Origin: Methanosarcina barkeri str. Wiesmoor
Lineage (GTDB): Archaea; Halobacteriota; Methanosarcinia; Methanosarcinales; Methanosarcinaceae
Assembly (NCBI RefSeq): GCF_000969985.1
Contig: NZ_CP009526.1
Coordinates: forward strand, 1,984,001-2,048,000
Length of the DNA: 64,000 bases
Direction of reading: 5' to 3'
Shown: piece by piece, positions 1 to 64,000 of the stretch
Position numbering within the stretch: position 1 is the stretch's first letter
How the letters are laid out: each line of letters opens with the position of its first letter
Notes under the pieces: model-generated
Told to the model about the DNA's origin: nothing
Databases searched by the model: none
The model's input: the letters and a program-made list of their open reading frames with translations, nothing else
Translations under genes and position numbers: made by a program

Positions 1-729
1 ACAGCCACAATTCCTGTAGGAAACTATCCTAGTGGAGTTGCAGTTTCTCCTGATGGAAAAAGGATATATGTGCCAAATCCCGATTTTGGAAATCCCAGCA
101 ACAACACGATCCTCATTATAAACACAGATACCAACGAGGTTGAAGCTACAGTACTTGTAGGCGAATTTCCTTTTGGAGTTGCCGTTACACTGGACGGGAA
201 AAAGGTGTATGTGACTAATCTCGATGACAAAACTGTCTCTGTAATTGACACTTCAACAAACACTGTTATAGCCACAATTCCTGTAGGAGACTATCCTCGT
301 GGAGTTGCAATAAGTCCGGATGGGAAAAGGGTATATGTGACTAATAGTGGCAGCAATAGCGTTTCTATAATTAACACTGACGCAAACACTGTTACAGCCA
401 CTGTGCCTGTTGGAAACTGGCCAAAAAGTATTGCAGTCACTCCAGATGGAAAAAAGGTATATGTGGCGAACTATGGCAGCATTAGTACTCCTGATGATAC
501 TGTTTCTGTAATTGATATAGCTACTAACATGGTTACAGCTACGGTACATGTAGGAAGTTATCCTTCTGGAGTTGCAGTCACACCGGATGGATCAAGGGTA
601 TATGTGGCTAATCAGCGCAGTGATAATGTCTCTATAATTGACACCGCAACAAACAAAGTTACAGCAACTATGAATGTAGGACGTGGTCCTAATTCCTTTG
701 GGCAGTTTATAGGTTCTCTTCAAGCATAA
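1..729 (+). CDS. YVTN beta-propeller surface protein, 5' end outside window, truncated
   Basis: The reading frame is already open at base 1, so the start lies upstream. It holds about five repeats of roughly 42 residues, each with a core like 'PVGxxPxGVAVxPDGKxxYVxN' followed by 'VSVIDTxTNxVxATV'. This is the YVTN (YncE-like) seven-bladed propeller repeat that is common in Methanosarcina cell-surface proteins and presumably mediates extracellular binding. The frame ends with a TAA at 727-729 in the middle of what is normally a longer protein. The following bases still encode, in the same frame, the linker to a PKD-like domain, so the stop looks like a nonsense mutation. The family call is firm. 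Whether a shortened product is made is unknown. Confidence 0.85.
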   Translation, partial: TATIPVGNYPSGVAVSPDGKRIYVPNPDFGNPSNNTILIINTDTNEVEATVLVGEFPFGVAVTLDGKKVYVTNLDDKTVSVIDTSTNTVIATIPVGDYPRGVAISPDGKRVYVTNSGSNSVSIINTDANTVTATVPVGNWPKSIAVTPDGKKVYVANYGSISTPDDTVSVIDIATNMVTATVHVGSYPSGVAVTPDGSRVYVANQRSDNVSIIDTATNKVTATMNVGRGPNSFGQFIGSLQA

Positions 730-1069
730 CCAGTATTCTCTGTTGCAGACTTCAATAGCAATGTTATAAAGGGGTATGCTCCCATGACAGAAAATTGCTG
801 CGATAACTATGTTAAAGAAAGCGGCTCGAGCAGTGGGCAGTAGTGGGGGAAATAGCCACAGCAACAGTGGAGGAGGTGGAGGTGATTCCCCTGAACTTAA
901 GGTAGTGTCCAAGTAAAGGAACTTTCACAAGCTACTGTTATAAATGGGAACCTGTAAAGTTTGATTTCTAAAGAATACAACCTGTGTTGTGTATCCAAGT
1001 ACACTAGGTATTGGGATATATTACGGAATAGCCAGCCTGCTTGTAGTACCCCTGTATAAAAGAAAGTAA
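730..1069 (+). pseudogene. decayed C-terminal part of the YVTN surface protein
   Basis: Directly after the TAA the same frame reads 'PVFSVADFNSNVIKGYAP', the usual entry into a PKD domain, but the PKD domain itself is missing. A second stop follows at 838-843. In a shifted frame come a Ser/Gly linker ('SNSGGGGGDSPE'), then 'VKELSQATVINGN', and finally 'YYGIASLLVVPLYKRK' with a stop at 1067-1069. That last stretch looks like the C-terminal membrane anchor and basic tail of Methanosarcina surface proteins. Fragments in correct order but different frames, with large deletions, show a gene in decay. Inference: the whole locus from before base 1 to 1069 is one pseudogene. Confidence 0.7.
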
Positions 1070-1105
1070 AAAGGAAAAAATCAAAGTCCTATGTAAAAAG
1101 TCAGT

Positions 1106-1189
1106 GCGAGGGGTGGGATTCGAACCCACGAAATCCTTCGATACCGGATCTTAAGTCCGGCGCCTTTGACCGTGCTGGGCAACCCTCGC
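1106..1189 (-). tRNA. tRNA-Leu (anticodon UAA)
   Basis: Read on the minus strand, a 7-bp acceptor stem GCGAGGG/CCCTCGC encloses a class II cloverleaf. The anticodon arm is CCGGA-CTTAAGA-TCCGG, giving anticodon TAA. There is a long variable arm and a T-arm with GTTCGAATC. No intron is seen and CCA is not encoded. Confidence 0.95.
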
Positions 1190-1241
1190 TCTTTGAAAAA
1201 AAGCAAGTTTTTTTGAGCCGCAAAGATTCGTTATGCGGACA

Positions 1242-1270
1242 TGCTTTAAATAAAGTTAAATTATTTAAAG
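1242..1270. promoter_or_regulatory. AT-rich divergent promoter region (tRNA-Leu and MBL hydrolase)
   Basis: Two TATA-like elements, CTTTAAATAAAG and AATTATTTAAAG, lie between the divergent tRNA-Leu and hydrolase genes. The second ends about 16 bp before the ATG at 1286, the spacing expected for a leaderless or nearly leaderless archaeal mRNA. Prediction from motif and spacing only. Confidence 0.45.
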
Positions 1271-1285
1271 TTTATTCTTTAGCTC

Positions 1286-2041
1286 ATGGAAATTACATTT
1301 CTTGGCACTGGAGTTGCAATCCCTCAGAAAAATAGGGTACAGTCCGGAATTCTTGTAAGGCTAGAAGAAAAGCCATTGCTTATTGATTGCGGAAGCGGCG
1401 TATTGAACCGGTTTCCTGAGGCTGGGGTTTCTCACACTGAGGTGGACACAGTGTTGCTTTCTCACCTTCACCTTGACCACGTAGCTGACCTACACCCTCT
1501 TATCAAGGCAAACTGGCTCCGCGGAAACACGAGTATGAAGGTCTACGGGCCTGAAGGGACCGAAGAATGGTTTTCAAAAGTGATTGACGCTTATGAATAT
1601 CTTCAGGAAGAAGTGGACGTAGACGTTATTGAGCTCACTCCCGGAAAAGAATTTACTCCCGAGGGATTCGATTGTGAGATCAGCTGCACGGCAGCCTCTC
1701 ACAGCGTTCCGACACTGGCTTACCGCGTGACTGGAGAGGACGGAGAATTCGTTTACTCCGCAGACACCGAGCCTTCCAGGGATGTAATGGACCTTGCAGC
1801 CGGGGCCGACCTCTTGATCCACGAATGTTCGTTTCCATCAGACATGAATGTCACAAATCATACCACTCCCAGCTCACTTGCCGACATCCTGGAGGAATAT
1901 AATAACGAAATCGGAAGCATCTGCCTTACACATTTCTATCCGGAAATGCGGGGACACGAAAGAGAAGCAGTGCACCGCCTGAAAGGGTATTTTGAAGGAG
2001 AAGTGATTCTTGCCGAAGACCTCATGAAACTTGAATTATGA
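1286..2041 (+). CDS. metallo-beta-lactamase-fold hydrolase, RNase Z-like
   Basis: The 251-residue protein starts 'MEITFLGTGVAIP', as RNase Z and related metallo-beta-lactamase hydrolases do, and carries the metal-binding signature H60-L-H62-L-D64-H65. Further ligand candidates are His in 'AASHSVP', Asp in 'YSADTEP' and His in 'LTHFYPEM'. The family contains the tRNA 3'-processing endonuclease RNase Z and many uncharacterised phosphodiesterases. The long flexible arm of true RNase Z is not obvious here, so I call it RNase Z-like only. Its position beside a tRNA gene may be chance. A TATA-like box just upstream and no clear ribosome-binding site suggest a leaderless transcript. Confidence 0.85.
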   Translation: MEITFLGTGVAIPQKNRVQSGILVRLEEKPLLIDCGSGVLNRFPEAGVSHTEVDTVLLSHLHLDHVADLHPLIKANWLRGNTSMKVYGPEGTEEWFSKVIDAYEYLQEEVDVDVIELTPGKEFTPEGFDCEISCTAASHSVPTLAYRVTGEDGEFVYSADTEPSRDVMDLAAGADLLIHECSFPSDMNVTNHTTPSSLADILEEYNNEIGSICLTHFYPEMRGHEREAVHRLKGYFEGEVILAEDLMKLEL

Positions 2042-2069
2042 TAAGCACGAAGTGAAATGTGGAGTATAA

Positions 2070-2144
2070 AGTATCCAGTAGATACAAAAAGTATCCAGGA
2101 GGTACAAAAAGTATCCAGAAAGTACAAAGTATCAGGAGGTACAA
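2070..2144 (+). repeat. tandem repeat, about 20-bp unit, 4 copies
   Basis: Four consecutive units of the type AGTATCCAGnAGnTACAAAA, the last two shortened to 18 and 17 bp, lie 28 bp after the hydrolase stop codon. No protein is encoded in them. Confidence 0.8.
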
Positions 2145-2553
2145 AGTGAAATTCAGGCTTTAGGCAAAAGCTTATAATGTTAATACGAGAGGCAATCCGA
2201 ACAATATAAAATCTTTCGGCAATCCTCAAATTTTACTCTTCATCCCTCTTGAAAAAAAGCTAAACGCAAAATTGTTATTCTTGACTTATATATTTCTGGA
2301 TTTACTTCTCAAATCATCCAACTGCATTCTGTTAGGTGAGTATGCAGCCTTATAATTAAATATCAGAAAAACAGAATCATTCTCATACAGAAAAAAGCTC
2401 TGAAATACCGTCTTTATGCATTTAGTCTGTATACATTATCATATAGAAATCCCAGCTACGCAATCGATTGTATCTGAAATACAATACTTATGCACCTATC
2501 ATCTCCGGAACATCTTCGAAATACAAATTTATACTTTTATCACGGTGATCATC
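2145..2553. other. intergenic, no gene seen
   Basis: AT-rich stretch with no convincing reading frame. A continuous frame from 2416 runs into the next gene, but its first 46 codons have no ribosome-binding site and no protein-like composition. Confidence 0.5.
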
Positions 2554-2898
2554 ATGGCGAGACTACTCTCAGAAACGGACATCGGCATTCTGAAAACAGT
2601 TGCACCGGAGTGCGAGGGATATCTCTGTTCAGGCTCAGGAATGACTTATCGTTCTATACTCCCTCCGCTGGCAAACCACTATGCAAAAGATGCTCAGGAT
2701 TTCCTGCGGAGAATAAAACTACTATCTCGATATGATCTTGAATATCTTGTCAGGCTCATCTTATCAGGAGAAGAAAGCCTCGGATGTGTACCATTTGAGT
2801 ATATCGAGCTTTTCATAGAAAATGTCTCTGAAAGGCTGGGTGAGAAAATGGCGGCTCAAGTTAGGGATTCTTATAACAATTCAGAATGCCCTGATTGA
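2554..2898 (+). CDS. conserved-looking hypothetical protein, 114 aa
   Basis: I chose the ATG at 2554, where the product begins 'MARLLSETDIGILK', because a GGTGAT motif lies just upstream and the preceding in-frame codons look non-coding. The protein is predicted to be mostly helical, soluble and acidic. It contains 'CEGYLCSGSGMTYRSILPP' near the N-terminus and a 'YDLEYLVRLILSGEESLGCV' segment (around residues 65-84). Cysteines are at about 26, 31 and 84. I do not recognise a family with a known function. No signal peptide or membrane segment is seen. It stands alone, with the next gene on the other strand. Confidence 0.7.
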   Translation: MARLLSETDIGILKTVAPECEGYLCSGSGMTYRSILPPLANHYAKDAQDFLRRIKLLSRYDLEYLVRLILSGEESLGCVPFEYIELFIENVSERLGEKMAAQVRDSYNNSECPD

Positions 2899-3090
2899 AT
2901 TTTTTACTAGTTAAAGTAAAAATGTGAAAAAGAGGGCCCTTGTAAAACAAGAACTCTTACTCTTGAAAATATTAAAAAAGTGTAAAAACTCTTTAAAAAT
3001 ATTAAATAATGTAGAAATTCGAAATATTGTAATGAAATATTGTAATGAAATATTGTAATAAGGGAAGATTCTTAATCTACACAAACCTTT

Positions 3091-4467
3091 TCAAACTCTC
3101 CCATATTTGTCTTCAAGCCTTTCAATATCGTCTTCTCCAATATAGTCTCCCTGTGCGATCTCAATGAAAACAAGGTTTTGACTGCCTATATTCTTAATTC
3201 GATGTATCTCATTTACCGGAAGATCGACCGAATCTCCAGGAAGAACCCTTATTTCATTCCCGTTTTTAACTACAAGACCCTCTCCACTGATTATGTACCA
3301 GTGCTCGCTTCGATGAAAATGGCGCTGGAGTGAGATTTCGCCCTGAGGAAGAACAGTAAGGCTTTTGACCTTATATCCAGGCCTCTGCCTGAGCACTTCA
3401 TAAAAGCCCCAGGGCCTTTCTTCCTCACGTTTACATTTTTCGAGGATGGTCTCGTACACTTTAATATAATCATCTACCATCCTGTCAACCGAAAAACGTT
3501 TTTCTACGTTTTCCCTGCATTTTTTGCGGGATATGGAGCCAAGTTTTTGCACAGCTTCGGCAGCTTCCTCAACACTATTTACGAGAAATCCAGTCTCTCC
3601 GTCCCGGATAAGCTCGGGCATTGAACCCCTGTTCATTGCAATTACCGGCGTACCGCTGGCCATAGCTTCAACTACGCCAATCCCGAAAGCCTCTTCATAA
3701 TTAATCATGTGAAGCAAAGCATATGCATTTGACAGGAGTTCCTTCTTAAACTCAGGATCGACATGCCCTTCGTAAATAATCTGTTTATTGTCCAGATGGG
3801 GCTGGACTTCTTTTTCAAAATAAGCTTGATCCGCAATGAAGCCAGCAATTCTAAGTTTTCTGCCAGTTTTTTTTGCGACTTCTATTGCTTCCCTTACGCC
3901 TTTGTCTTTATGCAGGCGTGATAAAAAGAGTAGATAATCCTGCGGTTTTTCATTGAAATAAAAGCTTCCTATGTCAATTCCGTGACGAACCGTTGCTATA
4001 TAGTCGAGATCACGGCATCTGTAGGCATCACTTATGGATACGTAAAAAGTTTTATTATTGTACTTTTTATATACAGGCAAAATTTTCCGTGAAGAAATAC
4101 CATGGATCGTTGTTACAACAGGCGTATCGACAAGGGCACTGTAGGTCAAAGGAAGATAATCGAAATGATTATGAATTATATCGAATTCCTTTGCTCTCTC
4201 GAAAACTTCTGAGATATGAAGGCCTTCATACACTTTTCTGATCATATCCTTATCTTCTTCATAAGGTCTCGGACATACAGCATGAAGTTTCGCTGCTGTG
4301 TGAGAGTCCGCTGTCGCAAATAGTGTAACGTCAATACCCCTTTTTACCAGTCCTTCAGTTAATAAGGATACAATAGATTCCCAGGGACCATACTTTTTAG
4401 GTGGCGTGCTCCAGGCAATCGGAGACAACATTGCAATTCTTATATTAATACCCCCAAAATCACTCAC
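3091..4467 (-). CDS. GT4-type glycosyltransferase fused to a C-terminal mannose-6-phosphate isomerase-like cupin
   Basis: Residues 1 to about 340 are a GT-B glycosyltransferase of the GT4 type: N-terminal 'MLSPIAWSTPPKKYGPWE', 'HNHFDY', the acceptor-domain 'LFLSRLHKDKGV' and the sugar-nucleotide motif 'EEAFGIGVVEAMASGTPVIA'. From about residue 350 a cupin follows ('RPWGFYEVL', 'SLQRHFHRSEHWYIISGEG', 'GDSVDLPVNEIHRIKN'), as in the C-terminal half of bacterial ManC or type II mannose-6-phosphate isomerases. This suggests mannose chemistry but does not prove it. It is the last gene of a minus-strand operon with the GH130 protein and a second glycosyltransferase. The start is uncertain: the GTG at 4467 is used here, but a GGGGGT site lies 6 nt before an ATA codon at the point where homologues start ('IRIAMLSPIAW'). 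Confidence 0.85.
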   Translation of the reverse strand: MSDFGGINIRIAMLSPIAWSTPPKKYGPWESIVSLLTEGLVKRGIDVTLFATADSHTAAKLHAVCPRPYEEDKDMIRKVYEGLHISEVFERAKEFDIIHNHFDYLPLTYSALVDTPVVTTIHGISSRKILPVYKKYNNKTFYVSISDAYRCRDLDYIATVRHGIDIGSFYFNEKPQDYLLFLSRLHKDKGVREAIEVAKKTGRKLRIAGFIADQAYFEKEVQPHLDNKQIIYEGHVDPEFKKELLSNAYALLHMINYEEAFGIGVVEAMASGTPVIAMNRGSMPELIRDGETGFLVNSVEEAAEAVQKLGSISRKKCRENVEKRFSVDRMVDDYIKVYETILEKCKREEERPWGFYEVLRQRPGYKVKSLTVLPQGEISLQRHFHRSEHWYIISGEGLVVKNGNEIRVLPGDSVDLPVNEIHRIKNIGSQNLVFIEIAQGDYIGEDDIERLEDKYGRV

Positions 4468-4599
4468 ATCCCCAAACTTATTTTATTTTTTACATTTCAA
4501 CTTTCAGCATTTAATTTTGAGCTTTAATGATTAATTTTTAATTTTTAACTTTAATTTCTAATTTTAACTTTAATTTCTAATTTTTAACTTTGATTTATT

Positions 4600-5634
4600 T
4601 CATTTCAACTTTGAATAGCCTCTCTTTGGATCGGTGGAACTTTCTATATCTTCTTCAAACCACCGGCAGTACTCATCAGGGCACTGCTTTTCCGGGCACT
4701 CGTGGATATATTTCAGAACATCGCGTACTTTTGCGGTAGCTAATGATACTGAGGTATCTGCACTCCCGTAATAAATACGAATTTCATCTCCCGCAAGTAC
4801 CCATCCGCAGGGGAAAACAACGTCGTTTACGTCTCCGCTGCGTTCGTACATTTCACGCGGTCCGAAAACCCAGCCTTCAGATCTGTGAAGTACTTTCCTA
4901 GGATCATCAGGATCAAGAAGAGCAAGTCCAAGCCGGTAACTTGCCTTAGCCGTTGTCTGGCGTACTCCGTGGTACATAATTAACCACCCGTCGGATACAC
5001 GGATTGGCTGTGGAGACAGGCCTATTTTGTTCGCGTCCCACCATCCACCTTCTCTGGCATACAGAAGAACCTCATGCTCTCCCCAGTATTTCATATCAGG
5101 TGAAAAGGAAATCCAGATGTTTGCTTTTGCGCCGCTTATTAAAGATACAGGCCTGTGTAACATTGCCCATCTGCCGTTAAACCTTACAGGAAAAACCGCA
5201 GCGTCCTTGTTTTCAGGAGGTAGGGTAGCTCCTATTCGATCAAAATTTCGGAAGTCATCGGTAAAGGCAAGTGCAGTTAAAGGTCCTGAATCCGAAAAAG
5301 CCGTATATGCCACAGCCCACTTTTCCATCTCATCTATATAAGTTATGCGTGGGTCTTCGATACCGTATATCTCTTCAGGGTAGCCTACAGGATCAGGAGC
5401 AAAGGTTGGTTCAGGATCAATTTCCCAGCCATAAATTCCATTTTTACTCCTTGCTATTGTAAAGTGAGAAAAGCCCCTGTGATCTTCGACTCTGACCAGT
5501 AATAGGGTAGTGCCATCAACTATAGCAGCTGCAGGATTAAAAACTGAATGGGCCCTATAGGGCCACTCGTCAACGGTTAATATAGGATTCCTATCGTATC
5601 TTACAAATAACTCCCCATGGTCTTTCCAGATCAT
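4600..5634 (-). CDS. GH130-family glycoside phosphorylase/hydrolase-like protein
   Basis: The 344-residue protein has the five-bladed propeller pattern of the GH130 (former DUF377) family: 'RYDRNPILTVDEWPYRAHSVFNP' near the N-terminus, 'LLLVRVEDHRG', 'YGIEDPRITYID', 'KDAAVFPV' and late 'VFPCGWVL...IRIYYGSADT'. Characterised members phosphorolyse or hydrolyse beta-mannosides, often beta-1,4- or beta-1,2-linked. Asp in 'GIEDPRIT' is the usual catalytic acid position. No signal peptide is present, so it should act in the cytoplasm. It sits between two glycosyltransferase genes on the same strand, which suggests turnover or synthesis of a mannose-containing oligosaccharide. The substrate is inference. 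A GGGGATGAG ribosome-binding site precedes the ATG at 5634. Confidence 0.85.
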   Translation of the reverse strand: MIWKDHGELFVRYDRNPILTVDEWPYRAHSVFNPAAAIVDGTTLLLVRVEDHRGFSHFTIARSKNGIYGWEIDPEPTFAPDPVGYPEEIYGIEDPRITYIDEMEKWAVAYTAFSDSGPLTALAFTDDFRNFDRIGATLPPENKDAAVFPVRFNGRWAMLHRPVSLISGAKANIWISFSPDMKYWGEHEVLLYAREGGWWDANKIGLSPQPIRVSDGWLIMYHGVRQTTAKASYRLGLALLDPDDPRKVLHRSEGWVFGPREMYERSGDVNDVVFPCGWVLAGDEIRIYYGSADTSVSLATAKVRDVLKYIHECPEKQCPDEYCRWFEEDIESSTDPKRGYSKLK

Positions 5635-5635
5635 A

Positions 5636-5870
5636 TTATTCTCTCATCCCCCAAATCATGCTATTTTTACTCCCCATATCTATTATTCTCTTCTTCCTCA
5701 GATCATGTTATTTTTACTCCCCATATCTATTATTCTCTTATCCCTCAGATCATGTTATTCTTACTCCCCATATCTATTATTCTCTTATCCCTCAGATCAT
5801 GTTATTCTTACTCCCCATATCTATTATTCTCTTATCCCTTAGATCATGTTATCCTCTCATTCCCATATCA
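5636..5870. repeat. tandem repeat, about 47-bp unit, about 5 copies
   Basis: A pyrimidine-rich plus-strand unit with the cores CCCCATATCTATTATTCTC and CAGATCATGTTATT repeats about five times with small differences. It fills most of the gap between the GH130 gene and the upstream glycosyltransferase gene, inside what looks like one operon. The continuous plus-strand reading frames here are a by-product of the repeat. Confidence 0.85.
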
Positions 5871-5914
5871 TACTCTCTCACTCTCCAGATCGTATGCCCT
5901 TTTACTTTCTTCTC

Positions 5915-8308
5915 TCATTCAACTTGATTTGCTGAAAAAAAGCTCCTTCTTTTCTGTAGGATTCTGTCATCTACCTCATCGCTTACCCTGGACTGCAATA
6001 TCGTACTGAAGGCTTTATCCATGTGCTTGTTTAAAGAGCTTAAAGCCATAAGGAAGCAAATTACGGATTCCGCACCCTGGTTGCAATTCATACCATCGCG
6101 GTTGAGTCCATCACAGACCGCGCCTGTGGAATAATCGTACATAACAGTTCGCAAACGATTTCTTCCAAGGAAGTATTCAAACGAATATCTTGCAAGTTCC
6201 AGATATTTTTTATCATGTACAATTTCATAAGCTGAAACATAAGCTTGAGTCAGATAACCTGCTTCGATTGGTTGCTGGTCAAAAATAGGCTTTTCTCCAT
6301 TGTAAGAGTACCAGCCCTGGTTTCCAACCATGTCAAAAAAGTCACCTATCCACTGAATATCAGTAAGAAAATCCAGGGTGTCAAGGCCAATCTTACGATA
6401 AGTTCGATCTTTGGTGTAATTGTATGCCAGTAAAAGTGATTCACTAAGTTTTGCATTACTATAAGTTACTGTAGGTTCGAACCAGTTCCAATCTTCTTTA
6501 TGGTTAGCCTCATATAAGTCGACCAGAGAATTCGCGTGGCTGACAAATATGGATTCAAAGATATCTTTACTTACAAGGGAGTCTACGGATTTGATTTCAT
6601 CCCTGCGCGAATTAAAGACTGATTCAAATTCATCGGTATCCACACCTGTCCTGAGCATTTCGTACAGGCCGCACATGGTATAGGCTTTTGCCCTTGGATA
6701 GTTAAGCTTCTCCATCTCAGGCCTGGCTTTGCTTATAAGGGTATGGGCAAGCGTGCGTATATTTTTAGACAGGTAAGGGCAGCTTACCACATGCCCAAGT
6801 CCGTAGATAGCACGTCCGAGGGTATCCTCACTTCCCTTCTCATCCAAAAATTCCCGTTTATAGTTCATGAAGTTGTGGAAATGCCCCGTGGTGGTCTGGG
6901 CATGTTCAAGAAAACTCAGATATATTGTAATTAACTTCCAGAACTCCTCAGCTTTTTTCTGGTTATCTATTAACTGTGTCAGTACAACAAGAGCTCGGCC
7001 TACGTCATCAGTACTGTACCCGTAATGACGAGCCGGCACACCAAGATTGGTATGCTGAATAATGCCTACGTCGTCAGTTAATAATTTCAGGTAATCAAGT
7101 TTTACTTCAGGAAGCTGGTTTGGAAGGAAATTAAACTTTTTTAAGGTGGAGTAGGCACTGTAATTCTTTAAAGCTCTGGTGAAAACCTTGTTATATTGTT
7201 TACCTACATTTTTCCATGTCATTTTTCGACCGAAATCATATGCCTTTTTGCGCATATTATCACACTCTTCTGGATTTTCTATTAAATACAAAAGAGATTT
7301 TTTAAAACCACCTGTGTCTCCGAAATCTACAAGCAAACCGCGATTATCAGAAAGCATTTCCTGAGCATACCAGTATGGAGTGGAAACTATTGCTTTTCCC
7401 ATACCAATTGCATAGGTCAGAGCGCCGCTTACTATCTGCTCTCTGGAAAGGTAGGGAGATACGTAAATATCACTGGCAAGGATATAATTACAAAGTTCTT
7501 CTTTCTCGACAAATTTGTCATGGAATACTACATTTTTTTCAAGTCCGAGTTCTGAAACCTTATTCTGAAGGTATTGCCTGTATGTTTCTCCAAAGTTCTT
7601 TTTAATTACAGGATGCGTAGCACCCAGTATGAGGTAAACGAGGTCAGGGTACTGGCTTATGACTTCAGGAAGAGCATCAAGCATACTTTCGATACCTTTA
7701 TTCTGGCTCAGCAGGCCGAAAGTTAAGACAAGAGGAGATCCCTTCAGGTTCAATCTATTTCTATACTTACTGCAGTTATTAAAAGGGTAATCCGGTACTC
7801 CGTGAAAGATTAATTCTATTTTATCCTCGGGAACTTTATAAACGTCTTTTAACATCTCGACTGCAGTCTGGCTCATCACAATTAGCTTTTCGGAATACCT
7901 GATGAGTTTTTCCGTGGATGCTCGATACTCAGGTTCAGGTTCCCGGATTACAGTATGCATCGTGCTTATCACAGGTTTGTTGATTCCTGAAAGAAGAGCA
8001 AAAATATAGTCTCCCGCATTTCCCCAGAAAAGCCCAAATTCGTGCTGCAGGCATACGATATCAATATCAGATTGGTTTATATAATCCGCAGCCCGGTAAT
8101 AATCCTCTATCCTGTCCCTCTGTATTTGAAAAACGACTTCTTCAGGATAATTATAGGTCTCAGAGGGATCGTTCAAAGCAATTACTTCACAATGAACGTC
8201 ATTACCTTCTCCGGGCATTGAATTTAAAAGATCGGATGTGAATGTGGCAATCCCACACTCTTTTGGAATATAAGTTCCTATAAATAACACTTTCAATTGT
8301 TTATTCAA
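5915..8308 (-). CDS. GT4 glycosyltransferase with a large C-terminal helical-barrel domain, 797 aa
   Basis: Residues 1 to about 385 form a GT-B glycosyltransferase: 'LFIGTYIPKECGIATFTSDL' at the N-terminus, 'LQHEFGLFWG', 'VLTFGLLSQNKGIESMLDAL', and 'ASDIYVSPYLSREQIVSGAL' in place of the usual E(x7)E loop. The remaining 400 residues are rich in Trp, Tyr and helices ('GHFHNFMNYKREFLDEKGSE', 'WYSYNGEKPIFDQQPIEAGY', 'NRDGMNCNQGAES') and resemble an (alpha/alpha)6 barrel-type domain often joined to such transferases. A TTG start is supported by GGGGGT 5 nt upstream. It is the first gene of the three-gene minus-strand operon. Predicted cytoplasmic. The exact sugar donor is unknown. Confidence 0.85.
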   Translation of the reverse strand: MNKQLKVLFIGTYIPKECGIATFTSDLLNSMPGEGNDVHCEVIALNDPSETYNYPEEVVFQIQRDRIEDYYRAADYINQSDIDIVCLQHEFGLFWGNAGDYIFALLSGINKPVISTMHTVIREPEPEYRASTEKLIRYSEKLIVMSQTAVEMLKDVYKVPEDKIELIFHGVPDYPFNNCSKYRNRLNLKGSPLVLTFGLLSQNKGIESMLDALPEVISQYPDLVYLILGATHPVIKKNFGETYRQYLQNKVSELGLEKNVVFHDKFVEKEELCNYILASDIYVSPYLSREQIVSGALTYAIGMGKAIVSTPYWYAQEMLSDNRGLLVDFGDTGGFKKSLLYLIENPEECDNMRKKAYDFGRKMTWKNVGKQYNKVFTRALKNYSAYSTLKKFNFLPNQLPEVKLDYLKLLTDDVGIIQHTNLGVPARHYGYSTDDVGRALVVLTQLIDNQKKAEEFWKLITIYLSFLEHAQTTTGHFHNFMNYKREFLDEKGSEDTLGRAIYGLGHVVSCPYLSKNIRTLAHTLISKARPEMEKLNYPRAKAYTMCGLYEMLRTGVDTDEFESVFNSRRDEIKSVDSLVSKDIFESIFVSHANSLVDLYEANHKEDWNWFEPTVTYSNAKLSESLLLAYNYTKDRTYRKIGLDTLDFLTDIQWIGDFFDMVGNQGWYSYNGEKPIFDQQPIEAGYLTQAYVSAYEIVHDKKYLELARYSFEYFLGRNRLRTVMYDYSTGAVCDGLNRDGMNCNQGAESVICFLMALSSLNKHMDKAFSTILQSRVSDEVDDRILQKRRSFFSANQVE

Positions 8309-9402
8309 TTAATACCCCCAAACTCAAAGTAACTCAATTGCTTTCTGTATTTTTACCTGTGGTACAGTTTTTCAGTCACATATTTGTATTCTCCGTGAAA
8401 CCACATTATCCGATACCAATCCGCACACTATGCATCACAAAGTTTATTCTATCTTACATAAAGCTATATATATTTTTTATAAATATATGACTACAGTAAA
8501 AATATATAGTCAAAAATCCATAAAATATAGCTGTATACCAGGCATAGGTAATCACTAATAACTCAGATGATTACTAAATAGCGATAGATTTATGATCCCA
8601 CCCAATCACTCACTTCGCTAAACTTCAACAAAGTAGGTAATAAAATACTGATTAGACAATTGTATTCGATGCTATTTAATATTATTTATAAATATAATTG
8701 TTTGTGTTAACAGAAAAAGTCAAAAGAAAATTGTGAAAAGATAGTGCCTGAGAAGCAATAAGATGGTTTTTACTATCACTGAGTTTTTCCTGATCAACAC
8801 CAATTCAATACTGAATTTTAGCTTTTGTTCCCTGTCTTTTCTGTTGGAATCTTTTTTCTTTCTTCTGTTTAAAATCCTATAATATGTATTACTTTTTCTC
8901 CATCTAGCTTTATCCAAATCTGAATGTAATTTAAGTATAAATAGTAAAATATAAAACAAAAGCTATGGGATGATTCTAATTTTTGAGTAAGACACCCCGA
9001 GTTTTAGACTGGATAATATGAAAATTAAAAATGTAAAAACTTTTTAGAGTTAACTAACTGATGCATTACAGTTTATGTTCGCAGTGAATAGAGCTCTACC
9101 ATAAAAAATACAGTGAATATATTTTTACCATATATATATTTCAAATATGTTCTTTCATGCTGTTCCTTCCAAAAAAGAAACTTGCTGTTTAGCCAATGTT
9201 TTTATAATAATGTGAATATTTAATTCACTTAAGAAGTTATGTTAAGAAAGCTGAAATGTCTTTTTTAAATACTCAGACTTTTACATTTAAGGCAACTGTT
9301 TTTCAGTGTAGTGTATATAGGAATCAAGGTATAGAAGTCATTAGCTGGGGTTAGGAACCAAGGCATTAAAACCTGAAAAATAGTAATAGAGCAGGTGATT
9401 GT
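8309..9402. other. 1.1-kb AT-rich intergenic region
   Basis: No credible gene is seen on either strand. The first 200 bp should hold the promoter of the minus-strand glycosyltransferase operon. Several TATA-like runs occur around 8465-8520. A minus-strand frame at 8720-8959 is very rich in Lys, Arg, Ile and Leu and has no ribosome-binding site, so I do not call it. Confidence 0.5.
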
Positions 9403-10044
9403 TTGAAAGCCGTCTTCAAAAATTATCGAAATTCTGATCTGGCAGGGAGAGTAGGTTTTTTAAAAATGATCAGATATGAGCTGTTATCCCTCGCTATACG
9501 TGTCGGCCGTGCTATCGCAAAAATTTTCGATATTTGTGCCTTCCCTGAGCTTATGGATCATTTATGGCAAATTGTTAAAATTAATACCCGGAAACTTACT
9601 GCAGTAGAGGAAAAAGAAGCTCAAAGCATATTTGGAAACAGAATTAATTATCAAAAGGTGCATATCGACGAAGCTTCATTTCTCGCCTGGCTGGGGGCAA
9701 AGCTGAAGAGATGCTCAGGTATGGGGGTTGCAACCTTTCATACAGTCAACTTCAATAGAAAGCTTAACACAACCGCAGGCAGCTCAGATATGAAATGGCT
9801 TATACATGAATTAACCCATGTCGCGCAGATGGAACATACAGGTTCGCAATATCTGGTTGAAGCATTTCATGCGCAGGCAAGTGACGGGTATGCATACAGG
9901 GTTGGGGAAAAAAGGCACTTCCGTGAATATAATCGCGAGCAGCAAGCTTGCATAGTTGCAGATTATTACATTTCACGCTTTTCGGGCGGCTCAACTGCAG
10001 CTTATGATCCATATATTGCAGAACTGAGAGCTGGAGACTTATAA
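9403..10044 (+). CDS. putative zinc metallopeptidase with HELTH motif (DUF4157-like)
   Basis: The 213-residue protein carries 'WLIHELTHVAQMEHTG', an HExxH motif at H135-H139 followed by 'VAQ', the signature of DUF4157-like putative metallopeptidases. A downstream Glu in 'YLVEAFHAQ' could be the third ligand. Residues 1-70 are helical with a moderately hydrophobic segment ('YELLSLAIRVGRAIAKIFDI'), but no clear signal peptide is seen. I chose the TTG start at 9403 because AGGTGA lies 4 nt upstream. DUF4157 domains are often attached to contractile-injection or toxin proteins. Here the domain is free-standing, with no such genes nearby. Catalytic activity is inferred from the motif only. Confidence 0.75.
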   Translation: MKAVFKNYRNSDLAGRVGFLKMIRYELLSLAIRVGRAIAKIFDICAFPELMDHLWQIVKINTRKLTAVEEKEAQSIFGNRINYQKVHIDEASFLAWLGAKLKRCSGMGVATFHTVNFNRKLNTTAGSSDMKWLIHELTHVAQMEHTGSQYLVEAFHAQASDGYAYRVGEKRHFREYNREQQACIVADYYISRFSGGSTAAYDPYIAELRAGDL

Positions 10045-10227
10045 GCAGGAATAGAAAAACATAATAGAACCCTTAGCTATTCTTGAACTTTTACAATTAA
10101 GTTTCAAGCTGAATACATAACTGTATATATTTATTAAAGAATAATTTAGATAAAATATTTAATATTAGAGAAGAATAAAAATTATAATCTTCGTATCAAA
10201 AAAAGCAGTTTATTAAGAATTATGTAT

Positions 10228-10299
10228 AGCCCGGCACGGATTCGAACCGAGGTTGCAGGATCCAGAGTCCCGCATGATTGACCACTACACTACCGGGCT
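10228..10299 (-). tRNA. tRNA-Gln (anticodon CUG)
   Basis: On the minus strand a 7-bp acceptor stem AGCCCGG/CCGGGCT encloses anticodon arm CGGGA-CTCTGGA-TCCTG (anticodon CTG) and a T-arm with GGTTCGAATCC. The T-stem has one T-T mismatch. No intron and no encoded CCA. Confidence 0.93.
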
Positions 10300-10362
10300 T
10301 CGATGATTTTTCGCTGTGGGGCGCATTTCTTTCGCCCTGAAGCGTATCTTCTAAAGGAAGAT

Positions 10363-10372
10363 TTTATATAAA
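10363..10372 (-). promoter_or_regulatory. TATA box of tRNA-Gln
   Basis: TTTATATAAA on the strand of the tRNA, about 64 bp before its first base. Motif-based prediction. Confidence 0.4.
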
Positions 10373-10812
10373 TACCTTTCGGCTGAAGCGTTCCAGAATT
10401 TAGAGGATCTCGAATTCGCTTTTAAAATACCTTATCTAATTTGATATTCATTTCTTTAAAAGTACCTCCCAAATGAATTTATCTCTCCAATCTTATTTTA
10501 CATTTCTATTAATACCAGTAGTTGATATGCTATGAAACTCGATAGAGCGTAGAGTTTTCTACTCTGATTTCTTAATCTTCTGATGTCGAATCCATACTTT
10601 ATGGAATTATGAAGGGTTCCACCTGAAGGAAGTTTAATCTGATCATTTTCATCACAAAAAGAGAGTAAGATAGTTTTTCCTCTGTTAAAGAAAAAATGGT
10701 TTTATCATATTTTCGGCATGAAAACGTCATATCCTGCATTATTTAAAGTTGTTACTATCGAATAAAAAAAAGTGTCTATTAGAGTTAGTGAAAAAGAGAA
10801 TTAGTTTTTAAG

Positions 10813-10935
10813 TCAAAACTCTAATTTGAGATTCTCAATGTAAAAGGCGAGCTTATTCTCTCCGTTCTGCTGATCTGCAAATATAAGCAGAATCTCTATA
10901 ACTGAATTCCACTTTTCCTTCTCACGAATTTTCAT
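10813..10935 (-). CDS. possible small protein, 40 aa
   Basis: An ATG-started frame encodes 'MKIREKEKWNSVIEILLIFA' followed by 20 more residues ending 'FYIENLKLEF'. The amphipathic pattern looks protein-like, but there is no good ribosome-binding site and I recognise no family. It lies just downstream of the frameshifted membrane-protein remnant on the same strand and may be part of the same decayed unit. Weak call. Confidence 0.25.
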   Translation of the reverse strand: MKIREKEKWNSVIEILLIFADQQNGENKLAFYIENLKLEF

Positions 10936-10987
10936 AAGAATTTTGTACCATCATAGGTGAAGTTGAGCTCCAGAGTCCACTCTCTTT

Positions 10988-11163
10988 TTAGGGCAAAAAT
11001 CCGCTTATGGAGTACGTAATTCCAAATAGTACCCCTCCAAGGCCAATTGCTCCAAGAGACAAAATCTGACGTTTTAGAGTCCATTATTTAATGCCTTCTC
11101 TTCAAGTATGTTTCCATAATATCTACGGATTTCTCCATAAACTTTATAAATTTTTAAACACAT
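10988..11163 (-). pseudogene. possible frameshifted small membrane-protein gene
   Basis: From an ATG at 11163 the minus strand reads 'MCLKIYKVYGEIRRYYGNIL' and continues to 'EEKALNNGL' and a stop at 11074-11076. A one-base frame shift at that point continues without a gap into 'LKRQILSLGAIGLGGVLFGI', a clear transmembrane-type helix, ending 'TYSISGFLP' at 10988. The joined product would be about 57 residues with one membrane span. This is inference from composition. A sequencing error at 11074-11080 would give the same picture. Confidence 0.35.
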
Positions 11164-11329
11164 AAATTCAACAAAAACAATGAATAAAACATTAATATGT
11201 TTCATTATAAAGGATATTTCCTAATTTCTAAGTTTATTTTTGTTTAACTCCAGGAAGCTTTACTTAAAAAGTGAGTAAGCACACAAATGCATTTAAATGA
11301 AAAGCACTGAATAATAATAGGTGGTAATA

Positions 11330-11656
11330 TTGGGGGAAATCATTGAGTATTGTCATTATGGTTGTTATGTAAAAATGCCTGGAAAACTCCTTAAGCCTAT
11401 AGATATGGCCAAAATCGATTTAAACAAAGAAGAGCAAAAAATATTACAGGGTTTTGTGCACAATAAGGCTGAAGAAAAAACCGGTTACTACGACGAGAAA
11501 ATAGCTGGAATGAAGCAGAAGTACGATATGGACTTTTCAACTTTTCAGAATAAAATCTATTTGAAGGAAGCAGAGATAGATCTTGAAGAATGGAACGATT
11601 TCGTGCTATGGGGAAGTTACGTCAAAGCACACCGATATTGGGCACAGTTTTGCTGA
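11330..11656 (+). CDS. small hypothetical protein, antitoxin-like composition
   Basis: About 108 residues starting at a TTG preceded by AGGTGG with 5-nt spacing. A GTG at 11321 is the alternative but overlaps that site. The N-terminal third contains 'CHYGCYVKMPGKLLKP'. The C-terminal half reads 'KYDMDFSTFQNKIYLKEAEI' and then 'EEWNDFVLWGSYVKAHRYW', which resembles the C-terminal part of small archaeal antitoxin-like proteins with an 'EExxDxxxWxxY' pattern. No toxin gene is adjacent, so function remains open. No signal peptide or membrane span. Confidence 0.55.
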   Translation: MGEIIEYCHYGCYVKMPGKLLKPIDMAKIDLNKEEQKILQGFVHNKAEEKTGYYDEKIAGMKQKYDMDFSTFQNKIYLKEAEIDLEEWNDFVLWGSYVKAHRYWAQFC

Positions 11657-11833
11657 GTGAAACCGAAACCCGTTAATTTGTCATTCTCTTCCGGACTTCA
11701 CATGAAAAAGTAACTCAATCAGCTTTGTATTTATGACAAAGAGAATTTTGCATGGAAGATTAGTTTTCAATTATTAGTTTTGTAACTATTAATAATATAA
11801 TTATTTAATTTTTATAAATATTAATATTATAAT

Positions 11834-11965
11834 TTAACGACATTTCTTTTTTTGTGCCTTTAGTTTTTCCATTTTTTGGTCATCCAATTTTTGGTCGTGA
11901 ATTAATGGCTCGTACATTATTAGCTGGTTGATATTTTGTCTTTGAACATCTTTTCTTAGTTTCAT
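11834..11965 (-). CDS. possible small basic protein, 43 aa
   Basis: An ATG frame encodes 'MKLRKDVQRQNINQLIMYEP' followed by 'LIHDQKLDDQKMEKLKAQKK' and 'KCR'. The product is helical and strongly charged. The only ribosome-binding candidate is TTGGAAACAG. It lies in a 600-bp gap with no other gene and could equally be a chance frame. Confidence 0.22.
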   Translation of the reverse strand: MKLRKDVQRQNINQLIMYEPLIHDQKLDDQKMEKLKAQKKKCR

Positions 11966-12270
11966 CTGTTTCCAAGCTTACATGTGTACAGGAAATTGAG
12001 TACATATAAAGCAGGAAATAATAGCAGAATGTGAACGTAGATATCTGGAAAATATCAACTGGTCATTGGTTGAACACCAAAAACAACAGTTTCAAAAATA
12101 TATTTTTAGGATTTTATTTCTAAAAGTGCATTATCAGGAGAATCAAAGTCATGTTTGCCTCCCGCAGCAAGTTAGTGAGCGACTTTACTGAAATAAAAAA
12201 TGGACTTGAATAGTATGATGACTTAAAACTCAGGCTTTTTATTGAACTATTTCAGGGCTTTTTATTATAG

Positions 12271-13209
12271 TTAGATTACTCCAAGTTTCATGAGCCAGGC
12301 AACGGATATCAGTATGATTCCTGTTGTCAGCCTTATTTCCACTCTCCATCTTTCCCTGAATTCGGTGACTTTATTCGGGCTGAGTCCGAAGGCGAGGAGA
12401 AGGCCAAGAACTATTACGGGAAGCAGAAGCCCGATATGGTAAATGCCAATATATAACGTTCCTCTGACAACATCGGTTTTTGTTGCCAGGATGCTCAGGA
12501 GTGAGAGAAAGATCGCTCCTACGCAGGGAGCCTTGACCAGAGAAAACATGCTTCCTGAAAGGAAGGACAGCGACACAAGGCTGTTCTGGTCCATTTTGCC
12601 CATAAAGTTTTTTAAAGGTTTGGGAGTTCGAAAGGTGGTTCTCGCATGTTTTTTCAGCCAGTAGCCATCAAAAATATGCCAGAAGCCGAGCAGGACAATG
12701 ATCAGGATTGAAGCACCTATAAAACTTTCCTGGATATCAGGCAGGAAATTAACAACGCTGAGGATGCCTATTCCGGCAAGCATATACATGGCAAAGATTC
12801 CTGCCGAAAAACCGAGTGTGATTTTGAGCATGTCTTTTCTTTTTCCATGCTTGGCAAGAGTAACTGAAGCAAGAAAAGCCATTACCGCAAGGAGGCAGGG
12901 ATTAAAACCCGCAAGAATGCCTGCTGCCAGAAGTAAGAAGGGGCTGATTTTTTCAAGGTGCTTGTTTTTTCCGTCTCGAGTCTCTGTCATTGGGAGCGAA
13001 AGATTCTCGGCAAGAAGTGTAGAAGGTATCTGAGTTTCCGTCAGAAAAAACCCTGCTGTGCTTAGATACATTTTATAAAAACCGCCCGTCACCTGGCCTC
13101 CAGATACCGCGGCTGAAGCGATGGATGCAGGGGTCAGCAACAAAAAAATGCAGACCAGCGCAAAAATTCCTTTGTGTACAAACAACTTAGGTACATTTTT
13201 CTTGTTCAT
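12271..13209 (-). CDS. CcdA/DsbD-type thiol-disulfide membrane transporter
   Basis: The protein has a signal-peptide-like N-terminus ('MNKKNVPKLFVHKGIFALVC', then a hydrophobic core ending 'ASIASAA') and six further membrane helices. It shows the two conserved cysteine motifs of the CcdA/DsbD family, 'AGFNPCLLAVMAF' in the first core helix and 'VKAPCVGAIFLSLL' in the fourth. Family members pass reducing equivalents from cytoplasmic thioredoxin across the membrane for cytochrome c maturation or disulfide reduction, and Methanosarcina does contain multihaem cytochrome c. I chose the ATG at 13209 because it gives a proper signal peptide. An ATG at 13266 would add 19 residues. No partner gene is adjacent. 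Confidence 0.85.
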   Translation of the reverse strand: MNKKNVPKLFVHKGIFALVCIFLLLTPASIASAAVSGGQVTGGFYKMYLSTAGFFLTETQIPSTLLAENLSLPMTETRDGKNKHLEKISPFLLLAAGILAGFNPCLLAVMAFLASVTLAKHGKRKDMLKITLGFSAGIFAMYMLAGIGILSVVNFLPDIQESFIGASILIIVLLGFWHIFDGYWLKKHARTTFRTPKPLKNFMGKMDQNSLVSLSFLSGSMFSLVKAPCVGAIFLSLLSILATKTDVVRGTLYIGIYHIGLLLPVIVLGLLLAFGLSPNKVTEFRERWRVEIRLTTGIILISVAWLMKLGVI

Positions 13210-13427
13210 ATCTTTTTCCAGAACTATTTTATAACGTGATTTTAAACATCCGGGACCAAGACACATAATCTCTACTGAAATTCAGATTTTTACTCGTTTT
13301 AAGGTGTTTTCCTATGGAAGGAGAGAGTCTGTATCCAGATTTATGTTTCTTTCGTTAATTTTCTTCTTTTATAGTAAAAAATTATGTATTGATAACAATT
13401 ATTTCTTTTGATTTTACTAATTAATGC

Positions 13428-13511
13428 GATACTTTATGTGATACTTTATGTGATACTTTATGTGATACTTTATGTGATACTTTATGTGATACTTTATGTG
13501 ATACTTTTAGC
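13428..13511. repeat. 12-bp tandem repeat, about 7 copies
   Basis: Six perfect copies of GATACTTTATGT and a partial seventh lie in a gene-free stretch upstream of the CcdA gene. Confidence 0.9.
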
Positions 13512-13560
13512 CTTAATTTGTGGATATATATTAATTTTATTGTGAAGCTGATTCCGTAAA

Positions 13561-13750
13561 CTAAAAATTACTTTTCAGAATTCCGTATCTTCTCTTTTTT
13601 ACTGCAATTACTGAATTAGCACTTATTTCTTCTCTGATAAATGAATAAAGTTTTTCTGGGCCATATTCTTCATCAATAATATAAAATAATGCTTTTCCTT
13701 TCTCCTTAATTTGTTTTACTAACCAGGTGCGCGTTTTATATTTAATTTAT
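13561..13750 (-). pseudogene. transposase fragment (DDE type)
   Basis: A start-less open stretch on the minus strand encodes 'TWLVKQIKEKGKALFYIIDE', 'EYGPEKLYSFIREEISANSV' and 'IAVKKRRYGILKSNF' before a stop at 13561. The pattern 'YIIDEEYGPEKLYSFIREEI..NSVIAVKKR' matches the region around the second catalytic Asp of IS4/IS5-type DDE transposases ('DKGYDSEKIHxLIREExxADSxIPxR'). Both ends of the gene are missing, so this is a remnant. The inverted repeats of the element are not recognisable. Confidence 0.5.
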
Positions 13751-14013
13751 ATTTATATTTCATACTTTTACTTTTTTTGTGGCAAAAAAAGGACGAAACG
13801 TTTAATTTAAAATTGTTTTTATAAAATATTCAATTTAGGAGTCCCACAAATAATAAAATTTTATATACAGTGAACACAATATTCAATTTTGTATAATGAT
13901 TCGTTAAGCATCCTGATGTTTGTATATAACAGCATTTTTACAATATAAGTTTAGTAATTTTTGAAAATCTTTCTAGCATTTCGTAGAAATATAAGTTTGC
14001 AGAGATGGTTTAA

Positions 14014-14481
14014 TTGGCTAGTAATGTAAGGAAAAAGTTTATCGTTATAGGATTTCTTCTAATGACTGTTCTAATTATCTATATCTCTCTTCCCATAATC
14101 ATTCCTTTTATTTTCACAGGATCAACAGCACCGTTTTTTGTAATACATAACGATGATAGAAAAAGTCATGAGGCAGCAATTGAAGTGTTTGATCAAAATA
14201 ACAAATCAGTAATAAACGAAACATATAGCCTTAAACCTAAAAGTGATTTCTCACAATCTCGTCCTTTAAGTTTAAAGTTATCCTGGGAAAAAAAAGAGTA
14301 TATATTTAAGGTAACTATGGATAAAAAAATTACAAATATGACTAAAGTGGAAATTCCAAATCGTCGTACTTCTGTATACATACGTTTATACTACAAAAAC
14401 CATGGAGATATTCCTTACATGGACTATGAATCCCCTGAGATAATTCCTATTTTCATTCAAACTGTAGAACGGATGTGCTAG
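14014..14481 (+). CDS. hypothetical membrane-anchored extracytoplasmic protein, 155 aa
   Basis: After a basic N-terminus ('ASNVRKKF') comes one strong membrane helix (residues about 9-35: 'VIGFLLMTVLIIYISLPIII'). About 115 polar residues follow that look like an all-beta extracellular domain ('HEAAIEVFDQNNKSVINETY', 'YIFKVTMDKKITNMTKVEI', 'TSVYIRLYYKNHGDIPYMDY'). I recognise no named family. The beta-sandwich look suggests a surface or envelope protein. A TTG start at 14014 is supported by GAGATGGT upstream. It stands alone between repeat-rich intergenic DNA. Confidence 0.6.
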   Translation: MASNVRKKFIVIGFLLMTVLIIYISLPIIIPFIFTGSTAPFFVIHNDDRKSHEAAIEVFDQNNKSVINETYSLKPKSDFSQSRPLSLKLSWEKKEYIFKVTMDKKITNMTKVEIPNRRTSVYIRLYYKNHGDIPYMDYESPEIIPIFIQTVERMC

Positions 14482-14686
14482 GAAACTATTAAAAATGTAG
14501 ATATCAGTTGAAAGAAAACTTTGATAAAAACCTATTACCCGATGGTATTATCGAAACAATGGTTCAAGTAAAAAGTCAAGTAACAAAGGATTGAGTTAAT
14601 GATTGATATAGAGATTGATATATAAATTGATACATATATTGATATATATCCCACTTTCCGCAGTAAATTTTCGTAAATTCATATTT

Positions 14687-14740
14687 TTACTGCTATCAAT
14701 TTTCTTACTGCTATCAATTTTCTTACTGCTATCAATTTTC
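14687..14740. repeat. 18-bp tandem repeat, 3 copies
   Basis: Three perfect copies of TTACTGCTATCAATTTTC, 200 bp after the hypothetical membrane protein gene. Confidence 0.9.
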
Positions 14741-14933
14741 AATCAAATGTAGATTTATTGGACTTTTATGCAGTAGGTAAAAGCAACTATGTGGTGTATT
14801 TAGAGACCAAAAACGATATCATCCAATTTTCACCAAATACCATTAAAAATCCAAATTATTTGCTCTGTTCCAAAAACGCTATCATGAAAAATATTGATTT
14901 TCAAAAAAATACTGCGAAATGTAGGATATATAA

Positions 14934-15074
14934 CTACATAAATAAAAATCTAATAAAAATAAAAATCTAATAAAAATAAAAATCTAATAAAAATAAAAAT
15001 CTAATAAAAATAAAAATCTAATAAAAATAAAAATCCAATAGTGATACAAATAAAAATCCAATAGTAATAAAAAT
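14934..15074. repeat. 17-bp A-rich tandem repeat, about 8 copies
   Basis: Repeats of CTAATAAAAATAAAAAT, becoming CCAATAG-type variants after 15030. They lie downstream of the aminotransferase gene, which ends at 15186 on the other strand. The gap 14482-15185 holds nothing else that I can support. Confidence 0.85.
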
Positions 15075-15185
15075 CTGAGAAAAAGTGTTTAATTTACAGA
15101 AATCTCTGAAGATTTTCCAGAGTATTTTCTCTGGAATTTTAAACTATTTCTCAGGGTATTTTATTAGAGCAGTGTATCAGAATTC

Positions 15186-16298
15186 TCAAAGTACTTTTTC
15201 CATGATGCCTAAGGCTTTTTCGATATCTTTCATTGAAGCAGCATAGGAAATTCTGATATGGCCGTCTCCTTCGCTTCCGAAGGCTGTGCCGGGAGTAACA
15301 ATAACGCCGTTTGAGATAAATTTCGAGGCAACCTCTGTGGAATTCGGGACTTTTGGGAAAGCGTAGAAAGCACCTTTTGGAAGGGCACATTCCATTCCTA
15401 GATCATTCAGCCCTTTTACAAGTACGTCCCTGCGCTTTCTGAACTCTTCTCGCATAGCCTTGATCGAATCTTTGGGCCCTGCCACTGCGGCATAAGCGGC
15501 TTTCTGAGCTATTGAGTTGGCGCAGGCCTGGAAATACTGGTGCACCTTAAGCATCTGGCCTATGTAATCTTTTCTGGCTGCCACGTACCCTAGTCTCCAT
15601 CCGGTCATAGCATAGCTCTTTGAGGTCGCATTTACGGTAATCACATTGTCCGAATAGCTGGCAGGACTTACGTGTTCTCCTTCATAAACGAAGTACTCGT
15701 AGACTTCGTCGGAAATAATGGTTATATTGTAGTCGTCTGCAATCTCGGCCAGGGCTTTTATATCGGCCCTGCTTGCGACTGTACCTGTGGGATTTGAAGG
15801 AGAATTAAAAACGATCGCTCGGGTCTTCGGAGTGATTTTCTCAAGCACGGCCTCAGGCTTCATAGTAAGGTCTTCGGCGAGGGGAACACCTACGGCTTTG
15901 CCACTCAGGATTTCGGTAAGTGCATTGTAAGAAACGAAGCCAGGGTTTGAGATAAGGACCTCATCTCCATGGTTTAAGAGGGCTGCAAGGGCAATTGCAA
16001 GAGCTTCCGATGCTCCAGAAGTTACAATTATTTCCTCAGGGGAAACCGAGAACCCGTTCTCTTCCTTGAACTTGGAACTCAGGGCTTCTCTTAACTCTGG
16101 AATTCCCGGCCCGACCGTATAACCCGTAAAGCCTTCGTTTATAGCTTTTATTGCCGCGGCCTTAATATGTTCCGGGGTGTCAAAATCAGGCTGCCCTAGC
16201 CCAAGGTTAATAGCATCCGAGCCTGCGGCTTCAAAAATCTTCCTGATCCCTGAGGTATCTATTCTGGCCACGTTCTCTGAAAACTTTATTTCCTTCAA
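15186..16298 (-). CDS. PLP-dependent aminotransferase, class I/II (aspartate/alanine type)
   Basis: The 370-residue protein is a full fold-type I aminotransferase. It has the 'GLGQPDFDTPEHI' substrate loop (33-45), 'GYTVGPGIPELREA', 'VTSGASEALAIAL' for cofactor phosphate binding, 'FNSPSNPTG' (164-172), 'ISDEVYEYF' with the PLP-contacting Asp and Tyr, and the Schiff-base Lys227 in 'NATSKSYAMTGWRLGY' with Arg235. This group in archaea transaminates aspartate, alanine or aromatic amino acids with 2-oxoglutarate. The substrate cannot be told from motifs. The TTG start is supported by AGGAGAG upstream. It is followed upstream on the same strand by hxlB, with a 72-bp gap. Confidence 0.92.
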   Translation of the reverse strand: MKEIKFSENVARIDTSGIRKIFEAAGSDAINLGLGQPDFDTPEHIKAAAIKAINEGFTGYTVGPGIPELREALSSKFKEENGFSVSPEEIIVTSGASEALAIALAALLNHGDEVLISNPGFVSYNALTEILSGKAVGVPLAEDLTMKPEAVLEKITPKTRAIVFNSPSNPTGTVASRADIKALAEIADDYNITIISDEVYEYFVYEGEHVSPASYSDNVITVNATSKSYAMTGWRLGYVAARKDYIGQMLKVHQYFQACANSIAQKAAYAAVAGPKDSIKAMREEFRKRRDVLVKGLNDLGMECALPKGAFYAFPKVPNSTEVASKFISNGVIVTPGTAFGSEGDGHIRISYAASMKDIEKALGIMEKVL

Positions 16299-16370
16299 AT
16301 TAGGCTCTCCTGTATCCCTATATATTAATTATTTTTAAATGTGCCTTCTGCTTTCTGGCAATTAAGGCTT

Positions 16371-16985
16371 TCATTCGATATTCGTATGTCTCGACTTCAG
16401 TTCAGCTTCCGATGCGCCTGTAAGCGTAATAAGCTGAGAGATTATCGAATCAAGGAAAATAAGCGATGTAATTTCAAAAGATGTACCCAGTGGAGGCATG
16501 GTTTTGTAACCTCCTCGAATGTTTCTTTCAAGGTAGCCGTATGTGTCAGAGTCATTTTTAGTCTTGCTTGGAAGGATCATAGTAACATCCGAGATTCTAC
16601 CGAGCGTGGATTCTTTTTTAGAGGTGACCGTTATGAGGGTTGAGCCAATATCTTTTACTATTTTTCCGAGATCCGCTATAGAGTGGGTTTCTCCTGACCC
16701 TGAAATTGCAATCACTATATCCTCCGGCCTGACAGCAGGAGTTGTGGTTTCACCAACTACATACACGCTGAATCCGAGGTGCATAAGCCTCATTGCAAAA
16801 GCTTTGGCAACAAGTCCGGACCTTCCGGCTCCCATCAAAAAGATTCTTTCGCCTTCCAGAATTTTCTGGATCATCAATTTTATAGCTTCTCTGTCAAGTT
16901 TATCAATTATCTCACTGAGGTTTACTGCAATCATTTTCATTGATAATAGTACATCTTCGCAGTCGTTTACCTGAACTTTTTCCAT
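16371..16985 (-). CDS. hxlB: 6-phospho-3-hexuloisomerase (SIS domain)
   Basis: The 204-residue SIS-domain protein has 'GAGRSGLVAKAFAMRLMHLG' (52-71) and 'ISGSGETHSI' (95-104), both sugar-phosphate binding loops, and 'YVVGETTTPAV', all typical of 6-phospho-3-hexuloisomerase. The enzyme interconverts fructose 6-phosphate and 3-hexulose 6-phosphate. In methanogens this reverse ribulose-monophosphate route supplies ribulose 5-phosphate and so pentoses. No hexulose-phosphate synthase gene is adjacent, and in Methanosarcina that activity is often fused to a formaldehyde-activating enzyme elsewhere (known family context). The ATG at 16985 follows a GGAGAA site. Cytoplasmic. Confidence 0.92.
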   Translation of the reverse strand: MEKVQVNDCEDVLLSMKMIAVNLSEIIDKLDREAIKLMIQKILEGERIFLMGAGRSGLVAKAFAMRLMHLGFSVYVVGETTTPAVRPEDIVIAISGSGETHSIADLGKIVKDIGSTLITVTSKKESTLGRISDVTMILPSKTKNDSDTYGYLERNIRGGYKTMPPLGTSFEITSLIFLDSIISQLITLTGASEAELKSRHTNIE

Positions 16986-17150
16986 ATGAGTTCTCCGAAA
17001 AACATTGAGTTAAGTGCCTGGTTAAATGCTTGATTCTATAATAATTAATTGATTAAATTTTATTTATCTGCTTATATTAATGATATTTATCTGTCTATGC
17101 TAATAATATTTAACTGCATATGTTAATGAGAAAAATGCTCCTGAAATACT

Positions 17151-17243
17151 TTACCAAAACCCTTCTTCAAATTTACAGTCGGATCTCAGGGCAAGTTTCG
17201 GAAGCCTTCTTTTTACCTTGCCGCAATGCCAGCAGTTCAGATT
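17151..17243 (-). other. in-frame Cys-rich extension after the stop of the next gene
   Basis: Immediately after the TAA of the hypothetical gene at 17244, the same frame stays open for 30 codons and reads 'NLNCWHCGKVKRRLPKLALR' and 'SDCKFEEGFW' before a TAA at 17151. The CxxC...C pattern is protein-like. It could be the remains of a zinc-ribbon domain cut off by a nonsense mutation, or a small gene with an unusual start. No standard start codon is available. Confidence 0.3.
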
Positions 17244-17765
17244 TTACCTGCTTGTTTGCGACTCAGTTTTATAATTAATAGCTTTCAGTTCCCAGTTCTC
17301 GATGTTATTTTTAAATTCGCGATAGAGCCTCTGGATATCGCAGTCATTCCCATTCCAATAAAAGTCTTTACGCGTTTCTCCTTTTTGGAGCTCTTCAAGT
17401 ATAAACTTTGATAGATGGAAAAGGGCTTTTTTATTGGAAAAAGGAATACTATAATTTACGCGATAACCACCGGTTGTTTTTCCATAGGACACGAGTGTGT
17501 ACCCTTTACTCTCATATTCCGTAATCTCATCAAAACTACAGACAATTTCAAACTCATGAACCGTAGATTGGTCAACTTTTGAAATTCCTATAAGTATTTG
17601 CGCTATAATACAGTCCGGAACTTTCCGTCCAAACCATACGGCGATTTTCCCGTAAGTACAGACTAAGTTGACATCATTCCTGCCCATCTCAAAGGAGCCT
17701 AGAGACTGGGGAGGATATATTATAACTTCTGCGTCTTGGGTTTTTTGGGCACACATTGTTTCCAC
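17244..17765 (-). CDS. conserved-looking hypothetical protein in GTPase operon, 173 aa
   Basis: The third gene of a minus-strand operon after the Era-like GTPase and DUF2073 genes. It begins 5 nt after the DUF2073 stop with GTG at 17765, and an ATG three codons later is the alternative. The protein is mixed alpha/beta ('DAEVIIYPPQSLGSFEMGR', 'KIAVWFGRKVPDCIIAQIL', 'GGYRVNYSIPF', 'HLSKFILEELQ') with no signal peptide or membrane span. I do not recognise a characterised family. Tight spacing suggests that it works with the GTPase. A Cys-rich stretch continues in frame after its stop codon. Confidence 0.65.
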   Translation of the reverse strand: METMCAQKTQDAEVIIYPPQSLGSFEMGRNDVNLVCTYGKIAVWFGRKVPDCIIAQILIGISKVDQSTVHEFEIVCSFDEITEYESKGYTLVSYGKTTGGYRVNYSIPFSNKKALFHLSKFILEELQKGETRKDFYWNGNDCDIQRLYREFKNNIENWELKAINYKTESQTSR

Positions 17766-17770
17766 TTCGT

Positions 17771-18139
17771 TTATTTACTTGCAGAGACAAGTGCACTTAT
17801 GAGATTCCGATCTTTCTTAAGGGTTTTGAGCTGGTTTGCAGGCCCTATTACCGTAAGTCTCTTACTGCTTTGTCTTTTGAAAATTTTACCAAGAAATGAA
17901 CCGTCCGCATTTGCAGGATAACTTTGCATCTCTATGCCCGAAAAAACATCAGGCTGGATAGCTGACATTGTCATTTCTATAAGCTTTGCTTCCTCCATTG
18001 GGTTCAGTCCCTTTTCAAGCACCAGAATTTTACCTTTTCGTACCTCATCGATTATGTATCGGACTTTTTCCATTGAAGCCATCTGAGAAATTCTGGCTTC
18101 GGATATCAAATCAAGTTGAATTCCCTGCATGTGAATCAC
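17771..18139 (-). CDS. DUF2073 family protein, partner of Era-like GTPase
   Basis: The 122-residue protein ('MIHMQGIQLDLISEARISQM', 'KVRYIIDEVRKGKILVLEKG', 'EMTMSAIQPDVFSGIEMQSY', 'KRLTVIGPANQLKTL') matches the archaeal DUF2073 pattern, which is regularly found next to a small Era-like GTPase in Euryarchaeota. Its GTG start overlaps the GTPase stop (GTGA at 18136-18139), which indicates translational coupling. No membrane segment or catalytic motif is visible. Function is unknown. A role with the GTPase in ribosome or RNA metabolism would be a guess from context. Confidence 0.8.
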   Translation of the reverse strand: MIHMQGIQLDLISEARISQMASMEKVRYIIDEVRKGKILVLEKGLNPMEEAKLIEMTMSAIQPDVFSGIEMQSYPANADGSFLGKIFKRQSSKRLTVIGPANQLKTLKKDRNLISALVSASK

Positions 18140-18777
18140 CCGAACTGTTTTGCCAGAGCTTCATAAAACGAGTCCATTCCCACTCCTTCAAGGGCAGAAA
18201 CCGGCACCATCGGATGCTGAGGAAAGGCTTCCTTTATGACAGACGGGTCGGCATCAGGAAGGTCTACCTTGTTTGCTACTATAAGAAGCGGAAGGCTTCT
18301 GGCTTCCATATTCCCTATTACTGTTACGTTGACCTGTGTGTAGGGATTTTCGGTGGAATCCATGACAAGTATGACCCCATCAAGGTCATCCAACCATTTG
18401 ACAGCTTCGATTACGCCTTCTGTTGCTTCTTTGGACCGTTTTTTGGATTCGGAATCACTCATTCCCTGCTCCATGAAGTCATGGAAATCGATTTTTGTAG
18501 CAAGCCCGGGCGTATCTACGATATCAAGGCTGATTGTATGCCCATTGTTTTCAATACTTATTGCATTTCTTCTCTTAGCATGCCGGGTTTCGTGAGCAAT
18601 ATGAGAAACAGAGCCCATTGTTTCTTCAGCTCCGACCCAATCCTTAAGGATCCGGTTGCTGAGGGTTGTTTTACCCGCGTTTGGGGGACCGTAAATTCCT
18701 ATGCATGCTCCTTTTTTCTTGAACAATTTATTGAATATTTTTGAAAAGCTTACCTTAAATCGTTCTAACATATTCAT
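18136..18777 (-). CDS. Era-like GTP-binding protein
   Basis: The 213-residue P-loop GTPase has G1 'GPPNAGKTT' (30-38), G3 'DTPG' (88-91), G4 'NKVD' (169-172) and G5 'VSALEG' near the C-terminus. The N-terminal 25 residues are basic and amphipathic ('FKVSFSKIFNKLFKKKG'), possibly for RNA or membrane contact. It resembles bacterial Era/Der-type TRAFAC GTPases but lacks the Era KH domain. It is first in an operon with DUF2073 and a hypothetical gene. A strong purine-rich site (GGGAGGGAAGCT) precedes the ATG at 18777. The cellular role in archaea is not established. Confidence 0.88.
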   Translation of the reverse strand: MNMLERFKVSFSKIFNKLFKKKGACIGIYGPPNAGKTTLSNRILKDWVGAEETMGSVSHIAHETRHAKRRNAISIENNGHTISLDIVDTPGLATKIDFHDFMEQGMSDSESKKRSKEATEGVIEAVKWLDDLDGVILVMDSTENPYTQVNVTVIGNMEARSLPLLIVANKVDLPDADPSVIKEAFPQHPMVPVSALEGVGMDSFYEALAKQFG

Positions 18778-19562
18778 AGCTTCCCTCCTTTGGGAAAAGC
18801 ATAGTACCTAAGGATTTCTCGGATTGCTTTCCTTTACGGATTGATACTTAAATTTTTAATTTATTGATCCATGCACTTAAGTAACTTCTATTTATCGTAC
18901 TGAGGGGATTGGGGGAAATTGTAGATGTTTTTTCCTTTCCAGTATATCTGAGAGTAAATAGGAAATTTAAGGCTTTTTCTATGGTAGAATAGAAAGGGCC
19001 TCCGTGGAAATAACATCAGAATATAAATAAATTGCTTTCTATTGCCTGATTCCCTCACCACATTAATAAAAAAGCTTTTTATCCAGAAATAAAAAGCTTG
19101 TTATCCAGAAGACTTTAAGCTCTCAAGAACTCTTTTTATTAGTATTAAATTTTTATATGTGCACTGATGTTCTGCACAGTCCTTTATATTTTTTCCTATT
19201 TTTATTCATTCAATCTTAAAAATATAAATCGTTTTTATGAGAATATCTTCTGGTATCCTTCTCACTTAGTTCTTTTTATAATTTTTACAGTTCAATTTTC
19301 TTCTATATATTTCAAGATATCTTTTGGAAACTCTTATATATTTTTATATATTTCAAGATGTTTTTTAAGCAACTCAGAGCATTGAAATGTAAACCTATTA
19401 TTTCGATTTAAGACCGTAGTTATTATATTTAACTTCTATATTACTTTTGAGAATTTTTACTTGGAAACGCATAGAGATTTTACTTGAAATACCTATTATT
19501 TACTTTCTCAGATTGAAGAGAGCTTCTGTTTTCTCCGATAGAGTTTTGCTCATCTGTCCCAA
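18778..19562. other. AT-rich intergenic region, no gene seen
   Basis: About 780 bp between the GTPase operon promoter and the end of the PhoU gene. No supported frame on either strand. The part near 18780-18900 should carry the GTPase promoter. A plus-strand frame at 19167-19385 is Phe/Ile-rich with no ribosome-binding site. Confidence 0.5.
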
Positions 19563-19660
19563 ATTGCCATGTTTACCGAATTGCCATGTTTACCGAATTG
19601 CCATGTTTACCGAATTGCCATGTTTACCGAATTGCCATGTTTACCGAATTGCCATGTTTA
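19563..19660. repeat. 17-bp tandem repeat, about 6 copies, overlapping the phoU stop
   Basis: Repeats of ATTGCCATGTTTACCGA start at 19563 and run into the coding end of the minus-strand PhoU gene. The last codons of that gene ('NMAIR', stop) are encoded by a repeat unit. Confidence 0.9.
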
Positions 19661-20633
19661 TAGCAATTTCGGCTATATTGGAGCTAAGGTCTCCTATTCT
19701 GGATAAACTGTCTACGACTGTTCCGAGTGAAATCATAATCTCATTGGATTTCAATTTCAGAATAGATTTATGTAGTTCTTCTACCCATGCGCGCATGTTG
19801 TTAACATTATTTATTACCTGATTTGCAAGAGAGGTATTTGCCTCAAATAGGGCTTCAACTGACTGTTTTACCAGTTTCATATAAGCAACATTGAGTTTAT
19901 CGATCTCTTCCATCACCGTATCATTAACAGGCTTTTGCAGCTTTGAGGCGGCATTTGCTATTTTCTGTGCATGGTCAGCTATCCTTTCTAGCGGGCTTGC
20001 CGCCATTCTGAACTCGTGGTATTCCTCTATACTTGTTTCTGTGGTGCCCGGCATTCCTCCTTCACAGAGAATAGAGCGAAACTGCTTTGAGATTAGGAGA
20101 TATAACCTGTCAACCTCGTCATCTCTCTGACTTACATCAAGTGCAAGGTCATGATCAATAGTTTTTAAGGCTCTTACCGCATCTTTTTGCATGGACACCG
20201 CAATAAGGAACATCCTCTGTACACCTTTTTTAATAGGAAGTTCATTAGGGTTAAGGAGATCCTGGATAATCACAAAGTTTGAGCTTTCTTCAGTAATTTC
20301 AGGACCTATGAGTTTGTAGCACACCCTCCTAATTGTTTGCTTCTGTTCAACGAGTATCCTTTCGGAGAAAAGTTCGATCCTGTCATATCCGTGGAGATAT
20401 GCAGCAATAATGTCTCGCTCAAGTGCTTTTGCTCCACAGCCTGTAACATCAATTCTTTTCGTTTTGATTGATCGTCCTTCAAGAGCGGGATTTATCAGTA
20501 GTTTTCCGTCAGGTTGTGCTTGAATGGAAACTCTCGTGCCTGTTTTGATCCCCACTTTTTCAGCCCATTGTTTAGGAAGGGAAATAATGTAAGTAGATCC
20601 ACCTGTCTGCTGTACTTTCCTGGTCTCGATAAT
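19641..20633 (-). CDS. AbrB-PhoU phosphate-uptake regulator, probable non-AUG start
   Basis: The protein has an N-terminal AbrB/SpoVT-like DNA-binding domain ('TRKVQQTGGSTYIISLPKQW', 'VGIKTGTRVSIQAQPDGKLL') followed by two PhoU helical repeats ('DEVDRLYLLISKQFRS', 'SPLERIADHAQKIANAASKL', 'LSRIGDLSSNIAEIAINMAI'). Such proteins act as archaeal phosphate regulators. The first ordinary start codon in frame is GTG at 20555, but that would remove most of the AbrB domain, which is clearly encoded upstream. The frame stays open there without any ATG, GTG or TTG. A GGGGA motif precedes ATC/ATT codons at 20636-20628, so I place the start at the ATT at 20633. The C-terminus lies in a tandem repeat. Confidence 0.8.
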   Translation of the reverse strand: MIETRKVQQTGGSTYIISLPKQWAEKVGIKTGTRVSIQAQPDGKLLINPALEGRSIKTKRIDVTGCGAKALERDIIAAYLHGYDRIELFSERILVEQKQTIRRVCYKLIGPEITEESSNFVIIQDLLNPNELPIKKGVQRMFLIAVSMQKDAVRALKTIDHDLALDVSQRDDEVDRLYLLISKQFRSILCEGGMPGTTETSIEEYHEFRMAASPLERIADHAQKIANAASKLQKPVNDTVMEEIDKLNVAYMKLVKQSVEALFEANTSLANQVINNVNNMRAWVEELHKSILKLKSNEIMISLGTVVDSLSRIGDLSSNIAEIAINMAIR

Positions 20634-20872
20634 GATTCCCCGTTTTTGATTAAATCTGCTAGATCTGAAATTAGAAATGTTTATTCCTGATTCAAATAGT
20701 GCTCTCTGATAATACTTAGAAGTATTTTTTTATATACGTGATTCAACTTTACTATTTATATTTGTGTATGTACGCTTTTTTTATGAATATGTTGCAGAGC
20801 TCTGCGTTTCAGGAGACCTGGATTCTGTGAAGTAACGCAGTAAAAAATATTAAAGAACAGCGCATTCTGAGC

Positions 20873-21739
20873 ATGATGATACTTGAAGGGCACGCCTGCG
20901 CGTCGGGAGCAGGAACCATTATCGCAGCATTTGCAACCTGGAAGGGTGCTGCATTTGGAACTGGCTTAAAAACATATTCAGAGGTAGAACTCTCTGATCG
21001 TGAGAGAAAAGTCCGCGGGTCGATTGAGGGAATGCCTGAAGCAGATACTTTTCTTATTGAAAGGTGTGTTGAACTTGTGCTTGAACACTTCGAGATTAAA
21101 CTTGGAGGCAAGGTAAAAACAAGCAGCAATATTCCTCTTGCAGGTGGACTTAAGAGCAGCAGTGCAGCTGCCAATGCAACTGTACTGGCAACTTTAAATG
21201 CTATTGGAGAATCAATGCCTCCTCTTGATGCTGTAAAACTTGGGGTAAAAGCTGCAAGAGAAGCAAAAGTAACCATAACAGGGTCTTTTGATGACGCTTG
21301 TGCTTCTTTTTTTGGCGGAGTTGTGATCACTGATAACCGGGAATTGAAACTGATTAAAAGAGAAGAATACAATTCAAAAGTCCTTATTTTTGCGCCGAAC
21401 AGAAAAGTGTTCAGTTCACAAACAAATGTTAAACGTTCAGAACTCATTGCTCCGTATATAGATATGGCATATGAACTTGCACTCGCAGGAGAGTATGAAA
21501 AAGCAATGACTTTAAACGGTTTCCTCTACTGCAGCGCTCTTGGCTTTGATACTGAGTGCATTCTTCGAGCCCTGGAATGTGGCGTAAAAGGGGTAAGTCT
21601 ATCCGGGTCGGGCCCGGCGTATGTTGCGCTTGTCAAAGAAAACCAGATCGAAGAGCTCAGGTCGACCTGGGAAAGCTGTGGGATCGAAGGCAGGGTTATA
21701 GAAACCTCTATAAATAACAGAGACGCAATGTCTTTGTGA
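20873..21739 (+). CDS. aroK: shikimate kinase, archaeal GHMP type
   Basis: The 288-residue protein is a GHMP-superfamily kinase with the N-terminal 'GHACASGAGTIIAAFATWKG' motif, the ATP-binding 'PLAGGLKSSSAAANA' (88-102) and C-terminal 'VSLSGSGPAYVAL'. This is the archaeal shikimate kinase, unrelated to bacterial AroK, which phosphorylates shikimate with ATP in the chorismate pathway. A chorismate mutase gene follows 350 bp downstream, and the gap is filled by an insertion-sequence remnant. The two genes were probably once in direct contact. The start is the first of two adjacent ATG codons. Confidence 0.93.
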   Translation: MMILEGHACASGAGTIIAAFATWKGAAFGTGLKTYSEVELSDRERKVRGSIEGMPEADTFLIERCVELVLEHFEIKLGGKVKTSSNIPLAGGLKSSSAAANATVLATLNAIGESMPPLDAVKLGVKAAREAKVTITGSFDDACASFFGGVVITDNRELKLIKREEYNSKVLIFAPNRKVFSSQTNVKRSELIAPYIDMAYELALAGEYEKAMTLNGFLYCSALGFDTECILRALECGVKGVSLSGSGPAYVALVKENQIEELRSTWESCGIEGRVIETSINNRDAMSL

Positions 21740-22075
21740 ACTGCCACTAAGCTAAAGACTTAGCAGCTTCCTAATTCATAGATGACCATCGGCATCTCCA
21801 AAGGCTTTAATTCCGGCTGAACCGTCCGTACTGAGTCTCGCTCTTTCGCTCGTTTCGGCTTTACGTAGTTACAAGCTAGAGTAGAAGGTTTTTCTACTAC
21901 CTGCTGAGCCTGATGGTAGACTTTTGGAAAAAGGTTGCTTGGTTTTCGCATACCTTAATCTAATATTAAATTATCCGATGGTCTATATGAAGTTAAAGAA
22001 TACTGAAAAGAATAGGGAGAAGTTGACGCTTATATCCCCTGAGCTAAAGACACAGGGGTTTTACGCTTCTTCATA
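21740..22075 (-). mobile_element. internally deleted IS200/IS605-type (tnpB) element
   Basis: The region is bounded by two hairpins with the same loop, CTAAG-CTAAAGA-CTTAG at about 21748-21764 and CCCCTGAGCTAAAGACACAGGGG at about 22038-22060, as at the subterminal ends of IS605-group elements. Between them the minus strand has a short frame (21760-21951) starting 'MRKPSNLFPKVYHQ' and ending 'PEMPMVIYELGSC'-like residues, as expected for the two ends of a tnpB gene joined by a large deletion. A second element at 42.8-43.16 kb has the same end sequences and a similarly built frame. It separates shikimate kinase from chorismate mutase. Confidence 0.6.
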
Positions 22076-22092
22076 TAAAACGAGGGGTTCAC

Positions 22093-22380
22093 TTGAGCGA
22101 ACTTGAGGATGTCCGCAGAGAAATAGAAGAAATCGATAGGGAAATTCTTGCCCTCATTGATAGAAGAGTAAATCTGGCTGAAAGAGTACTTGAATCAAAA
22201 AGAATAAATGGAACTTCGATAAATGACCAGAAACAAAATGAGGTTGTAATTAACAGAGCTTTACATGCCGCAACCGAGCTCAACCTTGATCTGGGGTCTA
22301 TAAAGACTATTTTTGAGACTCTTATCAGGATGAGTATCGAACGTCAAAACGAGTTAAGCGGCAAAGGAAGCCTGCCCTGA
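22093..22380 (+). CDS. chorismate mutase (AroQ class, monofunctional)
   Basis: The 95-residue all-helical protein begins '[20 protein letters not shown]' and continues '[19 protein letters not shown]', the classic AroQ chorismate mutase pattern with Arg and Lys residues lining the active site ('R..I..ID..IL.L...R..L...V...K'). It converts chorismate to prephenate for phenylalanine and tyrosine synthesis. It is free-standing, not fused to prephenate dehydratase or dehydrogenase. The TTG start at 22093 follows GAGGGG with good spacing. It belongs functionally with the upstream shikimate kinase and is followed 20 bp later by purE. Confidence 0.88.
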
Positions 22381-22400
22381 CTGCTCAGGAGAAACTAAAA

Positions 22401-22802
22401 ATGGTTGATATCTCAGTAATTATGGGTTCCGAATCCGATAGGCCTATCGCCAACCGTGCGATATCCGTACTTGAAAAGAGCAAATACACTTACGAAGTAA
22501 TGGTTATCTCTGCTCACAGGAACCCTGAAGAACTTGAAAGCTACATATCAAGTACCGACGCAAAAGTCTTTATTACAATTGCAGGTTTATCTGCAGCCCT
22601 TCCTGGGGTTGTAGCTTCCAGAACAAAAAGACCTGTAGTAGGAGTCCCTGTAAGCGCGAAGCTTGGTGGACTCGATGCCCTGCTCTCTATTGCCCAGATG
22701 CCCCCAGGAGTGCCTGTCGGAAGCGTAGGGATCGATAATGGAGCAAATGGTGCACATCTTGCTCTGAGAATTATGGATTTGATTGACACCACGAAGCCTT
22801 AA
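22401..22802 (+). CDS. purE: PurE, N5-carboxyaminoimidazole ribonucleotide mutase / AIR carboxylase
   Basis: The 133-residue protein has all PurE landmarks: '[15 protein letters not shown]' near the N-terminus, '[14 protein letters not shown]' with the catalytic His, '[20 protein letters not shown]' and '[20 protein letters not shown]'. It acts in de novo purine synthesis, moving or adding the carboxyl group to give 4-carboxy-AIR. It is close to the single-domain length of the family. An AGGAGA site lies upstream of the ATG and the gene is 20 bp after chorismate mutase, so co-transcription is likely. purK is not nearby. Confidence 0.93.
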
Positions 22803-22982
22803 GAAGCCTGTTAAAAATCTCACTTCCTGGCTTGATACAGTAATAATCAATTTACTAAAAATCAACTAATAAATTGGAGCGGAAGTAAACTCAGTCGGCT
22901 ATTTACAAAATTTGGTCGACTCACTCCGAAGACTCTTTTTTAAATAATCTCTTATTTACCCTAGTTTAACCCTTTTCAGTTT

Positions 22983-23073
22983 ATTCAAAATGGATGAAGT
23001 TCATTTAAAATGGATGAGTTCATTCAAAATGGATGAGTTCATTCAAAATGGATGAGTTCATTCAAAATGGATG
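22983..23073. repeat. 19-bp tandem repeat, 4-5 copies
   Basis: Copies of ATTCAAAATGGATGAGTTC, the first ones slightly varied, lie between purE and the HsdR remnant. The 332-bp gap holds nothing else recognisable. Confidence 0.88.
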
Positions 23074-23134
23074 TTAAATCAATTTCCTACTATTGCCTGA
23101 AAGTCTTACTTATCCAAAGCGGCGCAAAAGATTT

Positions 23135-23811
23135 TCATGCAGTAATTTGTTGCGAACATGGGGGCACTAATGCTGTTGCCGTGATCTGCTCCAACGTATC
23201 TATCAATTCATCAATTTGAGTTGAGGTGAAAAGCCCATCTGGACCCTGTGGAGTAAGGTCGGTAAATGGCGACTCGTAAAGTAATGCAGCATCCATTGCT
23301 CCGTGTTCTGTAAGATGATCAATAATCAAGTTTATGAACTCTATCTGGTTTGCAGTCAGGGTCTTACCTTTCAGAAATGTGGCCAGCGACTGTTTTGCAG
23401 CTTCCCTATCAAGCCCAATGAGTGAACGCACAAAGAGACCGAGTCCGTGTGATACCTCTTTGGCACGGGCAATTTCTTCTGGGCCTCCCAGCCCGCTTTC
23501 TGAAAGTATCCGTTCCAGTTCATCAAGATCAGTTGCAGTCAATGGAATATTCATCCGAAGCTTATGGATAACCGTGTTGTCCTGATGTTCCAGAAGGAAA
23601 GCACGGGTCTTGGCGCGAAACTTTTCAAAATCTCCGGCTTCAGCAAAGCCCGGTAATTCCACGCCGGTTTCGCTGCCTATTTCGTCTTCGAAGTCAGTGT
23701 AAAGCGGCTTTCTGTGGTGTTTTTCTATCAGTTTTACCAGGTCACGTAGATGCCTTCTAAGTGTTTCCAGCATGGGAGTTGTCACATTCTCCCACCATTC
23801 ATCGGCAGTTT
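23135..23811 (-). pseudogene. C-terminal remnant of type I restriction endonuclease subunit R (HsdR)
   Basis: The roughly 220 residues read 'ADEWWENVTTPMLETLRRHL', 'LVKLIEKHHRKPLYTDFEDE', 'FVRSLIGLDREAAKQSLATF', 'TANQIEFINLIIDHLTEHGA' and 'LLYESPFTDLTPQGPDGLF', the C-terminal domain of EcoEI-type HsdR proteins. The nuclease and both helicase domains, some 700 residues, are missing: the frame is cut by a TAA just upstream of 'TADEWWENV' at about 23812, and unrelated AT-rich DNA follows. An ATG (23773) or GTG (23785) could still start a 216-residue product. No hsdM or hsdS gene is in the window. Read as the leftover of a lost type I restriction system next to the CRISPR locus. Confidence 0.8.
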
Positions 23812-24466
23812 AAAACAAAATTTATTTTCTCATTACAAGGATTAAAACAGCTAATCTAGCTAATCCAGCTAATCCAGAAGCAGACTGATAGTGTTTTCAC
23901 TAGATTAGTTCAAGATTCACAGGTTAATCTAGTGCTGCGATTCCAAAGTATATCCATGAAGCATTGTTTTTTGATTTATCTGTTGATTAACGAATTTCTA
24001 GCTAAACAAAAAGGACTTATTTTGGAATCGGTGTACTAGGATCTTTACGAAACGACAGTATTCCCTTTTTTAGAGGAATGAGAGTAAGATTAACAGTTTA
24101 AAGTTCAGGGTTGTACTTTTTGACTTTGTCAACATTTCTTTTGCCATTAATAAGTTTTATATTCAATTTGCTTATAGTTTTGCTTACTATCCTAATACAA
24201 AAAGAGTAATACTCCAAAAAAAGAAAAGTAAGGGGTATACTTGCATATAGGAAGTTGAAAGGCAATCCGTGAAAAACGCTGAATCCCTTGAATATGAGGG
24301 CATGAACTGTGAACTGGGGGGACAGTGATCAGGAAATAAAGCAAGAGGCTTCTATTTCAATTACTGGTTCGTTTAGATAAAAATAAGAAAGATTATACAT
24401 AATGGACTTTATTTACCTGTTAATAAGTGTGCTTACTTTATAGTCACTATCTTTTGGGGGAAGCAC
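23812..24466. other. intergenic region upstream of the cas operon
   Basis: About 650 bp with no supported gene. The first part begins exactly where the HsdR homology stops. Short near-repeats (CTAATCTAG, CTAATCCAG) occur at 23850-23880. The last 100 bp must carry the cas3 promoter. A possible TATA (GATTATACATAATGG) lies near 24390, and a GGGGG ribosome-binding site stands at 24456-24460. Confidence 0.45.
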
Positions 24467-26998
24467 TTGAATCTCGAGTATAAACAGTTATTTCAAGAAG
24501 CTACTGGATTTGAGCCCTTTCCATATCAAGAGTTACTAGCAACTAGAGAGAATCTACCGGAACTCTTAAAGGTTCCGACTGGTGCTGGCAAAACCTCTGG
24601 TGTGGTAATACCGTGGGTGTGGAGAAGGCGATTCGCAGAAGAAAGCATTCGTATCCGAACACCAAGAAGACTTATATATTGCCTGCCAATGCGTGTTCTC
24701 GTAGAACAGACTTATGAGAATGTAATCTCATGGCTGGATAGACTTGGGCTACTTGCTGGCAGTGCTAGCTGGAAAAAACCAGAAGAAAAAACTGGGCTTA
24801 TTGAATATTTACCCGAACATAGACAACCTGATAATGAGAAGATTTCTGTACATCTACTAATGGGCGGAGAAGACGCAGGCAAATGGGCTGAATATCCTGA
24901 AAGAGATGCAATACTGATCGGGACTCAGGACATGTTGATTTCTCGGGAATTGAACAGAGGATATGCGTCCAGCCGGTTTAGATGGCCTTTGGAGTTTGGA
25001 CTATTAAATAATGACTGTCTGTGGGTAATGGACGAAGTCCAGTTAATGGGTGCTGGACTTCCTACGTCTGCTCAAATGGAAGCTTTCAGACAAGGTTTCG
25101 GAACATTTGGCAATTATCATATTATCTGGATGAGTGCAACTTGCGAAGAAGAATGGATTAAAACAGTTGATTTCAAGAAACCTAAACTTGATCAATTGAA
25201 GATAAGTCCTGAAGACGCTAAAGTTGAGATGTTGCACAAAAGACTAACAGCCTTTAAAAAGCTCGAAAAAGCTTCCATAACTCTTAAAAACACGAAAAAA
25301 GAAGATTCCTCTAAGGAATATATAGACAAACTCAGCAGACTAATTCAGACTCAGTATCAACAAGCAGAATCTGCTCCTTCTATAGTTGTCATAGTCAATA
25401 CTGTGAATCGTGCTCAGGATCTATATAAGAAATTAATTAAGGAATATCAAAGTAAATCAGGCACAGATACCTTAGAAATATTTTTGCTTCATGGAAGATT
25501 TAGACCTCCTGAAAAAACTGAAATTTTTAACAATTTCAAATCTGCTACCAATAAAAATAAGGGAAAAATTCTGATCTCGACCCAGGTTATAGAAGCTGGA
25601 GTCGATATCTCAGCTCATATTCTGATAACTGAACTTGCACCTTGGAGCAGCCTTGTCCAAAGATTTGGTAGGCTTAACAGGTACGGAGAGTATGATGACT
25701 CTATAGTTCTTTGGATTGACATAGATACGAAAAAGGACTCGCAAGTAGCTCTTCCATACAGCGTTCAAGAGCTTAACATTGCACGCTCAAAACTAAAAGG
25801 ACTCAAAGAAGTATCACCACAGACACTTGATGAAATAACTCAACCTCCAATGGATGCCCAGAGGCATGTAATCAGGCGTAAAGATCTAGTTGATCTTTTT
25901 GATACTACACAGGATCTAACAGGAAATGACATTGATATCTCTCGTTTCATAAGAGATTCGGAAGATAGAGATGTTTTTGTCTATTGGAGAGAGTGGGAAG
26001 AAAATAAACCGCCAGAAGATTACAAAGGACCGTTAAAAGAAGAGTTATGTCAGGTTCCCATCGCCGATTTTAGAAACTTTTTGAAAAACAAAAAGGAACA
26101 AATCTGGCTATGGGATTATCTGGAAGGAAAATGGATTAACCCAAAACCTAATAATATCCATCCAGGCCAGACTTTTTTGATAAATTCACAAGCTGGAGGA
26201 TATGATCTCAAAATTGGGTGGTCAAAGGATTGCAAAGATCGCGTACCTCAGCGTTTTTCTGGATCAGGTAACAATGATTCAACCAGTAGCGATCCAGGAG
26301 TAAACTCCGGAAAATGGGAAACAATTGCCAAACATGCAGACAATACTTTAAAACAGATGGAAAAATTGCTTTCTGATTTAGAGCCAATAGCCTGGGAACA
26401 TGAAAATACCTTGAAAAATGCAGCATACTATCACGATATAGGAAAAGCACATGAAGTTTTCCAGAAAGCTGTCCTGTCCGATATTGATGAGGATACAGAT
26501 AATATGAAGGAGAAACTCTGGGCAAAATCCGACCGGAATAGTGGAATCAAATACGAAAGAAAACATTTCAGGCACGAATTAGCTTCTGCCCTTCTTTTGC
26601 TTCAAAATGAAGACTTCATTGAAGATCTTGGGTCAAATAATGTTAATTTGATTGCATATCTGGTGGCTGCACATCACGGTAAAGTTAGACTATCCATACG
26701 ATCTGTTCCTGGGGAAACAGCTCCAGACAACTTGGAGATAACTAGATTTGCAAGAGGTATATGGGAAGGGGATATAATTCCTGAAATTGATCTTGGAAAC
26801 AATGTGAAGATACCTTCAACGACTCTGGATCTCTCTCTGATGGAGATTGGAATAGACAAGTACGGAAATCCATCCTGGCTTGAAAGAATGTGTGAACTGC
26901 GTGATAATCTAGGCCCCTTCAGATTAGCATATCTTGAAGGTCTTGTGCGTATTGCCGATTGGAGAGCCAGTTCTCTTCAGGAGGGTTCAGATGAGTAA
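24467..26998 (+). CDS. cas3: CRISPR-associated helicase-nuclease Cas3, type I-G (C-terminal HD)
   Basis: The 843-residue protein has a superfamily 2 helicase first: Walker A 'VPTGAGKTSG' (36-45), 'MDEVQLMG' with D at 189, 'WMSATC', 'ISTQVIEAGVDIS' (about 370-380) and 'LVQRFGRLNRYGEY'. The HD nuclease domain is at the C-terminus, with 'AAYYHDIGKAHEVF' (H656-D657), 'KHFRHELAS' and 'VAAHHGKV'. This order, helicase before HD, is that of type I-G (former I-U) Cas3 and differs from most type I systems. It degrades target DNA after Cascade binding. The TTG start at 24467 follows GGGGGAAG. The stop overlaps the csx17 start by 8 bp. Confidence 0.93.
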   Translation: MNLEYKQLFQEATGFEPFPYQELLATRENLPELLKVPTGAGKTSGVVIPWVWRRRFAEESIRIRTPRRLIYCLPMRVLVEQTYENVISWLDRLGLLAGSASWKKPEEKTGLIEYLPEHRQPDNEKISVHLLMGGEDAGKWAEYPERDAILIGTQDMLISRELNRGYASSRFRWPLEFGLLNNDCLWVMDEVQLMGAGLPTSAQMEAFRQGFGTFGNYHIIWMSATCEEEWIKTVDFKKPKLDQLKISPEDAKVEMLHKRLTAFKKLEKASITLKNTKKEDSSKEYIDKLSRLIQTQYQQAESAPSIVVIVNTVNRAQDLYKKLIKEYQSKSGTDTLEIFLLHGRFRPPEKTEIFNNFKSATNKNKGKILISTQVIEAGVDISAHILITELAPWSSLVQRFGRLNRYGEYDDSIVLWIDIDTKKDSQVALPYSVQELNIARSKLKGLKEVSPQTLDEITQPPMDAQRHVIRRKDLVDLFDTTQDLTGNDIDISRFIRDSEDRDVFVYWREWEENKPPEDYKGPLKEELCQVPIADFRNFLKNKKEQIWLWDYLEGKWINPKPNNIHPGQTFLINSQAGGYDLKIGWSKDCKDRVPQRFSGSGNNDSTSSDPGVNSGKWETIAKHADNTLKQMEKLLSDLEPIAWEHENTLKNAAYYHDIGKAHEVFQKAVLSDIDEDTDNMKEKLWAKSDRNSGIKYERKHFRHELASALLLLQNEDFIEDLGSNNVNLIAYLVAAHHGKVRLSIRSVPGETAPDNLEITRFARGIWEGDIIPEIDLGNNVKIPSTTLDLSLMEIGIDKYGNPSWLERMCELRDNLGPFRLAYLEGLVRIADWRASSLQEGSDE

Positions 26999-29219
26999 TA
27001 GTATAGAACTGAAAGGTTGCTCCACAGATAATTTCAGCAGTTATCTCAAGGCTCTGGGAGTTTTCAAGATATTTTCCCAGCAAAAAGATAACAACGCAAG
27101 AGCCTACTGGAAAAACAACATATTTGTCATCAACGCAGAATATGATGCTGCTGCAATGACTAACTTCTTCCTTCATGAGTATGCTCCATCACCTTTATTC
27201 AGACCATGGGGAGGAAGAAGTGGGTTCTACAAAGGTTCTTCAGAAAAAAGTGCGAGAGAGGCATTACGTCCTTTAATCGATTCAAAAGATAGTAGATTTG
27301 ATTCACTTAGAAAAGTCTACGATGCTTTCCAAAAGTTTAGTGATTCAAAAGGTATCACTGAAAAGCCATCTGGTGACAAGCTTGTAGAGTTTTTGGAGGA
27401 TTTAAGAGCCCAGTTGCCAGAAGATATTCTCGAGTGGTTAGATACGTGTTATGTTCTGACAGGCAATAATAGAAAATATTTGCCTTTACTCGGAACCGGG
27501 GGAAATGAGGGAAGTGGGAATTATTCTTCTAATTATTTGCAGGCCTTGACTGAGGTTTTAGTCAAGAAAAAAGAGAAAGAGTCAAAGCAACTCCTGGAAC
27601 ATTCACTTTTTTCAAAACATACGCCCAAACTTTCTAATCTCAGTTTTGGGCAGCTATCTCCAGGAGCGGTTGCAGAAGCAAACTCAACTGAAGGCTACAG
27701 AAGTACAAGTAAGCTTGTAAATCCATGGGATGTTATTTTCTCCATAGAAGGGACTACTTTGTTTGCAGGCTCGGCAAGTAAACGTTTTGGAGGCAGTCAA
27801 GGTGGTTTTGGCAGCAATTTCGGTGCGTTTCCGTTTACAGTATTGCCATCAGTAGCTGGTACAGGCAACATTACGTTTAAAGACAATTTTAAAGACCCTA
27901 ATAAGAAAAGTGATTACAAGACTTTTGACAGTGAATTCTGGCTTCCTTTATGGAATCGTCCTACCAGTTATAATGAAATTACATATCTGTTCCATGAGGG
28001 GAGAGCACAAGTTGGGCGCAGAAAAGCAAATAATGGACTTGACTTTGTACGTGCAATTTCCAGTTTAGGAGTTGATCGTGGAATTGATGCCTTTGTAAGA
28101 TATGGGAGATTAAAGCGGCAGGGAAGTGGAAAAAATGCAAATGCTCTGGCAATACCTCTTGGGACTTTTAAGGTTAGACAACAAAAAAATGTAAACTTGA
28201 TTGAAGAGCTTGACAACTGGCTTAACGTTCTCCGTGATAAGTGTTCTTCAAAAGAAAGTGTTGCTGCCAGATATAGCTCTAGTCTGAGATCTATCGAAGA
28301 GGCAATCTTTTCTTTTAGTAAGCATGGAAATATTTCAGATTTTCAGAATCTCCTTATTGAACTTGGCAAAGCAGAGAGATCTTTTGCTTCAGCAGGTGCC
28401 AACAGGCCGATAAGACCCTTAAATGATCTTTCTCCTTCATGGATAAATGCATGTGATGACGAAAGCGTAGAGTTCAGAATTGCCTGTGCGGTTGCATCGA
28501 TTTACGATAAAAAAATTGGATCGATAAGACGCCAGTTAGAGCCTTCTGAAATAAACAATAAGGGTAGACTCAAATGGAGTGAGACCAGATCAAGTGTGGT
28601 CTGGAGCAACACTGACCTTTGTAGCAATATGAAAGCAATCCTGCAACGTAGAATTCTCGAAGAAAAAATGAAAGGCAGTAATTTTACTCCAATAGGTGGA
28701 AAAGTAGCAGTTAGTTTGTCGGATATAGGCAGGTTCATAAGAGGAGAAGTAAACGACAAGAAAATATCTGACTTAATATGGGGACTTTCCATTATCAAAT
28801 GGAAATATTACAACAAAGAAAGGCATGGAGTAGACTGGAATAATGGAATAGATGTGATGATTCCAAGAGCATATGCATTTCTTAAACTAATTTTTATTCC
28901 AGGCAACCTCATTTTTGAAAACCAAAGATGGGAAATTAGCTATGATGAAAAAAAAGGCATTCATTTGCCTTCATTACCTGAAGTCCTAAGAGTAATAGAT
29001 ACTCAGCAGGATAAGGCATTTGAATTAGTTACTAGGCGATTAAAGTCTTCGGGGCTTACTCCTTTAGGAGTTCGAAGAAATAAAGTTGCTGCTCCAGATT
29101 TTAATGTCAATACGGAAGACAGGGAGAGGATAGTTGCTTCTTTATTGATTCCTATCTGGCAGTATAATCGACTTTTCGAATTAGTGTTACAACCACCAAT
29201 AGCTGAATTAGAAGTTTAA
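26991..29219 (+). CDS. csx17: type I-G large subunit Csx17 (Cas8-like)
   Basis: The 742-residue protein starts 'SNSIELKGCSTDNFSSYLKA', followed by 'LGVFKIFSQ', then 'PLFRPWGGRSGFYKGSSEKS' and 'YLPLLGTGGNEGSGNYSSNY', which are hallmarks of the Csx17 family, the signature large subunit of type I-G Cascade. It should recognise the PAM and support R-loop formation (role known for Cas8-type subunits, inferred here). The ATG at 26991 lies behind CAGGAGGGTT and overlaps the cas3 stop (ATGAGTAA), so the two are translationally coupled. csb1 follows 27 bp downstream. No catalytic motif is visible. Confidence 0.9.
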   Translation: MSNSIELKGCSTDNFSSYLKALGVFKIFSQQKDNNARAYWKNNIFVINAEYDAAAMTNFFLHEYAPSPLFRPWGGRSGFYKGSSEKSAREALRPLIDSKDSRFDSLRKVYDAFQKFSDSKGITEKPSGDKLVEFLEDLRAQLPEDILEWLDTCYVLTGNNRKYLPLLGTGGNEGSGNYSSNYLQALTEVLVKKKEKESKQLLEHSLFSKHTPKLSNLSFGQLSPGAVAEANSTEGYRSTSKLVNPWDVIFSIEGTTLFAGSASKRFGGSQGGFGSNFGAFPFTVLPSVAGTGNITFKDNFKDPNKKSDYKTFDSEFWLPLWNRPTSYNEITYLFHEGRAQVGRRKANNGLDFVRAISSLGVDRGIDAFVRYGRLKRQGSGKNANALAIPLGTFKVRQQKNVNLIEELDNWLNVLRDKCSSKESVAARYSSSLRSIEEAIFSFSKHGNISDFQNLLIELGKAERSFASAGANRPIRPLNDLSPSWINACDDESVEFRIACAVASIYDKKIGSIRRQLEPSEINNKGRLKWSETRSSVVWSNTDLCSNMKAILQRRILEEKMKGSNFTPIGGKVAVSLSDIGRFIRGEVNDKKISDLIWGLSIIKWKYYNKERHGVDWNNGIDVMIPRAYAFLKLIFIPGNLIFENQRWEISYDEKKGIHLPSLPEVLRVIDTQQDKAFELVTRRLKSSGLTPLGVRRNKVAAPDFNVNTEDRERIVASLLIPIWQYNRLFELVLQPPIAELEV

Positions 29220-29246
29220 AATAACAAAGAAAGGAGAGACGGATAA

Positions 29247-30296
29247 ATGACAGATATTAACAACTTAGAAATGCTGAACGACCAAAGCAGGCTTCTTCTG
29301 GAAGCTGACTTAGAACCAGTCCAAGGCTACCGTTTCCAGCCTACAGGATTTCCAGATCTTGGAGCTGCACAATACCAGGCACCTGATGGAACTAATATGT
29401 TGCTTGTGGAATCGCCTCAGTCGATGGCAAACAGAATGGAACTTGTTTGCTGGGATGAGGCTGAGAAAGATCTTGTGGAGCCTCTTAAAGGCCTTCCGTA
29501 TATCAGAGTAAAATTAGATGAAAACGGTGCAACGACATCTTCTATTGAGGAAGCTCACAGAATTAACTCTGAGTATATAGCGAAAAATACCAAGTTGATA
29601 GACAATGATACGAATTTTAATGAGGTTCTAAAGAATGAACTGAAGATTGAAAAAAACAAACCTATCAATTATCCCTTACTTTACAAGATACTGTTAAAAT
29701 ACGATCCCAATACACTTCTACATGGAGTATTCCTTGAGGAACTGGACGGTAGAATAAAATTAGCCAGAAATTTGTCAGGGTTTATAGAAGCTTCTGGGGT
29801 GAAGTCTGTTCAAAGTGGAGGAGTTAAATTCAGCCATGTACAACCCGCCTTAACAGGTGGAGAGGGAAATGTCCCCTATGCAAGAACAGAATATACCGCT
29901 GAAAACATTACAGCGTACTTCAACCTTGATCTTTCATCAGTAAGAAATTTTGGACTCAATGATGATGCTGAGAATCTCCTGGTAGTTCTATCACTCTACA
30001 AAATACAAAAGTTTCTTGCTGAAGGTTTGAAGCTTAGGACAGCATGTGATCTCGAATTAAAAGATGGAATAAGGTCTAATATCAACGGTTTTACACTTCC
30101 CTCATTAGAAGATTTAGAAGCAGGCATAATAGAATTAATTGAAAAATGCACTGAGAAAGCCCTCTTCGCGAATCCAGCAGTAACCGAGCTAGTCTATGTT
30201 GAGCCTGCTAAGTCCAAAAATAACAAAGGGAACGAGAAGGAAAACAACGGCACAGAAGACGAAGGAGAAGGTACAGAAGGAGAGGGTGAGGTATAA
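29247..30296 (+). CDS. csb1: Csb1, Cas7 backbone subunit of type I-G Cascade
   Basis: The 349-residue protein matches the Csb1 (GSU0053, Cas7 of type I-G) family: 'LLLEADLEPVQGYRFQPTGF' and 'GAAQYQAPDG' early, 'LVESPQSMANRME', 'LLHGVFLEELDGRIKLARNL' and 'SVQSGGVKFSHVQPALTGGE'. It should polymerise along the crRNA. The C-terminal 25 residues are a low-complexity Lys/Asn then Glu/Gly tail ('TEDEGEGTEGEGEV'), probably a dispensable extension. AAGGAGAG precedes the ATG. Four bases separate its stop from csb2. Confidence in the family is high from motifs and gene order together. Confidence 0.9.
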   Translation: MTDINNLEMLNDQSRLLLEADLEPVQGYRFQPTGFPDLGAAQYQAPDGTNMLLVESPQSMANRMELVCWDEAEKDLVEPLKGLPYIRVKLDENGATTSSIEEAHRINSEYIAKNTKLIDNDTNFNEVLKNELKIEKNKPINYPLLYKILLKYDPNTLLHGVFLEELDGRIKLARNLSGFIEASGVKSVQSGGVKFSHVQPALTGGEGNVPYARTEYTAENITAYFNLDLSSVRNFGLNDDAENLLVVLSLYKIQKFLAEGLKLRTACDLELKDGIRSNINGFTLPSLEDLEAGIIELIEKCTEKALFANPAVTELVYVEPAKSKNNKGNEKENNGTEDEGEGTEGEGEV

Positions 30297-30300
30297 CACG

Positions 30301-31941
30301 ATGTTTGCTCTCTCTTTCCAATTTTTCGCAGGAAAATATCATTCAACTCCCTGGGGACGGCACGTAAATGAAGGAGTTCCAGAGTGGCCTCCGTCTCCCT
30401 GGAGGATATTGCGTGCAATTATTGCTACATGGAAGTTAAAGGTAGATGCTGAGGAGAAAGATGTCAGAAACCTCATTCTGAGTCTCCTCGAGCCTCCTGT
30501 GTTTTATTTACCACCAGCAACTGTTGGGCACACAAGGCATTATATGCCCTGGGATAAAGGAGACAAAAAAAATTGGCATGCTTCCAAGACTTTGATTTTC
30601 GATACCTTTGTAGCCGTGCCAAGGGAAAGTCCTGTTATTACAGTTTGGGAAAATGTTTCTCTGGATGACAGATCTCTAAAACTTATAAAGCAAATCGCAG
30701 AAAATCTCTCATACTTCGGCAGGGTAGAGTCATGGTGCAAAGCTGAGGTGATTGAGGAAGGTAAGCTACCCAGTGTCCTTAAAGAACTTGATAGCTACTT
30801 TGTCTCAAAGCCGCTAGCTGAAGAAGACGTCCTAAGCAGTTCTGAAGAAATTGTTAATGTCCTCTGTGCGAATGAGGGTATAGATCCAAAGATCTCTTTA
30901 GATGAACTTGATAAGAAAGGCAACAACAAGCACCCTCTGCTTATACGAACATCCATACTAAGAACCCAAATTAAAAATCTATATCCACCTATGAGCAGGT
31001 TGGTTCAATACACTCGATCGCTTGACTGTTTTGAGCCTTCTAAAATCAGTCATGTTGTAGACAGGAAAGAAAAGAAAGTGAATGTGGTCAGGTTTTTGCT
31101 TGATTCAAATGCGCTTCCTCCAGTAACAGAGAGCCTAAAAATTGCAGACATTGCTCGCAATACAGCTATTTCAACATATGGAGGGAAAAGCCACAAAAAA
31201 ACCTCTGTTCTTTCTGGGAAAGATGACGATGGAAATATACTGCTCAGCAATATGCATACTTTCTATCTACCAAGCGATGAGGACAGAGACGGAAAACTGG
31301 ATCATCTGACACTGTATGCTCCTGGAGGATATGATGAAGCTCACCAGCTGGCTCTTGCAAAGATGAAAAAGTTATACGGATATAATTTGAAGAACGATGT
31401 TAACCTTCTGTTATTGGGTATGTTTGATTTAGATCAGTGGTCTGAGACTCGAAAAATTATTCCTCTATCGTCTTCTAGAACATGGAAGTCCTTTACACCG
31501 TATATTTTAACCAGACATCCAAAGGTTACGCGAGCAGGCCAATGGAAAATCCAAGGAACCCCTAAAAACGTTGAGATAAAGGTTCCTGAAAATTGTGCGC
31601 CTTATGCGACTAAAGAACATTTGATGCTTGAATATGGAGTCCTTCCTGACTTGTCTGGAATGCAGATCGATGGGCCCGTTTCTCAACTTCTTTTTTCAAT
31701 AGATAGAGTAGGATTGCCACAGCCGTCTTCGATTGAACCTATTCCAGCCTACGAAATAAATGGAACAATGAGACAATGGCTTACCTTCAAACGTTACAGA
31801 AGAGGTAAACAGTCTCCTCCATCCGGAAATCCTTATGGATTCCGCCTTAGTTTTCCAGAAGAAGTGAAAGGCCCTGTGGCACTGGGTCATGGATGCCATT
31901 ATGGGCTTGGAATCTTCGTTCCAGACAACGAATCAAGATAG
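30301..31941 (+). CDS. csb2: Csb2, Cas5-Cas6 type fusion subunit of type I-G
   Basis: The 546-residue protein begins 'FALSFQFFAGKYHSTPWGRH' and 'EGVPEWPPSPWRILRAIIAT', the GSU0054/Csb2 signature. A 'LDHLTLYAPGGYDEAHQLAL' region marks the middle, and it ends in 'PVALGHGCHYGLGIFVPDN', a glycine-rich RAMP-type loop. In type I-G systems this protein combines Cas5 with a C-terminal Cas6 domain that processes pre-crRNA. A His near the C-terminal loop may be catalytic (inference). The ATG at 30301, 4 nt after the csb1 stop, fits the family N-terminus. The frame is open further upstream only by overlap with csb1. Confidence 0.9.
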   Translation: MFALSFQFFAGKYHSTPWGRHVNEGVPEWPPSPWRILRAIIATWKLKVDAEEKDVRNLILSLLEPPVFYLPPATVGHTRHYMPWDKGDKKNWHASKTLIFDTFVAVPRESPVITVWENVSLDDRSLKLIKQIAENLSYFGRVESWCKAEVIEEGKLPSVLKELDSYFVSKPLAEEDVLSSSEEIVNVLCANEGIDPKISLDELDKKGNNKHPLLIRTSILRTQIKNLYPPMSRLVQYTRSLDCFEPSKISHVVDRKEKKVNVVRFLLDSNALPPVTESLKIADIARNTAISTYGGKSHKKTSVLSGKDDDGNILLSNMHTFYLPSDEDRDGKLDHLTLYAPGGYDEAHQLALAKMKKLYGYNLKNDVNLLLLGMFDLDQWSETRKIIPLSSSRTWKSFTPYILTRHPKVTRAGQWKIQGTPKNVEIKVPENCAPYATKEHLMLEYGVLPDLSGMQIDGPVSQLLFSIDRVGLPQPSSIEPIPAYEINGTMRQWLTFKRYRRGKQSPPSGNPYGFRLSFPEEVKGPVALGHGCHYGLGIFVPDNESR

Positions 31942-31991
31942 TCAGTATCTAATAAACTTAAATCTGGGATAGACAGCCCTGTTCCAAGGGT

Positions 31992-32012
31992 CCATCTGAA
32001 CCAGACAGATGG
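31992..32012 (+). other. 7-bp perfect hairpin between csb2 and cas4-cas1
   Basis: CCATCTG-AACCAGA-CAGATGG sits in a 135-bp gap separating effector genes from adaptation genes. There is no T-run after it, so a terminator is not indicated. It may be an operator or a processing site. Confidence 0.4.
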
Positions 32013-32076
32013 GAAAGTCAAACAGCGAATGAGATACAAGCGATGCCTTGACTTGGGATATACAGGAGGTTATACT

Positions 32077-33729
32077 ATGGACGAACCTGTAGCTAGGTAT
32101 GAAGAGCCGAAACTGATTCCTGCAAGAATGCTAAATGAATTTGTATATTGTCCACGTTTATGTTATATGGAGTGGGTACAGGGAGAATTTGAGCATAGTG
32201 AAGATACTTTGGAAGGAAAATTTGTTCATCGAAATGTAGATCAAGAAAAAACCAAAGATTTACAAGGTGAAGAAAAGAAGATTCATAGCACTTCTGTGAT
32301 GCTTTCGGGTTATGAGACTGGTGTGATTACAAGAATTGACCTTCTAGAAGAATCAAACGGAAAAGCCGTGCCAGTTGAATACAAAAAGGGCTATGTTCCA
32401 GATATTCCTGAAAAAGTCTATGAACCGGAGAGAATTCAATTATGTGCTCAAGGCTTGGTGTTGAAAGAAAAGGGATTTGATTGCACGGAAGGAGTTATTT
32501 ATTTTGTTAATTCAAAAAAAAGAGTGGCAGTTGACTTCGATGAGGAGCTTATCCAAAAAACTAAAGAAACAATTTTGAGGTTTCTTGAGACAATTGGAAA
32601 AAAAGAGATTCCGGCTCCTCTTGAAAATAGTCCTAAATGCTCCAGATGTTCACTTTCGGGAATTTGTCTTCCCGATGAGACTAATATTTTAAAAGGTTCA
32701 GCCTCACAAGTTAGATCATTAAATGTATCTAAAGACGACAAAAAACCCGTTTATGTTACTGGATGGGGAACTTCAGTACACAAGAAAGGAGATAGGTTGG
32801 TTATTAAGAAGAATGATGAAGAACTGCAGAGCGTCCCGTTAAGGCAAATATCCCAACTATCAATTTATGGGGATGCTCATATTTCTTTGCCGGTACTAAG
32901 AAGTTTAATTGAAATGAATGTGCCTGTGTGTTATTTTTCCTTTGGGGGTTGGTTTTATGGGCTATCACATGGGGTTATGAGTAAAAATGTTGATTTAAGG
33001 ATTCATCAATATCAGACTGCTTTTGATTCAGAAAGGTCACTGGCAATTTCTCGCAAGATGATTGCTGGCAAAATCAAAAATTGTCGGACTTTATTAAGAA
33101 GAAACGACACTGAAGTTTCAGAGAAAATTCTCTCTCAATTAAATTCTCTTGAAAAAAAGGCATCGAATGCAAAAGAAATCGGACAGCTTTTAGGTATAGA
33201 AGGAACTGCAGCCCAAATTTATTTTTCGAGATTTGGCAATATGTTGAAACAAGATCTTGACTGTAAATTTGAAAATCGAAATAAAAGGCCTCCTACCGAC
33301 CCGGTAAATGCTGTTCTTTCATATTTATATGGTATATTGACAAAAGAAGTCTTTGTAACTTTATTTTCGGTAGGTTTTGATCCTTATATGGGTTTCTATC
33401 ACCAACCTAAATATGGAAAACCAGCTCTAGCACTTGATTTAATGGAAGAGTTTCGGCCATTGATAGCAGATTCTGTTGCTCTAACGCTTTTCAACAACAA
33501 AACAGTGACACTAGAAGATTTCGAAATAACAAATTTTGGAGTTTCGTTAAAGGACAATACAAAAAAGAAAATAATTAGTGGATATGAGAGAAGAATAAAT
33601 ACGGAAATAACTCACCCTATCTTTGGGTACAAAGCAAGTTATAGAAGAATTTTGGAAATACAGGTTAGACTTTTAGGCAGAACCGTTACTAAAGAAATAG
33701 AATCATACACTCCATTTTGTACAAGATAA
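32077..33729 (+). CDS. cas4-cas1: Cas4-Cas1 fusion protein, CRISPR adaptation
   Basis: Residues 1-205 are a Cas4 RecB-like nuclease: Cys25 and Cys29 in 'YCPRLCYMEW', 'VPVEYKKG' in the nuclease core and C188/C191/C197 in 'CSRCSLSGIC', the four cysteines of an iron-sulfur cluster. From about 220 Cas1 follows, with 'YVTGWGTSVHKKGDRLVIKK', catalytic E375 in 'GIEGTAAQIYF', H442 in 'GFYHQ' and the acidic 'DLMEEFRP' (454-461). The fused protein selects, trims and integrates spacers with Cas2. The Cas4-Cas1 fusion is typical of type I-G. I chose the ATG at 32077 because a perfect AGGAGGT is 6 nt upstream. An ATG at 32029 lacks one. Confidence 0.93.
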   Translation: MDEPVARYEEPKLIPARMLNEFVYCPRLCYMEWVQGEFEHSEDTLEGKFVHRNVDQEKTKDLQGEEKKIHSTSVMLSGYETGVITRIDLLEESNGKAVPVEYKKGYVPDIPEKVYEPERIQLCAQGLVLKEKGFDCTEGVIYFVNSKKRVAVDFDEELIQKTKETILRFLETIGKKEIPAPLENSPKCSRCSLSGICLPDETNILKGSASQVRSLNVSKDDKKPVYVTGWGTSVHKKGDRLVIKKNDEELQSVPLRQISQLSIYGDAHISLPVLRSLIEMNVPVCYFSFGGWFYGLSHGVMSKNVDLRIHQYQTAFDSERSLAISRKMIAGKIKNCRTLLRRNDTEVSEKILSQLNSLEKKASNAKEIGQLLGIEGTAAQIYFSRFGNMLKQDLDCKFENRNKRPPTDPVNAVLSYLYGILTKEVFVTLFSVGFDPYMGFYHQPKYGKPALALDLMEEFRPLIADSVALTLFNNKTVTLEDFEITNFGVSLKDNTKKKIISGYERRINTEITHPIFGYKASYRRILEIQVRLLGRTVTKEIESYTPFCTR

Positions 33730-33767
33730 AAAGCAGAAAAATTTCATATAAAACTAAAAGGGGAAAT

Positions 33768-34064
33768 ATGTCAGGATTAAACTGTTACATCGTGAGTTAT
33801 GACATCAAAGAGCCAACTAGATTAAGACAAGTGCACAACACTGTTGAAGGATTTGGGTCTCCACTTCACTATTCAGTCTTTCGTTGTGACCTTTCAAAAA
33901 AAAGCAAAGTGGAACTCATTGCAGCGCTTACCGATATAATAAATTCTGATGAAGACAGTGTAATGATAATAAATTTGGGCCCAGCGAACAAAAACCTTGA
34001 TAAGAAGATAACTTTCATAGGTCAGAAACCTGAAGTTGAAGAGGAAGATTTCATTATTGTTTAA
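33768..34064 (+). CDS. cas2: Cas2, CRISPR adaptation
   Basis: The 98-residue protein has the Cas2 ferredoxin-fold pattern 'NCYIVSYDIKEPTRLRQVHN' with Asp12 at the usual metal-binding position, followed by 'GFGSPLHYSVFRCDLSKKSK' and 'DSVMIINLGP'. It acts as the dimer that bridges two Cas1 dimers during spacer integration. The ATG at 33768 follows AAGGGGAAAT. It is 38 bp after cas4-cas1 and is the last cas gene. The leader begins right after its stop. The full six-gene set is intact, so the locus looks functional. Confidence 0.92.
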   Translation: MSGLNCYIVSYDIKEPTRLRQVHNTVEGFGSPLHYSVFRCDLSKKSKVELIAALTDIINSDEDSVMIINLGPANKNLDKKITFIGQKPEVEEEDFIIV

Positions 34065-34233
34065 TTTTCGAGAGCTTATGAACCCTAAAAACTGCTGAAG
34101 GCTCTCGAGAAGCTTCAGCTTTTATAATTGAGATAAATATGCTAGTTTTATAATCCATGAAAAGAATTCAATTCAATGATCTCTCGAAAACAAAGTGAAT
34201 TCCGTAGCTAATAGACGTGAAGATCTTAGCGCC
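34065..34233 (+). promoter_or_regulatory. CRISPR leader with two TATA-like boxes and overlapping hairpins
   Basis: The 169 bp between cas2 and the first repeat contain two identical TTTTATAAT boxes (about 34120-34128 and 34146-34154), suitable for transcribing the array rightwards. Upstream of them TCGAGAGC (34068-34075) pairs with GCTCTCGA (34101-34108), and GCTGAAG (34094-34100) pairs with CTTCAGC (34113-34119). The two stems overlap so that one strand of the first lies in the loop of the second, a pseudoknot-like layout. A further TCTCTCGA copy occurs near 34180. Confidence 0.65.
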
Positions 34234-36006
34234 GTTTCCATAACCGAAAGGTTGTGGCAGAATTGAAGCACAGTATGGGCATTCACATGTTGTGTACTGT
34301 CTCGTCTCGTTTCCATAACCGAAAGGTTGTGGCAGAATTGAAGCAAGGTGCCCTGTTGTTGGGTGGATTTTTGTTTTTAGTATGTTTCCATAACCGAAAG
34401 GTTGTGGCAGAATTGAAGCCTCCCCAGCGAAGACTGGCCCGTTTTCAAAACTTCCGTTTCCATAACCGAAAGGTTGTGGCAGAATTGAAGCCATGGGTTC
34501 GGCTGCGATGCGAAGGAAGGAGAGAAGGTTTCCATAACCGAAAGGTTGTGGCAGAATTGAAGCGCTAGAGTTGGTCAAGAAGGTGAACCTTTAACGCCAG
34601 TTTCCATAACCGAAAGGTTGTGGCAGAATTGAAGCTTGTGGGTAATGTGGGAAAAGGTTTACTTCAAAACCCGTTTCCATAACCGAAAGGTTGTGGCAGA
34701 ATTGAAGCCAACTGCAGGCAATTATACAGATGGTCTTTTACAAGTTTCCATAACCGAAAGGTTGTGGCAGAATTGAAGCAGCCCGACCACATGTTTACTG
34801 ACATTCCCATATAAAGTTTCCATAACCGAAAGGTTGTGGCAGAATTGAAGCCATTGTATGATACGATTGCAGAAAAATATACTGATGAGTTTCCATAACC
34901 GAAAGGTTGTGGCAGAATTGAAGCAGATTATTTTGAAACTTCTTTGGTATCACAGAAAGGTGTTTCCATAACCGAAAGGTTGTGGCAGAATTGAAGCCTT
35001 CCCAACCGAGTACACCAACAACAGCCGTTCCAGTTTCCATAACCGAAAGGTTGTGGCAGAATTGAAGCTATTATCGAACGATACAGAGCCTGTTTGAGAA
35101 AGCGCAGTTTCCATAACCGAAAGGTTGTGGCAGAATTGAAGCCCAACTGCCAGAATCCTGGTTGGTATCGTCGACCTCTGTTTCCATAACCGAAAGGTTG
35201 TGGCAGAATTGAAGCGTATGCCTGTGCACCCTTTGACTCTGGCTTATACTGAGTTTCCATAACCGAAAGGTTGTGGCAGAATTGAAGCAAGATTGGGGGA
35301 ATCCTAATAAAATAAAATGGCCGAGTTTCCATAACCGAAAGGTTGTGGCAGAATTGAAGCCAGATTTTAAAAGTTCGGGAGTAATCGAAGGATCGAGTTT
35401 CCATAACCGAAAGGTTGTGGCAGAATTGAAGCTTAGTTGGGGAAAGTCTCACTACTGCGGGATTTGTACGTTTCCATAACCGAAAGGTTGTGGCAGAATT
35501 GAAGCGTATCAAAAACGGTGGTTAGTAATTGAATCATAACATGTTTCCATAACCGAAAAGTTGTGGCAGAATTGAAGCTTACAGTTACACTGGCGACCAT
35601 TCGAATGGTGCTTATGTTTCCATAACCGAAAGGTTGTGGCAGAATTGAAGCTTTTTTTAGCGGTTTTATAAGCGTCCTGTAGCTTCTCGTTTCCATAACC
35701 GAAAGATTGTGGCAGAATTGAAGCCTAAACTAGCTGTACCATTACCAGATCGTACAGAAAGTTTCCATAACCGAAAGGTTGTGGCAGAATTGAAGCGAGC
35801 TTTGACATCAGCAACAGAACACAAGACCATGAGTTTCCATAACCGAAAAGTTGTGGCATAAGTGAAGCCTATTAATAGAATCAGCTACAACTAAACAGAT
35901 TAGTTCCACATAATCGAAAAGTTGTGGCTGAATTGAAGTTTGTAATAGGAAAGTAACATAATAGCTGAAGAGCTTCCACAATCGGAAGGTTGTGGCAGAA
36001 TTGAAA
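34234..36006 (+). CRISPR. CRISPR array, 36-bp repeat, 23 good plus 2 degenerate repeats
   Basis: The repeat starts GTTTCCATAACCGAAAGGTT and ends GGCAGAATTGAAGC. Repeats begin at 34234, 34309, 34384, 34456, 34528, 34600, 34673, 34744, 34816, 34889, 34962, 35033, 35107, 35180, 35253, 35325, 35397, 35470, 35543, 35616, 35689, 35761 and 35833. Decayed copies follow at about 35903 and 35972. Spacers between good repeats are 35-39 bp and all different. Inside the repeat CATAACC-GAAA-GGTTGTG forms a perfect 7-bp stem (one T-G pair) with a GAAA tetraloop on plus-strand RNA, and the end ATTGAAGC would be the 5' handle. Repeats 19, 21 and 23 carry point changes, so decay increases away from cas2. No spacer visibly matches the rest of the window. 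Confidence 0.97.
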
Positions 36007-36868
36007 TATTGACGAAAATACTAAAGAAAATTGGCGAGTTGTTGGAAAATTTATATCAGTTGCTGTCACCGCGTGATAACCAAAATATATAGATATATGA
36101 GGATGATTTTCCATCGTCAATGACCTATCTAAATGAGTACATCCATGTTGATATGCGATTATTTGAGTGCAGTCATTCTGACAAAAACGTTATCATGAGT
36201 GTGTCTAACTAAAAAATGATATCGCTATATATGAAAATTATTTACGGTGATAACGAATCTTCAAGTTCTATCGATCATACGGCTCTCGTAGCTGTTTTCG
36301 TACATATTTAGGGTCCTTCCAAATCAGTACTAAAACTAAGGGTATACAATGCTTATTTTGGATAATAGATATGCATTTAGAGTTTCCCCAATTAAGGTAC
36401 ACTCTAAAAATCAATTTTTTAGATAAATAATTTATAATACTCTTTTAAATCAAGAAGAGGGCGAGATAAATACTTTATTTTTTTACAATTTATGTTTATT
36501 TATAAATAAGGCATCTGATGTCATTTTCATTCATACAAAATTCAATGTTAAAAGTAAGGACAAATCGATGTTTAATTTATCAATTAAAGTACTTAAACAC
36601 TTTAAACAGCAAATAGATCATTTAATGAATGTACCTTAACAGGGGAAAGGATGATACTACATTTAATTGGGCAAATAAGGTTTAATATCCCTTAAAAAAT
36701 TAATCATTTTTCAAGGGGTCTATACTATTTAGTCCTCTATATTGTACTTTGAATACAGTAACCCTTGACCGACTTGCTTGCCGCGACTTAAAAGAAATGT
36801 AATAGAATTAGAAAATTTGAGTGAAAACAAGAATCTAGAAGAGAAAGGAAAATCCTAATAAATTTAGT
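36007..36868. other. 0.86-kb AT-rich region after the CRISPR array, no gene seen
   Basis: No supported frame on either strand, no further repeat copies and no anti-repeat. It may contain old, fully decayed array or mobile DNA, but nothing can be named. Confidence 0.5.
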
Positions 36869-36950
36869 GCGGGAGAAGGGATTCGAACCCCTGAACGTCT
36901 GCACGAACAGATCTTGAGTCTGCCACCGTTGACCGCTTGGTTACTCCCGC
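36869..36950 (-). tRNA. tRNA-Leu (anticodon CAA)
   Basis: On the minus strand acceptor stem GCGGGAG/CTCCCGC, anticodon arm GCAGA-CTCAAGA-TCTGT (anticodon CAA), a long class II variable arm and a T-arm with GGTTCGAATCC. No intron. A TATA-like TTTATATG lies about 40 bp upstream on its strand (36986-36993). Confidence 0.95.
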
Positions 36951-37068
36951 ATTTACGGAATCCAATAAGGTAACGATAGAACTAACATATAAACCTAATC
37001 CTGTAAACAAACTATCCTGCAAAATCCTGTAAGTCGAATATCTTGGAAATTAAGTGAACTCTATAAGT

Positions 37069-37128
37069 AAGCCGGTTAGTAAGCCGGTTAGTAAGCCGGT
37101 TAGTAAGCCAGTTAGTAAGCCAGTTCTG
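37069..37128. repeat. 12-bp tandem repeat, 5 copies
   Basis: Five copies of AAGCCGGTTAGT, the last two with CCAGTT. A plus-strand frame through them reads as repeated 'SKPV' and is not a gene. Confidence 0.9.
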
Positions 37129-37219
37129 TATATATTTAAATTCGGTATCTATTGCCAGTGTTTAGTTCGGTTTTCAATTTCAGGTCCTCCGACTTCAAAC
37201 TTTAAGTCTTGCCTTATTT

Positions 37220-37537
37220 TCAGGCTTTTTCACCTGAACTATTAACATGAACCCAGTCAAGGTACTCCTTTTCTCCTTCAATTCCCCAGAATTCTATTGC
37301 AGGCATTTCATATGTATGTAGCGACTTTACAAGCTGTGTGATTTCTTCAAAGCGTGAAGAATCCGTTTTGACAAACATGGCAATCTCATTGTCTTCTTCA
37401 ATCTCTTCCTTCCATCGGTAAACCGAAGAAACCGGAAACATATTCACGCAGGCCGCAAGCCTCCTTGAAACCAGCTCTCTTGCAATCTGTGATGCATTCT
37501 CCATGTTTCCAGCTGTTATATACACAATTCCAAGCAT
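37220..37537 (-). CDS. cutA: CutA1-type divalent-cation tolerance protein
   Basis: The 105-residue protein reads 'MLGIVYITAGNMENASQIAR', 'ELVSRRLAACVNMFPVSSVY', 'RWKEEIEEDNEIAMFVKTDS', 'LHTYEMPAIEFW', which is the complete CutA1 pattern (trimeric ferredoxin-like fold, widespread, linked to copper or divalent metal tolerance in bacteria but with no settled role). I chose the ATG at 37537, which gives the family N-terminus and has AGGTG 9 nt upstream. The frame is open 54 bp further up. It is monocistronic, with a 22-bp tandem repeat starting 113 bp upstream. Confidence 0.92.
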   Translation of the reverse strand: MLGIVYITAGNMENASQIARELVSRRLAACVNMFPVSSVYRWKEEIEEDNEIAMFVKTDSSRFEEITQLVKSLHTYEMPAIEFWGIEGEKEYLDWVHVNSSGEKA

Positions 37538-37649
37538 GAACAGACACCTCATGGAAACCTGATCTCCAGGGAAACCTGATTTCGTGAACAAGATATTTAA
37601 TTAAAGCATATTATTCCCTATGTAAATAGTGTTTATCGCCCTGGCTTTA

Positions 37650-37776
37650 GACCTTCTTGACATTTGCTGTAAAACTTCTTGGAATTTGCTGTAGAACTTC
37701 TTGGAATTTGCTGTAGACCTTCTTGGAATTTGCTGTAGACCTTCTTGGAATTTGCTGTAGACCTTCTTGGCATTGG
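37650..37776. repeat. 22-bp tandem repeat, about 6 copies
   Basis: Copies of GACCTTCTTGGAATTTGCTG plus TA, the outer ones varied, lie between the divergent cutA and protease genes, where promoters are expected. The 522-bp gap contains nothing else recognisable. Confidence 0.88.
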
Positions 37777-38059
37777 TTATGATTCTAAACTTCCATATAT
37801 GTTTTTATATAATTAGGGTGTATTTTTATATGCTTTTTCCAGATAGGAGTATTTTTAAAAAGGAACGGCAATATATATTGATTTAAAAATAGTAAGGCAT
37901 ACTATAACATTTTTATATCATATTGAGCAGTATAGCCGGTTAAGTTTAATTAACAACTGATTTCAATTGATTTGGCTTAATTCACGATACTTCACATTCA
38001 ATTCATGAACGGTTAAGCTTACTTATAATTTGTTCAGCTCAATAACTCGGAGAATTCCC

Positions 38060-39856
38060 TTGAATGGCACAAACATTGCACTGAGTATTTTTTTACTGTA
38101 CTGGTTCGCAGTTTCCGTTCTTGACAGGAAAGGTATTCTGGAGAAGTACAACATAAGCACCTTCGGGCCGCTTCCTATCCTTATGATCAGGACAACTAAG
38201 GGCCTCAAACTGCTGGATGTACTGGCCCGTCCGAAGGCTTACTGGAGGATATTTGCAAACCTTGGAATCTTACTGATGTTTGCAGGCATGATTGCAATGT
38301 TCCTGGTCATAGCTATCTCAGATCTCGGGCTGTATACTTCTCTCCTTAGCGGAAATATGCCTGAACCGGGAAAGTATAATTCTCCGAGAAATATATTTCT
38401 CATTCCGGGATTAAATGAGTTCATTCCTCTTACCTGGGGAGCTATTGCCCTTATAGTCACTCTTGTCGTGCATGAGTTTTCACATGCGATTCTTTGCAGA
38501 GTTGAAGGCATCCGGGTCAAATCTATGGGTATCCTGTATGCTCTGGTCCCCATAGGAGGTTTTGCGGAGCCTGACGATGAACAGCTTTTCGGGACGAAAG
38601 AGAAAACAGAAAGAGAACTTCCGCTGACAGCCACAATCGAGGAAATCGAAGAATGGGAAAAAGAAGAAAAAATAAGGCAAGAAACTGAGAAAACAAAGCC
38701 TGATGAACCGAAATCCGAGCCTGTAATCGGTGCAACAAGAACTCAGAGATCCCGGATTCTTGCAGCAGGTGTTATGGCCAATTTTAGCGTGGCTTTTATC
38801 GCTCTCCTGCTCTTCTTCGGGCCTGTACTCGGGGCAATTGCGCCCTTAAGTGATGCCATGATCCTGAGTGTAAACGAAAGTTCTCCGGCTGACCATGCAG
38901 GGCTCGAAAACGGCATGATAATAACGCAGATTAATGATGCCAATATCACGACAGCCGAAGATCTGCGAACATACCTTGAAAAAACCCAGCCTGGAGACAC
39001 GGTTCGTATCTCTGCCACAAAAAACGGTACAGTCTCTACACATGATTTGCAGGTTGCCTCAGTCCCTGAGAACTATATCGGCGGAGGAGTGCCTGTAGGA
39101 GGAATTGTTTCGGGAAGTCCCGCAGAAGCTGCAGGGATCAAAACCGGAATGACAATGATCAGGATTAACGATACGAAGATGCAAAATGTTTCAAATTTCG
39201 TAAGTTTTATGGAAACCACCAGGGCAAACCAGACTGTGGAAGTAGAACTTCTTCCTCCTGAAAACTACACAGGCAACCTCACTGAAAAAGGCACTGTCGT
39301 CTTCGATGTGAAACTGTCATCCAATTCGGAGCATGATTACGGTTTCCTTGGAGTTGTTTACGGGAATAATGCAGTTATGGAACTCCCGATGCTCGGAGTC
39401 TCCGTGTTGATGCCTCAGGCAAAACTGTATCTTGAAGCCCTGAAGCAAATTCCATCCTTGCTAACTATGCCTGCAGGCTGGATCATTCTTTTTGGACTTC
39501 CAATTTATGGATTTGCAGGGGAAGGATTCCGAGGTTTTTCAGGTACCTTCATGCAGTTTTATCAGCCCGTGGGCTGGGCAGAACCTCTAGGAGTAGGGAT
39601 TTTCTGGATTGCAAATACCTTGCTCTGGGTTGGCTGGCTGAACTTCTATGTCGGACTGTTCAACTGTTTGCCTGCCGTGCCCCTGGACGGAGGGCACGTG
39701 TTTAAGGATTCTACCTATTCCTTTGTATACCGGTTTACAAGGAATGACTCAATCTCAGAAAAGGTTTCAAACTCTATCACAGCAAGCTTTTCAATGTTAA
39801 TCCTGTTCTCGTTTATCTTTATGATATTCGGGCCTTATATAGGGCAATGGATGTGA
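38060..39856 (+). CDS. site-2-protease family membrane metalloprotease with two PDZ-like domains
   Basis: The protein has several membrane helices and the zinc motif 'VHEFSHAILCR' (H138-E139-H142). The third ligand motif 'NCLPAVPLDGGHVF' lies near residue 543, both as in M50 site-2 proteases. Between the catalytic helices two PDZ-like domains follow one another ('NESSPADHAGLENGMIITQI' and 'VSGSPAEAAGIKTGMTMIRI'). A charged cytoplasmic loop rich in Glu and Lys ('IEEIEEWEKEEKIRQETEKT') precedes the first. Such proteases cut membrane-bound regulators or signal peptides inside the membrane, and the substrate here is unknown. I chose the TTG at 38060 because GGAGAA is 6 nt upstream. The frame is open 30 bp further up. 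Confidence 0.88.
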   Translation: MNGTNIALSIFLLYWFAVSVLDRKGILEKYNISTFGPLPILMIRTTKGLKLLDVLARPKAYWRIFANLGILLMFAGMIAMFLVIAISDLGLYTSLLSGNMPEPGKYNSPRNIFLIPGLNEFIPLTWGAIALIVTLVVHEFSHAILCRVEGIRVKSMGILYALVPIGGFAEPDDEQLFGTKEKTERELPLTATIEEIEEWEKEEKIRQETEKTKPDEPKSEPVIGATRTQRSRILAAGVMANFSVAFIALLLFFGPVLGAIAPLSDAMILSVNESSPADHAGLENGMIITQINDANITTAEDLRTYLEKTQPGDTVRISATKNGTVSTHDLQVASVPENYIGGGVPVGGIVSGSPAEAAGIKTGMTMIRINDTKMQNVSNFVSFMETTRANQTVEVELLPPENYTGNLTEKGTVVFDVKLSSNSEHDYGFLGVVYGNNAVMELPMLGVSVLMPQAKLYLEALKQIPSLLTMPAGWIILFGLPIYGFAGEGFRGFSGTFMQFYQPVGWAEPLGVGIFWIANTLLWVGWLNFYVGLFNCLPAVPLDGGHVFKDSTYSFVYRFTRNDSISEKVSNSITASFSMLILFSFIFMIFGPYIGQWM

Positions 39857-40064
39857 TTGACATCGAAATTTCAGACTGAACTCTGACATTCACGAGAGCC
39901 ATAAAGCTTTGGTTTTACTCTCTTGCTTAATTTTTTATTCATGCAAAATTTTTCAACTACTTTTTCCCTTTTACTTTCAAACGCTTTTTGAGTTTAATCT
40001 CAAAAAATTATTTGCATAAAATTTTTGTTAAACTGGAGATATATAGAACTATCAGTAACATCTA

Positions 40065-40200
40065 CAAGACATTTATCAGTAATGGCTATAGAGTGTTTGC
40101 CAGTGCGACTATTGGTGATTTTCAGTAGATAGTTACAAGACGTTTACTAGCAAAAGCCACAAGACGTTTACATATAACAGCTACAGGGCGCTTCAGCTTT
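40065..40200. repeat. degenerate repeat of about 25 bp upstream of the K+ channel gene
   Basis: Diverged copies of TACAAGACGTTTACTAGCAA-type sequence (for example at 40065, 40133 and 40150) fill much of the 378-bp gap before the channel gene. Spacing is irregular, so this is less certain than the other repeats. Confidence 0.45.
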
Positions 40201-40234
40201 ACCTCATCAGGAAAATTCAGGCAGGAATTCAAAG

Positions 40235-41278
40235 ATGGTTACTTCCGGACGAAAGAATGGTAGTTTTATAACAGAATTTCGGAAGATACTGCACAGGCAT
40301 CCCTATGTCGCGTACAAAATAGTGGCTGTGTTCATTTTTGTTATTTATGTTCTGACTTTCGAGTATTTTATGATTTTTGAGAACCAGCCCGAAAATGCAA
40401 ACCTTATTACTGCTATCTACTGGGCCACAACCACCATTGCTACAGTCGGGTATGGCGACATTGTCTTCACTTCTCTGCCAGGAAGACTTTTTTCTATAGT
40501 TGTGCAGGTTCTGGGCATAATCTTGATTTCGGGTTTTCTTATAACCTACGTTGTTGCTCCCTGGATGGACAGAGTTATCAAGTTCAGGCTGCCGAGAAAG
40601 ATCTCTTCAGGCATGAAAGATCACATAGTTATCTGCGGATACAATCAATTGGTTGAAACCCTGATAGATGAGTTGACCGAGGAGGATATGTTCTTTGTAA
40701 TAGTCGAAGAAGAAGAAGAGATCATCAGGGAACTTGTAGATAAAAATATTTCCTGCATTTTCGGGTCTCCGAGTGATAAGCAAACCCTTATGAATGCTGG
40801 TATAGAGAAAGCCAAACTCCTTATTGCAAATAAGTCGGATGAAAGAAATGCGAATATCGTTTTGACTGCCAGGGAATTTCAGTATGTCAACATTATTGCC
40901 ATTGTAGAGGACCAATCTAACTCAAGATACCTCAAATATGCAGGGGCCGATACGGTCGTTTCTCCCAAATCGATGTTTGGGGAGTTTATCGGCAGGAAGG
41001 CGATGGACAGGCTTGTAAGCAGGGTTACGGGGGCAACTGAAATTTTTGAGGGAGTTCATATTGTTGAGTTTCCTGTTTACCTGAAAAGTCCTCTTATAGG
41101 TAGGTCACTTAAGGAAATCTCCAGCCAGCGACTCACAGGTGCAAAGATTGTAGGAATCTGGAATAGTGGGACTCTATCTTTTGATCCCAAGGAAGATGAT
41201 ATTGTCCGGGAGAATAACGTTTTGCTGGCTGTAGGTACCCGTGAGGAACTTTCAAAACTGAAGAAACTGACACATTGA
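40235..41278 (+). CDS. potassium channel with RCK (TrkA-N/TrkA-C) domains
   Basis: Two membrane helices flank a pore loop with the K+ selectivity filter TVGYGD (70-75, in 'WATTTIATVGYGDIVF'). A cytoplasmic RCK module follows: TrkA-N 'DHIVICGYNQLVETLIDELT' and 'GSPSDKQTLMNAGIEKAKLL', then TrkA-C ending 'NNVLLAVGTREELSKL'. In place of the full GxGxxG the Rossmann motif reads 'GYNQLV', so nucleotide binding may be altered. The layout equals MthK-type channels gated by Ca2+ or nucleotides. AGGAATTCAAAG precedes the ATG. A second RCK protein gene follows 250 bp later. Confidence 0.92.
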   Translation: MVTSGRKNGSFITEFRKILHRHPYVAYKIVAVFIFVIYVLTFEYFMIFENQPENANLITAIYWATTTIATVGYGDIVFTSLPGRLFSIVVQVLGIILISGFLITYVVAPWMDRVIKFRLPRKISSGMKDHIVICGYNQLVETLIDELTEEDMFFVIVEEEEEIIRELVDKNISCIFGSPSDKQTLMNAGIEKAKLLIANKSDERNANIVLTAREFQYVNIIAIVEDQSNSRYLKYAGADTVVSPKSMFGEFIGRKAMDRLVSRVTGATEIFEGVHIVEFPVYLKSPLIGRSLKEISSQRLTGAKIVGIWNSGTLSFDPKEDDIVRENNVLLAVGTREELSKLKKLTH

Positions 41279-41529
41279 TCAAATATTCAAAAACTGAGAA
41301 AAACTGGCACAATGATTAAGATCCTTAAACTGAAAACGACTGACATACTGATCAATATTCAAAAACTGATATAAGCTGACACATAAATCTGAGAGTCAAA
41401 ACTGAAAGAAATTAGAAACTGTTTCGATAAATTGATATACCTACTAAATTTATTCGCAAAAACTGGTAAAAAGGCGAGTTTTAAGAAGAAAAACTCAAAG
41501 CTGAAGTTGGTAAATGCAATTTACAGGAC

Positions 41530-42219
41530 ATGGGATTGAAAATGAAGCCAAAAGGGCACCTTATCATACTGGGATATGGAGATGTAGGAAAAAGTATAGT
41601 AGACATACTTTATGGAAGCCCATTCCGTTTTGTAGTTGTGGACTCGAATGATAAGGTTTTTGAAAATGTTGACTTCGAACATCTCGTTGGAAACGGTGCA
41701 GATGAAGACATACTGCTTGCAGCTGGAGTAAAGACAGCCTCCTTTGAGTTTGTGGCTCTTAATGATGATACCAATGTTATTTTCGCGACTCTCATTTCCA
41801 GGAATCTGAACCCGGAAATTACTATTGTAGCAAGGGCAAATTCCGTAAAATCGATTGAAAAGATCTACAAAGCAGGAGCCGACTATGTGGGTTCTCTTTC
41901 AATAGTAGCTGGGCAGATGCTTGCCAAAATGACTGCAAATTGCATGGGAAAAAGCTGTAGAATCGATGAGGACATAATGCTTTACGAGGGCATAGAAATC
42001 GAGAAATACCGCGTTGACAGAGGATCTCTTCTTGATAACGTATCAATAGAGGAACTTGATCTCGAGGGACGGATCGGATGTACTATAATAGGCATTGAGC
42101 GCGGAAAACTCGTTATAACAGCTATTAAAAGGCAGACAATAATAAGGGCAGATGATACCATTGCAGTTGTGGGAAGCAGCAAGCAGATTTCAGAGTTTAA
42201 GGAAAGATATGTTAATTAA
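41530..42219 (+). CDS. soluble RCK (TrkA-N/TrkA-C) regulatory protein
   Basis: The 229-residue protein has no membrane span and consists of TrkA-N ('HLIILGYGDVGKSIVDILYG', a proper GxGxxG nucleotide-binding loop, and 'VGNGADEDILLAAGVKTASF') followed by TrkA-C ('YRVDRGSLLDNVSIEELDLE', 'DDTIAVVGSSKQISEF'). Such proteins control potassium transporters or channels. Its location just after a channel whose own Rossmann loop is degenerate suggests that the two could form mixed gating rings (inference). ATG at 41530 is used. An in-frame ATG four codons later is equally possible. Confidence 0.88.
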   Translation: MGLKMKPKGHLIILGYGDVGKSIVDILYGSPFRFVVVDSNDKVFENVDFEHLVGNGADEDILLAAGVKTASFEFVALNDDTNVIFATLISRNLNPEITIVARANSVKSIEKIYKAGADYVGSLSIVAGQMLAKMTANCMGKSCRIDEDIMLYEGIEIEKYRVDRGSLLDNVSIEELDLEGRIGCTIIGIERGKLVITAIKRQTIIRADDTIAVVGSSKQISEFKERYVN

Positions 42220-42466
42220 AAGGTCTCTTTAAAACTTATTTGACTGATATTTTGCCAAAGTTGGCGCGAATTCACTGAAAGCAAAAAAGTGGTCTATTAC
42301 TCAATGGTCTGTCTATTACCCAATGGTCTATTACTCATTTGACTTACAAATTATATCCATTGGTCATTGATTAAGAAATTTTCTTGCCTGAAAGCTATCG
42401 ACTTTGCATTATAAGTCGGCCTTAAAATTCTGCCTATTCATCTGAAATCGACACACAATTTCAGCC

Positions 42467-42538
42467 CATAACCTACTAAAATATTTAAAAAATGTTGAAT
42501 ATCATAACCTACTAAAATATTTAAAAAATGTTGAATAA
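42467..42538. repeat. 36-bp direct repeat, 2 copies
   Basis: Two adjacent, identical copies of a unit starting CATAACCTACTAAAATATTT. No coding potential. Confidence 0.85.
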
Positions 42539-42799
42539 CTTGATTCAATTTGTCACGGTTCCTCACTTAACCGAAGATGCATGAGGTATTTTTTGAAACT
42601 CTAATTTGGAATAATCGATAATTTTTTTAATCATGTAAAATGTTTCTGAAATTCTTATTGATTTGAGGTTAAATTTGTATTGAAATGAGCTCTCTATAAA
42701 TAATGGTAATGAAGTTATTTATAAGTTAGAAATTCTTAACCGACTTGGTTCTAAATAACAAATTTACTTTATTTTTCCTTGCTCAAAGGCGTTTCCAGT

Positions 42800-43160
42800 T
42801 TCTAACAGTAAAATCCAACCAGGCTAAAGACTTGTGGCTTCCTGAGTCATCGGAGCAAACTCCACAAGTCGTAAGGACTCTATCCCATATTCCTTGAGTG
42901 AAACGATTGTGCTTAAGCTGCTAACGGCTTCCAGTTTTCGCTGGCTCAACTCCAAACCCTTTGAGTGTATGATCGTAATATACTGCCCTCTTTCCAACTT
43001 GCTTGGTTTTTGCATTGTAGTGACGGCAGTGAATAGTAATTAACTTAATAGCCAAAGTAATTTTTCAAAATCAATAATGGCTAATAGTTTAAAATTTGAT
43101 ACTTATATCCCTGAAGCTAAAGATTTCGAGATTTTACGCTTCTGCCTAGAAATCTGTCTC
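42800..43160 (-). mobile_element. second internally deleted IS200/IS605-type (tnpB) element
   Basis: The ends match the element at 21.74-22.08 kb: CCAGGCTAAAGACTTGTGG followed by CTTCCTGAGTCAT at about 42820, and CTTATATCCCTGAAGCTAAAG with TTTTACGCTTCT at about 43105-43145. The minus strand carries a 63-codon frame (42824-43015) beginning 'MQKPSKLERGQYI', ending 'LVEFAPMTQEATSL' and terminating inside the end sequence, as the 3' end of tnpB does in this IS group. Most of tnpB and all of tnpA are absent. It lies in a long gene-poor gap. Confidence 0.55.
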
Positions 43161-43612
43161 CAGAAATTGTGTTCAAAAATTACTTTAGGTAGTGTTTACA
43201 GCTACGAATTAGGGACTTAATTATAACTCATGTTTTAGCAGCACTACATTGTTGTTTTATACACATTTTTAGTATTTATGGACTACTTTTGTTATAAATA
43301 TTTACTTGCTCAAATAGTCGACTTATTAGATATTATAATCTCTTTTATCAATTTATGAAAACTACTAACTTTTTATTTTTTTATTTTAAACTAAAAATAT
43401 AGATTCTGCATTTAATTTATCATCTCATTGTTATAGAACAAAAGTATTATTAATAATAAACTAGTATTAAAAATTAAAAAACGTATTATTTAAAAATCAT
43501 ATATACTTAAAAATTTTTTATCTAAATTTAATATCAAAATTAAAAAAAGACAATTTAAATATATTTTTGTGTTTTAATTAATATATGTTAAGTTTAAAAA
43601 GAGGAATTTCTT
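43161..43612. other. very AT-rich region upstream of the secreted-protein gene
   Basis: No gene seen. TATA-like runs are abundant, and AAATATATTTTTG around 43557 could serve the next gene. Confidence 0.4.
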
Positions 43613-44338
43613 GTGAAAATTGATGGCTATGCAAACAACATAAAGCTTGTGAAATTAAAAAGAACAAGACTTGTTCTCGGGTTTCTGTCTTTGTTTCTTT
43701 TGCTTGGTCTCTTTATTTCTCCGTCAGCAGCTAAGACTGACTGGAAGATTTCTCCCTCCAATCCAACTGTGGGAGATACTCTGAAAATAACAGGTACGGC
43801 TTCTCCGGAAGAGGAACTCATAGCTAAAGTTTCTTTTGAAAAGGAACTCCCGGTTACCGAGGGCAGGTACCAGTATTTGCTTGAAAAAATAAAGATACCG
43901 AGAGGTGAAGATAACCACCTTACTGTCAGGGGCGAAGGAGTAGAAAACCTTAATGTAAGCGTAACAAAACTATTCTTTAACAAAAAAGTATCTTCCAATG
44001 CATCCGGAGGAATTGCAACTATTTCTCGGAGACATGTCCCGCCTCTTACTTACAAAGTTCTTATTGATGGTGATGCTCTGAGTACCCCAAGTAAAGATTT
44101 TTCTTTAAAAGCTTCTTCTATAAAAAATTCTTCTATAAAAAATTCTTCTATAAAAAATTCTCCTATAAACGATTCTTCTATAAAACTTACAGTTACGGCA
44201 TCTCAGACCCTGAAAACTAATCCAAAAGGAAAATTCAGATTCAATTACCACACTTCTTCAATGCCAGCGGGCAAATACACCATATATATCGGAAATTCGA
44301 AAAAGATAATTGAGCTGAAGCCTAAAAAGAATAAATGA
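43613..44338 (+). CDS. secreted hypothetical protein with SIKN repeats, 241 aa
   Basis: A basic N-terminus, a hydrophobic segment ('LVLGFLSLFLLLGLFISPSA') and 'SAAKTDW' form a clear signal peptide. The first domain resembles an extracellular beta-sandwich ('ISPSNPTVGDTLKITGTASP', 'GEGVENLNVSVTKLFF'). Residues about 165-190 are a short repeat ('SSIKNSSIKNSSIKN') encoded by a 15-bp tandem repeat. The end ('SSMPAGKYTIYIGNSKKIIE') looks like another beta domain. No C-terminal membrane anchor is present. I recognise no family. The GTG start at 43613 follows GAGGAA. Probably an envelope protein. Confidence 0.65.
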   Translation: MKIDGYANNIKLVKLKRTRLVLGFLSLFLLLGLFISPSAAKTDWKISPSNPTVGDTLKITGTASPEEELIAKVSFEKELPVTEGRYQYLLEKIKIPRGEDNHLTVRGEGVENLNVSVTKLFFNKKVSSNASGGIATISRRHVPPLTYKVLIDGDALSTPSKDFSLKASSIKNSSIKNSSIKNSPINDSSIKLTVTASQTLKTNPKGKFRFNYHTSSMPAGKYTIYIGNSKKIIELKPKKNK

Positions 44339-44737
44339 CTCCACTGAAATCCAACTTCATGAAAAGCACTATTGAAAATAGTATTTGCCAATATAAACTT
44401 AGCGACGCCATTAAAATGAGTAAGAAAGTGAAATAAATAAACAGAAAAATCAAGCAGAAAATTTGAAATACGAGGACTTATCCTCCCCGAGTTTCATCTC
44501 GCCTGAATTTTGCCCGGGAAGGAAAAATCCTTATTTTTTTAGTTGCGATGCAATTGCAATAGTAAACAGTTAATCTCACTTCCATAAACCTCAGATTCGA
44601 AATAATCAAGTTTTTGATCGTGATTGTCTTTTCCTTTGAGGATCCAGCCCGACTTATATAATTCTTAATGGAAGATTATATTACTTAAAACATCTTAAAA
44701 TAACTAAGAAACATGCCTGAGTTTAAGATGTGATAGT
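44339..44737. other. intergenic region with promoter of the KaiC-like gene
   Basis: No gene seen. CTTATATAATTC at about 44652-44663 is a plausible TATA box for the gene at 44738. Confidence 0.4.
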
Positions 44738-45463
44738 ATGGAGAGTTTATCTACAGGGATTGAAGGGTTGGATACGCTAATGAACGGCGGCTTCCCTAAA
44801 GGAAAAAGCATTCTGGTTACGGGTCCTCCAGGAGCCGGAAAAACAATTCTTGGAATTCATTTCCTGCACAGAAGCTGTAAGGAAGGCAAGAAATGCATAC
44901 TGGTTCTTACAAGGGAGCTTACGGAAGATATCCTCAGCCAGTCCCGAAGCATCCACCTTGACCTCAGGCCTTTTGTTGAGAGTAGACATCTAAGTATCAA
45001 GAATATCTTTGAAGACAAAATGAACAAAATCAAAAGCGCTTCGAAATTTGGTAAAGGGCTCTATGCTGTGGATACTGATATAATCGAGTATCTCAGTTCC
45101 ATGTCTTCGGACGTTGATGTTATGGTTATCGACAATATAGGGGTAATGGCCATAAACCATGACATAAGAGAATTTGCTGATGAATTCAGTTCGATAAGTA
45201 TTATACTTCTAAAAAAAGGGTGCACAAGCCTTTTTGTCATGGATGAGGACTCCTATAACCTTACCCACAGGCTTACTGGCTACATGGTTTTCGGGCTAAT
45301 CCGGCTCACTTCACAGGAGAATTTCAACTACGGAAAGACAAAGAAATATCTTTACGTTGAGAAAATGCGAGATAAGGCTGTTCCTGTCAAGTATTCTCTG
45401 TTTGATATTACCCCAGAAGGAATCAAAATTATTACAGGCATGAATGACCTATTAAAGGCGTGA
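44738..45463 (+). CDS. KaiC-like RecA-superfamily ATPase, single domain
   Basis: The 241-residue protein begins 'MESLSTGIEGLDTLMNGGFP' with Walker A 'GPPGAGKT' (29-36) and Walker B 'VMVIDNIG', the single-domain KaiC/RadA-like architecture frequent in archaeal signalling. The usual KaiC catalytic Glu pair is replaced ('LTRELTED' keeps one Glu). It likely acts as an ATP-dependent switch, and its partners are unknown. A paralogue with 'GIAGSGKT' lies at 46532-47239 on the other strand, next to a response regulator. The stop codon overlaps the first unit of a 20-bp repeat. GTGAT lies shortly before the ATG. Confidence 0.85.
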   Translation: MESLSTGIEGLDTLMNGGFPKGKSILVTGPPGAGKTILGIHFLHRSCKEGKKCILVLTRELTEDILSQSRSIHLDLRPFVESRHLSIKNIFEDKMNKIKSASKFGKGLYAVDTDIIEYLSSMSSDVDVMVIDNIGVMAINHDIREFADEFSSISIILLKKGCTSLFVMDEDSYNLTHRLTGYMVFGLIRLTSQENFNYGKTKKYLYVEKMRDKAVPVKYSLFDITPEGIKIITGMNDLLKA

Positions 45464-45520
45464 AGGATTTCTCAGAAACATAAAGGATCTCTCAGAAACA
45501 TGAAAGATCTTTCAGAAACA
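45461..45520. repeat. 20-bp tandem repeat, 3 copies, starting in the stop codon
   Basis: Three units of TGAAGGATCTCTCAGAAACA type. The first T-G-A is the stop codon of the KaiC-like gene. Confidence 0.85.
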
Positions 45521-45669
45521 TATGTAACCTATTAAAACTAAAAATAGTATATCAATCGTCGAAAATCTAAACACTGAAAATATGAAATGGCTACTTTCTG
45601 ATTATGGCCATTCCCTTAACCTGAAATTTACGGAAAAACTGATTTCAGGTATTTGGTGAAAACGGAATT

Positions 45670-46527
45670 TCATTCTGTCTTTATAAGGAATTCACAACAA
45701 TCGTTCCTGTTCCCTATAGTCTTCAGCGCCTCTACACTGAAGTCAGAGTCCACTTTCAAAGTTATTTCCGAAAAAATTTTTCGGGTCAAGGTGCATAAAA
45801 TAGGATTTTTACGGGCTTCTTCTCCTTTCCAGGGGCACTTTGTTCCCCTAACTATCCACGAACTTTCTTTTTCACCCTTTTCAGAGTAAAAGCTTCCACC
45901 CAGCTGATTCATTATCTCGGCACAGACATTTCCTGCATAAGCGAAGTCCAGTTCTCTGTTTTCAAGGTGATATGTATCGAGCAGCATTTTTTCGACCATG
46001 CCTGTCATCTGGTTAATTATGACCTTCTTCTCCTCATTGGAAACAAACCTTAACAAAGTGGGAATAATTGCAGTAAGGATACTCTGCACCTGGTTTTTTA
46101 TCTCAAGACTGTTGCGGTCAGCTACCAGCCGGTCATGAATGCATTTTATCCTGAGTAAGGATTTTACTCGGGTCTTCAGCTCAAGCCTGTTTATTGGTTT
46201 CGTAAGGAAATCATCAGCACCGGCTTCAATCCCTGTTATTCGGTCTTCAATTTCAGAAAGAGCAGTGAGCATCAAAACCGGGATGAATTGAGTTTCAGGG
46301 TTGTTTTTGACAATTCTGCATACCTCATAGCCGCCTACTTCAGGCATCATGACATCAAGTAAGATCATGTCAAGCTTTTCTTCCTTTAATTTCTGGATAG
46401 CTTCCTTTCCACTGCTGGCAGTAATAAGGTTATAGGGTTCTACTGAAAGGTAAGCTTCTATAAGCTCTATGTTCTCAAGCACATCATCGACGATTAGGAC
46501 TTTAGGTTTGCTATTTTCATTCTGCAA
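45670..46527 (-). CDS. response regulator with methanogen-type output domain
   Basis: Residues 1-130 are a receiver domain: '[20 protein letters not shown]', phospho-acceptor D58 in '[10 protein letters not shown]', 'LMLTALSE' and '[10 protein letters not shown]'. After a helical linker the C-terminal part ('[20 protein letters not shown]', '[20 protein letters not shown]', 'CCEFLI') resembles the Cys-rich methanogen output domain (MOD1 type), whose function is not known. It has no DNA-binding domain. I chose the TTG start at 46527 because GGGGGATG lies just upstream, overlapping the end of the preceding KaiC-like gene (4-nt gap). The frame is open to 46578. The pair looks like a signalling unit. 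Confidence 0.85.
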
Positions 46528-46531
46528 GGTT

Positions 46532-47239
46532 TCATCCCCCAGACTCACGAATTTTGATACCTTCAGATGTGATTTCAAAAATAGACATTTCAGGGGAAAT
46601 AGGGGTACTACGCATCTTGGGTATGCTCAGGTAGCGCTCCATTTTTCCAAGATACGAGTTTTCCCTTACTAACAGGTGAATAGACCCATAGACCGAGTAT
46701 TCAGCAAGCTGGTAAGTCATCTTGTGTGCGGAATCATCCATTATTAAAAGAGCTGTACAGCCTTTTTTCCTTACCATGTAGTTTAGCGCATCAAACTGGT
46801 CTCTGAGCTTTTTTATGGAAATCCTGAGAGCAAAGGTACCTATGTTATCAATAACGAGGCATTCCGTTCCTTCATGTATTAATTCTATAAGACTCGGGAT
46901 TTCGAGTTCCAGGCTTTCAGGCTTAAACCCGTATCTGGTCTGTCTTATTATTTCCGAACGGCTTTCAAAAATATTTTGTATAATAAGCTGTCCGTTCTCA
47001 TAGTACGATGTGAGGTCGCGCCCTAACATGCTTGCCTGATAAAGAATATCTTCAGGACTTTCCTCAGTTGCGATAATCATACATTTCCTGCCTTCAAGAC
47101 AGTTTTTATATACGAAATGGATTCCGAAGATTGTTTTCCCGCTTCCTGCTATACCGGTTATAAGGGTTACTTTATTTGCAGGATAACCCCCACTCAGCTT
47201 CCTGTCCAGATCCTCTATGCCTGTTGAAACCCTTTCCAT
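46532..47239 (-). CDS. KaiC-like RecA-superfamily ATPase paired with response regulator
   Basis: The 235-residue protein starts '[20 protein letters not shown]' with Walker A 'GIAGSGKT' (29-36) and '[12 protein letters not shown]' as Walker B. It keeps '[14 protein letters not shown]', closer to the catalytic Glu pair of KaiC than its paralogue at 44.7 kb. It is the first gene of a two-gene operon, and its last codons contain the ribosome-binding site of the response regulator gene. In archaea such KaiC-like proteins work with receiver or kinase partners in unknown pathways. A GAGGATT site precedes the ATG. Cytoplasmic. Confidence 0.87.
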
Positions 47240-47716
47240 TTTTGCAAATCCTCACTCTTTATGTACTTTACCCTTATAGCTTCCCGGACTGTGAATTAAT
47301 ATAAGATTATTAACTTGAAGGTTTAGAACAGTCTCTAAATGGCCCTGAATTTAGAAGCTGTTTATAATTAAAGAAACGTCTATTATTTTTCATTAGCTTT
47401 ACAGCAATTTCATGAGAATCATCTACTTTTCATGATACCCATCTGATTTTTTCATGATATATATCTAATTTATTTTTTTGACTCAGTTCGTACTGCTAAT
47501 TCTGTCTCACTTCCTATATATTTTTATTCACACCTCTGCCATCCTCATTTAATTTGAACATTTTGTACTGAATTTTCAGGATGATCGTTTCCCAGACAGG
47601 ATATTTTAAGTTCAAATCCTACTCCTGGCCTATTTCTCTCGACCTATATTCCTTGCAGCCTTAATTTTGAGAGAAAAGTTTAATATGGATAGCTTCTATC
47701 AATAGTGCTGCATCAA
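47240..47716. other. intergenic region before tRNA-Arg
   Basis: No gene seen. AAGTTTAATATGG at about 47676-47688 is a possible TATA element for the tRNA gene. Confidence 0.4.
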
Positions 47717-47810
47717 GGGCTCGTAGGGTAGCCAGGATATCCTAATGGGCTTCGAAGTAAGATAATTACGAAGATACCCATTGACTCGTGTTCGAATCGC
47801 GGCGGGCCCG
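47717..47810 (+). tRNA. tRNA-Arg (anticodon UCG) with a 20-nt intron
   Basis: Acceptor stem GGGCTCG/CGGGCCC (47717-47723 with 47803-47809), anticodon stem ATGGG/CCCAT and T-arm with GTTCGAATC. The anticodon loop CTTCGA-A is interrupted after position 37. CTTC (47750-47753) pairs with GAAG (47770-47773), flanked by the three-base bulges GAA and ATA. An inner helix GTAA/TTAC completes a canonical bulge-helix-bulge. Cutting after the second base of each bulge removes 47756-47775, exactly 20 nt. Base 47810 would be the discriminator. Confidence 0.92.
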
Positions 47811-47811
47811 C

Positions 47812-48065
47812 TTACTCTCTTTTACTGCTTTCTACTCTCTTTTACTGCCTTCTACTCTCTTTTACTGTTTTCTTCTACATATTACTGTCTTTTACTGCCT
47901 TATGTTACTTTTTACTGCCTTTTATTGCCTGTTATTGCCTTCTATTGTCTTCTACTGTCTTCTACTGTCTTCTACCGTCTTCTACTATCTTCTACTATCT
48001 TCTACTATCTTCTACTATCTTCTACTATCTTCTACTATCTTCTACTATCTTCTACTGTATTCTCT
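47812..48065. repeat. pyrimidine-rich 11-bp tandem repeat after tRNA-Arg
   Basis: Units of the TCTTCTACTAT and TCTTTTACTGC type repeat more than twenty times, beginning 2 bp after the tRNA and becoming nearly perfect at 47950-48055. T-rich runs at its start could end tRNA transcription. Two plus-strand frames read through it as Phe/Leu/Tyr-rich nonsense. Confidence 0.85.
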
Positions 48066-48261
48066 ATTCTTCAAAAGCAATGCATTCTTTTTTAGTCTCT
48101 CTTTTTTAAAGACACAATATACGTACTGGACATTTCTTCCAAAGGATACCAGTTCTTATGTTTACAAAAAGGAGTTCTGGTAAGGATATTTCTCAGGATT
48201 GAATAATAAAATTTATTCTAACTTTTGGATTAAACCTGATTTTAAATTTCGCAATCAAAGT

Positions 48262-48870
48262 TGCGCTGGCGCACCCCGCTGCAAGCAACGGGGTATGTTC
48301 GCGCCACCGCTCGGTTGTATTGGCTTATTGAAAATCGATTATTTTCATTTGTTTGTATGCTTCTTTTTCTTCCTGATTTCCCTGATTTTCAATATAGCTT
48401 TTTATTACATCGGAAGTTGTTCCATCTCCTACGATTCCGATGTATCCTCCATCACTCCACAGTTCACTACCCCAAAGCTGTTTTTTGATCTCAGGGTATT
48501 GCTTAAAAATTTGTCTTGCTGTAATGCTTTTTATTATTTGCATTACTCTTGAAGGAGAATATTTTGGTTCGGCACCAACAAAAAGATGGACATGATCACC
48601 ATCAGTACCAATTGCATCAAACTCAAAACAGTACCTTTCACCAATTCCAAAGCATATGGTTTTCAAAAAACTAATGATTTCAGCATCTAAAAGAAGCTTT
48701 TTCCGATATTTCATACAAAAAACCATGTGGTATCTTATTTTATAGACACAATGGTTTGCATGTCTGAGTTCCATTTACAGTACAAATGTAGCTAAAAATA
48801 TAAGGTAGTTATTTAACAACGGTTCTCGGGGAAGTTTTCCATCCCCGCAGCAAGCTAGCGGGGTATTCGA
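48262..48870 (-). mobile_element. complete IS200-type insertion sequence
   Basis: The element holds one transposase gene on the minus strand between two subterminal hairpins. The 3' side has TGGCGC-ACCCCG/CGGGGT-GCGCCA (48267-48306), and the 5' side has CCCCGC-AGCAAGCTA-GCGGGG (48843-48863). Both hairpins share the loop core GCAAGC. There are no inverted terminal repeats or target duplication, as expected for IS200 single-strand transposition. The exact outer bases cannot be fixed by eye. Confidence 0.8.
48325..48774 (-). CDS. tnpA: IS200-type transposase TnpA (Y1 HUH)
   Basis: The 149-residue protein starts 'MELRHANHCVYKIRYHMVFC' and has the HUH motif H61-V-H63 in 'DGDHVHLFVGAEPKYSPSRV' and the catalytic Tyr127 in 'DVIKSYIENQ'. 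Further conserved parts are 'ARQIFKQYPEIKKQLWGSEL' and 'WSDGGYIGIVG'. Y1 HUH transposases cut and join single-stranded DNA at the hairpin ends of the element. Length and motifs are complete, so the copy may be active. No tnpB is present within the element. The start codon ATG at 48774 gives the usual family N-terminus. Confidence 0.93.
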   Translation of the reverse strand: MELRHANHCVYKIRYHMVFCMKYRKKLLLDAEIISFLKTICFGIGERYCFEFDAIGTDGDHVHLFVGAEPKYSPSRVMQIIKSITARQIFKQYPEIKKQLWGSELWSDGGYIGIVGDGTTSDVIKSYIENQGNQEEKEAYKQMKIIDFQ

Positions 48871-49195
48871 ATGAAATAAATAAAAAAAATATATTAAAGT
48901 CAAATTAATATATTGAAATGATATATTTCTTTATGGGAAAGGGGAAACAAAGTAGTAAAGAATTCACTGGTAAAATGGGACTTAGTACTATAATGGGACT
49001 TATAAGGTACTATTAAGACACTATGAAGACACTGCGATAATTTCAATAAAGATAATAATTTAGAATCGATTCCATTCCATGTTTTCTTTAGCGTTTCCTG
49101 GTCACTGTGGACTTTGTGAATGAGGCAGATGTGAATCTTCATCATATTCTTAGTTCTTACAAAACAAGCTTCAAGAAAAGGAAACTCCAAAACCG
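48871..49195. other. intergenic region between IS200 element and atpD
   Basis: No supported gene. It separates the insertion sequence from the duplicated start region of the N-ATPase operon. Small direct repeats such as ATGGGACTTA are seen near 48975. Confidence 0.4.
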
Positions 49196-51095
<1,900 letters not shown>

Positions 51096-51103
<8 letters not shown>

Positions 51104-51434
51104 CAAACCATCAAAGAAACCTTCGGAGGACGAGTCGCCTCTGGCCCGACAGGTTGGGACAAAAGCCGAACGCAAACTCAGGGCACAACGTCATGTAAAC
51201 AGGACTATCTGGCTTGGTTTAGGCATGATGGGACTCATAGGCTGGTCGGTAGCAGTTCCAACTTTAATTGGTACTGCAATTGGTCTCTGGTTAGATAAGC
51301 ACTATCCAGAAAGCTTTTCCTGGACACTCACGATGCTGATTATTGGCCTTTTTATCGGCTGCTTGAATGCATGGCACTGGTTAGCTAAGGAGCGTAAGGA
51401 AATGCAAGAGGAACAGGAGGATTACAATGAATGA
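51096..51434 (+). CDS. atpQ: N-ATPase accessory membrane protein AtpQ (AtpI-like)
   Basis: The 112-residue protein has a charged N-terminus ('SDKPSKKPSEDESPLARQVG') and two membrane helices ('TIWLGLGMMGLIGWSVAVP' and 'TLTMLIIGLFIGCLNAWHWL') with 'LIGTAIGLWLDKHYP' between them, the AtpI/ATPase_gene1 pattern. In N-ATPase operons this position is taken by atpQ. Such proteins help to assemble the c-ring or move Mg2+ (proposed). Start and stop overlap the neighbouring genes. Confidence 0.88.
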
Positions 51435-51741
51435 AATACTGAATCTTTTCTTGTCTCTGATAGCTGGTTTTCTGCTCGGAGCAGTGTTCTTTGGCGGTCT
51501 CTGGTGGACGGTTCAGAAGGGACTTTCATCCAGAAAGCCTGCGTTCTGGTTCCTCGGCAGCCTGTTGATACGGATTAGCATTGTCATAGCTGGATTCTAT
51601 TTTGTCTCGGATGGCCATTGGGAGAGATTGCTAATATGCCTGTTTGGGTTTTTTGTTATGCGTCATATAATAGTTAGACTTACCAGACTGCCAGAGGAAG
51701 ATCAAAATCAATTGACAAAGGAGGCCAGTAATGCGACTTAG
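51427..51741 (+). CDS. atpR: N-ATPase accessory membrane protein AtpR
   Basis: The 104-residue protein has three hydrophobic helices ('LFLSLIAGFLLGAVFFGGLW', 'FWFLGSLLIRISIVIAGFYF', 'WERLLICLFGFFVMRHIIVR') and the conserved 'GGLWWTVQKGL' motif of AtpR, a protein found only in N-ATPase operons. The two Arg in the membrane region were proposed to interact with the c subunits during assembly (literature on the family). It overlaps atpQ and atpB on both sides, so translation should be coupled. Confidence 0.88.
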   Translation: MNEILNLFLSLIAGFLLGAVFFGGLWWTVQKGLSSRKPAFWFLGSLLIRISIVIAGFYFVSDGHWERLLICLFGFFVMRHIIVRLTRLPEEDQNQLTKEASNAT

Positions 51742-52420
51742 TCCTGATGAGCTGATTTTCTGGCAGTACGACTTTATCAAACTCAATGCCACAATTGTAT
51801 ACACCTGGGGGTTGATGCTGGTAATGGTAATTGGTTCAAAAACTATTACAAGCAAACTCTCTACTGGTCTGGAACGTTCCCGCTGGCAAAATATTCTGGA
51901 AATCATTGTCACAGGCATCCTGGAACAAATTGAGGATGTTGGCCTGGATCAGCCAAGGAAATATCTAGGCTTTTTAGGCACGCTCTTTCTGTTAATCGCT
52001 GTAGCCAATCTCTGCATCATAATTCCAGGCTATGAACCGCCAACAGGATCCCTTTCAACTACGGCTGCTCTTGCATTATGCGTGTTTGTAGCTGTTCCAC
52101 TTTTCGGCATCGAAGAACAAGGAGTTAGTAACTACCTTAAGACGTACACAGAGCCGACAATTATCATGCTGCCATTTAATATTATAAGTGAAATCTCCCG
52201 CACGTTAGCTCTTGCAATCCGTCTGTTCGGCAACATCATGAGCGGCTCGATGATCGTTGCCATTCTGCTGACAATTACACCATTCATCTTTCCGGATCTC
52301 ATGATTGTTCTTGGTCTGCTCGTTGGTATGGTGCAAGCCTACATCTTCAGCGTTCTGGCCACAGTTTACATAGCAGCTGCTACGCGAACCAGTAAATCCA
52401 GAAGTGAAACTGGACAATAA
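51731..52420 (+). CDS. atpB: N-ATPase Fo subunit a
   Basis: The 229-residue membrane protein has five to six helices and the essential arginine R164 in 'SRTLALAIRLFGNIMSGSMI', the proton/sodium channel signature of subunit a. The C-terminal 'GLLVGMVQAYIFSVLATVYI' is equally typical. It is a little shorter than usual bacterial forms. It forms the ion path at the edge of the c-ring. The start overlaps atpR by 11 bp. atpE follows 55 bp later. Confidence 0.93.
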   Translation: MRLSPDELIFWQYDFIKLNATIVYTWGLMLVMVIGSKTITSKLSTGLERSRWQNILEIIVTGILEQIEDVGLDQPRKYLGFLGTLFLLIAVANLCIIIPGYEPPTGSLSTTAALALCVFVAVPLFGIEEQGVSNYLKTYTEPTIIMLPFNIISEISRTLALAIRLFGNIMSGSMIVAILLTITPFIFPDLMIVLGLLVGMVQAYIFSVLATVYIAAATRTSKSRSETGQ

Positions 52421-52475
52421 AGTAAAACTGGATAATAAGAACTGAATAGCAAATCTAACAACGGAAGGAAGCACT

Positions 52476-52751
52476 ATGGCTTTGGACACCTATATAACTA
52501 CAATCGCGGTGGCATCAATTGCCACTGCTGGCATCACAATAGGCATTGGGGTTATCGGACCCGCAATTGGTGAAGGGCGAGCTGTTGCGACGGCCCTGAG
52601 CTCACTGGCACAGCAACCCGATGCTTCCGCAACAATAACCAGGACTTTGTTTGTGGGACTGGCTATGATTGAGTCTCTGGCAATCTACTGTTTTGTGGTT
52701 TCTATGATTCTCATTTTCGCCAATCCATTCTGGAACCGTGCACTTACCTGA
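52476..52751 (+). CDS. atpE: N-ATPase Fo subunit c with two-carboxylate ion site
   Basis: The 91-residue hairpin has helix 1 with 'GVIGPAIGEGRAVATAL' and helix 2 with 'TLFVGLAMIESLAIYCFVVS'. Glu33 in the PAIGEG motif and Glu66-Ser67 in 'MIESLAIY' give two acidic groups per hairpin, which is characteristic of N-ATPase c subunits and predicts Na+ coupling (known for the family, inferred here). GGAAGGAAG precedes the ATG. Unusually for F-ATPases the gene stands between a and b as in the N-type order. Confidence 0.94.
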   Translation: MALDTYITTIAVASIATAGITIGIGVIGPAIGEGRAVATALSSLAQQPDASATITRTLFVGLAMIESLAIYCFVVSMILIFANPFWNRALT

Positions 52752-52771
52752 AATAGAGAGGAAAGCAGGCT

Positions 52772-54013
52772 ATGCTGATCGATTGGTTCACCGTCATTGC
52801 ACAGGTAATCAACTTCCTTATCCTGGTGTGGTTGTTGAAACGTTTTCTTTACAAACCAATACTCAACGCAGTCGACGCACGCGAGAAGAGGGTCGCAGAT
52901 GAACTTAAGAATGCGGATGAAAAAGAAGCAGAAGCTCAAAAAGAGAAAGAAAAATTCAAGCGCAAGAACGAGGAATTCGACCAGCAGCGTAATGACTTCT
53001 TGAACAAAGCAAAGGAAGAAGTACAGGCCGAACGTCAGCGGCTTTTCGAAGATGTGAGGGAGGAAGCCTCCTATTTGAGAGCAAAACAACAGGAGGCATT
53101 AAGGAACGAAGGACAGAATTTAAGTCAGGAAATAGGCCGCCGGACCCAGCAGGAAGTTTTTTTCATAGCTCGAAAAGTACTGACCGATCTGACTGAAACC
53201 AGTCTGGAAGAACGTGCAGTTGACGTGTTTGTTCAAAGGCTGCGCAATCTGAAAGATAATGAAAAGAAGCAGTTAGCCTCAGCGCTTAGTACATCACCGG
53301 GTCAGGTGCTCATTCGTACTGCATTTGATCTTCCACAAGCGCAGCGTGATTCTATTAAAAAGACGATTAAAGAAACTCTTGGTATAGAAATTCAACCCAG
53401 GTTTGAGACTGCACCAGACCTTGTCAGTGGTATCGAATTAACCACAGACGGACAAAAAGTTGCGTGGAGTATTGCAGATTATCTTACATCGATGCAAAAA
53501 AGTATCGACGAATTGCTGAACGAGCAGCCTGAGAATAAAGCCAAAACCGAACCTCAAACCAAAAATAACAAAGCTAAAACCGAACCTCAAACCAAAAATA
53601 ACAAAGCTAAAACCGGACCTCAAACCAAAAATAACAAGCCCAAATTGGAAAAAGAACCAGAGGCTGAACAGGAGCTTGAAGCTGAGACTAATAAACCCAG
53701 ATCGAAAACTGAGTCAGAAGTTGAAACCAGGCCTGAAACTGATTATAATAAGCTCAGATCGAAAACTGAGTCAGAGGCTGAACAAGAGTCTGAGGCTAGA
53801 CAAGAGTCTGAGGCTAGACGAGAGCCTGATGCAAAACAAGAGTCAGAGGCTAAACAAGATTCTGATGCAAAACAAGAGTCTGAAGCTGAACAAAAAACTG
53901 ATGCAAAACAAGGTTCAGAGGCTAAACAAGAGTCAGAATTTAAACATCAATCTGGAACTAAGTCCGAATCTGTGGTTAAGCAGGAGATTAATCCCAAACC
54001 AGAGCCCACATAA
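52772..54013 (+). CDS. atpF: N-ATPase subunit b fused to a delta-like domain, with long repetitive tail
   Basis: The 413-residue protein starts with the b-type membrane helix ('[20 protein letters not shown]' then '[18 protein letters not shown]') and a long coiled coil. Residues about 165-250 ('[20 protein letters not shown]', '[20 protein letters not shown]', '[10 protein letters not shown]') match the C-terminal part of delta/OSCP, so it replaces the missing atpH. The last 160 residues are low-complexity: three copies of '[11 protein letters not shown]' from a 33-bp tandem repeat, then Glu/Ser/Lys/Gln-rich '[18 protein letters not shown]'. The tail is not needed for the family fold and probably arose by repeat expansion. 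Confidence 0.9.
53540..53638 (+). repeat. 33-bp coding tandem repeat, 3 copies, in atpF
   Basis: Three units of AAAACCGAACCTCAAACCAA plus AAATAACAAAGCT in phase with the reading frame. More diverged 15-30 bp repeats follow in the tail to about 53950. Confidence 0.85.
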
Positions 54014-54020
54014 AGAGCCA

Positions 54021-55742
54021 ATGAACATGGAAACTAAAGGTCTTAAAGACGTTTTCGATAAAGTTTTCACCGAAATACACCAGGCCAGGGAATCAGTGAC
54101 CCCGACGCTTACTCCGAAGGAGGTGGGCAGAATCTTGACAGTTTCTACAGGTATCGCAAATGTATCTGGCCTTCCTACTGTAGGTTTTGATGAACTTATC
54201 AAGTTTCCAGGGGATTTGTTTGGAATCGCGTTTAATGTTGATGAAAAAGAAATCGGTACCGTTCTACTGGGCGAATACTCACATCTGCATGCTGGAGATC
54301 AGGTTGAACGCACTCAACGGGTTATGGATGTTGCCGTAGGCGAAGAATTGCTTGGACGAGTTATTGACCCTCTAGGTCGTCCACTTGATAATAAAGGACC
54401 AATAGTTTCCAGTAAACGTTTGCCTATCGAACGGCCCAGTCCAGCAATTATGGATCGAGCTCCTGTTACCGTGCCTCTCCAGACCGGTGTCAAAGTTATT
54501 GATGCGTTAATCCCAATCGGACGTGGCCAGAGAGAATTGATTTTAGGGGACCGCCAGACTGGCAAAACTGCAATTGCTATCGATACTATTCTTAACCAGC
54601 GCAATTTTAATGTCCTGTGTGTTTATTGTGCCATTGGCCAGCGTGCATCCGCAGTTGCCAGAGCAGTGGCAAACTTAAGGGAAAGGGGCGCAATGGATTA
54701 CACGATTGTTGTTGTAACTGAAGGCAATGACCCATCAGGGCTAATCTATATTGCTCCTTACGCTGCGACCAGCATTGCAGAGTATTTTATGGAAGCAGGC
54801 CGAGACGTGCTGATTGTTTACGATGACCTGACCAATCATGCACGAGCCTATCGAGAACTTTCCCTTTTACTTCGTCGTCCTCCGGGACGGGAAGCGTATC
54901 CGGGTGACATTTTTTATATTCACTCGCGACTGCTGGAGAGGTCTACGCACCTGCTCAAAGAACTTGGTGGTGGATCACTAACTGCTCTTCCTATTATCGA
55001 AACTGAAGCGCAGAATATTTCCGCCTATATTCCAACTAATCTGATTTCAATTACGGATGGGCAGATTTACCTTTCACCTTCGCTTTTTGAGCTGGGTGTG
55101 CTGCCTGCAGTTGATGTTGGCAAATCCGTTTCTCGAGTAGGCGGTAAAGCACAGCTTGCTGCCTATAGAGCAGTGGCGGGAGACATCAAGCTTGCCTATT
55201 CACAATTTGAAGAACTCGAAGCGTTTACCAGATTCGGCGCAAGGTTAGATGAAAATACAAGAAAACTCATTGAGCATGGGAGGCGGATTCGTGCCCTCCT
55301 GAAGCAGCCTCAAAATTCTCCTGTACCTGTACCCGATCAGATTGTTATCCTTGTTGCATTGAACGCAAAACTCTTCGACAATGTACCACTTGACAAAATG
55401 GGAGAGGCTGAAAGCTCTCTACGCAAGGCAGTGCCAGATATTCCTGCAGATGTGCGCGATCGGTTCAAAGGCGATAAAGAATTGAGCGACAAGGATCGTG
55501 AAACTATCCTTGATATCGCCCGCAAATCACTGAAACCTTACCAGCCAAACCCTGAATCCGAATCCAAGCCGGAAGCTAAAACTGAGGAAAGATCTGAATC
55601 AGAAACCCAAAATGAGGAAAGATCTGAATCAGAAACCCAAAATGAGGAAATAACTGAATCGGAAACCCAAACTGAGGAAAAAACTGAGTCAGAAACCCAA
55701 AATAAGGGTAAATCCGAGCCGGAGGCTGAGGAGAAATCATGA
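54021..55742 (+). CDS. atpA: N-ATPase F1 subunit alpha with repetitive acidic C-terminus
   Basis: The 573-residue protein is a complete alpha subunit: '[20 protein letters not shown]', Walker A 'GDRQTGKT' (176-183), '[20 protein letters not shown]', '[20 protein letters not shown]' and '[20 protein letters not shown]'. About the last 60 residues are an acidic tail with repeated '[10 protein letters not shown]' units, not present in ordinary alpha subunits. The ATG at 54021 gives the right N-terminus. The frame is open further upstream only because it overlaps the low-complexity end of atpF in another phase. The stop overlaps atpG by four bases. Confidence 0.94.
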
Positions 55743-56644
55743 CTGAAACCACTCAGAGTCTGCGCACAAAGATTGATAGAGCAAAAGATCTTCAGTCTGT
55801 CGTCCGCACAATGAAAGCTCTGGCAGCCTCTAACATAGGGCAATATGAAAAGTCAGTGAGTTCGTTATCTGACTATTATCATACAGTGGAACTGGGTTTG
55901 GGCTTATGTTTCAGGAAAATCGCACTCATGACAGCTTCGCAAGAAGGAAAAACGCAAAAGAATACACGTCTTATTGGGGCTGTCGTTTTCGGTTCAGATC
56001 AGGGGCTTGTGGGTCAGTTTAATGAAATAATTACCGATTACGCAGTCAAGGAGCTGGAAACTTTGCCAGGTAAAGCTCAGGTTTGGGCTGTAGGAGAGCG
56101 TGTTTATTCGCGCCTGGCAGATGAAGGCCTGACACCGATTGGGCTTTTTAATGTGCCAAATTCAGTTAAAGCAATTACTCCGCTTATAGCCCAAATTCTT
56201 GTGGAAAACGAGAAACTCCGCAGCCAGGATGAAGATGCCGAACTCCATCTCTATTACAACCGCCACAAAACCAGAGTTACTTACGAGCCAGTTAGCCAGC
56301 GATTGCTGCCATTTGATGAAACCTGGAGAGACGACCTGACCAAACTTTCCTGGCCAACCAAAAACTTGCTGCCTGAGGTAATGGGCAATATCACAGAGAC
56401 CTTACGTGCACTCATCCGCGAGTACCTTTTCGTTTCTCTTTTTAGGGCATGTGCCGAATCTCTAGCAAGTGAAAATTCTAGTCGACTGGCAGCAATGCAG
56501 CGCGCCGACAAAAACATTGAGGAGCTGCTTAATAATCTCAGTGGAGAATACTACCGTGTGCGCCAGAGCGGCATTGATGAGGAGTTGTTTGAGGTTGTTT
56601 CAGGTTTTGAAGCTCTGTCCAGGGCCCGTAGCTCTCGCCGGTGA
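55739..56644 (+). CDS. atpG: N-ATPase F1 subunit gamma
   Basis: The 301-residue protein begins '[20 protein letters not shown]' and '[19 protein letters not shown]', the conserved N-terminal helix of gamma. It has the Rossmann-like core with '[17 protein letters not shown]' and ends with the second central-shaft helix '[20 protein letters not shown]', '[19 protein letters not shown]'. It forms the rotating central stalk. ATGA overlap with atpA supports the start. It is the last gene of the operon. No delta gene is present because delta is fused to b. Base composition of the operon is less AT-rich than its surroundings. Confidence 0.94.
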
Positions 56645-56747
56645 AAAAGCAATGTGAGCCGGCAATGGTTCAGACAATAATACAGACAATAATAATTACT
56701 CCGAAAAACGAGTTTTATTGAGAAGTTTTTGAGAGGCTGAAACGGGA

Positions 56748-56801
56748 AGAGACTTATGAAATAAGAGTGCTTATGAAATAAGAGAGACTTATGAAATAAG
56801 G
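56748..56801. repeat. about 18-bp tandem repeat, 3 copies
   Basis: Units of GAGACTTATGAAATAAGA type in the 332-bp gap after atpG. The gap has no other recognisable feature except AT-rich promoter-like sequence before 56977. Confidence 0.8.
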
Positions 56802-56976
56802 GAAAGCCGTTATATTAAGAGAAGACCATTGTGACATTTCGGGGAATAATTGTTGAATAAAAGAGTTTTTAGGTCTGAAAAATCTCAAGTTTTCCTGAGT
56901 ATCCCGAACTTTGTCTGGAAAATCTCGCATTTTACTATTTAGATAATTATATATCTTTTTACAAAAATTATATGTT

Positions 56977-58059
56977 ATGAGCTGGTACGCGATAGGTGCA
57001 ATAGACAGAGCTCTCTCAAGAACAAGAGAAGCTCTTCTTGAACCTTTTGATTTCTGGAAATGGGTAAAACTCGCAATTATTATTTTTCTGTTAGGCGGGG
57101 TTTCGAGTTATGGAAATTCGAGCAGCTACAATATAGGTTCCGAAGACTTAAAAAATAATTTTCCTATTCTTGAACCTGGAAAGATGCCTAATCTTCCTTT
57201 TGGCATGCATGATACTGCCTTCGGTTATATTTATCAGGTGCCAAACCTGGCAACTATAGTTGCAATAATAGCTTCCCTTATTCTTCTGATTTTTATTTTT
57301 TCGTACATTTCCAATATTATGGAGTTTGTTTTTGTGGAATCCCTTGTACGAAACGAAGTAAAATTCTGGTCTTATTCAAGAAGGTTTCTGGGAAAAGGAT
57401 TCCGCCTCTTGCTTGTGCGCTTAGCTATTTGGCTGGTATTTCTCGCGCTCTTCGGAATATCTCTTCTTCCTCTTATACCCCTTATTCATGAAGTACCTTC
57501 AGACTTTTCCTTGCCTGCCAGTCTCGGAGGAATTCTCTGGGTTGTCTGTGTAATTATTGTGCTAATTCTGCTAGCACTTGCAATAGAGTCCCTTTTAAGT
57601 CTTGCAATTCCACTTGCCATTTACCGGAATAAAGGAATTCTTTCGGCTTTCAAGCTTGTTCTCGGAAATTTCAGGAAAAGCTGGCGCGAAGTTGCTGTTT
57701 ACTGGTTTTTCAGGCTATTGCTCTATATAGGAATAGCCGTTCTTGCAATTTTCCTTTTTGTGATCGTGGCACTGGTTTTAGGGCTTGCTTTCCTTATTTT
57801 TGACGTGGCTCTGTACTTCCTCTTTTCGTCTTTATTATCGGAACTTCTTCTCTGGTTACTCCTGCTTCCCTTTATTGCCATAGAACTAATTTTGATCCTG
57901 GGAATTCTGCTTTTCCTCAGTGTACCTCTTTCCGTTTTCCTTAAATACCATCTGTTGAGTTTTCTTGAAGCCTGGTATGAAGACGCAGAAATTCCCTTCT
58001 TTGATGTTCCTGTCTTGGAACCTGAAACCGGAGTTAATGAACCTGAGCCGACTTTTTGA
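56977..58059 (+). CDS. polytopic membrane protein of unknown function, 360 aa
   Basis: The protein starts 'MSWYAIGAIDRALSRTREAL' and 'LEPFDFWKWVKLAIIIFLLG', an N-terminus seen in a family of archaeal membrane proteins (DUF4013/DUF7544-like) of unknown function. It has about seven membrane helices, a luminal/extracellular Ser/Asn-rich loop after the first, and charged cytoplasmic stretches ('RNEVKFWSYSRRFLGKGFRL', 'LVLGNFRKSWREVAVYWFFR'). The C-terminus is acidic and Pro-rich. No transport or catalytic motif is visible. An AT-rich TATA-like region (56936-56960) precedes the ATG closely, so the mRNA may be leaderless. Confidence 0.75.
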   Translation: MSWYAIGAIDRALSRTREALLEPFDFWKWVKLAIIIFLLGGVSSYGNSSSYNIGSEDLKNNFPILEPGKMPNLPFGMHDTAFGYIYQVPNLATIVAIIASLILLIFIFSYISNIMEFVFVESLVRNEVKFWSYSRRFLGKGFRLLLVRLAIWLVFLALFGISLLPLIPLIHEVPSDFSLPASLGGILWVVCVIIVLILLALAIESLLSLAIPLAIYRNKGILSAFKLVLGNFRKSWREVAVYWFFRLLLYIGIAVLAIFLFVIVALVLGLAFLIFDVALYFLFSSLLSELLLWLLLLPFIAIELILILGILLFLSVPLSVFLKYHLLSFLEAWYEDAEIPFFDVPVLEPETGVNEPEPTF

Positions 58060-58240
58060 GCTAAAAAGAAAGAGAGTTCAGGATATTGAGCTAAGTTTCT
58101 GAACGAAAAGGAAAAGTTCAGGGCTCTGAGTTTGTTTTACCCAGATGGGAAGATCTCAGAGCTCTGGACCATTGTTCTAGCCTATTTTTCCAAATATTCT
58201 GATCAAGTTTAAACTGAATCTAACAGCGAGTACATTTTAA

Positions 58241-58441
58241 CTCTATGATAAAGAAACTGAAAATCTACATTGGACATTTTATTTTTTTACTGGAGTAAAT
58301 GATTTTGATGTCTACGAAAAATTTATAGGTCCTATTTTTAAGGAAGCTACCAAGGCAAAGAAAGAGGAATTCTTTCAGGAATATCAGGCACAAAAAATTG
58401 TGCTTTTACAAGCGGAAGCTCTGATAAAAACTATGTGTTAA
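58241..58441 (+). pseudogene. possible gene fragment without start codon
   Basis: A frame between stops reads 'LYDKETENLHWTFYFFTGVN', 'DFDVYEKFIGPIFKEATKAK', 'KEEFFQEYQAQKIVLLQAEA', 'LIKTMC'. The composition is strongly protein-like, but there is no ATG, GTG or TTG at its beginning. I read it as the end of a lost gene. No family is recognised. Confidence 0.3.
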
Positions 58442-58634
58442 TGTCTATTCAACAACATTTTTCCGCTTTTTCCCGCTTTTCCATAATTTAAAAAAAGCGG
58501 AAAACAATAACAATAAAGTTAAAAACTTAAGATGAAGGGAAAGGCTATACAGACGAAGCGGCTATGAAAAACAAAAATAAATTAAAGAATAGGAGTTTAT
58601 ACCACCTTTCTTAAATATACTCTCCTATAAACTC

Positions 58635-58784
58635 TTAAAAGTTCATAAAAGGTATTTGACTTCGACTCTTAACATCTCTTGAAATGAATTTTCCGTTTTC
58701 ATCCCTTTTAATTCCACAGTCTCTACAAATCCATTCTTCTGTGAATGCAAGATACATATCATTTCCGCAATTTTTACATTTCAT
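58635..58784 (-). CDS. small zinc-ribbon protein, 49 aa
   Basis: The product starts 'MKCKNCGNDMYLAFTEEWIC' and continues 'RDCGIKRDENGKFISRDVKS' and 'RSQIPFMNF'. Two CxxC pairs (C3/C6 and C20/C23) form a classic zinc ribbon. A strong GGGGAG site lies 9 nt before the ATG on the minus strand. Small zinc-ribbon proteins of this kind are common in Methanosarcina, with unknown roles (nucleic-acid binding or protein contacts are possible). It stands alone. The call rests on motif plus ribosome-binding site. Confidence 0.75.
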   Translation of the reverse strand: MKCKNCGNDMYLAFTEEWICRDCGIKRDENGKFISRDVKSRSQIPFMNF

Positions 58785-59227
58785 TCTAAACTCCCCACTC
58801 GATTTTACGTCTCCACATTTACACTGTGGTTATTTTTACAATATTTTACTGTATATAAAAAGTTGACCAAGTGTATTAAAAAAATCAAAACAGTGAGTTT
58901 TAAAGCCTGAAAAGATAAACTACGCTACTGGAGACTATGGGCATCAACAACCTGGAAGACCCTGGAGAGCCTTAGAGCAGAAGCCACAGCCACAGAGAAG
59001 TTCATAGGAGCAAAAATAGAAAAGTATGAAATTACACTAGCATAAAGAAAAATCGCCTTAAAAGCCTTTACTGGCACTTTAAATAATTATTTATTCACTC
59101 TTCTGCTTTTGAAATTCAACGAAAAAAATAACTATCACCAAACCCAATAATTACTGAAACTAACTATATTCTGAAAATTGTCTCTCCGGGCCTTAGCCGG
59201 AAAAGTGTAAATTGGGAGTTGGGAATT
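58785..59227. other. intergenic region, possible decayed coding DNA
   Basis: A short plus-strand stretch at about 58968-59043 reads 'SLRAEATATEKFIGAKIEKY' and 'EITLA' before a stop, helical and protein-like but with no start. Otherwise nothing is seen. Confidence 0.3.
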
Positions 59228-59425
59228 ATGAAGCAAGAGTTCATTGAGAAATACTATCTGGGTAAAGAAGTTGAAATTGACATTGGGGGAAATACCACAT
59301 ACAGAGGAATTGCTGCCGAGTGCAATGACGGAGTCCTCAGCCTTAAATGGACTATAAAAGAAGAAGGCTATACACATATCGATATCGGGAAAATCGCTGC
59401 AATGTGGAGAACACTGGGAAGGTAA
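59228..59425 (+). CDS. small conserved protein, MM0924-like, 65 aa
   Basis: The product reads 'MKQEFIEKYYLGKEVEIDIG', 'GNTTYRGIAAECNDGVLSLK', 'WTIKEEGYTHIDIGKIAAMW', 'RTLGR'. It is a compact all-beta pattern, like a small SH3/Sm-type barrel, and resembles the MM0924 family of Methanosarcina small proteins. The ATG at 59228 follows GGAG at good distance. A TTG 9 bp upstream is less likely. No signal peptide. Function unknown. It is followed directly by an 18-bp tandem repeat. Confidence 0.7.
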   Translation: MKQEFIEKYYLGKEVEIDIGGNTTYRGIAAECNDGVLSLKWTIKEEGYTHIDIGKIAAMWRTLGR

Positions 59426-59430
59426 TAAAA

Positions 59431-59532
59431 GGCAGTAAACTATTAGAAAGCAGTAAACTATTAGAAAGCAGTAAACTATTAGAAAGTAATAAGCTATTAA
59501 AAAGCAGTAAACTATTAAAAAGCAATAAGCTA
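59431..59532. repeat. 18-bp tandem repeat, about 5-6 copies
   Basis: Units of GCAGTAAACTATTAGAAA with variants follow the MM0924-like gene by 6 bp. The rest of the gap to 59773 holds the promoter of the next gene (AAAAATATATATCTG near 59738). Confidence 0.88.
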
Positions 59533-59773
59533 CTTCACCGAAGCTCCAGGCCAAAACCCGTTTTGTACCTGTTGCTTCAGCTAAACTTTCAAATTAGGAG
59601 AAAATCCTCCTTCTTGGCATGAAAGTACACGAAAATAATAATTTTTCACGTATACTTTTCACATACTTTTTTCTTCCTTTTTTCTTCCTTTTTTAAAGTT
59701 TTTCCTAAAGTCCATGGTCCGATATTTTTCTACGCCCAAAAAATATATATCTGCAAGCTTTTAATTTTCGACT

Positions 59774-60658
59774 ATGCCAGTGCAGAAAAAGTCTTTAAAT
59801 CCATATTTGGAAGTTGTAACTGGCAGCATAATTTACGGTACTATCGGAGTTTTTCTGGATCAAGTTCAGGATATGTCAACCGGATCGATCCTTTTCTCCA
59901 GGCTTTTCTTTGGTCTCTGCATGATTTTTATTTATCTGTTGCTCAATCAAGGGCTCAGACAGCTTAAACCCCATAAGAAAAAAAGATACCTTCTCCTCCT
60001 GGGCCTTCTGAATGCGATAACAGGAATTTGTTATTTTTCGTCTATCCGGTATAGTGGAGTTTCGGTAGCTGTCCTTCTGCTCTATACGGCTCCGATATAT
60101 GTTAATCTGTTTGCTCCTTCGATTCTCGGAGAACACAGAAACAGTAACAGCTTTCTCCCTCTTTTGCTTGCAATTGCAGGAGTTTTACTGATCGCACGTC
60201 CGGGTGAAATTCTTGGACATACAGGCCCTGAGTTCCAGAAAGGCCTTCTTTTCGGGTTAATGTCAGGGCTGTCATTCGGTGCGAATATAATAACGATTCG
60301 GTATCTGAGGAATGATTACTCAGGAATAGCGCAAACCTTCTGGCTGACTGGAATAAGCCTTCTTTTTATGCTGCCGGCCGTGTTTTCTACCCCAACTGCT
60401 GTTTTCGTTAAAAACCTTGATATCCTGCTTCTCTTCGGCTTAACTATTACATTTGCTGCCGTAATCTATCTGAGAGGGATCTCAGGAATAAGGGCTCAGA
60501 CAGGAAGTATTCTTGCCCTGGTCGAGCCTGTTTCCGGAATTTTCTTTGACGTTACTGTCCTGAAAAATCCACTATATATCTCGACTTTCCTTGGTTGCGT
60601 TTTTATTCTTACAGCGGCTTATGTTATAAGTAAAAGGGATGGAGTAAGCCTGAAATAG
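59774..60658 (+). CDS. EamA/DMT-family transporter
   Basis: The 294-residue protein has ten hydrophobic helices in two EamA repeats: 'SIIYGTIGVFLDQ' at the start, 'ICYFSSIRYSGVSVAVLLLY' and 'TAPIYVNLFAPSILGE' in the first half, 'GLLFGLMSGLSFGANIITIR' and 'GSILALVEPVSGIFFDV' in the second. The family exports or imports metabolites such as amino acids or nucleosides, and the substrate cannot be told. TATA AAATATATATC lies about 30 bp before the ATG, so the transcript is probably leaderless or nearly so. It stands alone. Confidence 0.88.
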   Translation: MPVQKKSLNPYLEVVTGSIIYGTIGVFLDQVQDMSTGSILFSRLFFGLCMIFIYLLLNQGLRQLKPHKKKRYLLLLGLLNAITGICYFSSIRYSGVSVAVLLLYTAPIYVNLFAPSILGEHRNSNSFLPLLLAIAGVLLIARPGEILGHTGPEFQKGLLFGLMSGLSFGANIITIRYLRNDYSGIAQTFWLTGISLLFMLPAVFSTPTAVFVKNLDILLLFGLTITFAAVIYLRGISGIRAQTGSILALVEPVSGIFFDVTVLKNPLYISTFLGCVFILTAAYVISKRDGVSLK

Positions 60659-60692
60659 AAGAATAAAATAGAGTACTGAGAGAACCAGAACC

Positions 60693-60764
60693 AATACTCA
60701 AATTAAAGAATATACTCAAATTAAAGAATATACTCAAATTACAGAATATACTCAAATTAAAGAC
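60693..60764. repeat. 18-bp tandem repeat, 4 copies
   Basis: Units of ATACTCAAATTAAAGAAT, one with a base change, 35 bp after the transporter gene. The remaining gap to 61105 is AT-rich and should carry the ppsA promoter. Confidence 0.88.
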
Positions 60765-61105
60765 TAAAATCAGTAATTTAAATCCAACAAGAAATTATGT
60801 TGGGTGTAAATTTTTATTGAAAATGTTATTCTATAAATATTTTCCTAAAGGAAGACTTATTTGTTGCTATTTATTTACTAAAATTTAAGCTCTCTGCGTT
60901 TATCTGCAGGTAAGCTCTTTCCCGATTTTTACATAGCGATAAACTCATTTTTTTCATTGGAGCATAATTATATTGAGGGCCAGATTCAATAAAGAGTTCT
61001 TCGTCCATCTAGTGAGGAACTTTCCAAACTCTACATGAAGCTTTAAATGTATTGCCACATATTTTAGATTACAGTAAATAGTTTTAAAAAGGGGTTTTCT
61101 GGGAG

Positions 61106-63517
61106 ATGTCTGATAGCAAAAATAAGTATATTCGCTGGTTTGAAGAGACCACGATCGATGATGTCCCAATTGTCGGCGGAAAGAACGCTTCACTTGGGGA
61201 AATGTACAGGGAACTTACTTCAAAGGGGGTAAAGATCCCAAATGGTTTTTCAGTTACTGCTGAGGCTTACTGGCATATTCTTGAAGCCGGAGGAATTCTG
61301 GAGAAACTTAAAAGCATGATGGAAGGGCTCGACACCTCGAATATTGCAGACCTTGCAAGAAGGGGAAAAGCTGCAAGAGACCTGATTCTTGGGGCAGGAA
61401 TTCCGGATGATCTCTGGCAGGAAATTAAATCCGGGTATGACCGCCTCTGTGAGCAATATGGAGAAGATACAGACGTAGCCGTGCGAAGTTCGGCAACGGC
61501 TGAAGATTTGCCTACAGCTTCTTTTGCGGGACAGCAGGAGACTTACCTGAATATTCGGGGGTATCCTGGGCTTAGAGATGCGTGTATACGCTGTTTTGCG
61601 TCCCTTTTTACGGACAGGGCAATTTCCTACCGCGTAACCAATAAATTTGATCATTTCAAGGTCGCTCTTTCCATAGGAATCATGAAAATGGTCAGGTCGG
61701 ACCTTGCTTCCAGCGGGGTTATTTTTACCCTGGATACGGAGACCGGCTTTAGAGACGTGGTTTTTATCACAGGTGCATACGGGCTTGGAGAAAATATTGT
61801 TCAGGGACAGGTCAACCCCGATGAGTTTTACGTCTTCAAGCCGACTTTCAGGCAGGGTTTTAAGCCGATTGTCAAGAAAAAAGTGGGGAGCAAGGAGATA
61901 AAGATGATCTATGGGCGCGGCGATTCAAAAGTGCTTACCAGGAATGTAGAAGTTCCTGAAGCTGACAGGCTGCGCTTCTGTCTCAGTGACGAAGAAGTGC
62001 TCAAACTTTCCGGGTATGCTATTGCTATAGAAGACCATTATTCCGAGAAGTATGGGGAATCGCGGCCCATGGACATTGAATGGGCAAAGGACGGCATAAC
62101 AGATGAACTTTTCATAGTGCAGGCAAGACCTGAAACGGTTCAGTCCCAACGGCGTAAAGATATCCTGGAAACCTATGTACTTGAAAAAAGGTCCGAAATC
62201 CTTGCAAGGGGAAGGAGCGTAGGCGACAAAATCGCATCCGGAAAAGCTCATGTAATTCCTGATATCTCAGACTTGCCTTCTTTTAAACCAGGAGAAATCC
62301 TGATTGCGGATACCACGACTCCAGACTGGGAGCCTGTAATGAAAAACGCGGCTGCGATTGTCACGAACAAAGGAGGACGGACCTGCCATGCAGCGATTGT
62401 CAGCCGGGAGCTGGGGATTCCTGCAGTTGTAGGAGCAGGCAATGCAACCGAAGTACTTGAAACAGGCAGGGAAATTACGGTTAGCTGTGCCGAAGGCGAG
62501 GAAGGGCTTGTATACGATGGAATTCTTCCTTTTCACAAAGATACCCTGAGCCTGAAAGATATGAAGCGCCCGAAAACCGATATTATGATGAACCTCGGAA
62601 ACCCGGAAGAGGCTTTTGGCTTTTCCATGATCCCTAACGACGGAATAGGGCTTGCAAGGCTGGAGTTTATCATTACGAGCTATATCAAGGTCCACCCGAT
62701 GGCTCTTGTGCACCCTGAAAAGGTCAAAGACCTTAAAGTTCTTCAGGAAATCGAGCAGCTTACCCGAGGCTACAGAAGAGAAGATTATTTTGTCGAGCAG
62801 CTTGCCCAGGGAGTTAGCACCATTGCTGCGGCTTTCTATCCTAAGCCGGTTGTAGTTCGTATGAGCGACTTCAAGACCAATGAGTACGCAAGCCTGCTTG
62901 GGGGCAGCTACTTTGAAATGGAGGAAAGCAACCCTATGATAGGGTTCAGGGGAGCTTCCCGCTATTTTGATGAGCGTTACAGGGAAGGATATGCTCTTGA
63001 GTGCAGGGCTATGAAAAAGGTCAGGGACGAAATGGGGCTTACAAACCTTATTCTTATGATTCCTTTCTGCAGAACGGTTGAAGAAGCGCGGAAAGTTATT
63101 GATGAAATGGAAAAAAACGGGCTCAAAAGGGGAGAAAACGGGCTTCAGGTCTATGTAATGTGCGAAATTCCAAACAATGTTCTGCTTATCGACGAATTCA
63201 GTGACTTCTTCGACGGCTTCTCAATAGGTTCAAATGACCTGACCCAGTTGACCCTTGGCGTTGATAGGGATTCCGAACTTCTTGCCGCTGAATTCGATGA
63301 GCGGGACCCAGGGGTTATGAAAATTATGTCAATGGCTGTCCAGGGAGCAAAACGTAATGGAAGACATAGCGGAATTTGCGGACAGGCTCCAAGCGACTTT
63401 CCTGAAATTGCGGAGTTCCTGGTAAAAGAGAAAATAAATTCTATTTCACTTAATCCCGATTCGGTTATGAAAATCACCCTTAAAGTTCTGGAGACTGAAA
63501 AAGAACTTGGAAGGTAG
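61106..63517 (+). CDS. ppsA: phosphoenolpyruvate synthase
   Basis: The 803-residue protein has the N-terminal ATP-grasp-like domain ('VPIVGGKNASLGEMYRELTS', 'VAVRSSATAEDLPTASFAGQ'), the swivelling phospho-histidine domain with H428 in 'NKGGRTCHAAIVSRELGIPA', and the C-terminal PEP/pyruvate barrel ending in 'GRHSGICGQAPSDFPE' with catalytic C758. It converts pyruvate, ATP and water to phosphoenolpyruvate, AMP and phosphate, the entry to gluconeogenesis in methanogens. It is close to the usual length of about 800. AAAAAGGGG lies 15 nt before the ATG. Monocistronic as far as the window shows. Confidence 0.95.
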   Translation: MSDSKNKYIRWFEETTIDDVPIVGGKNASLGEMYRELTSKGVKIPNGFSVTAEAYWHILEAGGILEKLKSMMEGLDTSNIADLARRGKAARDLILGAGIPDDLWQEIKSGYDRLCEQYGEDTDVAVRSSATAEDLPTASFAGQQETYLNIRGYPGLRDACIRCFASLFTDRAISYRVTNKFDHFKVALSIGIMKMVRSDLASSGVIFTLDTETGFRDVVFITGAYGLGENIVQGQVNPDEFYVFKPTFRQGFKPIVKKKVGSKEIKMIYGRGDSKVLTRNVEVPEADRLRFCLSDEEVLKLSGYAIAIEDHYSEKYGESRPMDIEWAKDGITDELFIVQARPETVQSQRRKDILETYVLEKRSEILARGRSVGDKIASGKAHVIPDISDLPSFKPGEILIADTTTPDWEPVMKNAAAIVTNKGGRTCHAAIVSRELGIPAVVGAGNATEVLETGREITVSCAEGEEGLVYDGILPFHKDTLSLKDMKRPKTDIMMNLGNPEEAFGFSMIPNDGIGLARLEFIITSYIKVHPMALVHPEKVKDLKVLQEIEQLTRGYRREDYFVEQLAQGVSTIAAAFYPKPVVVRMSDFKTNEYASLLGGSYFEMEESNPMIGFRGASRYFDERYREGYALECRAMKKVRDEMGLTNLILMIPFCRTVEEARKVIDEMEKNGLKRGENGLQVYVMCEIPNNVLLIDEFSDFFDGFSIGSNDLTQLTLGVDRDSELLAAEFDERDPGVMKIMSMAVQGAKRNGRHSGICGQAPSDFPEIAEFLVKEKINSISLNPDSVMKITLKVLETEKELGR

Positions 63518-63840
63518 TGATAAACCAAAAAAGGAATTTGAATGAATAAAAAGCTAAAAAATAGCTATTAAGGTAATGAAAAGTCAAAAAAGAACTAAAA
63601 AATAGAATAGATAGCTGAAAATAAGCTGAGAAGACAGTAAAATGTTAAATAAAAGTTGGAATTTAATTAAAAATATCAAAAAATTAGGAAAATAATAATA
63701 GAAGCTAACAAGAAATCTGGAAAGGAACTTGAAATATAATGAAGTGAGCTGGAAAAACCAGACTAAAATAATTATAAGAAGTATCTGAATAATAGATCGA
63801 TTTAGATCTTATTAAAATAATACAAGTGGGAGAAATTTTA
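63518..63840. other. A-rich intergenic region
   Basis: No gene seen. Degenerate A-rich runs, and a possible TATA (CTTATTAAAATAAT) near 63808 for the next gene. Confidence 0.4.
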
Positions 63841-63981
63841 ATGCCTTTTTTAAAATATTGCCCGGAGTGCTATTCTAAACTTGAAGATGATCTCTTCGAG
63901 GAATTTCAGTATTGTCCTGTTTGTGGGTACTGGACAAGAAAAGAAACTGCAAGACTTGAACCATTAATAATCATGGAGTGA
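63841..63981 (+). CDS. small zinc-ribbon protein, 46 aa
   Basis: The product reads 'MPFLKYCPECYSKLEDDLFE' and 'EFQYCPVCGYWTRKETARLE' and 'PLIIME'. CPEC and CPVCG form a zinc ribbon. GGGAG lies 9 nt before the ATG. Only 7 nt separate its stop from a further ATG at 63989, so it is probably the first gene of an operon running out of the window. Role unknown. Confidence 0.75.
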   Translation: MPFLKYCPECYSKLEDDLFEEFQYCPVCGYWTRKETARLEPLIIME

Positions 63982-63988
63982 GACTGAA

Positions 63989-64000
63989 ATGTTTGAATCC
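63989..64000 (+). CDS. possible start of next gene, cut by window end
   Basis: ATG followed by Phe-Glu-Ser, 8 nt after GAGTGAGA, which could serve as ribosome-binding site. Only four codons are visible, so this rests on spacing alone. Confidence 0.3.

Follow-up and report, generated by a model that had tools for sequence, protein, structure and literature searches.

The GH130 family is discussed mostly as a catabolic family for mannosides imported from outside. Its characterised functions, in the parts of the literature cited here, are beta-mannoside activities with inversion (PMC8950772), and its phosphorylases are described as cytoplasmic and exo-acting (PMC4599007). Several described systems bear on the locus reported below, a trio of genes encoding a GT4 glycosyltransferase fused to a cupin (GT4c-cupin), a GH130 protein, and a second GT4 with a helical C-terminal domain (GT4AA). 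Like the trio, the Thermoanaerobacter cluster Teth514_1785-1796 pairs GH130 with GT4: it encodes two GH130 beta-1,2 phosphorylases and a GT4 mannosyltransferase, along with ManC, and was proposed to salvage imported beta-1,2-oligomannan; unlike the trio, it contains ABC transporters and a GH5, and the cited parts of that report mention neither a barrel nor a cupin fusion (PMC4264767). Leishmania mannogen is an intracellular beta-1,2-mannan with GH130-fold enzymes acting in both directions (PMC8950772, PMC3290622), whereas GT4 or barrel partners are unnamed in the cited passages, and GT108 is likened here by description (PMC8950772). The mycobacterial methylmannose polysaccharide is likewise a cytoplasmic mannose polysaccharide with a glycosyltransferase (ManT) and a cutting enzyme (MmpH), but its cluster, as far as the cited text describes it, has methyltransferases in place of GH130 and separate genes (PMC9883506). 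Uhgb_MS, also a GH130, uses mannose 1-phosphate to attach beta-1,2-mannose to an alpha-1,2-mannoside, and TeGSS, a glucosylsucrose synthase, uses UDP-glucose and makes sucrose-primed oligosaccharides, both according to the parts cited (PMC8950772, PMC9909042).

The trio lies in the window, i.e. the whole stretch of 64,000 nucleotides of Methanosarcina barkeri str. Wiesmoor that was analysed. Our preferred reading, a tentative one, is that it forms a cytoplasmic cassette whose product is a soluble mannoside combining alpha with beta bonds. Mechanical ORF calling (110 aa or more) yielded three long ORFs on the minus strand at 3091-8308, GT4AA, GH130 and GT4c-cupin, with the following features:

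5915..8308, minus strand: GT4AA gene, 797 aa, TTG start; GT-B glycosyltransferase domain and predicted (alpha/alpha)6 barrel (ORF, Pfam, structure models)
7154..8308, minus strand: GT-B domain of GT4AA, residues 1-385 (residue alignment, structure model, fold comparison)
5918..7123, minus strand: C-terminal helical domain of GT4AA, residues 396-797; modelled (alpha/alpha)6 barrel with putatively hydrolase-like acids
5626..5906, no strand: 47-bp tandem repeat array between GT4AA and GH130, extending to the GH130 start codon
4600..5634, minus strand: GH130 gene, 344 aa; beta-1,2-type mannoside phosphorylase signature
3091..4467, minus strand: GT4c-cupin gene, 458 aa, GTG start; TeGSS-like GT4 and type II phosphomannose-isomerase-like cupin
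3109..3438, minus strand: cupin domain of GT4c-cupin, residues 344-453; MannoseP_isomer, with QxH, RxEHW and HR motifs

The original prediction of a GT4-cupin fusion, a GH130 protein and a GT4 with a 400-residue helical domain was borne out by the ORFs, Pfam and the AlphaFold model, and its view that the GT4-cupin and GT4-barrel fusions are non-standard is supported as well. The 280-bp gap between GT4AA and GH130 is occupied by the repeat array, while the same gap measures -3 to 12 bp in many relatives; a plus-strand ORF at 5617-6009, created by the array, is regarded as spurious. All proteins of the trio are predicted to be soluble, with zero membrane segments, and Pfam found no methyltransferase families in the trio or the three neighbouring ORFs scanned.

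The three genes are collinear in 23 of the 30 Methanosarcina genomes compared, as judged by eye on three hit lists. Querying with only the helical domain, and keeping a locus if either of two peptide patterns of that domain was present, gave 80 loci (the best 80 of 82) spread over archaea and many phyla of bacteria; 67 of them have GH130 no more than 5 kb away from the helical domain. The two counts show a cassette and not a local accident, and a chance neighbourhood of the trio was rejected; the neighbourhood survey thus found the cluster conserved, as expected of the self-contained unit that had been predicted. No GH130 was nearby in 13 of the best 80 of 82 loci, four of which have at least 5 kb on either side. 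The helical domain was present in 5 of 146 genomes of the phylum searched, and its distribution is therefore patchy. One bacterial cluster (L077) includes ManC (GDP-mannose pyrophosphorylase) and PMM (phosphomannomutase), with homologues in loci L087 and L097.

The 344-aa protein matches Pfam Glyco_hydro_130 with 188.7 bits (cut-off 26). In an alignment of 81 rows counted by eye, ED was found in 81, Lys in 77 and Gln in 18. Of the basic residues, Arg161 is aligned to Arg, and Lys203 to Lys or Arg, in the solved phosphorylases, at positions that presumably bind phosphate; in Bacteroidota GH130s the Lys203 position is Gln. The catalytic Asp is Asp94, within GIEDPR, and corresponds to Asp142 in BT3780 and Asp131 in BF0772; the same source, in the parts cited, gives as markers of beta-1,2 enzymes a Glu preceding this Asp and a Lys equivalent to BT3780 Lys199 (PMC4599007). 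Both markers are present in the window GH130 (Glu93 and Lys143, BT3780 itself lying outside the alignment); they are common to Lin0857, Teth514_1788 and Teth514_1789, and missing from three beta-1,4 enzymes. Both NCBIfam equivalog cut-offs for beta-1,2-mannobiose phosphorylase were missed (231.2 of 550 and 188.3 of 450 bits), the best PDB score was that of the beta-1,4 enzyme TM1225, and Uhgb_MS, at 147.5 bits, was no closer than other characterised GH130s. In a tree of 51 rows (45 picked from the 81 aligned and 6 reference fragments), whose deep forks are open, the window protein falls in its own clade of 24 rows (support 100/99). This clade has no characterised member; with the characterised GH130 functions being beta-mannoside activities in the text cited (PMC8950772), the placement does not refute the predicted mannose chemistry.

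The Thermoanaerobacter GH130s belong to another clade of this tree, where archaeal GH130s from loci L093 and L102 cluster with them (support 86/85). This grouping and what has been proposed in print for a cluster of two GH130 enzymes, ManC and a GT4 (PMC4264767, as far as cited) speak for salvage of imported beta-1,2-oligomannan, GH130 supplying mannose 1-phosphate for GDP-mannose. For the window such salvage is very unlikely: the trio is dominated by two glycosyltransferases, and ORFs and Pfam revealed no transporter and no secreted hydrolase in it. A GH130 paralogue, 74-80% identical, adjoins a glycogen-debranching enzyme in 12 of the 14 second-copy loci compared, and soil Nitrososphaera MAGs are reported, in the text cited, to express intracellular GH130 and GH133 (PMC11131427), which would suit a role in alpha-glucan (glycogen) instead of mannoside metabolism. 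We consider that role highly improbable, as characterised GH130s transfer mannose in the account cited (PMC8950772) and no debranching-enzyme homologue was found at 1e-10 in any of the best 80 of 82 cassette loci; on the latter result, the debranching-enzyme/GH130 pair was rejected as part of the cassette.

In the 458-aa protein, Pfam detected Glycos_transf_1 (8.2e-27) and, at residues 344-453, MannoseP_isomer (113 bits, cut-off 23.6). The QxH, RxEHW and HR motifs of the cupin, which we take to be metal-site motifs, are common to ManC of the same genome, and the domain is a type II phosphomannose-isomerase-like cupin, a putative isomerase. The bifunctional GMP_PMI model TIGR01479 scored 113.2 of 372.95 bits, below its cut-off, with the match confined to the cupin part; the genome encodes another ManC with a cupin besides the trio. 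Enzymes of family GT4 act with retention and form alpha bonds. Since GH130 is described in the passages cited as inverting on beta-mannosides (PMC8950772), the idea that GH130 directly recycles what the GT4s produce was rejected on stereochemistry; GH130 must act on another bond or work as a synthase, and a glycan simply "made and recycled" by these enzymes is not supported in the form first supposed.

The nearest solved structure to GT4c is TeGSS, which matches at 5.6e-85 over residues 6-344, i.e. the entire GT part. Tyr26, Arg184, Lys189, Glu259 and Glu267 are kept in 37 of 37 rows (counts for GT4c and GT4AA include alignment gaps and window sequences) and match the TeGSS catalytic centre as given in the cited portion (PMC9909042), whereas the aligned TeGSS chain has no cupin. 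Such a match, and the fact that profile and fold searches with GT4AA reach sucrose-phosphate synthase (SPS), would be compatible with synthesis of a small mannose- or glucose-containing osmolyte comparable to the TeGSS glucosylsucroses, its level being adjusted by GH130. A compatible solute is nevertheless distinctly unlikely, as it needs neither a cutting barrel nor a phosphorylase, and SPS is one among several near-equal fold matches of GT4AA.

Glycos_transf_1 was found in GT4AA at 4.6e-17, with a score above the cut-off, and the remaining ~400 residues have no confident Pfam family. Fold comparison supports a GT-B fold for the transferase domain (Z up to 36.5), in which Lys204 is invariant. 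The canonical GT4 motif is E-x7-E; it is not conserved here, Glu290 being present in 40 of 69 rows and Glu at position 298 in none. The fold matches give no donor, as SPS, MshA, HepE, PimA and BshA are separated by roughly 2 to 3 Z units; ManT is also among them (Z 32.5). The AlphaFold model of the helical domain (mean pLDDT 87, pTM 0.85) is nearly all alpha and predicts an (alpha/alpha)6 barrel. Asp39, Asp40, Asp338 and Glu352 (barrel numbering) are kept in 52 of 52 rows, and no histidine is invariant, the most conserved being His24 (47 of 52); because of these two properties, the barrel is classed, from its residues, as hydrolase-like. Its closest solved relative is YPO2471 (7tem), for which no paper was found, and epimerases rank second (Z about 29). 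A conserved catalytic His pair is the hallmark of AGE/cellobiose 2-epimerases, and a sugar epimerase was ruled out for lack of an invariant histidine despite this rank. MmpH has a similar fold (Z 25.8), but the barrel is nearer to 7tem and the epimerases.

The preferred reading, a soluble mannoside with both kinds of bond, starts from domains, conservation, residue sets, co-localisation and predicted solubility, all derived from the sequence. GT4c, a TeGSS-like retaining enzyme, and the transferase domain of GT4AA would assemble an alpha-linked oligosaccharide; the donor would be a nucleotide sugar, GDP-mannose being the likeliest. The fused barrel would cut or trim this product, perhaps freeing primers as MmpH does for the mycobacterial polysaccharide in the account cited (PMC9883506). 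GH130 would reversibly add or remove beta-1,2-mannose with alpha-mannose 1-phosphate and phosphate, and the cupin would convert fructose 6-phosphate to mannose 6-phosphate beside the transferase. The donor, the linkages, the direction of the GH130 reaction, the activities of barrel and cupin and the purpose of the product are what we infer in this scheme. Counted for it were the co-localisation of GH130 and barrel, the barrel genes that stand by themselves beside a GT4 in 11 loci, ManC and PMM in L077, the beta-1,2 markers, the GT4c residues, the cupin motifs, the barrel acids and solubility, with Uhgb_MS (PMC8950772) and ManT with MmpH (PMC9883506) as precedents in the parts cited. Counted against it were the missed equivalog cut-offs, the TM1225 score, the clade without a characterised member, the use of UDP-glucose by the nearest solved relative of GT4c, the lack of the usual E-x7-E in GT4AA, the second ManC with a cupin in the genome, the lack of transport or export evidence, in either direction, for the trio, and the 13 of the best 80 of 82 loci without GH130 nearby.

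A further-reaching proposal, which we regard as unlikely, is a prokaryotic counterpart of mannogen, i.e. a cytoplasmic beta-1,2-mannan or beta-1,2-capped alpha-mannoside reserve in methanogens and many bacteria. GT4c and GT4AA would then make the primer, GH130 would lengthen or shorten the chain using mannose 1-phosphate (the Bacteroidota enzymes, with Gln at the Lys203 position, perhaps using another donor), the barrel would reset chain length, and the fused cupin would channel fructose 6-phosphate into the reserve. The mannose-based part of the original prediction gains from the beta-1,2 markers, the isomerase-type cupin, ManC/PMM in L077 and predicted solubility; its storage part does not, since sucrose-primed oligosaccharides are what the solved GT4 relative with the best match makes, and in some relatives the cluster has a flippase-like gene next to it.

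Among the best 80 of 82 cassette loci, 6 contain this Polysacc_synt/MatE gene, each of them from Methanosarcinales; in Methanolobus it adjoins GT4AA. GT4 enzymes often act in surface-glycan pathways, and both points would agree with the GT4s assembling part of an exported surface or lipid-linked glycan whose beta-mannose GH130 edits or salvages. We give this main rival only a small chance: the other 74 of the best 80 of 82 loci have no flippase homologue, neither Pfam nor membrane prediction pointed to a flippase, a polymerase or a membrane anchor among the proteins of the window trio, and the phosphorylases are cytoplasmic and exo-acting in the text cited (PMC4599007).

GH130 is stably partnered with two glycosyltransferases and the barrel in methanogens, Thermodesulfobacteriota, Acidobacteriota and Bacteroidota, and this partnership would make it part of biosynthesis or storage inside the cell. 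The constituent enzyme families are known; no description of the cassette, or of their combination, was found in open-licence papers, judged on titles and abstract openings with supplements excluded. The cassette supplies two testable fusions (GT4-barrel and GT4-isomerase) and is a candidate source of a glycan, as yet uncharacterised, in Methanosarcina, a genus in which genes can be deleted. In three genomes (G006, G008 and G027) one GT4-cupin match had one in-frame stop, yet full ORFs were found in G008 and G027. In 11 of the best 80 of 82 loci, the barrel is encoded as its own gene adjoining a GT4.

The gene trio of the original prediction, a GT4-cupin fusion, a GH130 protein and a GT4 with a helical domain, was confirmed by ORF calls, by Pfam and by a model of the C-terminal barrel:

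8308-5915, minus strand: ORF of GT4AA, GT-B domain plus a C-terminal domain without confident Pfam family (ORF call, Pfam)
5634-4600, minus strand: GH130 ORF (ORF call, Pfam)
4467-3091, minus strand: ORF of GT4c-cupin, a GT4 with a fused MannoseP_isomer cupin domain (ORF call, Pfam)

No membrane-type hydrophobic segment was found in the three proteins (maximum 19-residue hydropathy 1.24 to 1.45). Judged from sequence, the trio is a conserved cassette that combines known enzyme families and for which a product is only proposed; no description of this combination was found in the open-licence literature searched. A 47-bp tandem repeat (about 4.8 copies, window 5626-5906) separates the GT4AA and GH130 genes, and its units resemble by eye the ribosome-binding and start region of GH130, as though the array had arisen by amplification of that stretch. 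The ORF at 70-729 carries repeated YVTN-like motifs (by eye) of the beta-propeller surface protein type.

The expected conservation of the neighbourhood was borne out. According to match lists read by eye, the trio genes occur together in 23 of 30 Methanosarcina genomes, with two copies each in G008 and G027 and a second copy with a broken GT4-cupin gene in G013. Copies are broken in G005 and decayed in G010, and among the 30 genomes the set is missing from G004, G009, G011, G017 and G026 (completeness of G004 and G026 given as 99%). Genome contigs were also scanned with the helical domain alone, restricted by two peptide patterns; the best 80 of 82 loci belong to Methanosarcinales, Nitrososphaerota, Bathyarchaeota, Thermodesulfobacteriota, Acidobacteriota, Chloroflexota, Bacteroidota and others. 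Across the phylum of M. barkeri Wiesmoor itself the domain is patchy (5 of 146 genomes). Within these 80, GH130 lies no more than 5 kb away in 67 (Methanosarcinales 27/28, others 40/52), and it is near in 37 of the 41 loci that extend 5 kb or more in each direction. With three GH130 genes in the 4.9 Mb M. barkeri Wiesmoor genome, such a neighbour would be expected by chance in less than 1% of loci, by arithmetic for this genome only. In 11 of the 80 loci the helical domain is encoded by a gene of its own, and in nine of these (by eye) that gene comes immediately behind a GT4x-group GT4; this identifies the domain as a unit. GT4c is present in 36 of the 80, with the cupin in 21; in bacteria, the fusion was observed in L077 and L130. 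The ANME-2-type clusters L028 (9186-15538) and L075 hold three different GH130 genes inside the cassette, together with an additional GT4 gene and one resembling flavin reductases. L086, a contig labelled Bacteroidales whose GT4AA part is 84% identical to Methanosarcina, is probably mis-binned.

The predicted structure of the GT4AA GT domain (pLDDT 92) has a GT-B fold, its nearest folds being SPS, MshA, HepE and PimA, close together at Z 36.5 to 34.4. Lys204 is invariant in 69/69 rows, window row included. E-x7-E, the usual GT4 motif, is replaced in this 69-row alignment by a Q..SG[AT]L pattern, so that the mechanism of this domain cannot simply be assumed. The C-terminal domain was modelled (pLDDT 87) as an (alpha/alpha)6-type barrel, whose best fold match is 7tem (YPO2471) with Z 38.2, 336 aligned residues and rmsd 2.5, followed by epimerases (Z about 29) and GH76 (Z about 25 to 27); the methylmannose-polysaccharide hydrolase MmpH also matches (Z 25.8). 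Asp39, Asp40, Asp338 and Glu352 (barrel numbering) are invariant in 52/52 rows, in which no invariant His was found, and we infer a glycoside hydrolase or transglycosidase. Residues 6-344 of GT4c align with glucosylsucrose synthase TeGSS (7fg9, E 5.6e-85). Tyr26, Arg184, Lys189, Glu259 and Glu267, invariant in 37/37 rows including that of the window, correspond by alignment to Tyr18, Arg179, Lys184 and the catalytic-centre Glu residues of TeGSS, as far as described in the available part of PMC9909042.

The window GH130 carries the motifs GIEDPR (Glu93-Asp94), PENKD (Lys143), MLHRP (Arg161) and NKIG (Lys203) in the alignment, and we take Arg161 and Lys203 to be phosphate-binding positions. Lin0857, Teth514_1788 and Teth514_1789 likewise align with EDPR or EDAR and NKD, and TM1225, RaMP2 and Uhgb_MP have YDPR and FNRNG instead. 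In the available part of PMC4599007, Glu replacing Tyr before the catalytic Asp sets GH130_NC enzymes apart, Lys at BT3780 position 199 is the marker of beta-1,2 enzymes, and hydrolases are recognised by having lost the basic phosphate-binding residues. Because of the match to these markers and the Lin0857 and Teth514 alignments, the residues point to a phosphorylase of the beta-1,2 type. The placement itself was less decisive: overall similarity to characterised GH130s does not decide the linkage type, the protein scores below the beta-1,2-mannobiose phosphorylase equivalog cut-offs, and its clade of 24 rows (support 100/99) in a tree of 51 (45 chosen from 81 GH130 rows, plus six reference fragments) holds no characterised member. 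Several other clades are also linked to the barrel, and an archaeal group (L093, L102) joins both Teth514 enzymes (86/85). The Lys203 position is Gln in 18 of the 81 rows (by eye), all Bacteroidota or Sphingomonadales. Cassette-linked GH130s of Bacteroidota loci L100, L103, L106, L112 and similar (about 490-620 aa) have this presumed phosphate-site change and may not be phosphorylases.

Other genus GH130 copies are 74-80% identical to that of the window. One paralogue (77%) in the M. barkeri Wiesmoor genome directly follows a glycogen-debranching enzyme gene (L025 5859-8984, about 2883858-2886983 of G000:C2). The two genes adjoin in 11 of 12 further Methanosarcina loci fetched for comparison (about 1.2 kb apart in L137); the pair is thus found in 12 of 14 loci, counting a lone copy, and connects the GH130 family in Methanosarcina with genes for storage glycans without identifying the product of the trio. 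That lone copy, the third of the M. barkeri Wiesmoor genome (L024 7954-8970), has stop codons in its extended match and looks like a decaying copy or a shortened end.

The proposed mannose-based glycan, made and recycled in the cytoplasm, is partly supported: it agrees with the GH130 residues and with the GDP-mannose pyrophosphorylase (ManC) and phosphomannomutase (PMM) genes of three other loci, but GH130, acting on beta bonds, would not simply recycle the alpha bonds made by GT4 enzymes. The genes of L077, from a Bacillota MAG, follow one another as GT4, barrel, GT4c-cupin, ManC, PMM, GH130; the family scan of this ManC gave matches to nucleotidyl transferase as well as beta-helix families, but none to a cupin family. 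ManC and PMM homologues lie downstream of GT4AA in L087 and close to a small cupin ORF in L097. The M. barkeri Wiesmoor genome has its own ManC with cupin at another locus (L131), hence the fused cupin is not its sole candidate isomerase domain.

GT4 enzymes form alpha bonds. GH130 acts on beta-mannosides, according to the available part of PMC8950772, and the simplest consistent scheme is thus a product with both kinds of bond: the GT4s would form the alpha bonds, and GH130 would put on or take off beta-1,2-mannose using mannose 1-phosphate. For the latter step there is a precedent in Uhgb_MS (table in PMC8950772), and MmpH and ManT are one for a cutter paired with an extender (available part of PMC9883506). 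If GT4AA, with its altered motif, is not retaining, the scheme could be simpler, GH130 acting directly on its bonds. In either scheme, reserve, osmolyte and surface-glycan precursor are candidate roles of the product, which are pulled in different directions by the relation to TeGSS and by a flippase-like gene in six of the 80 loci.
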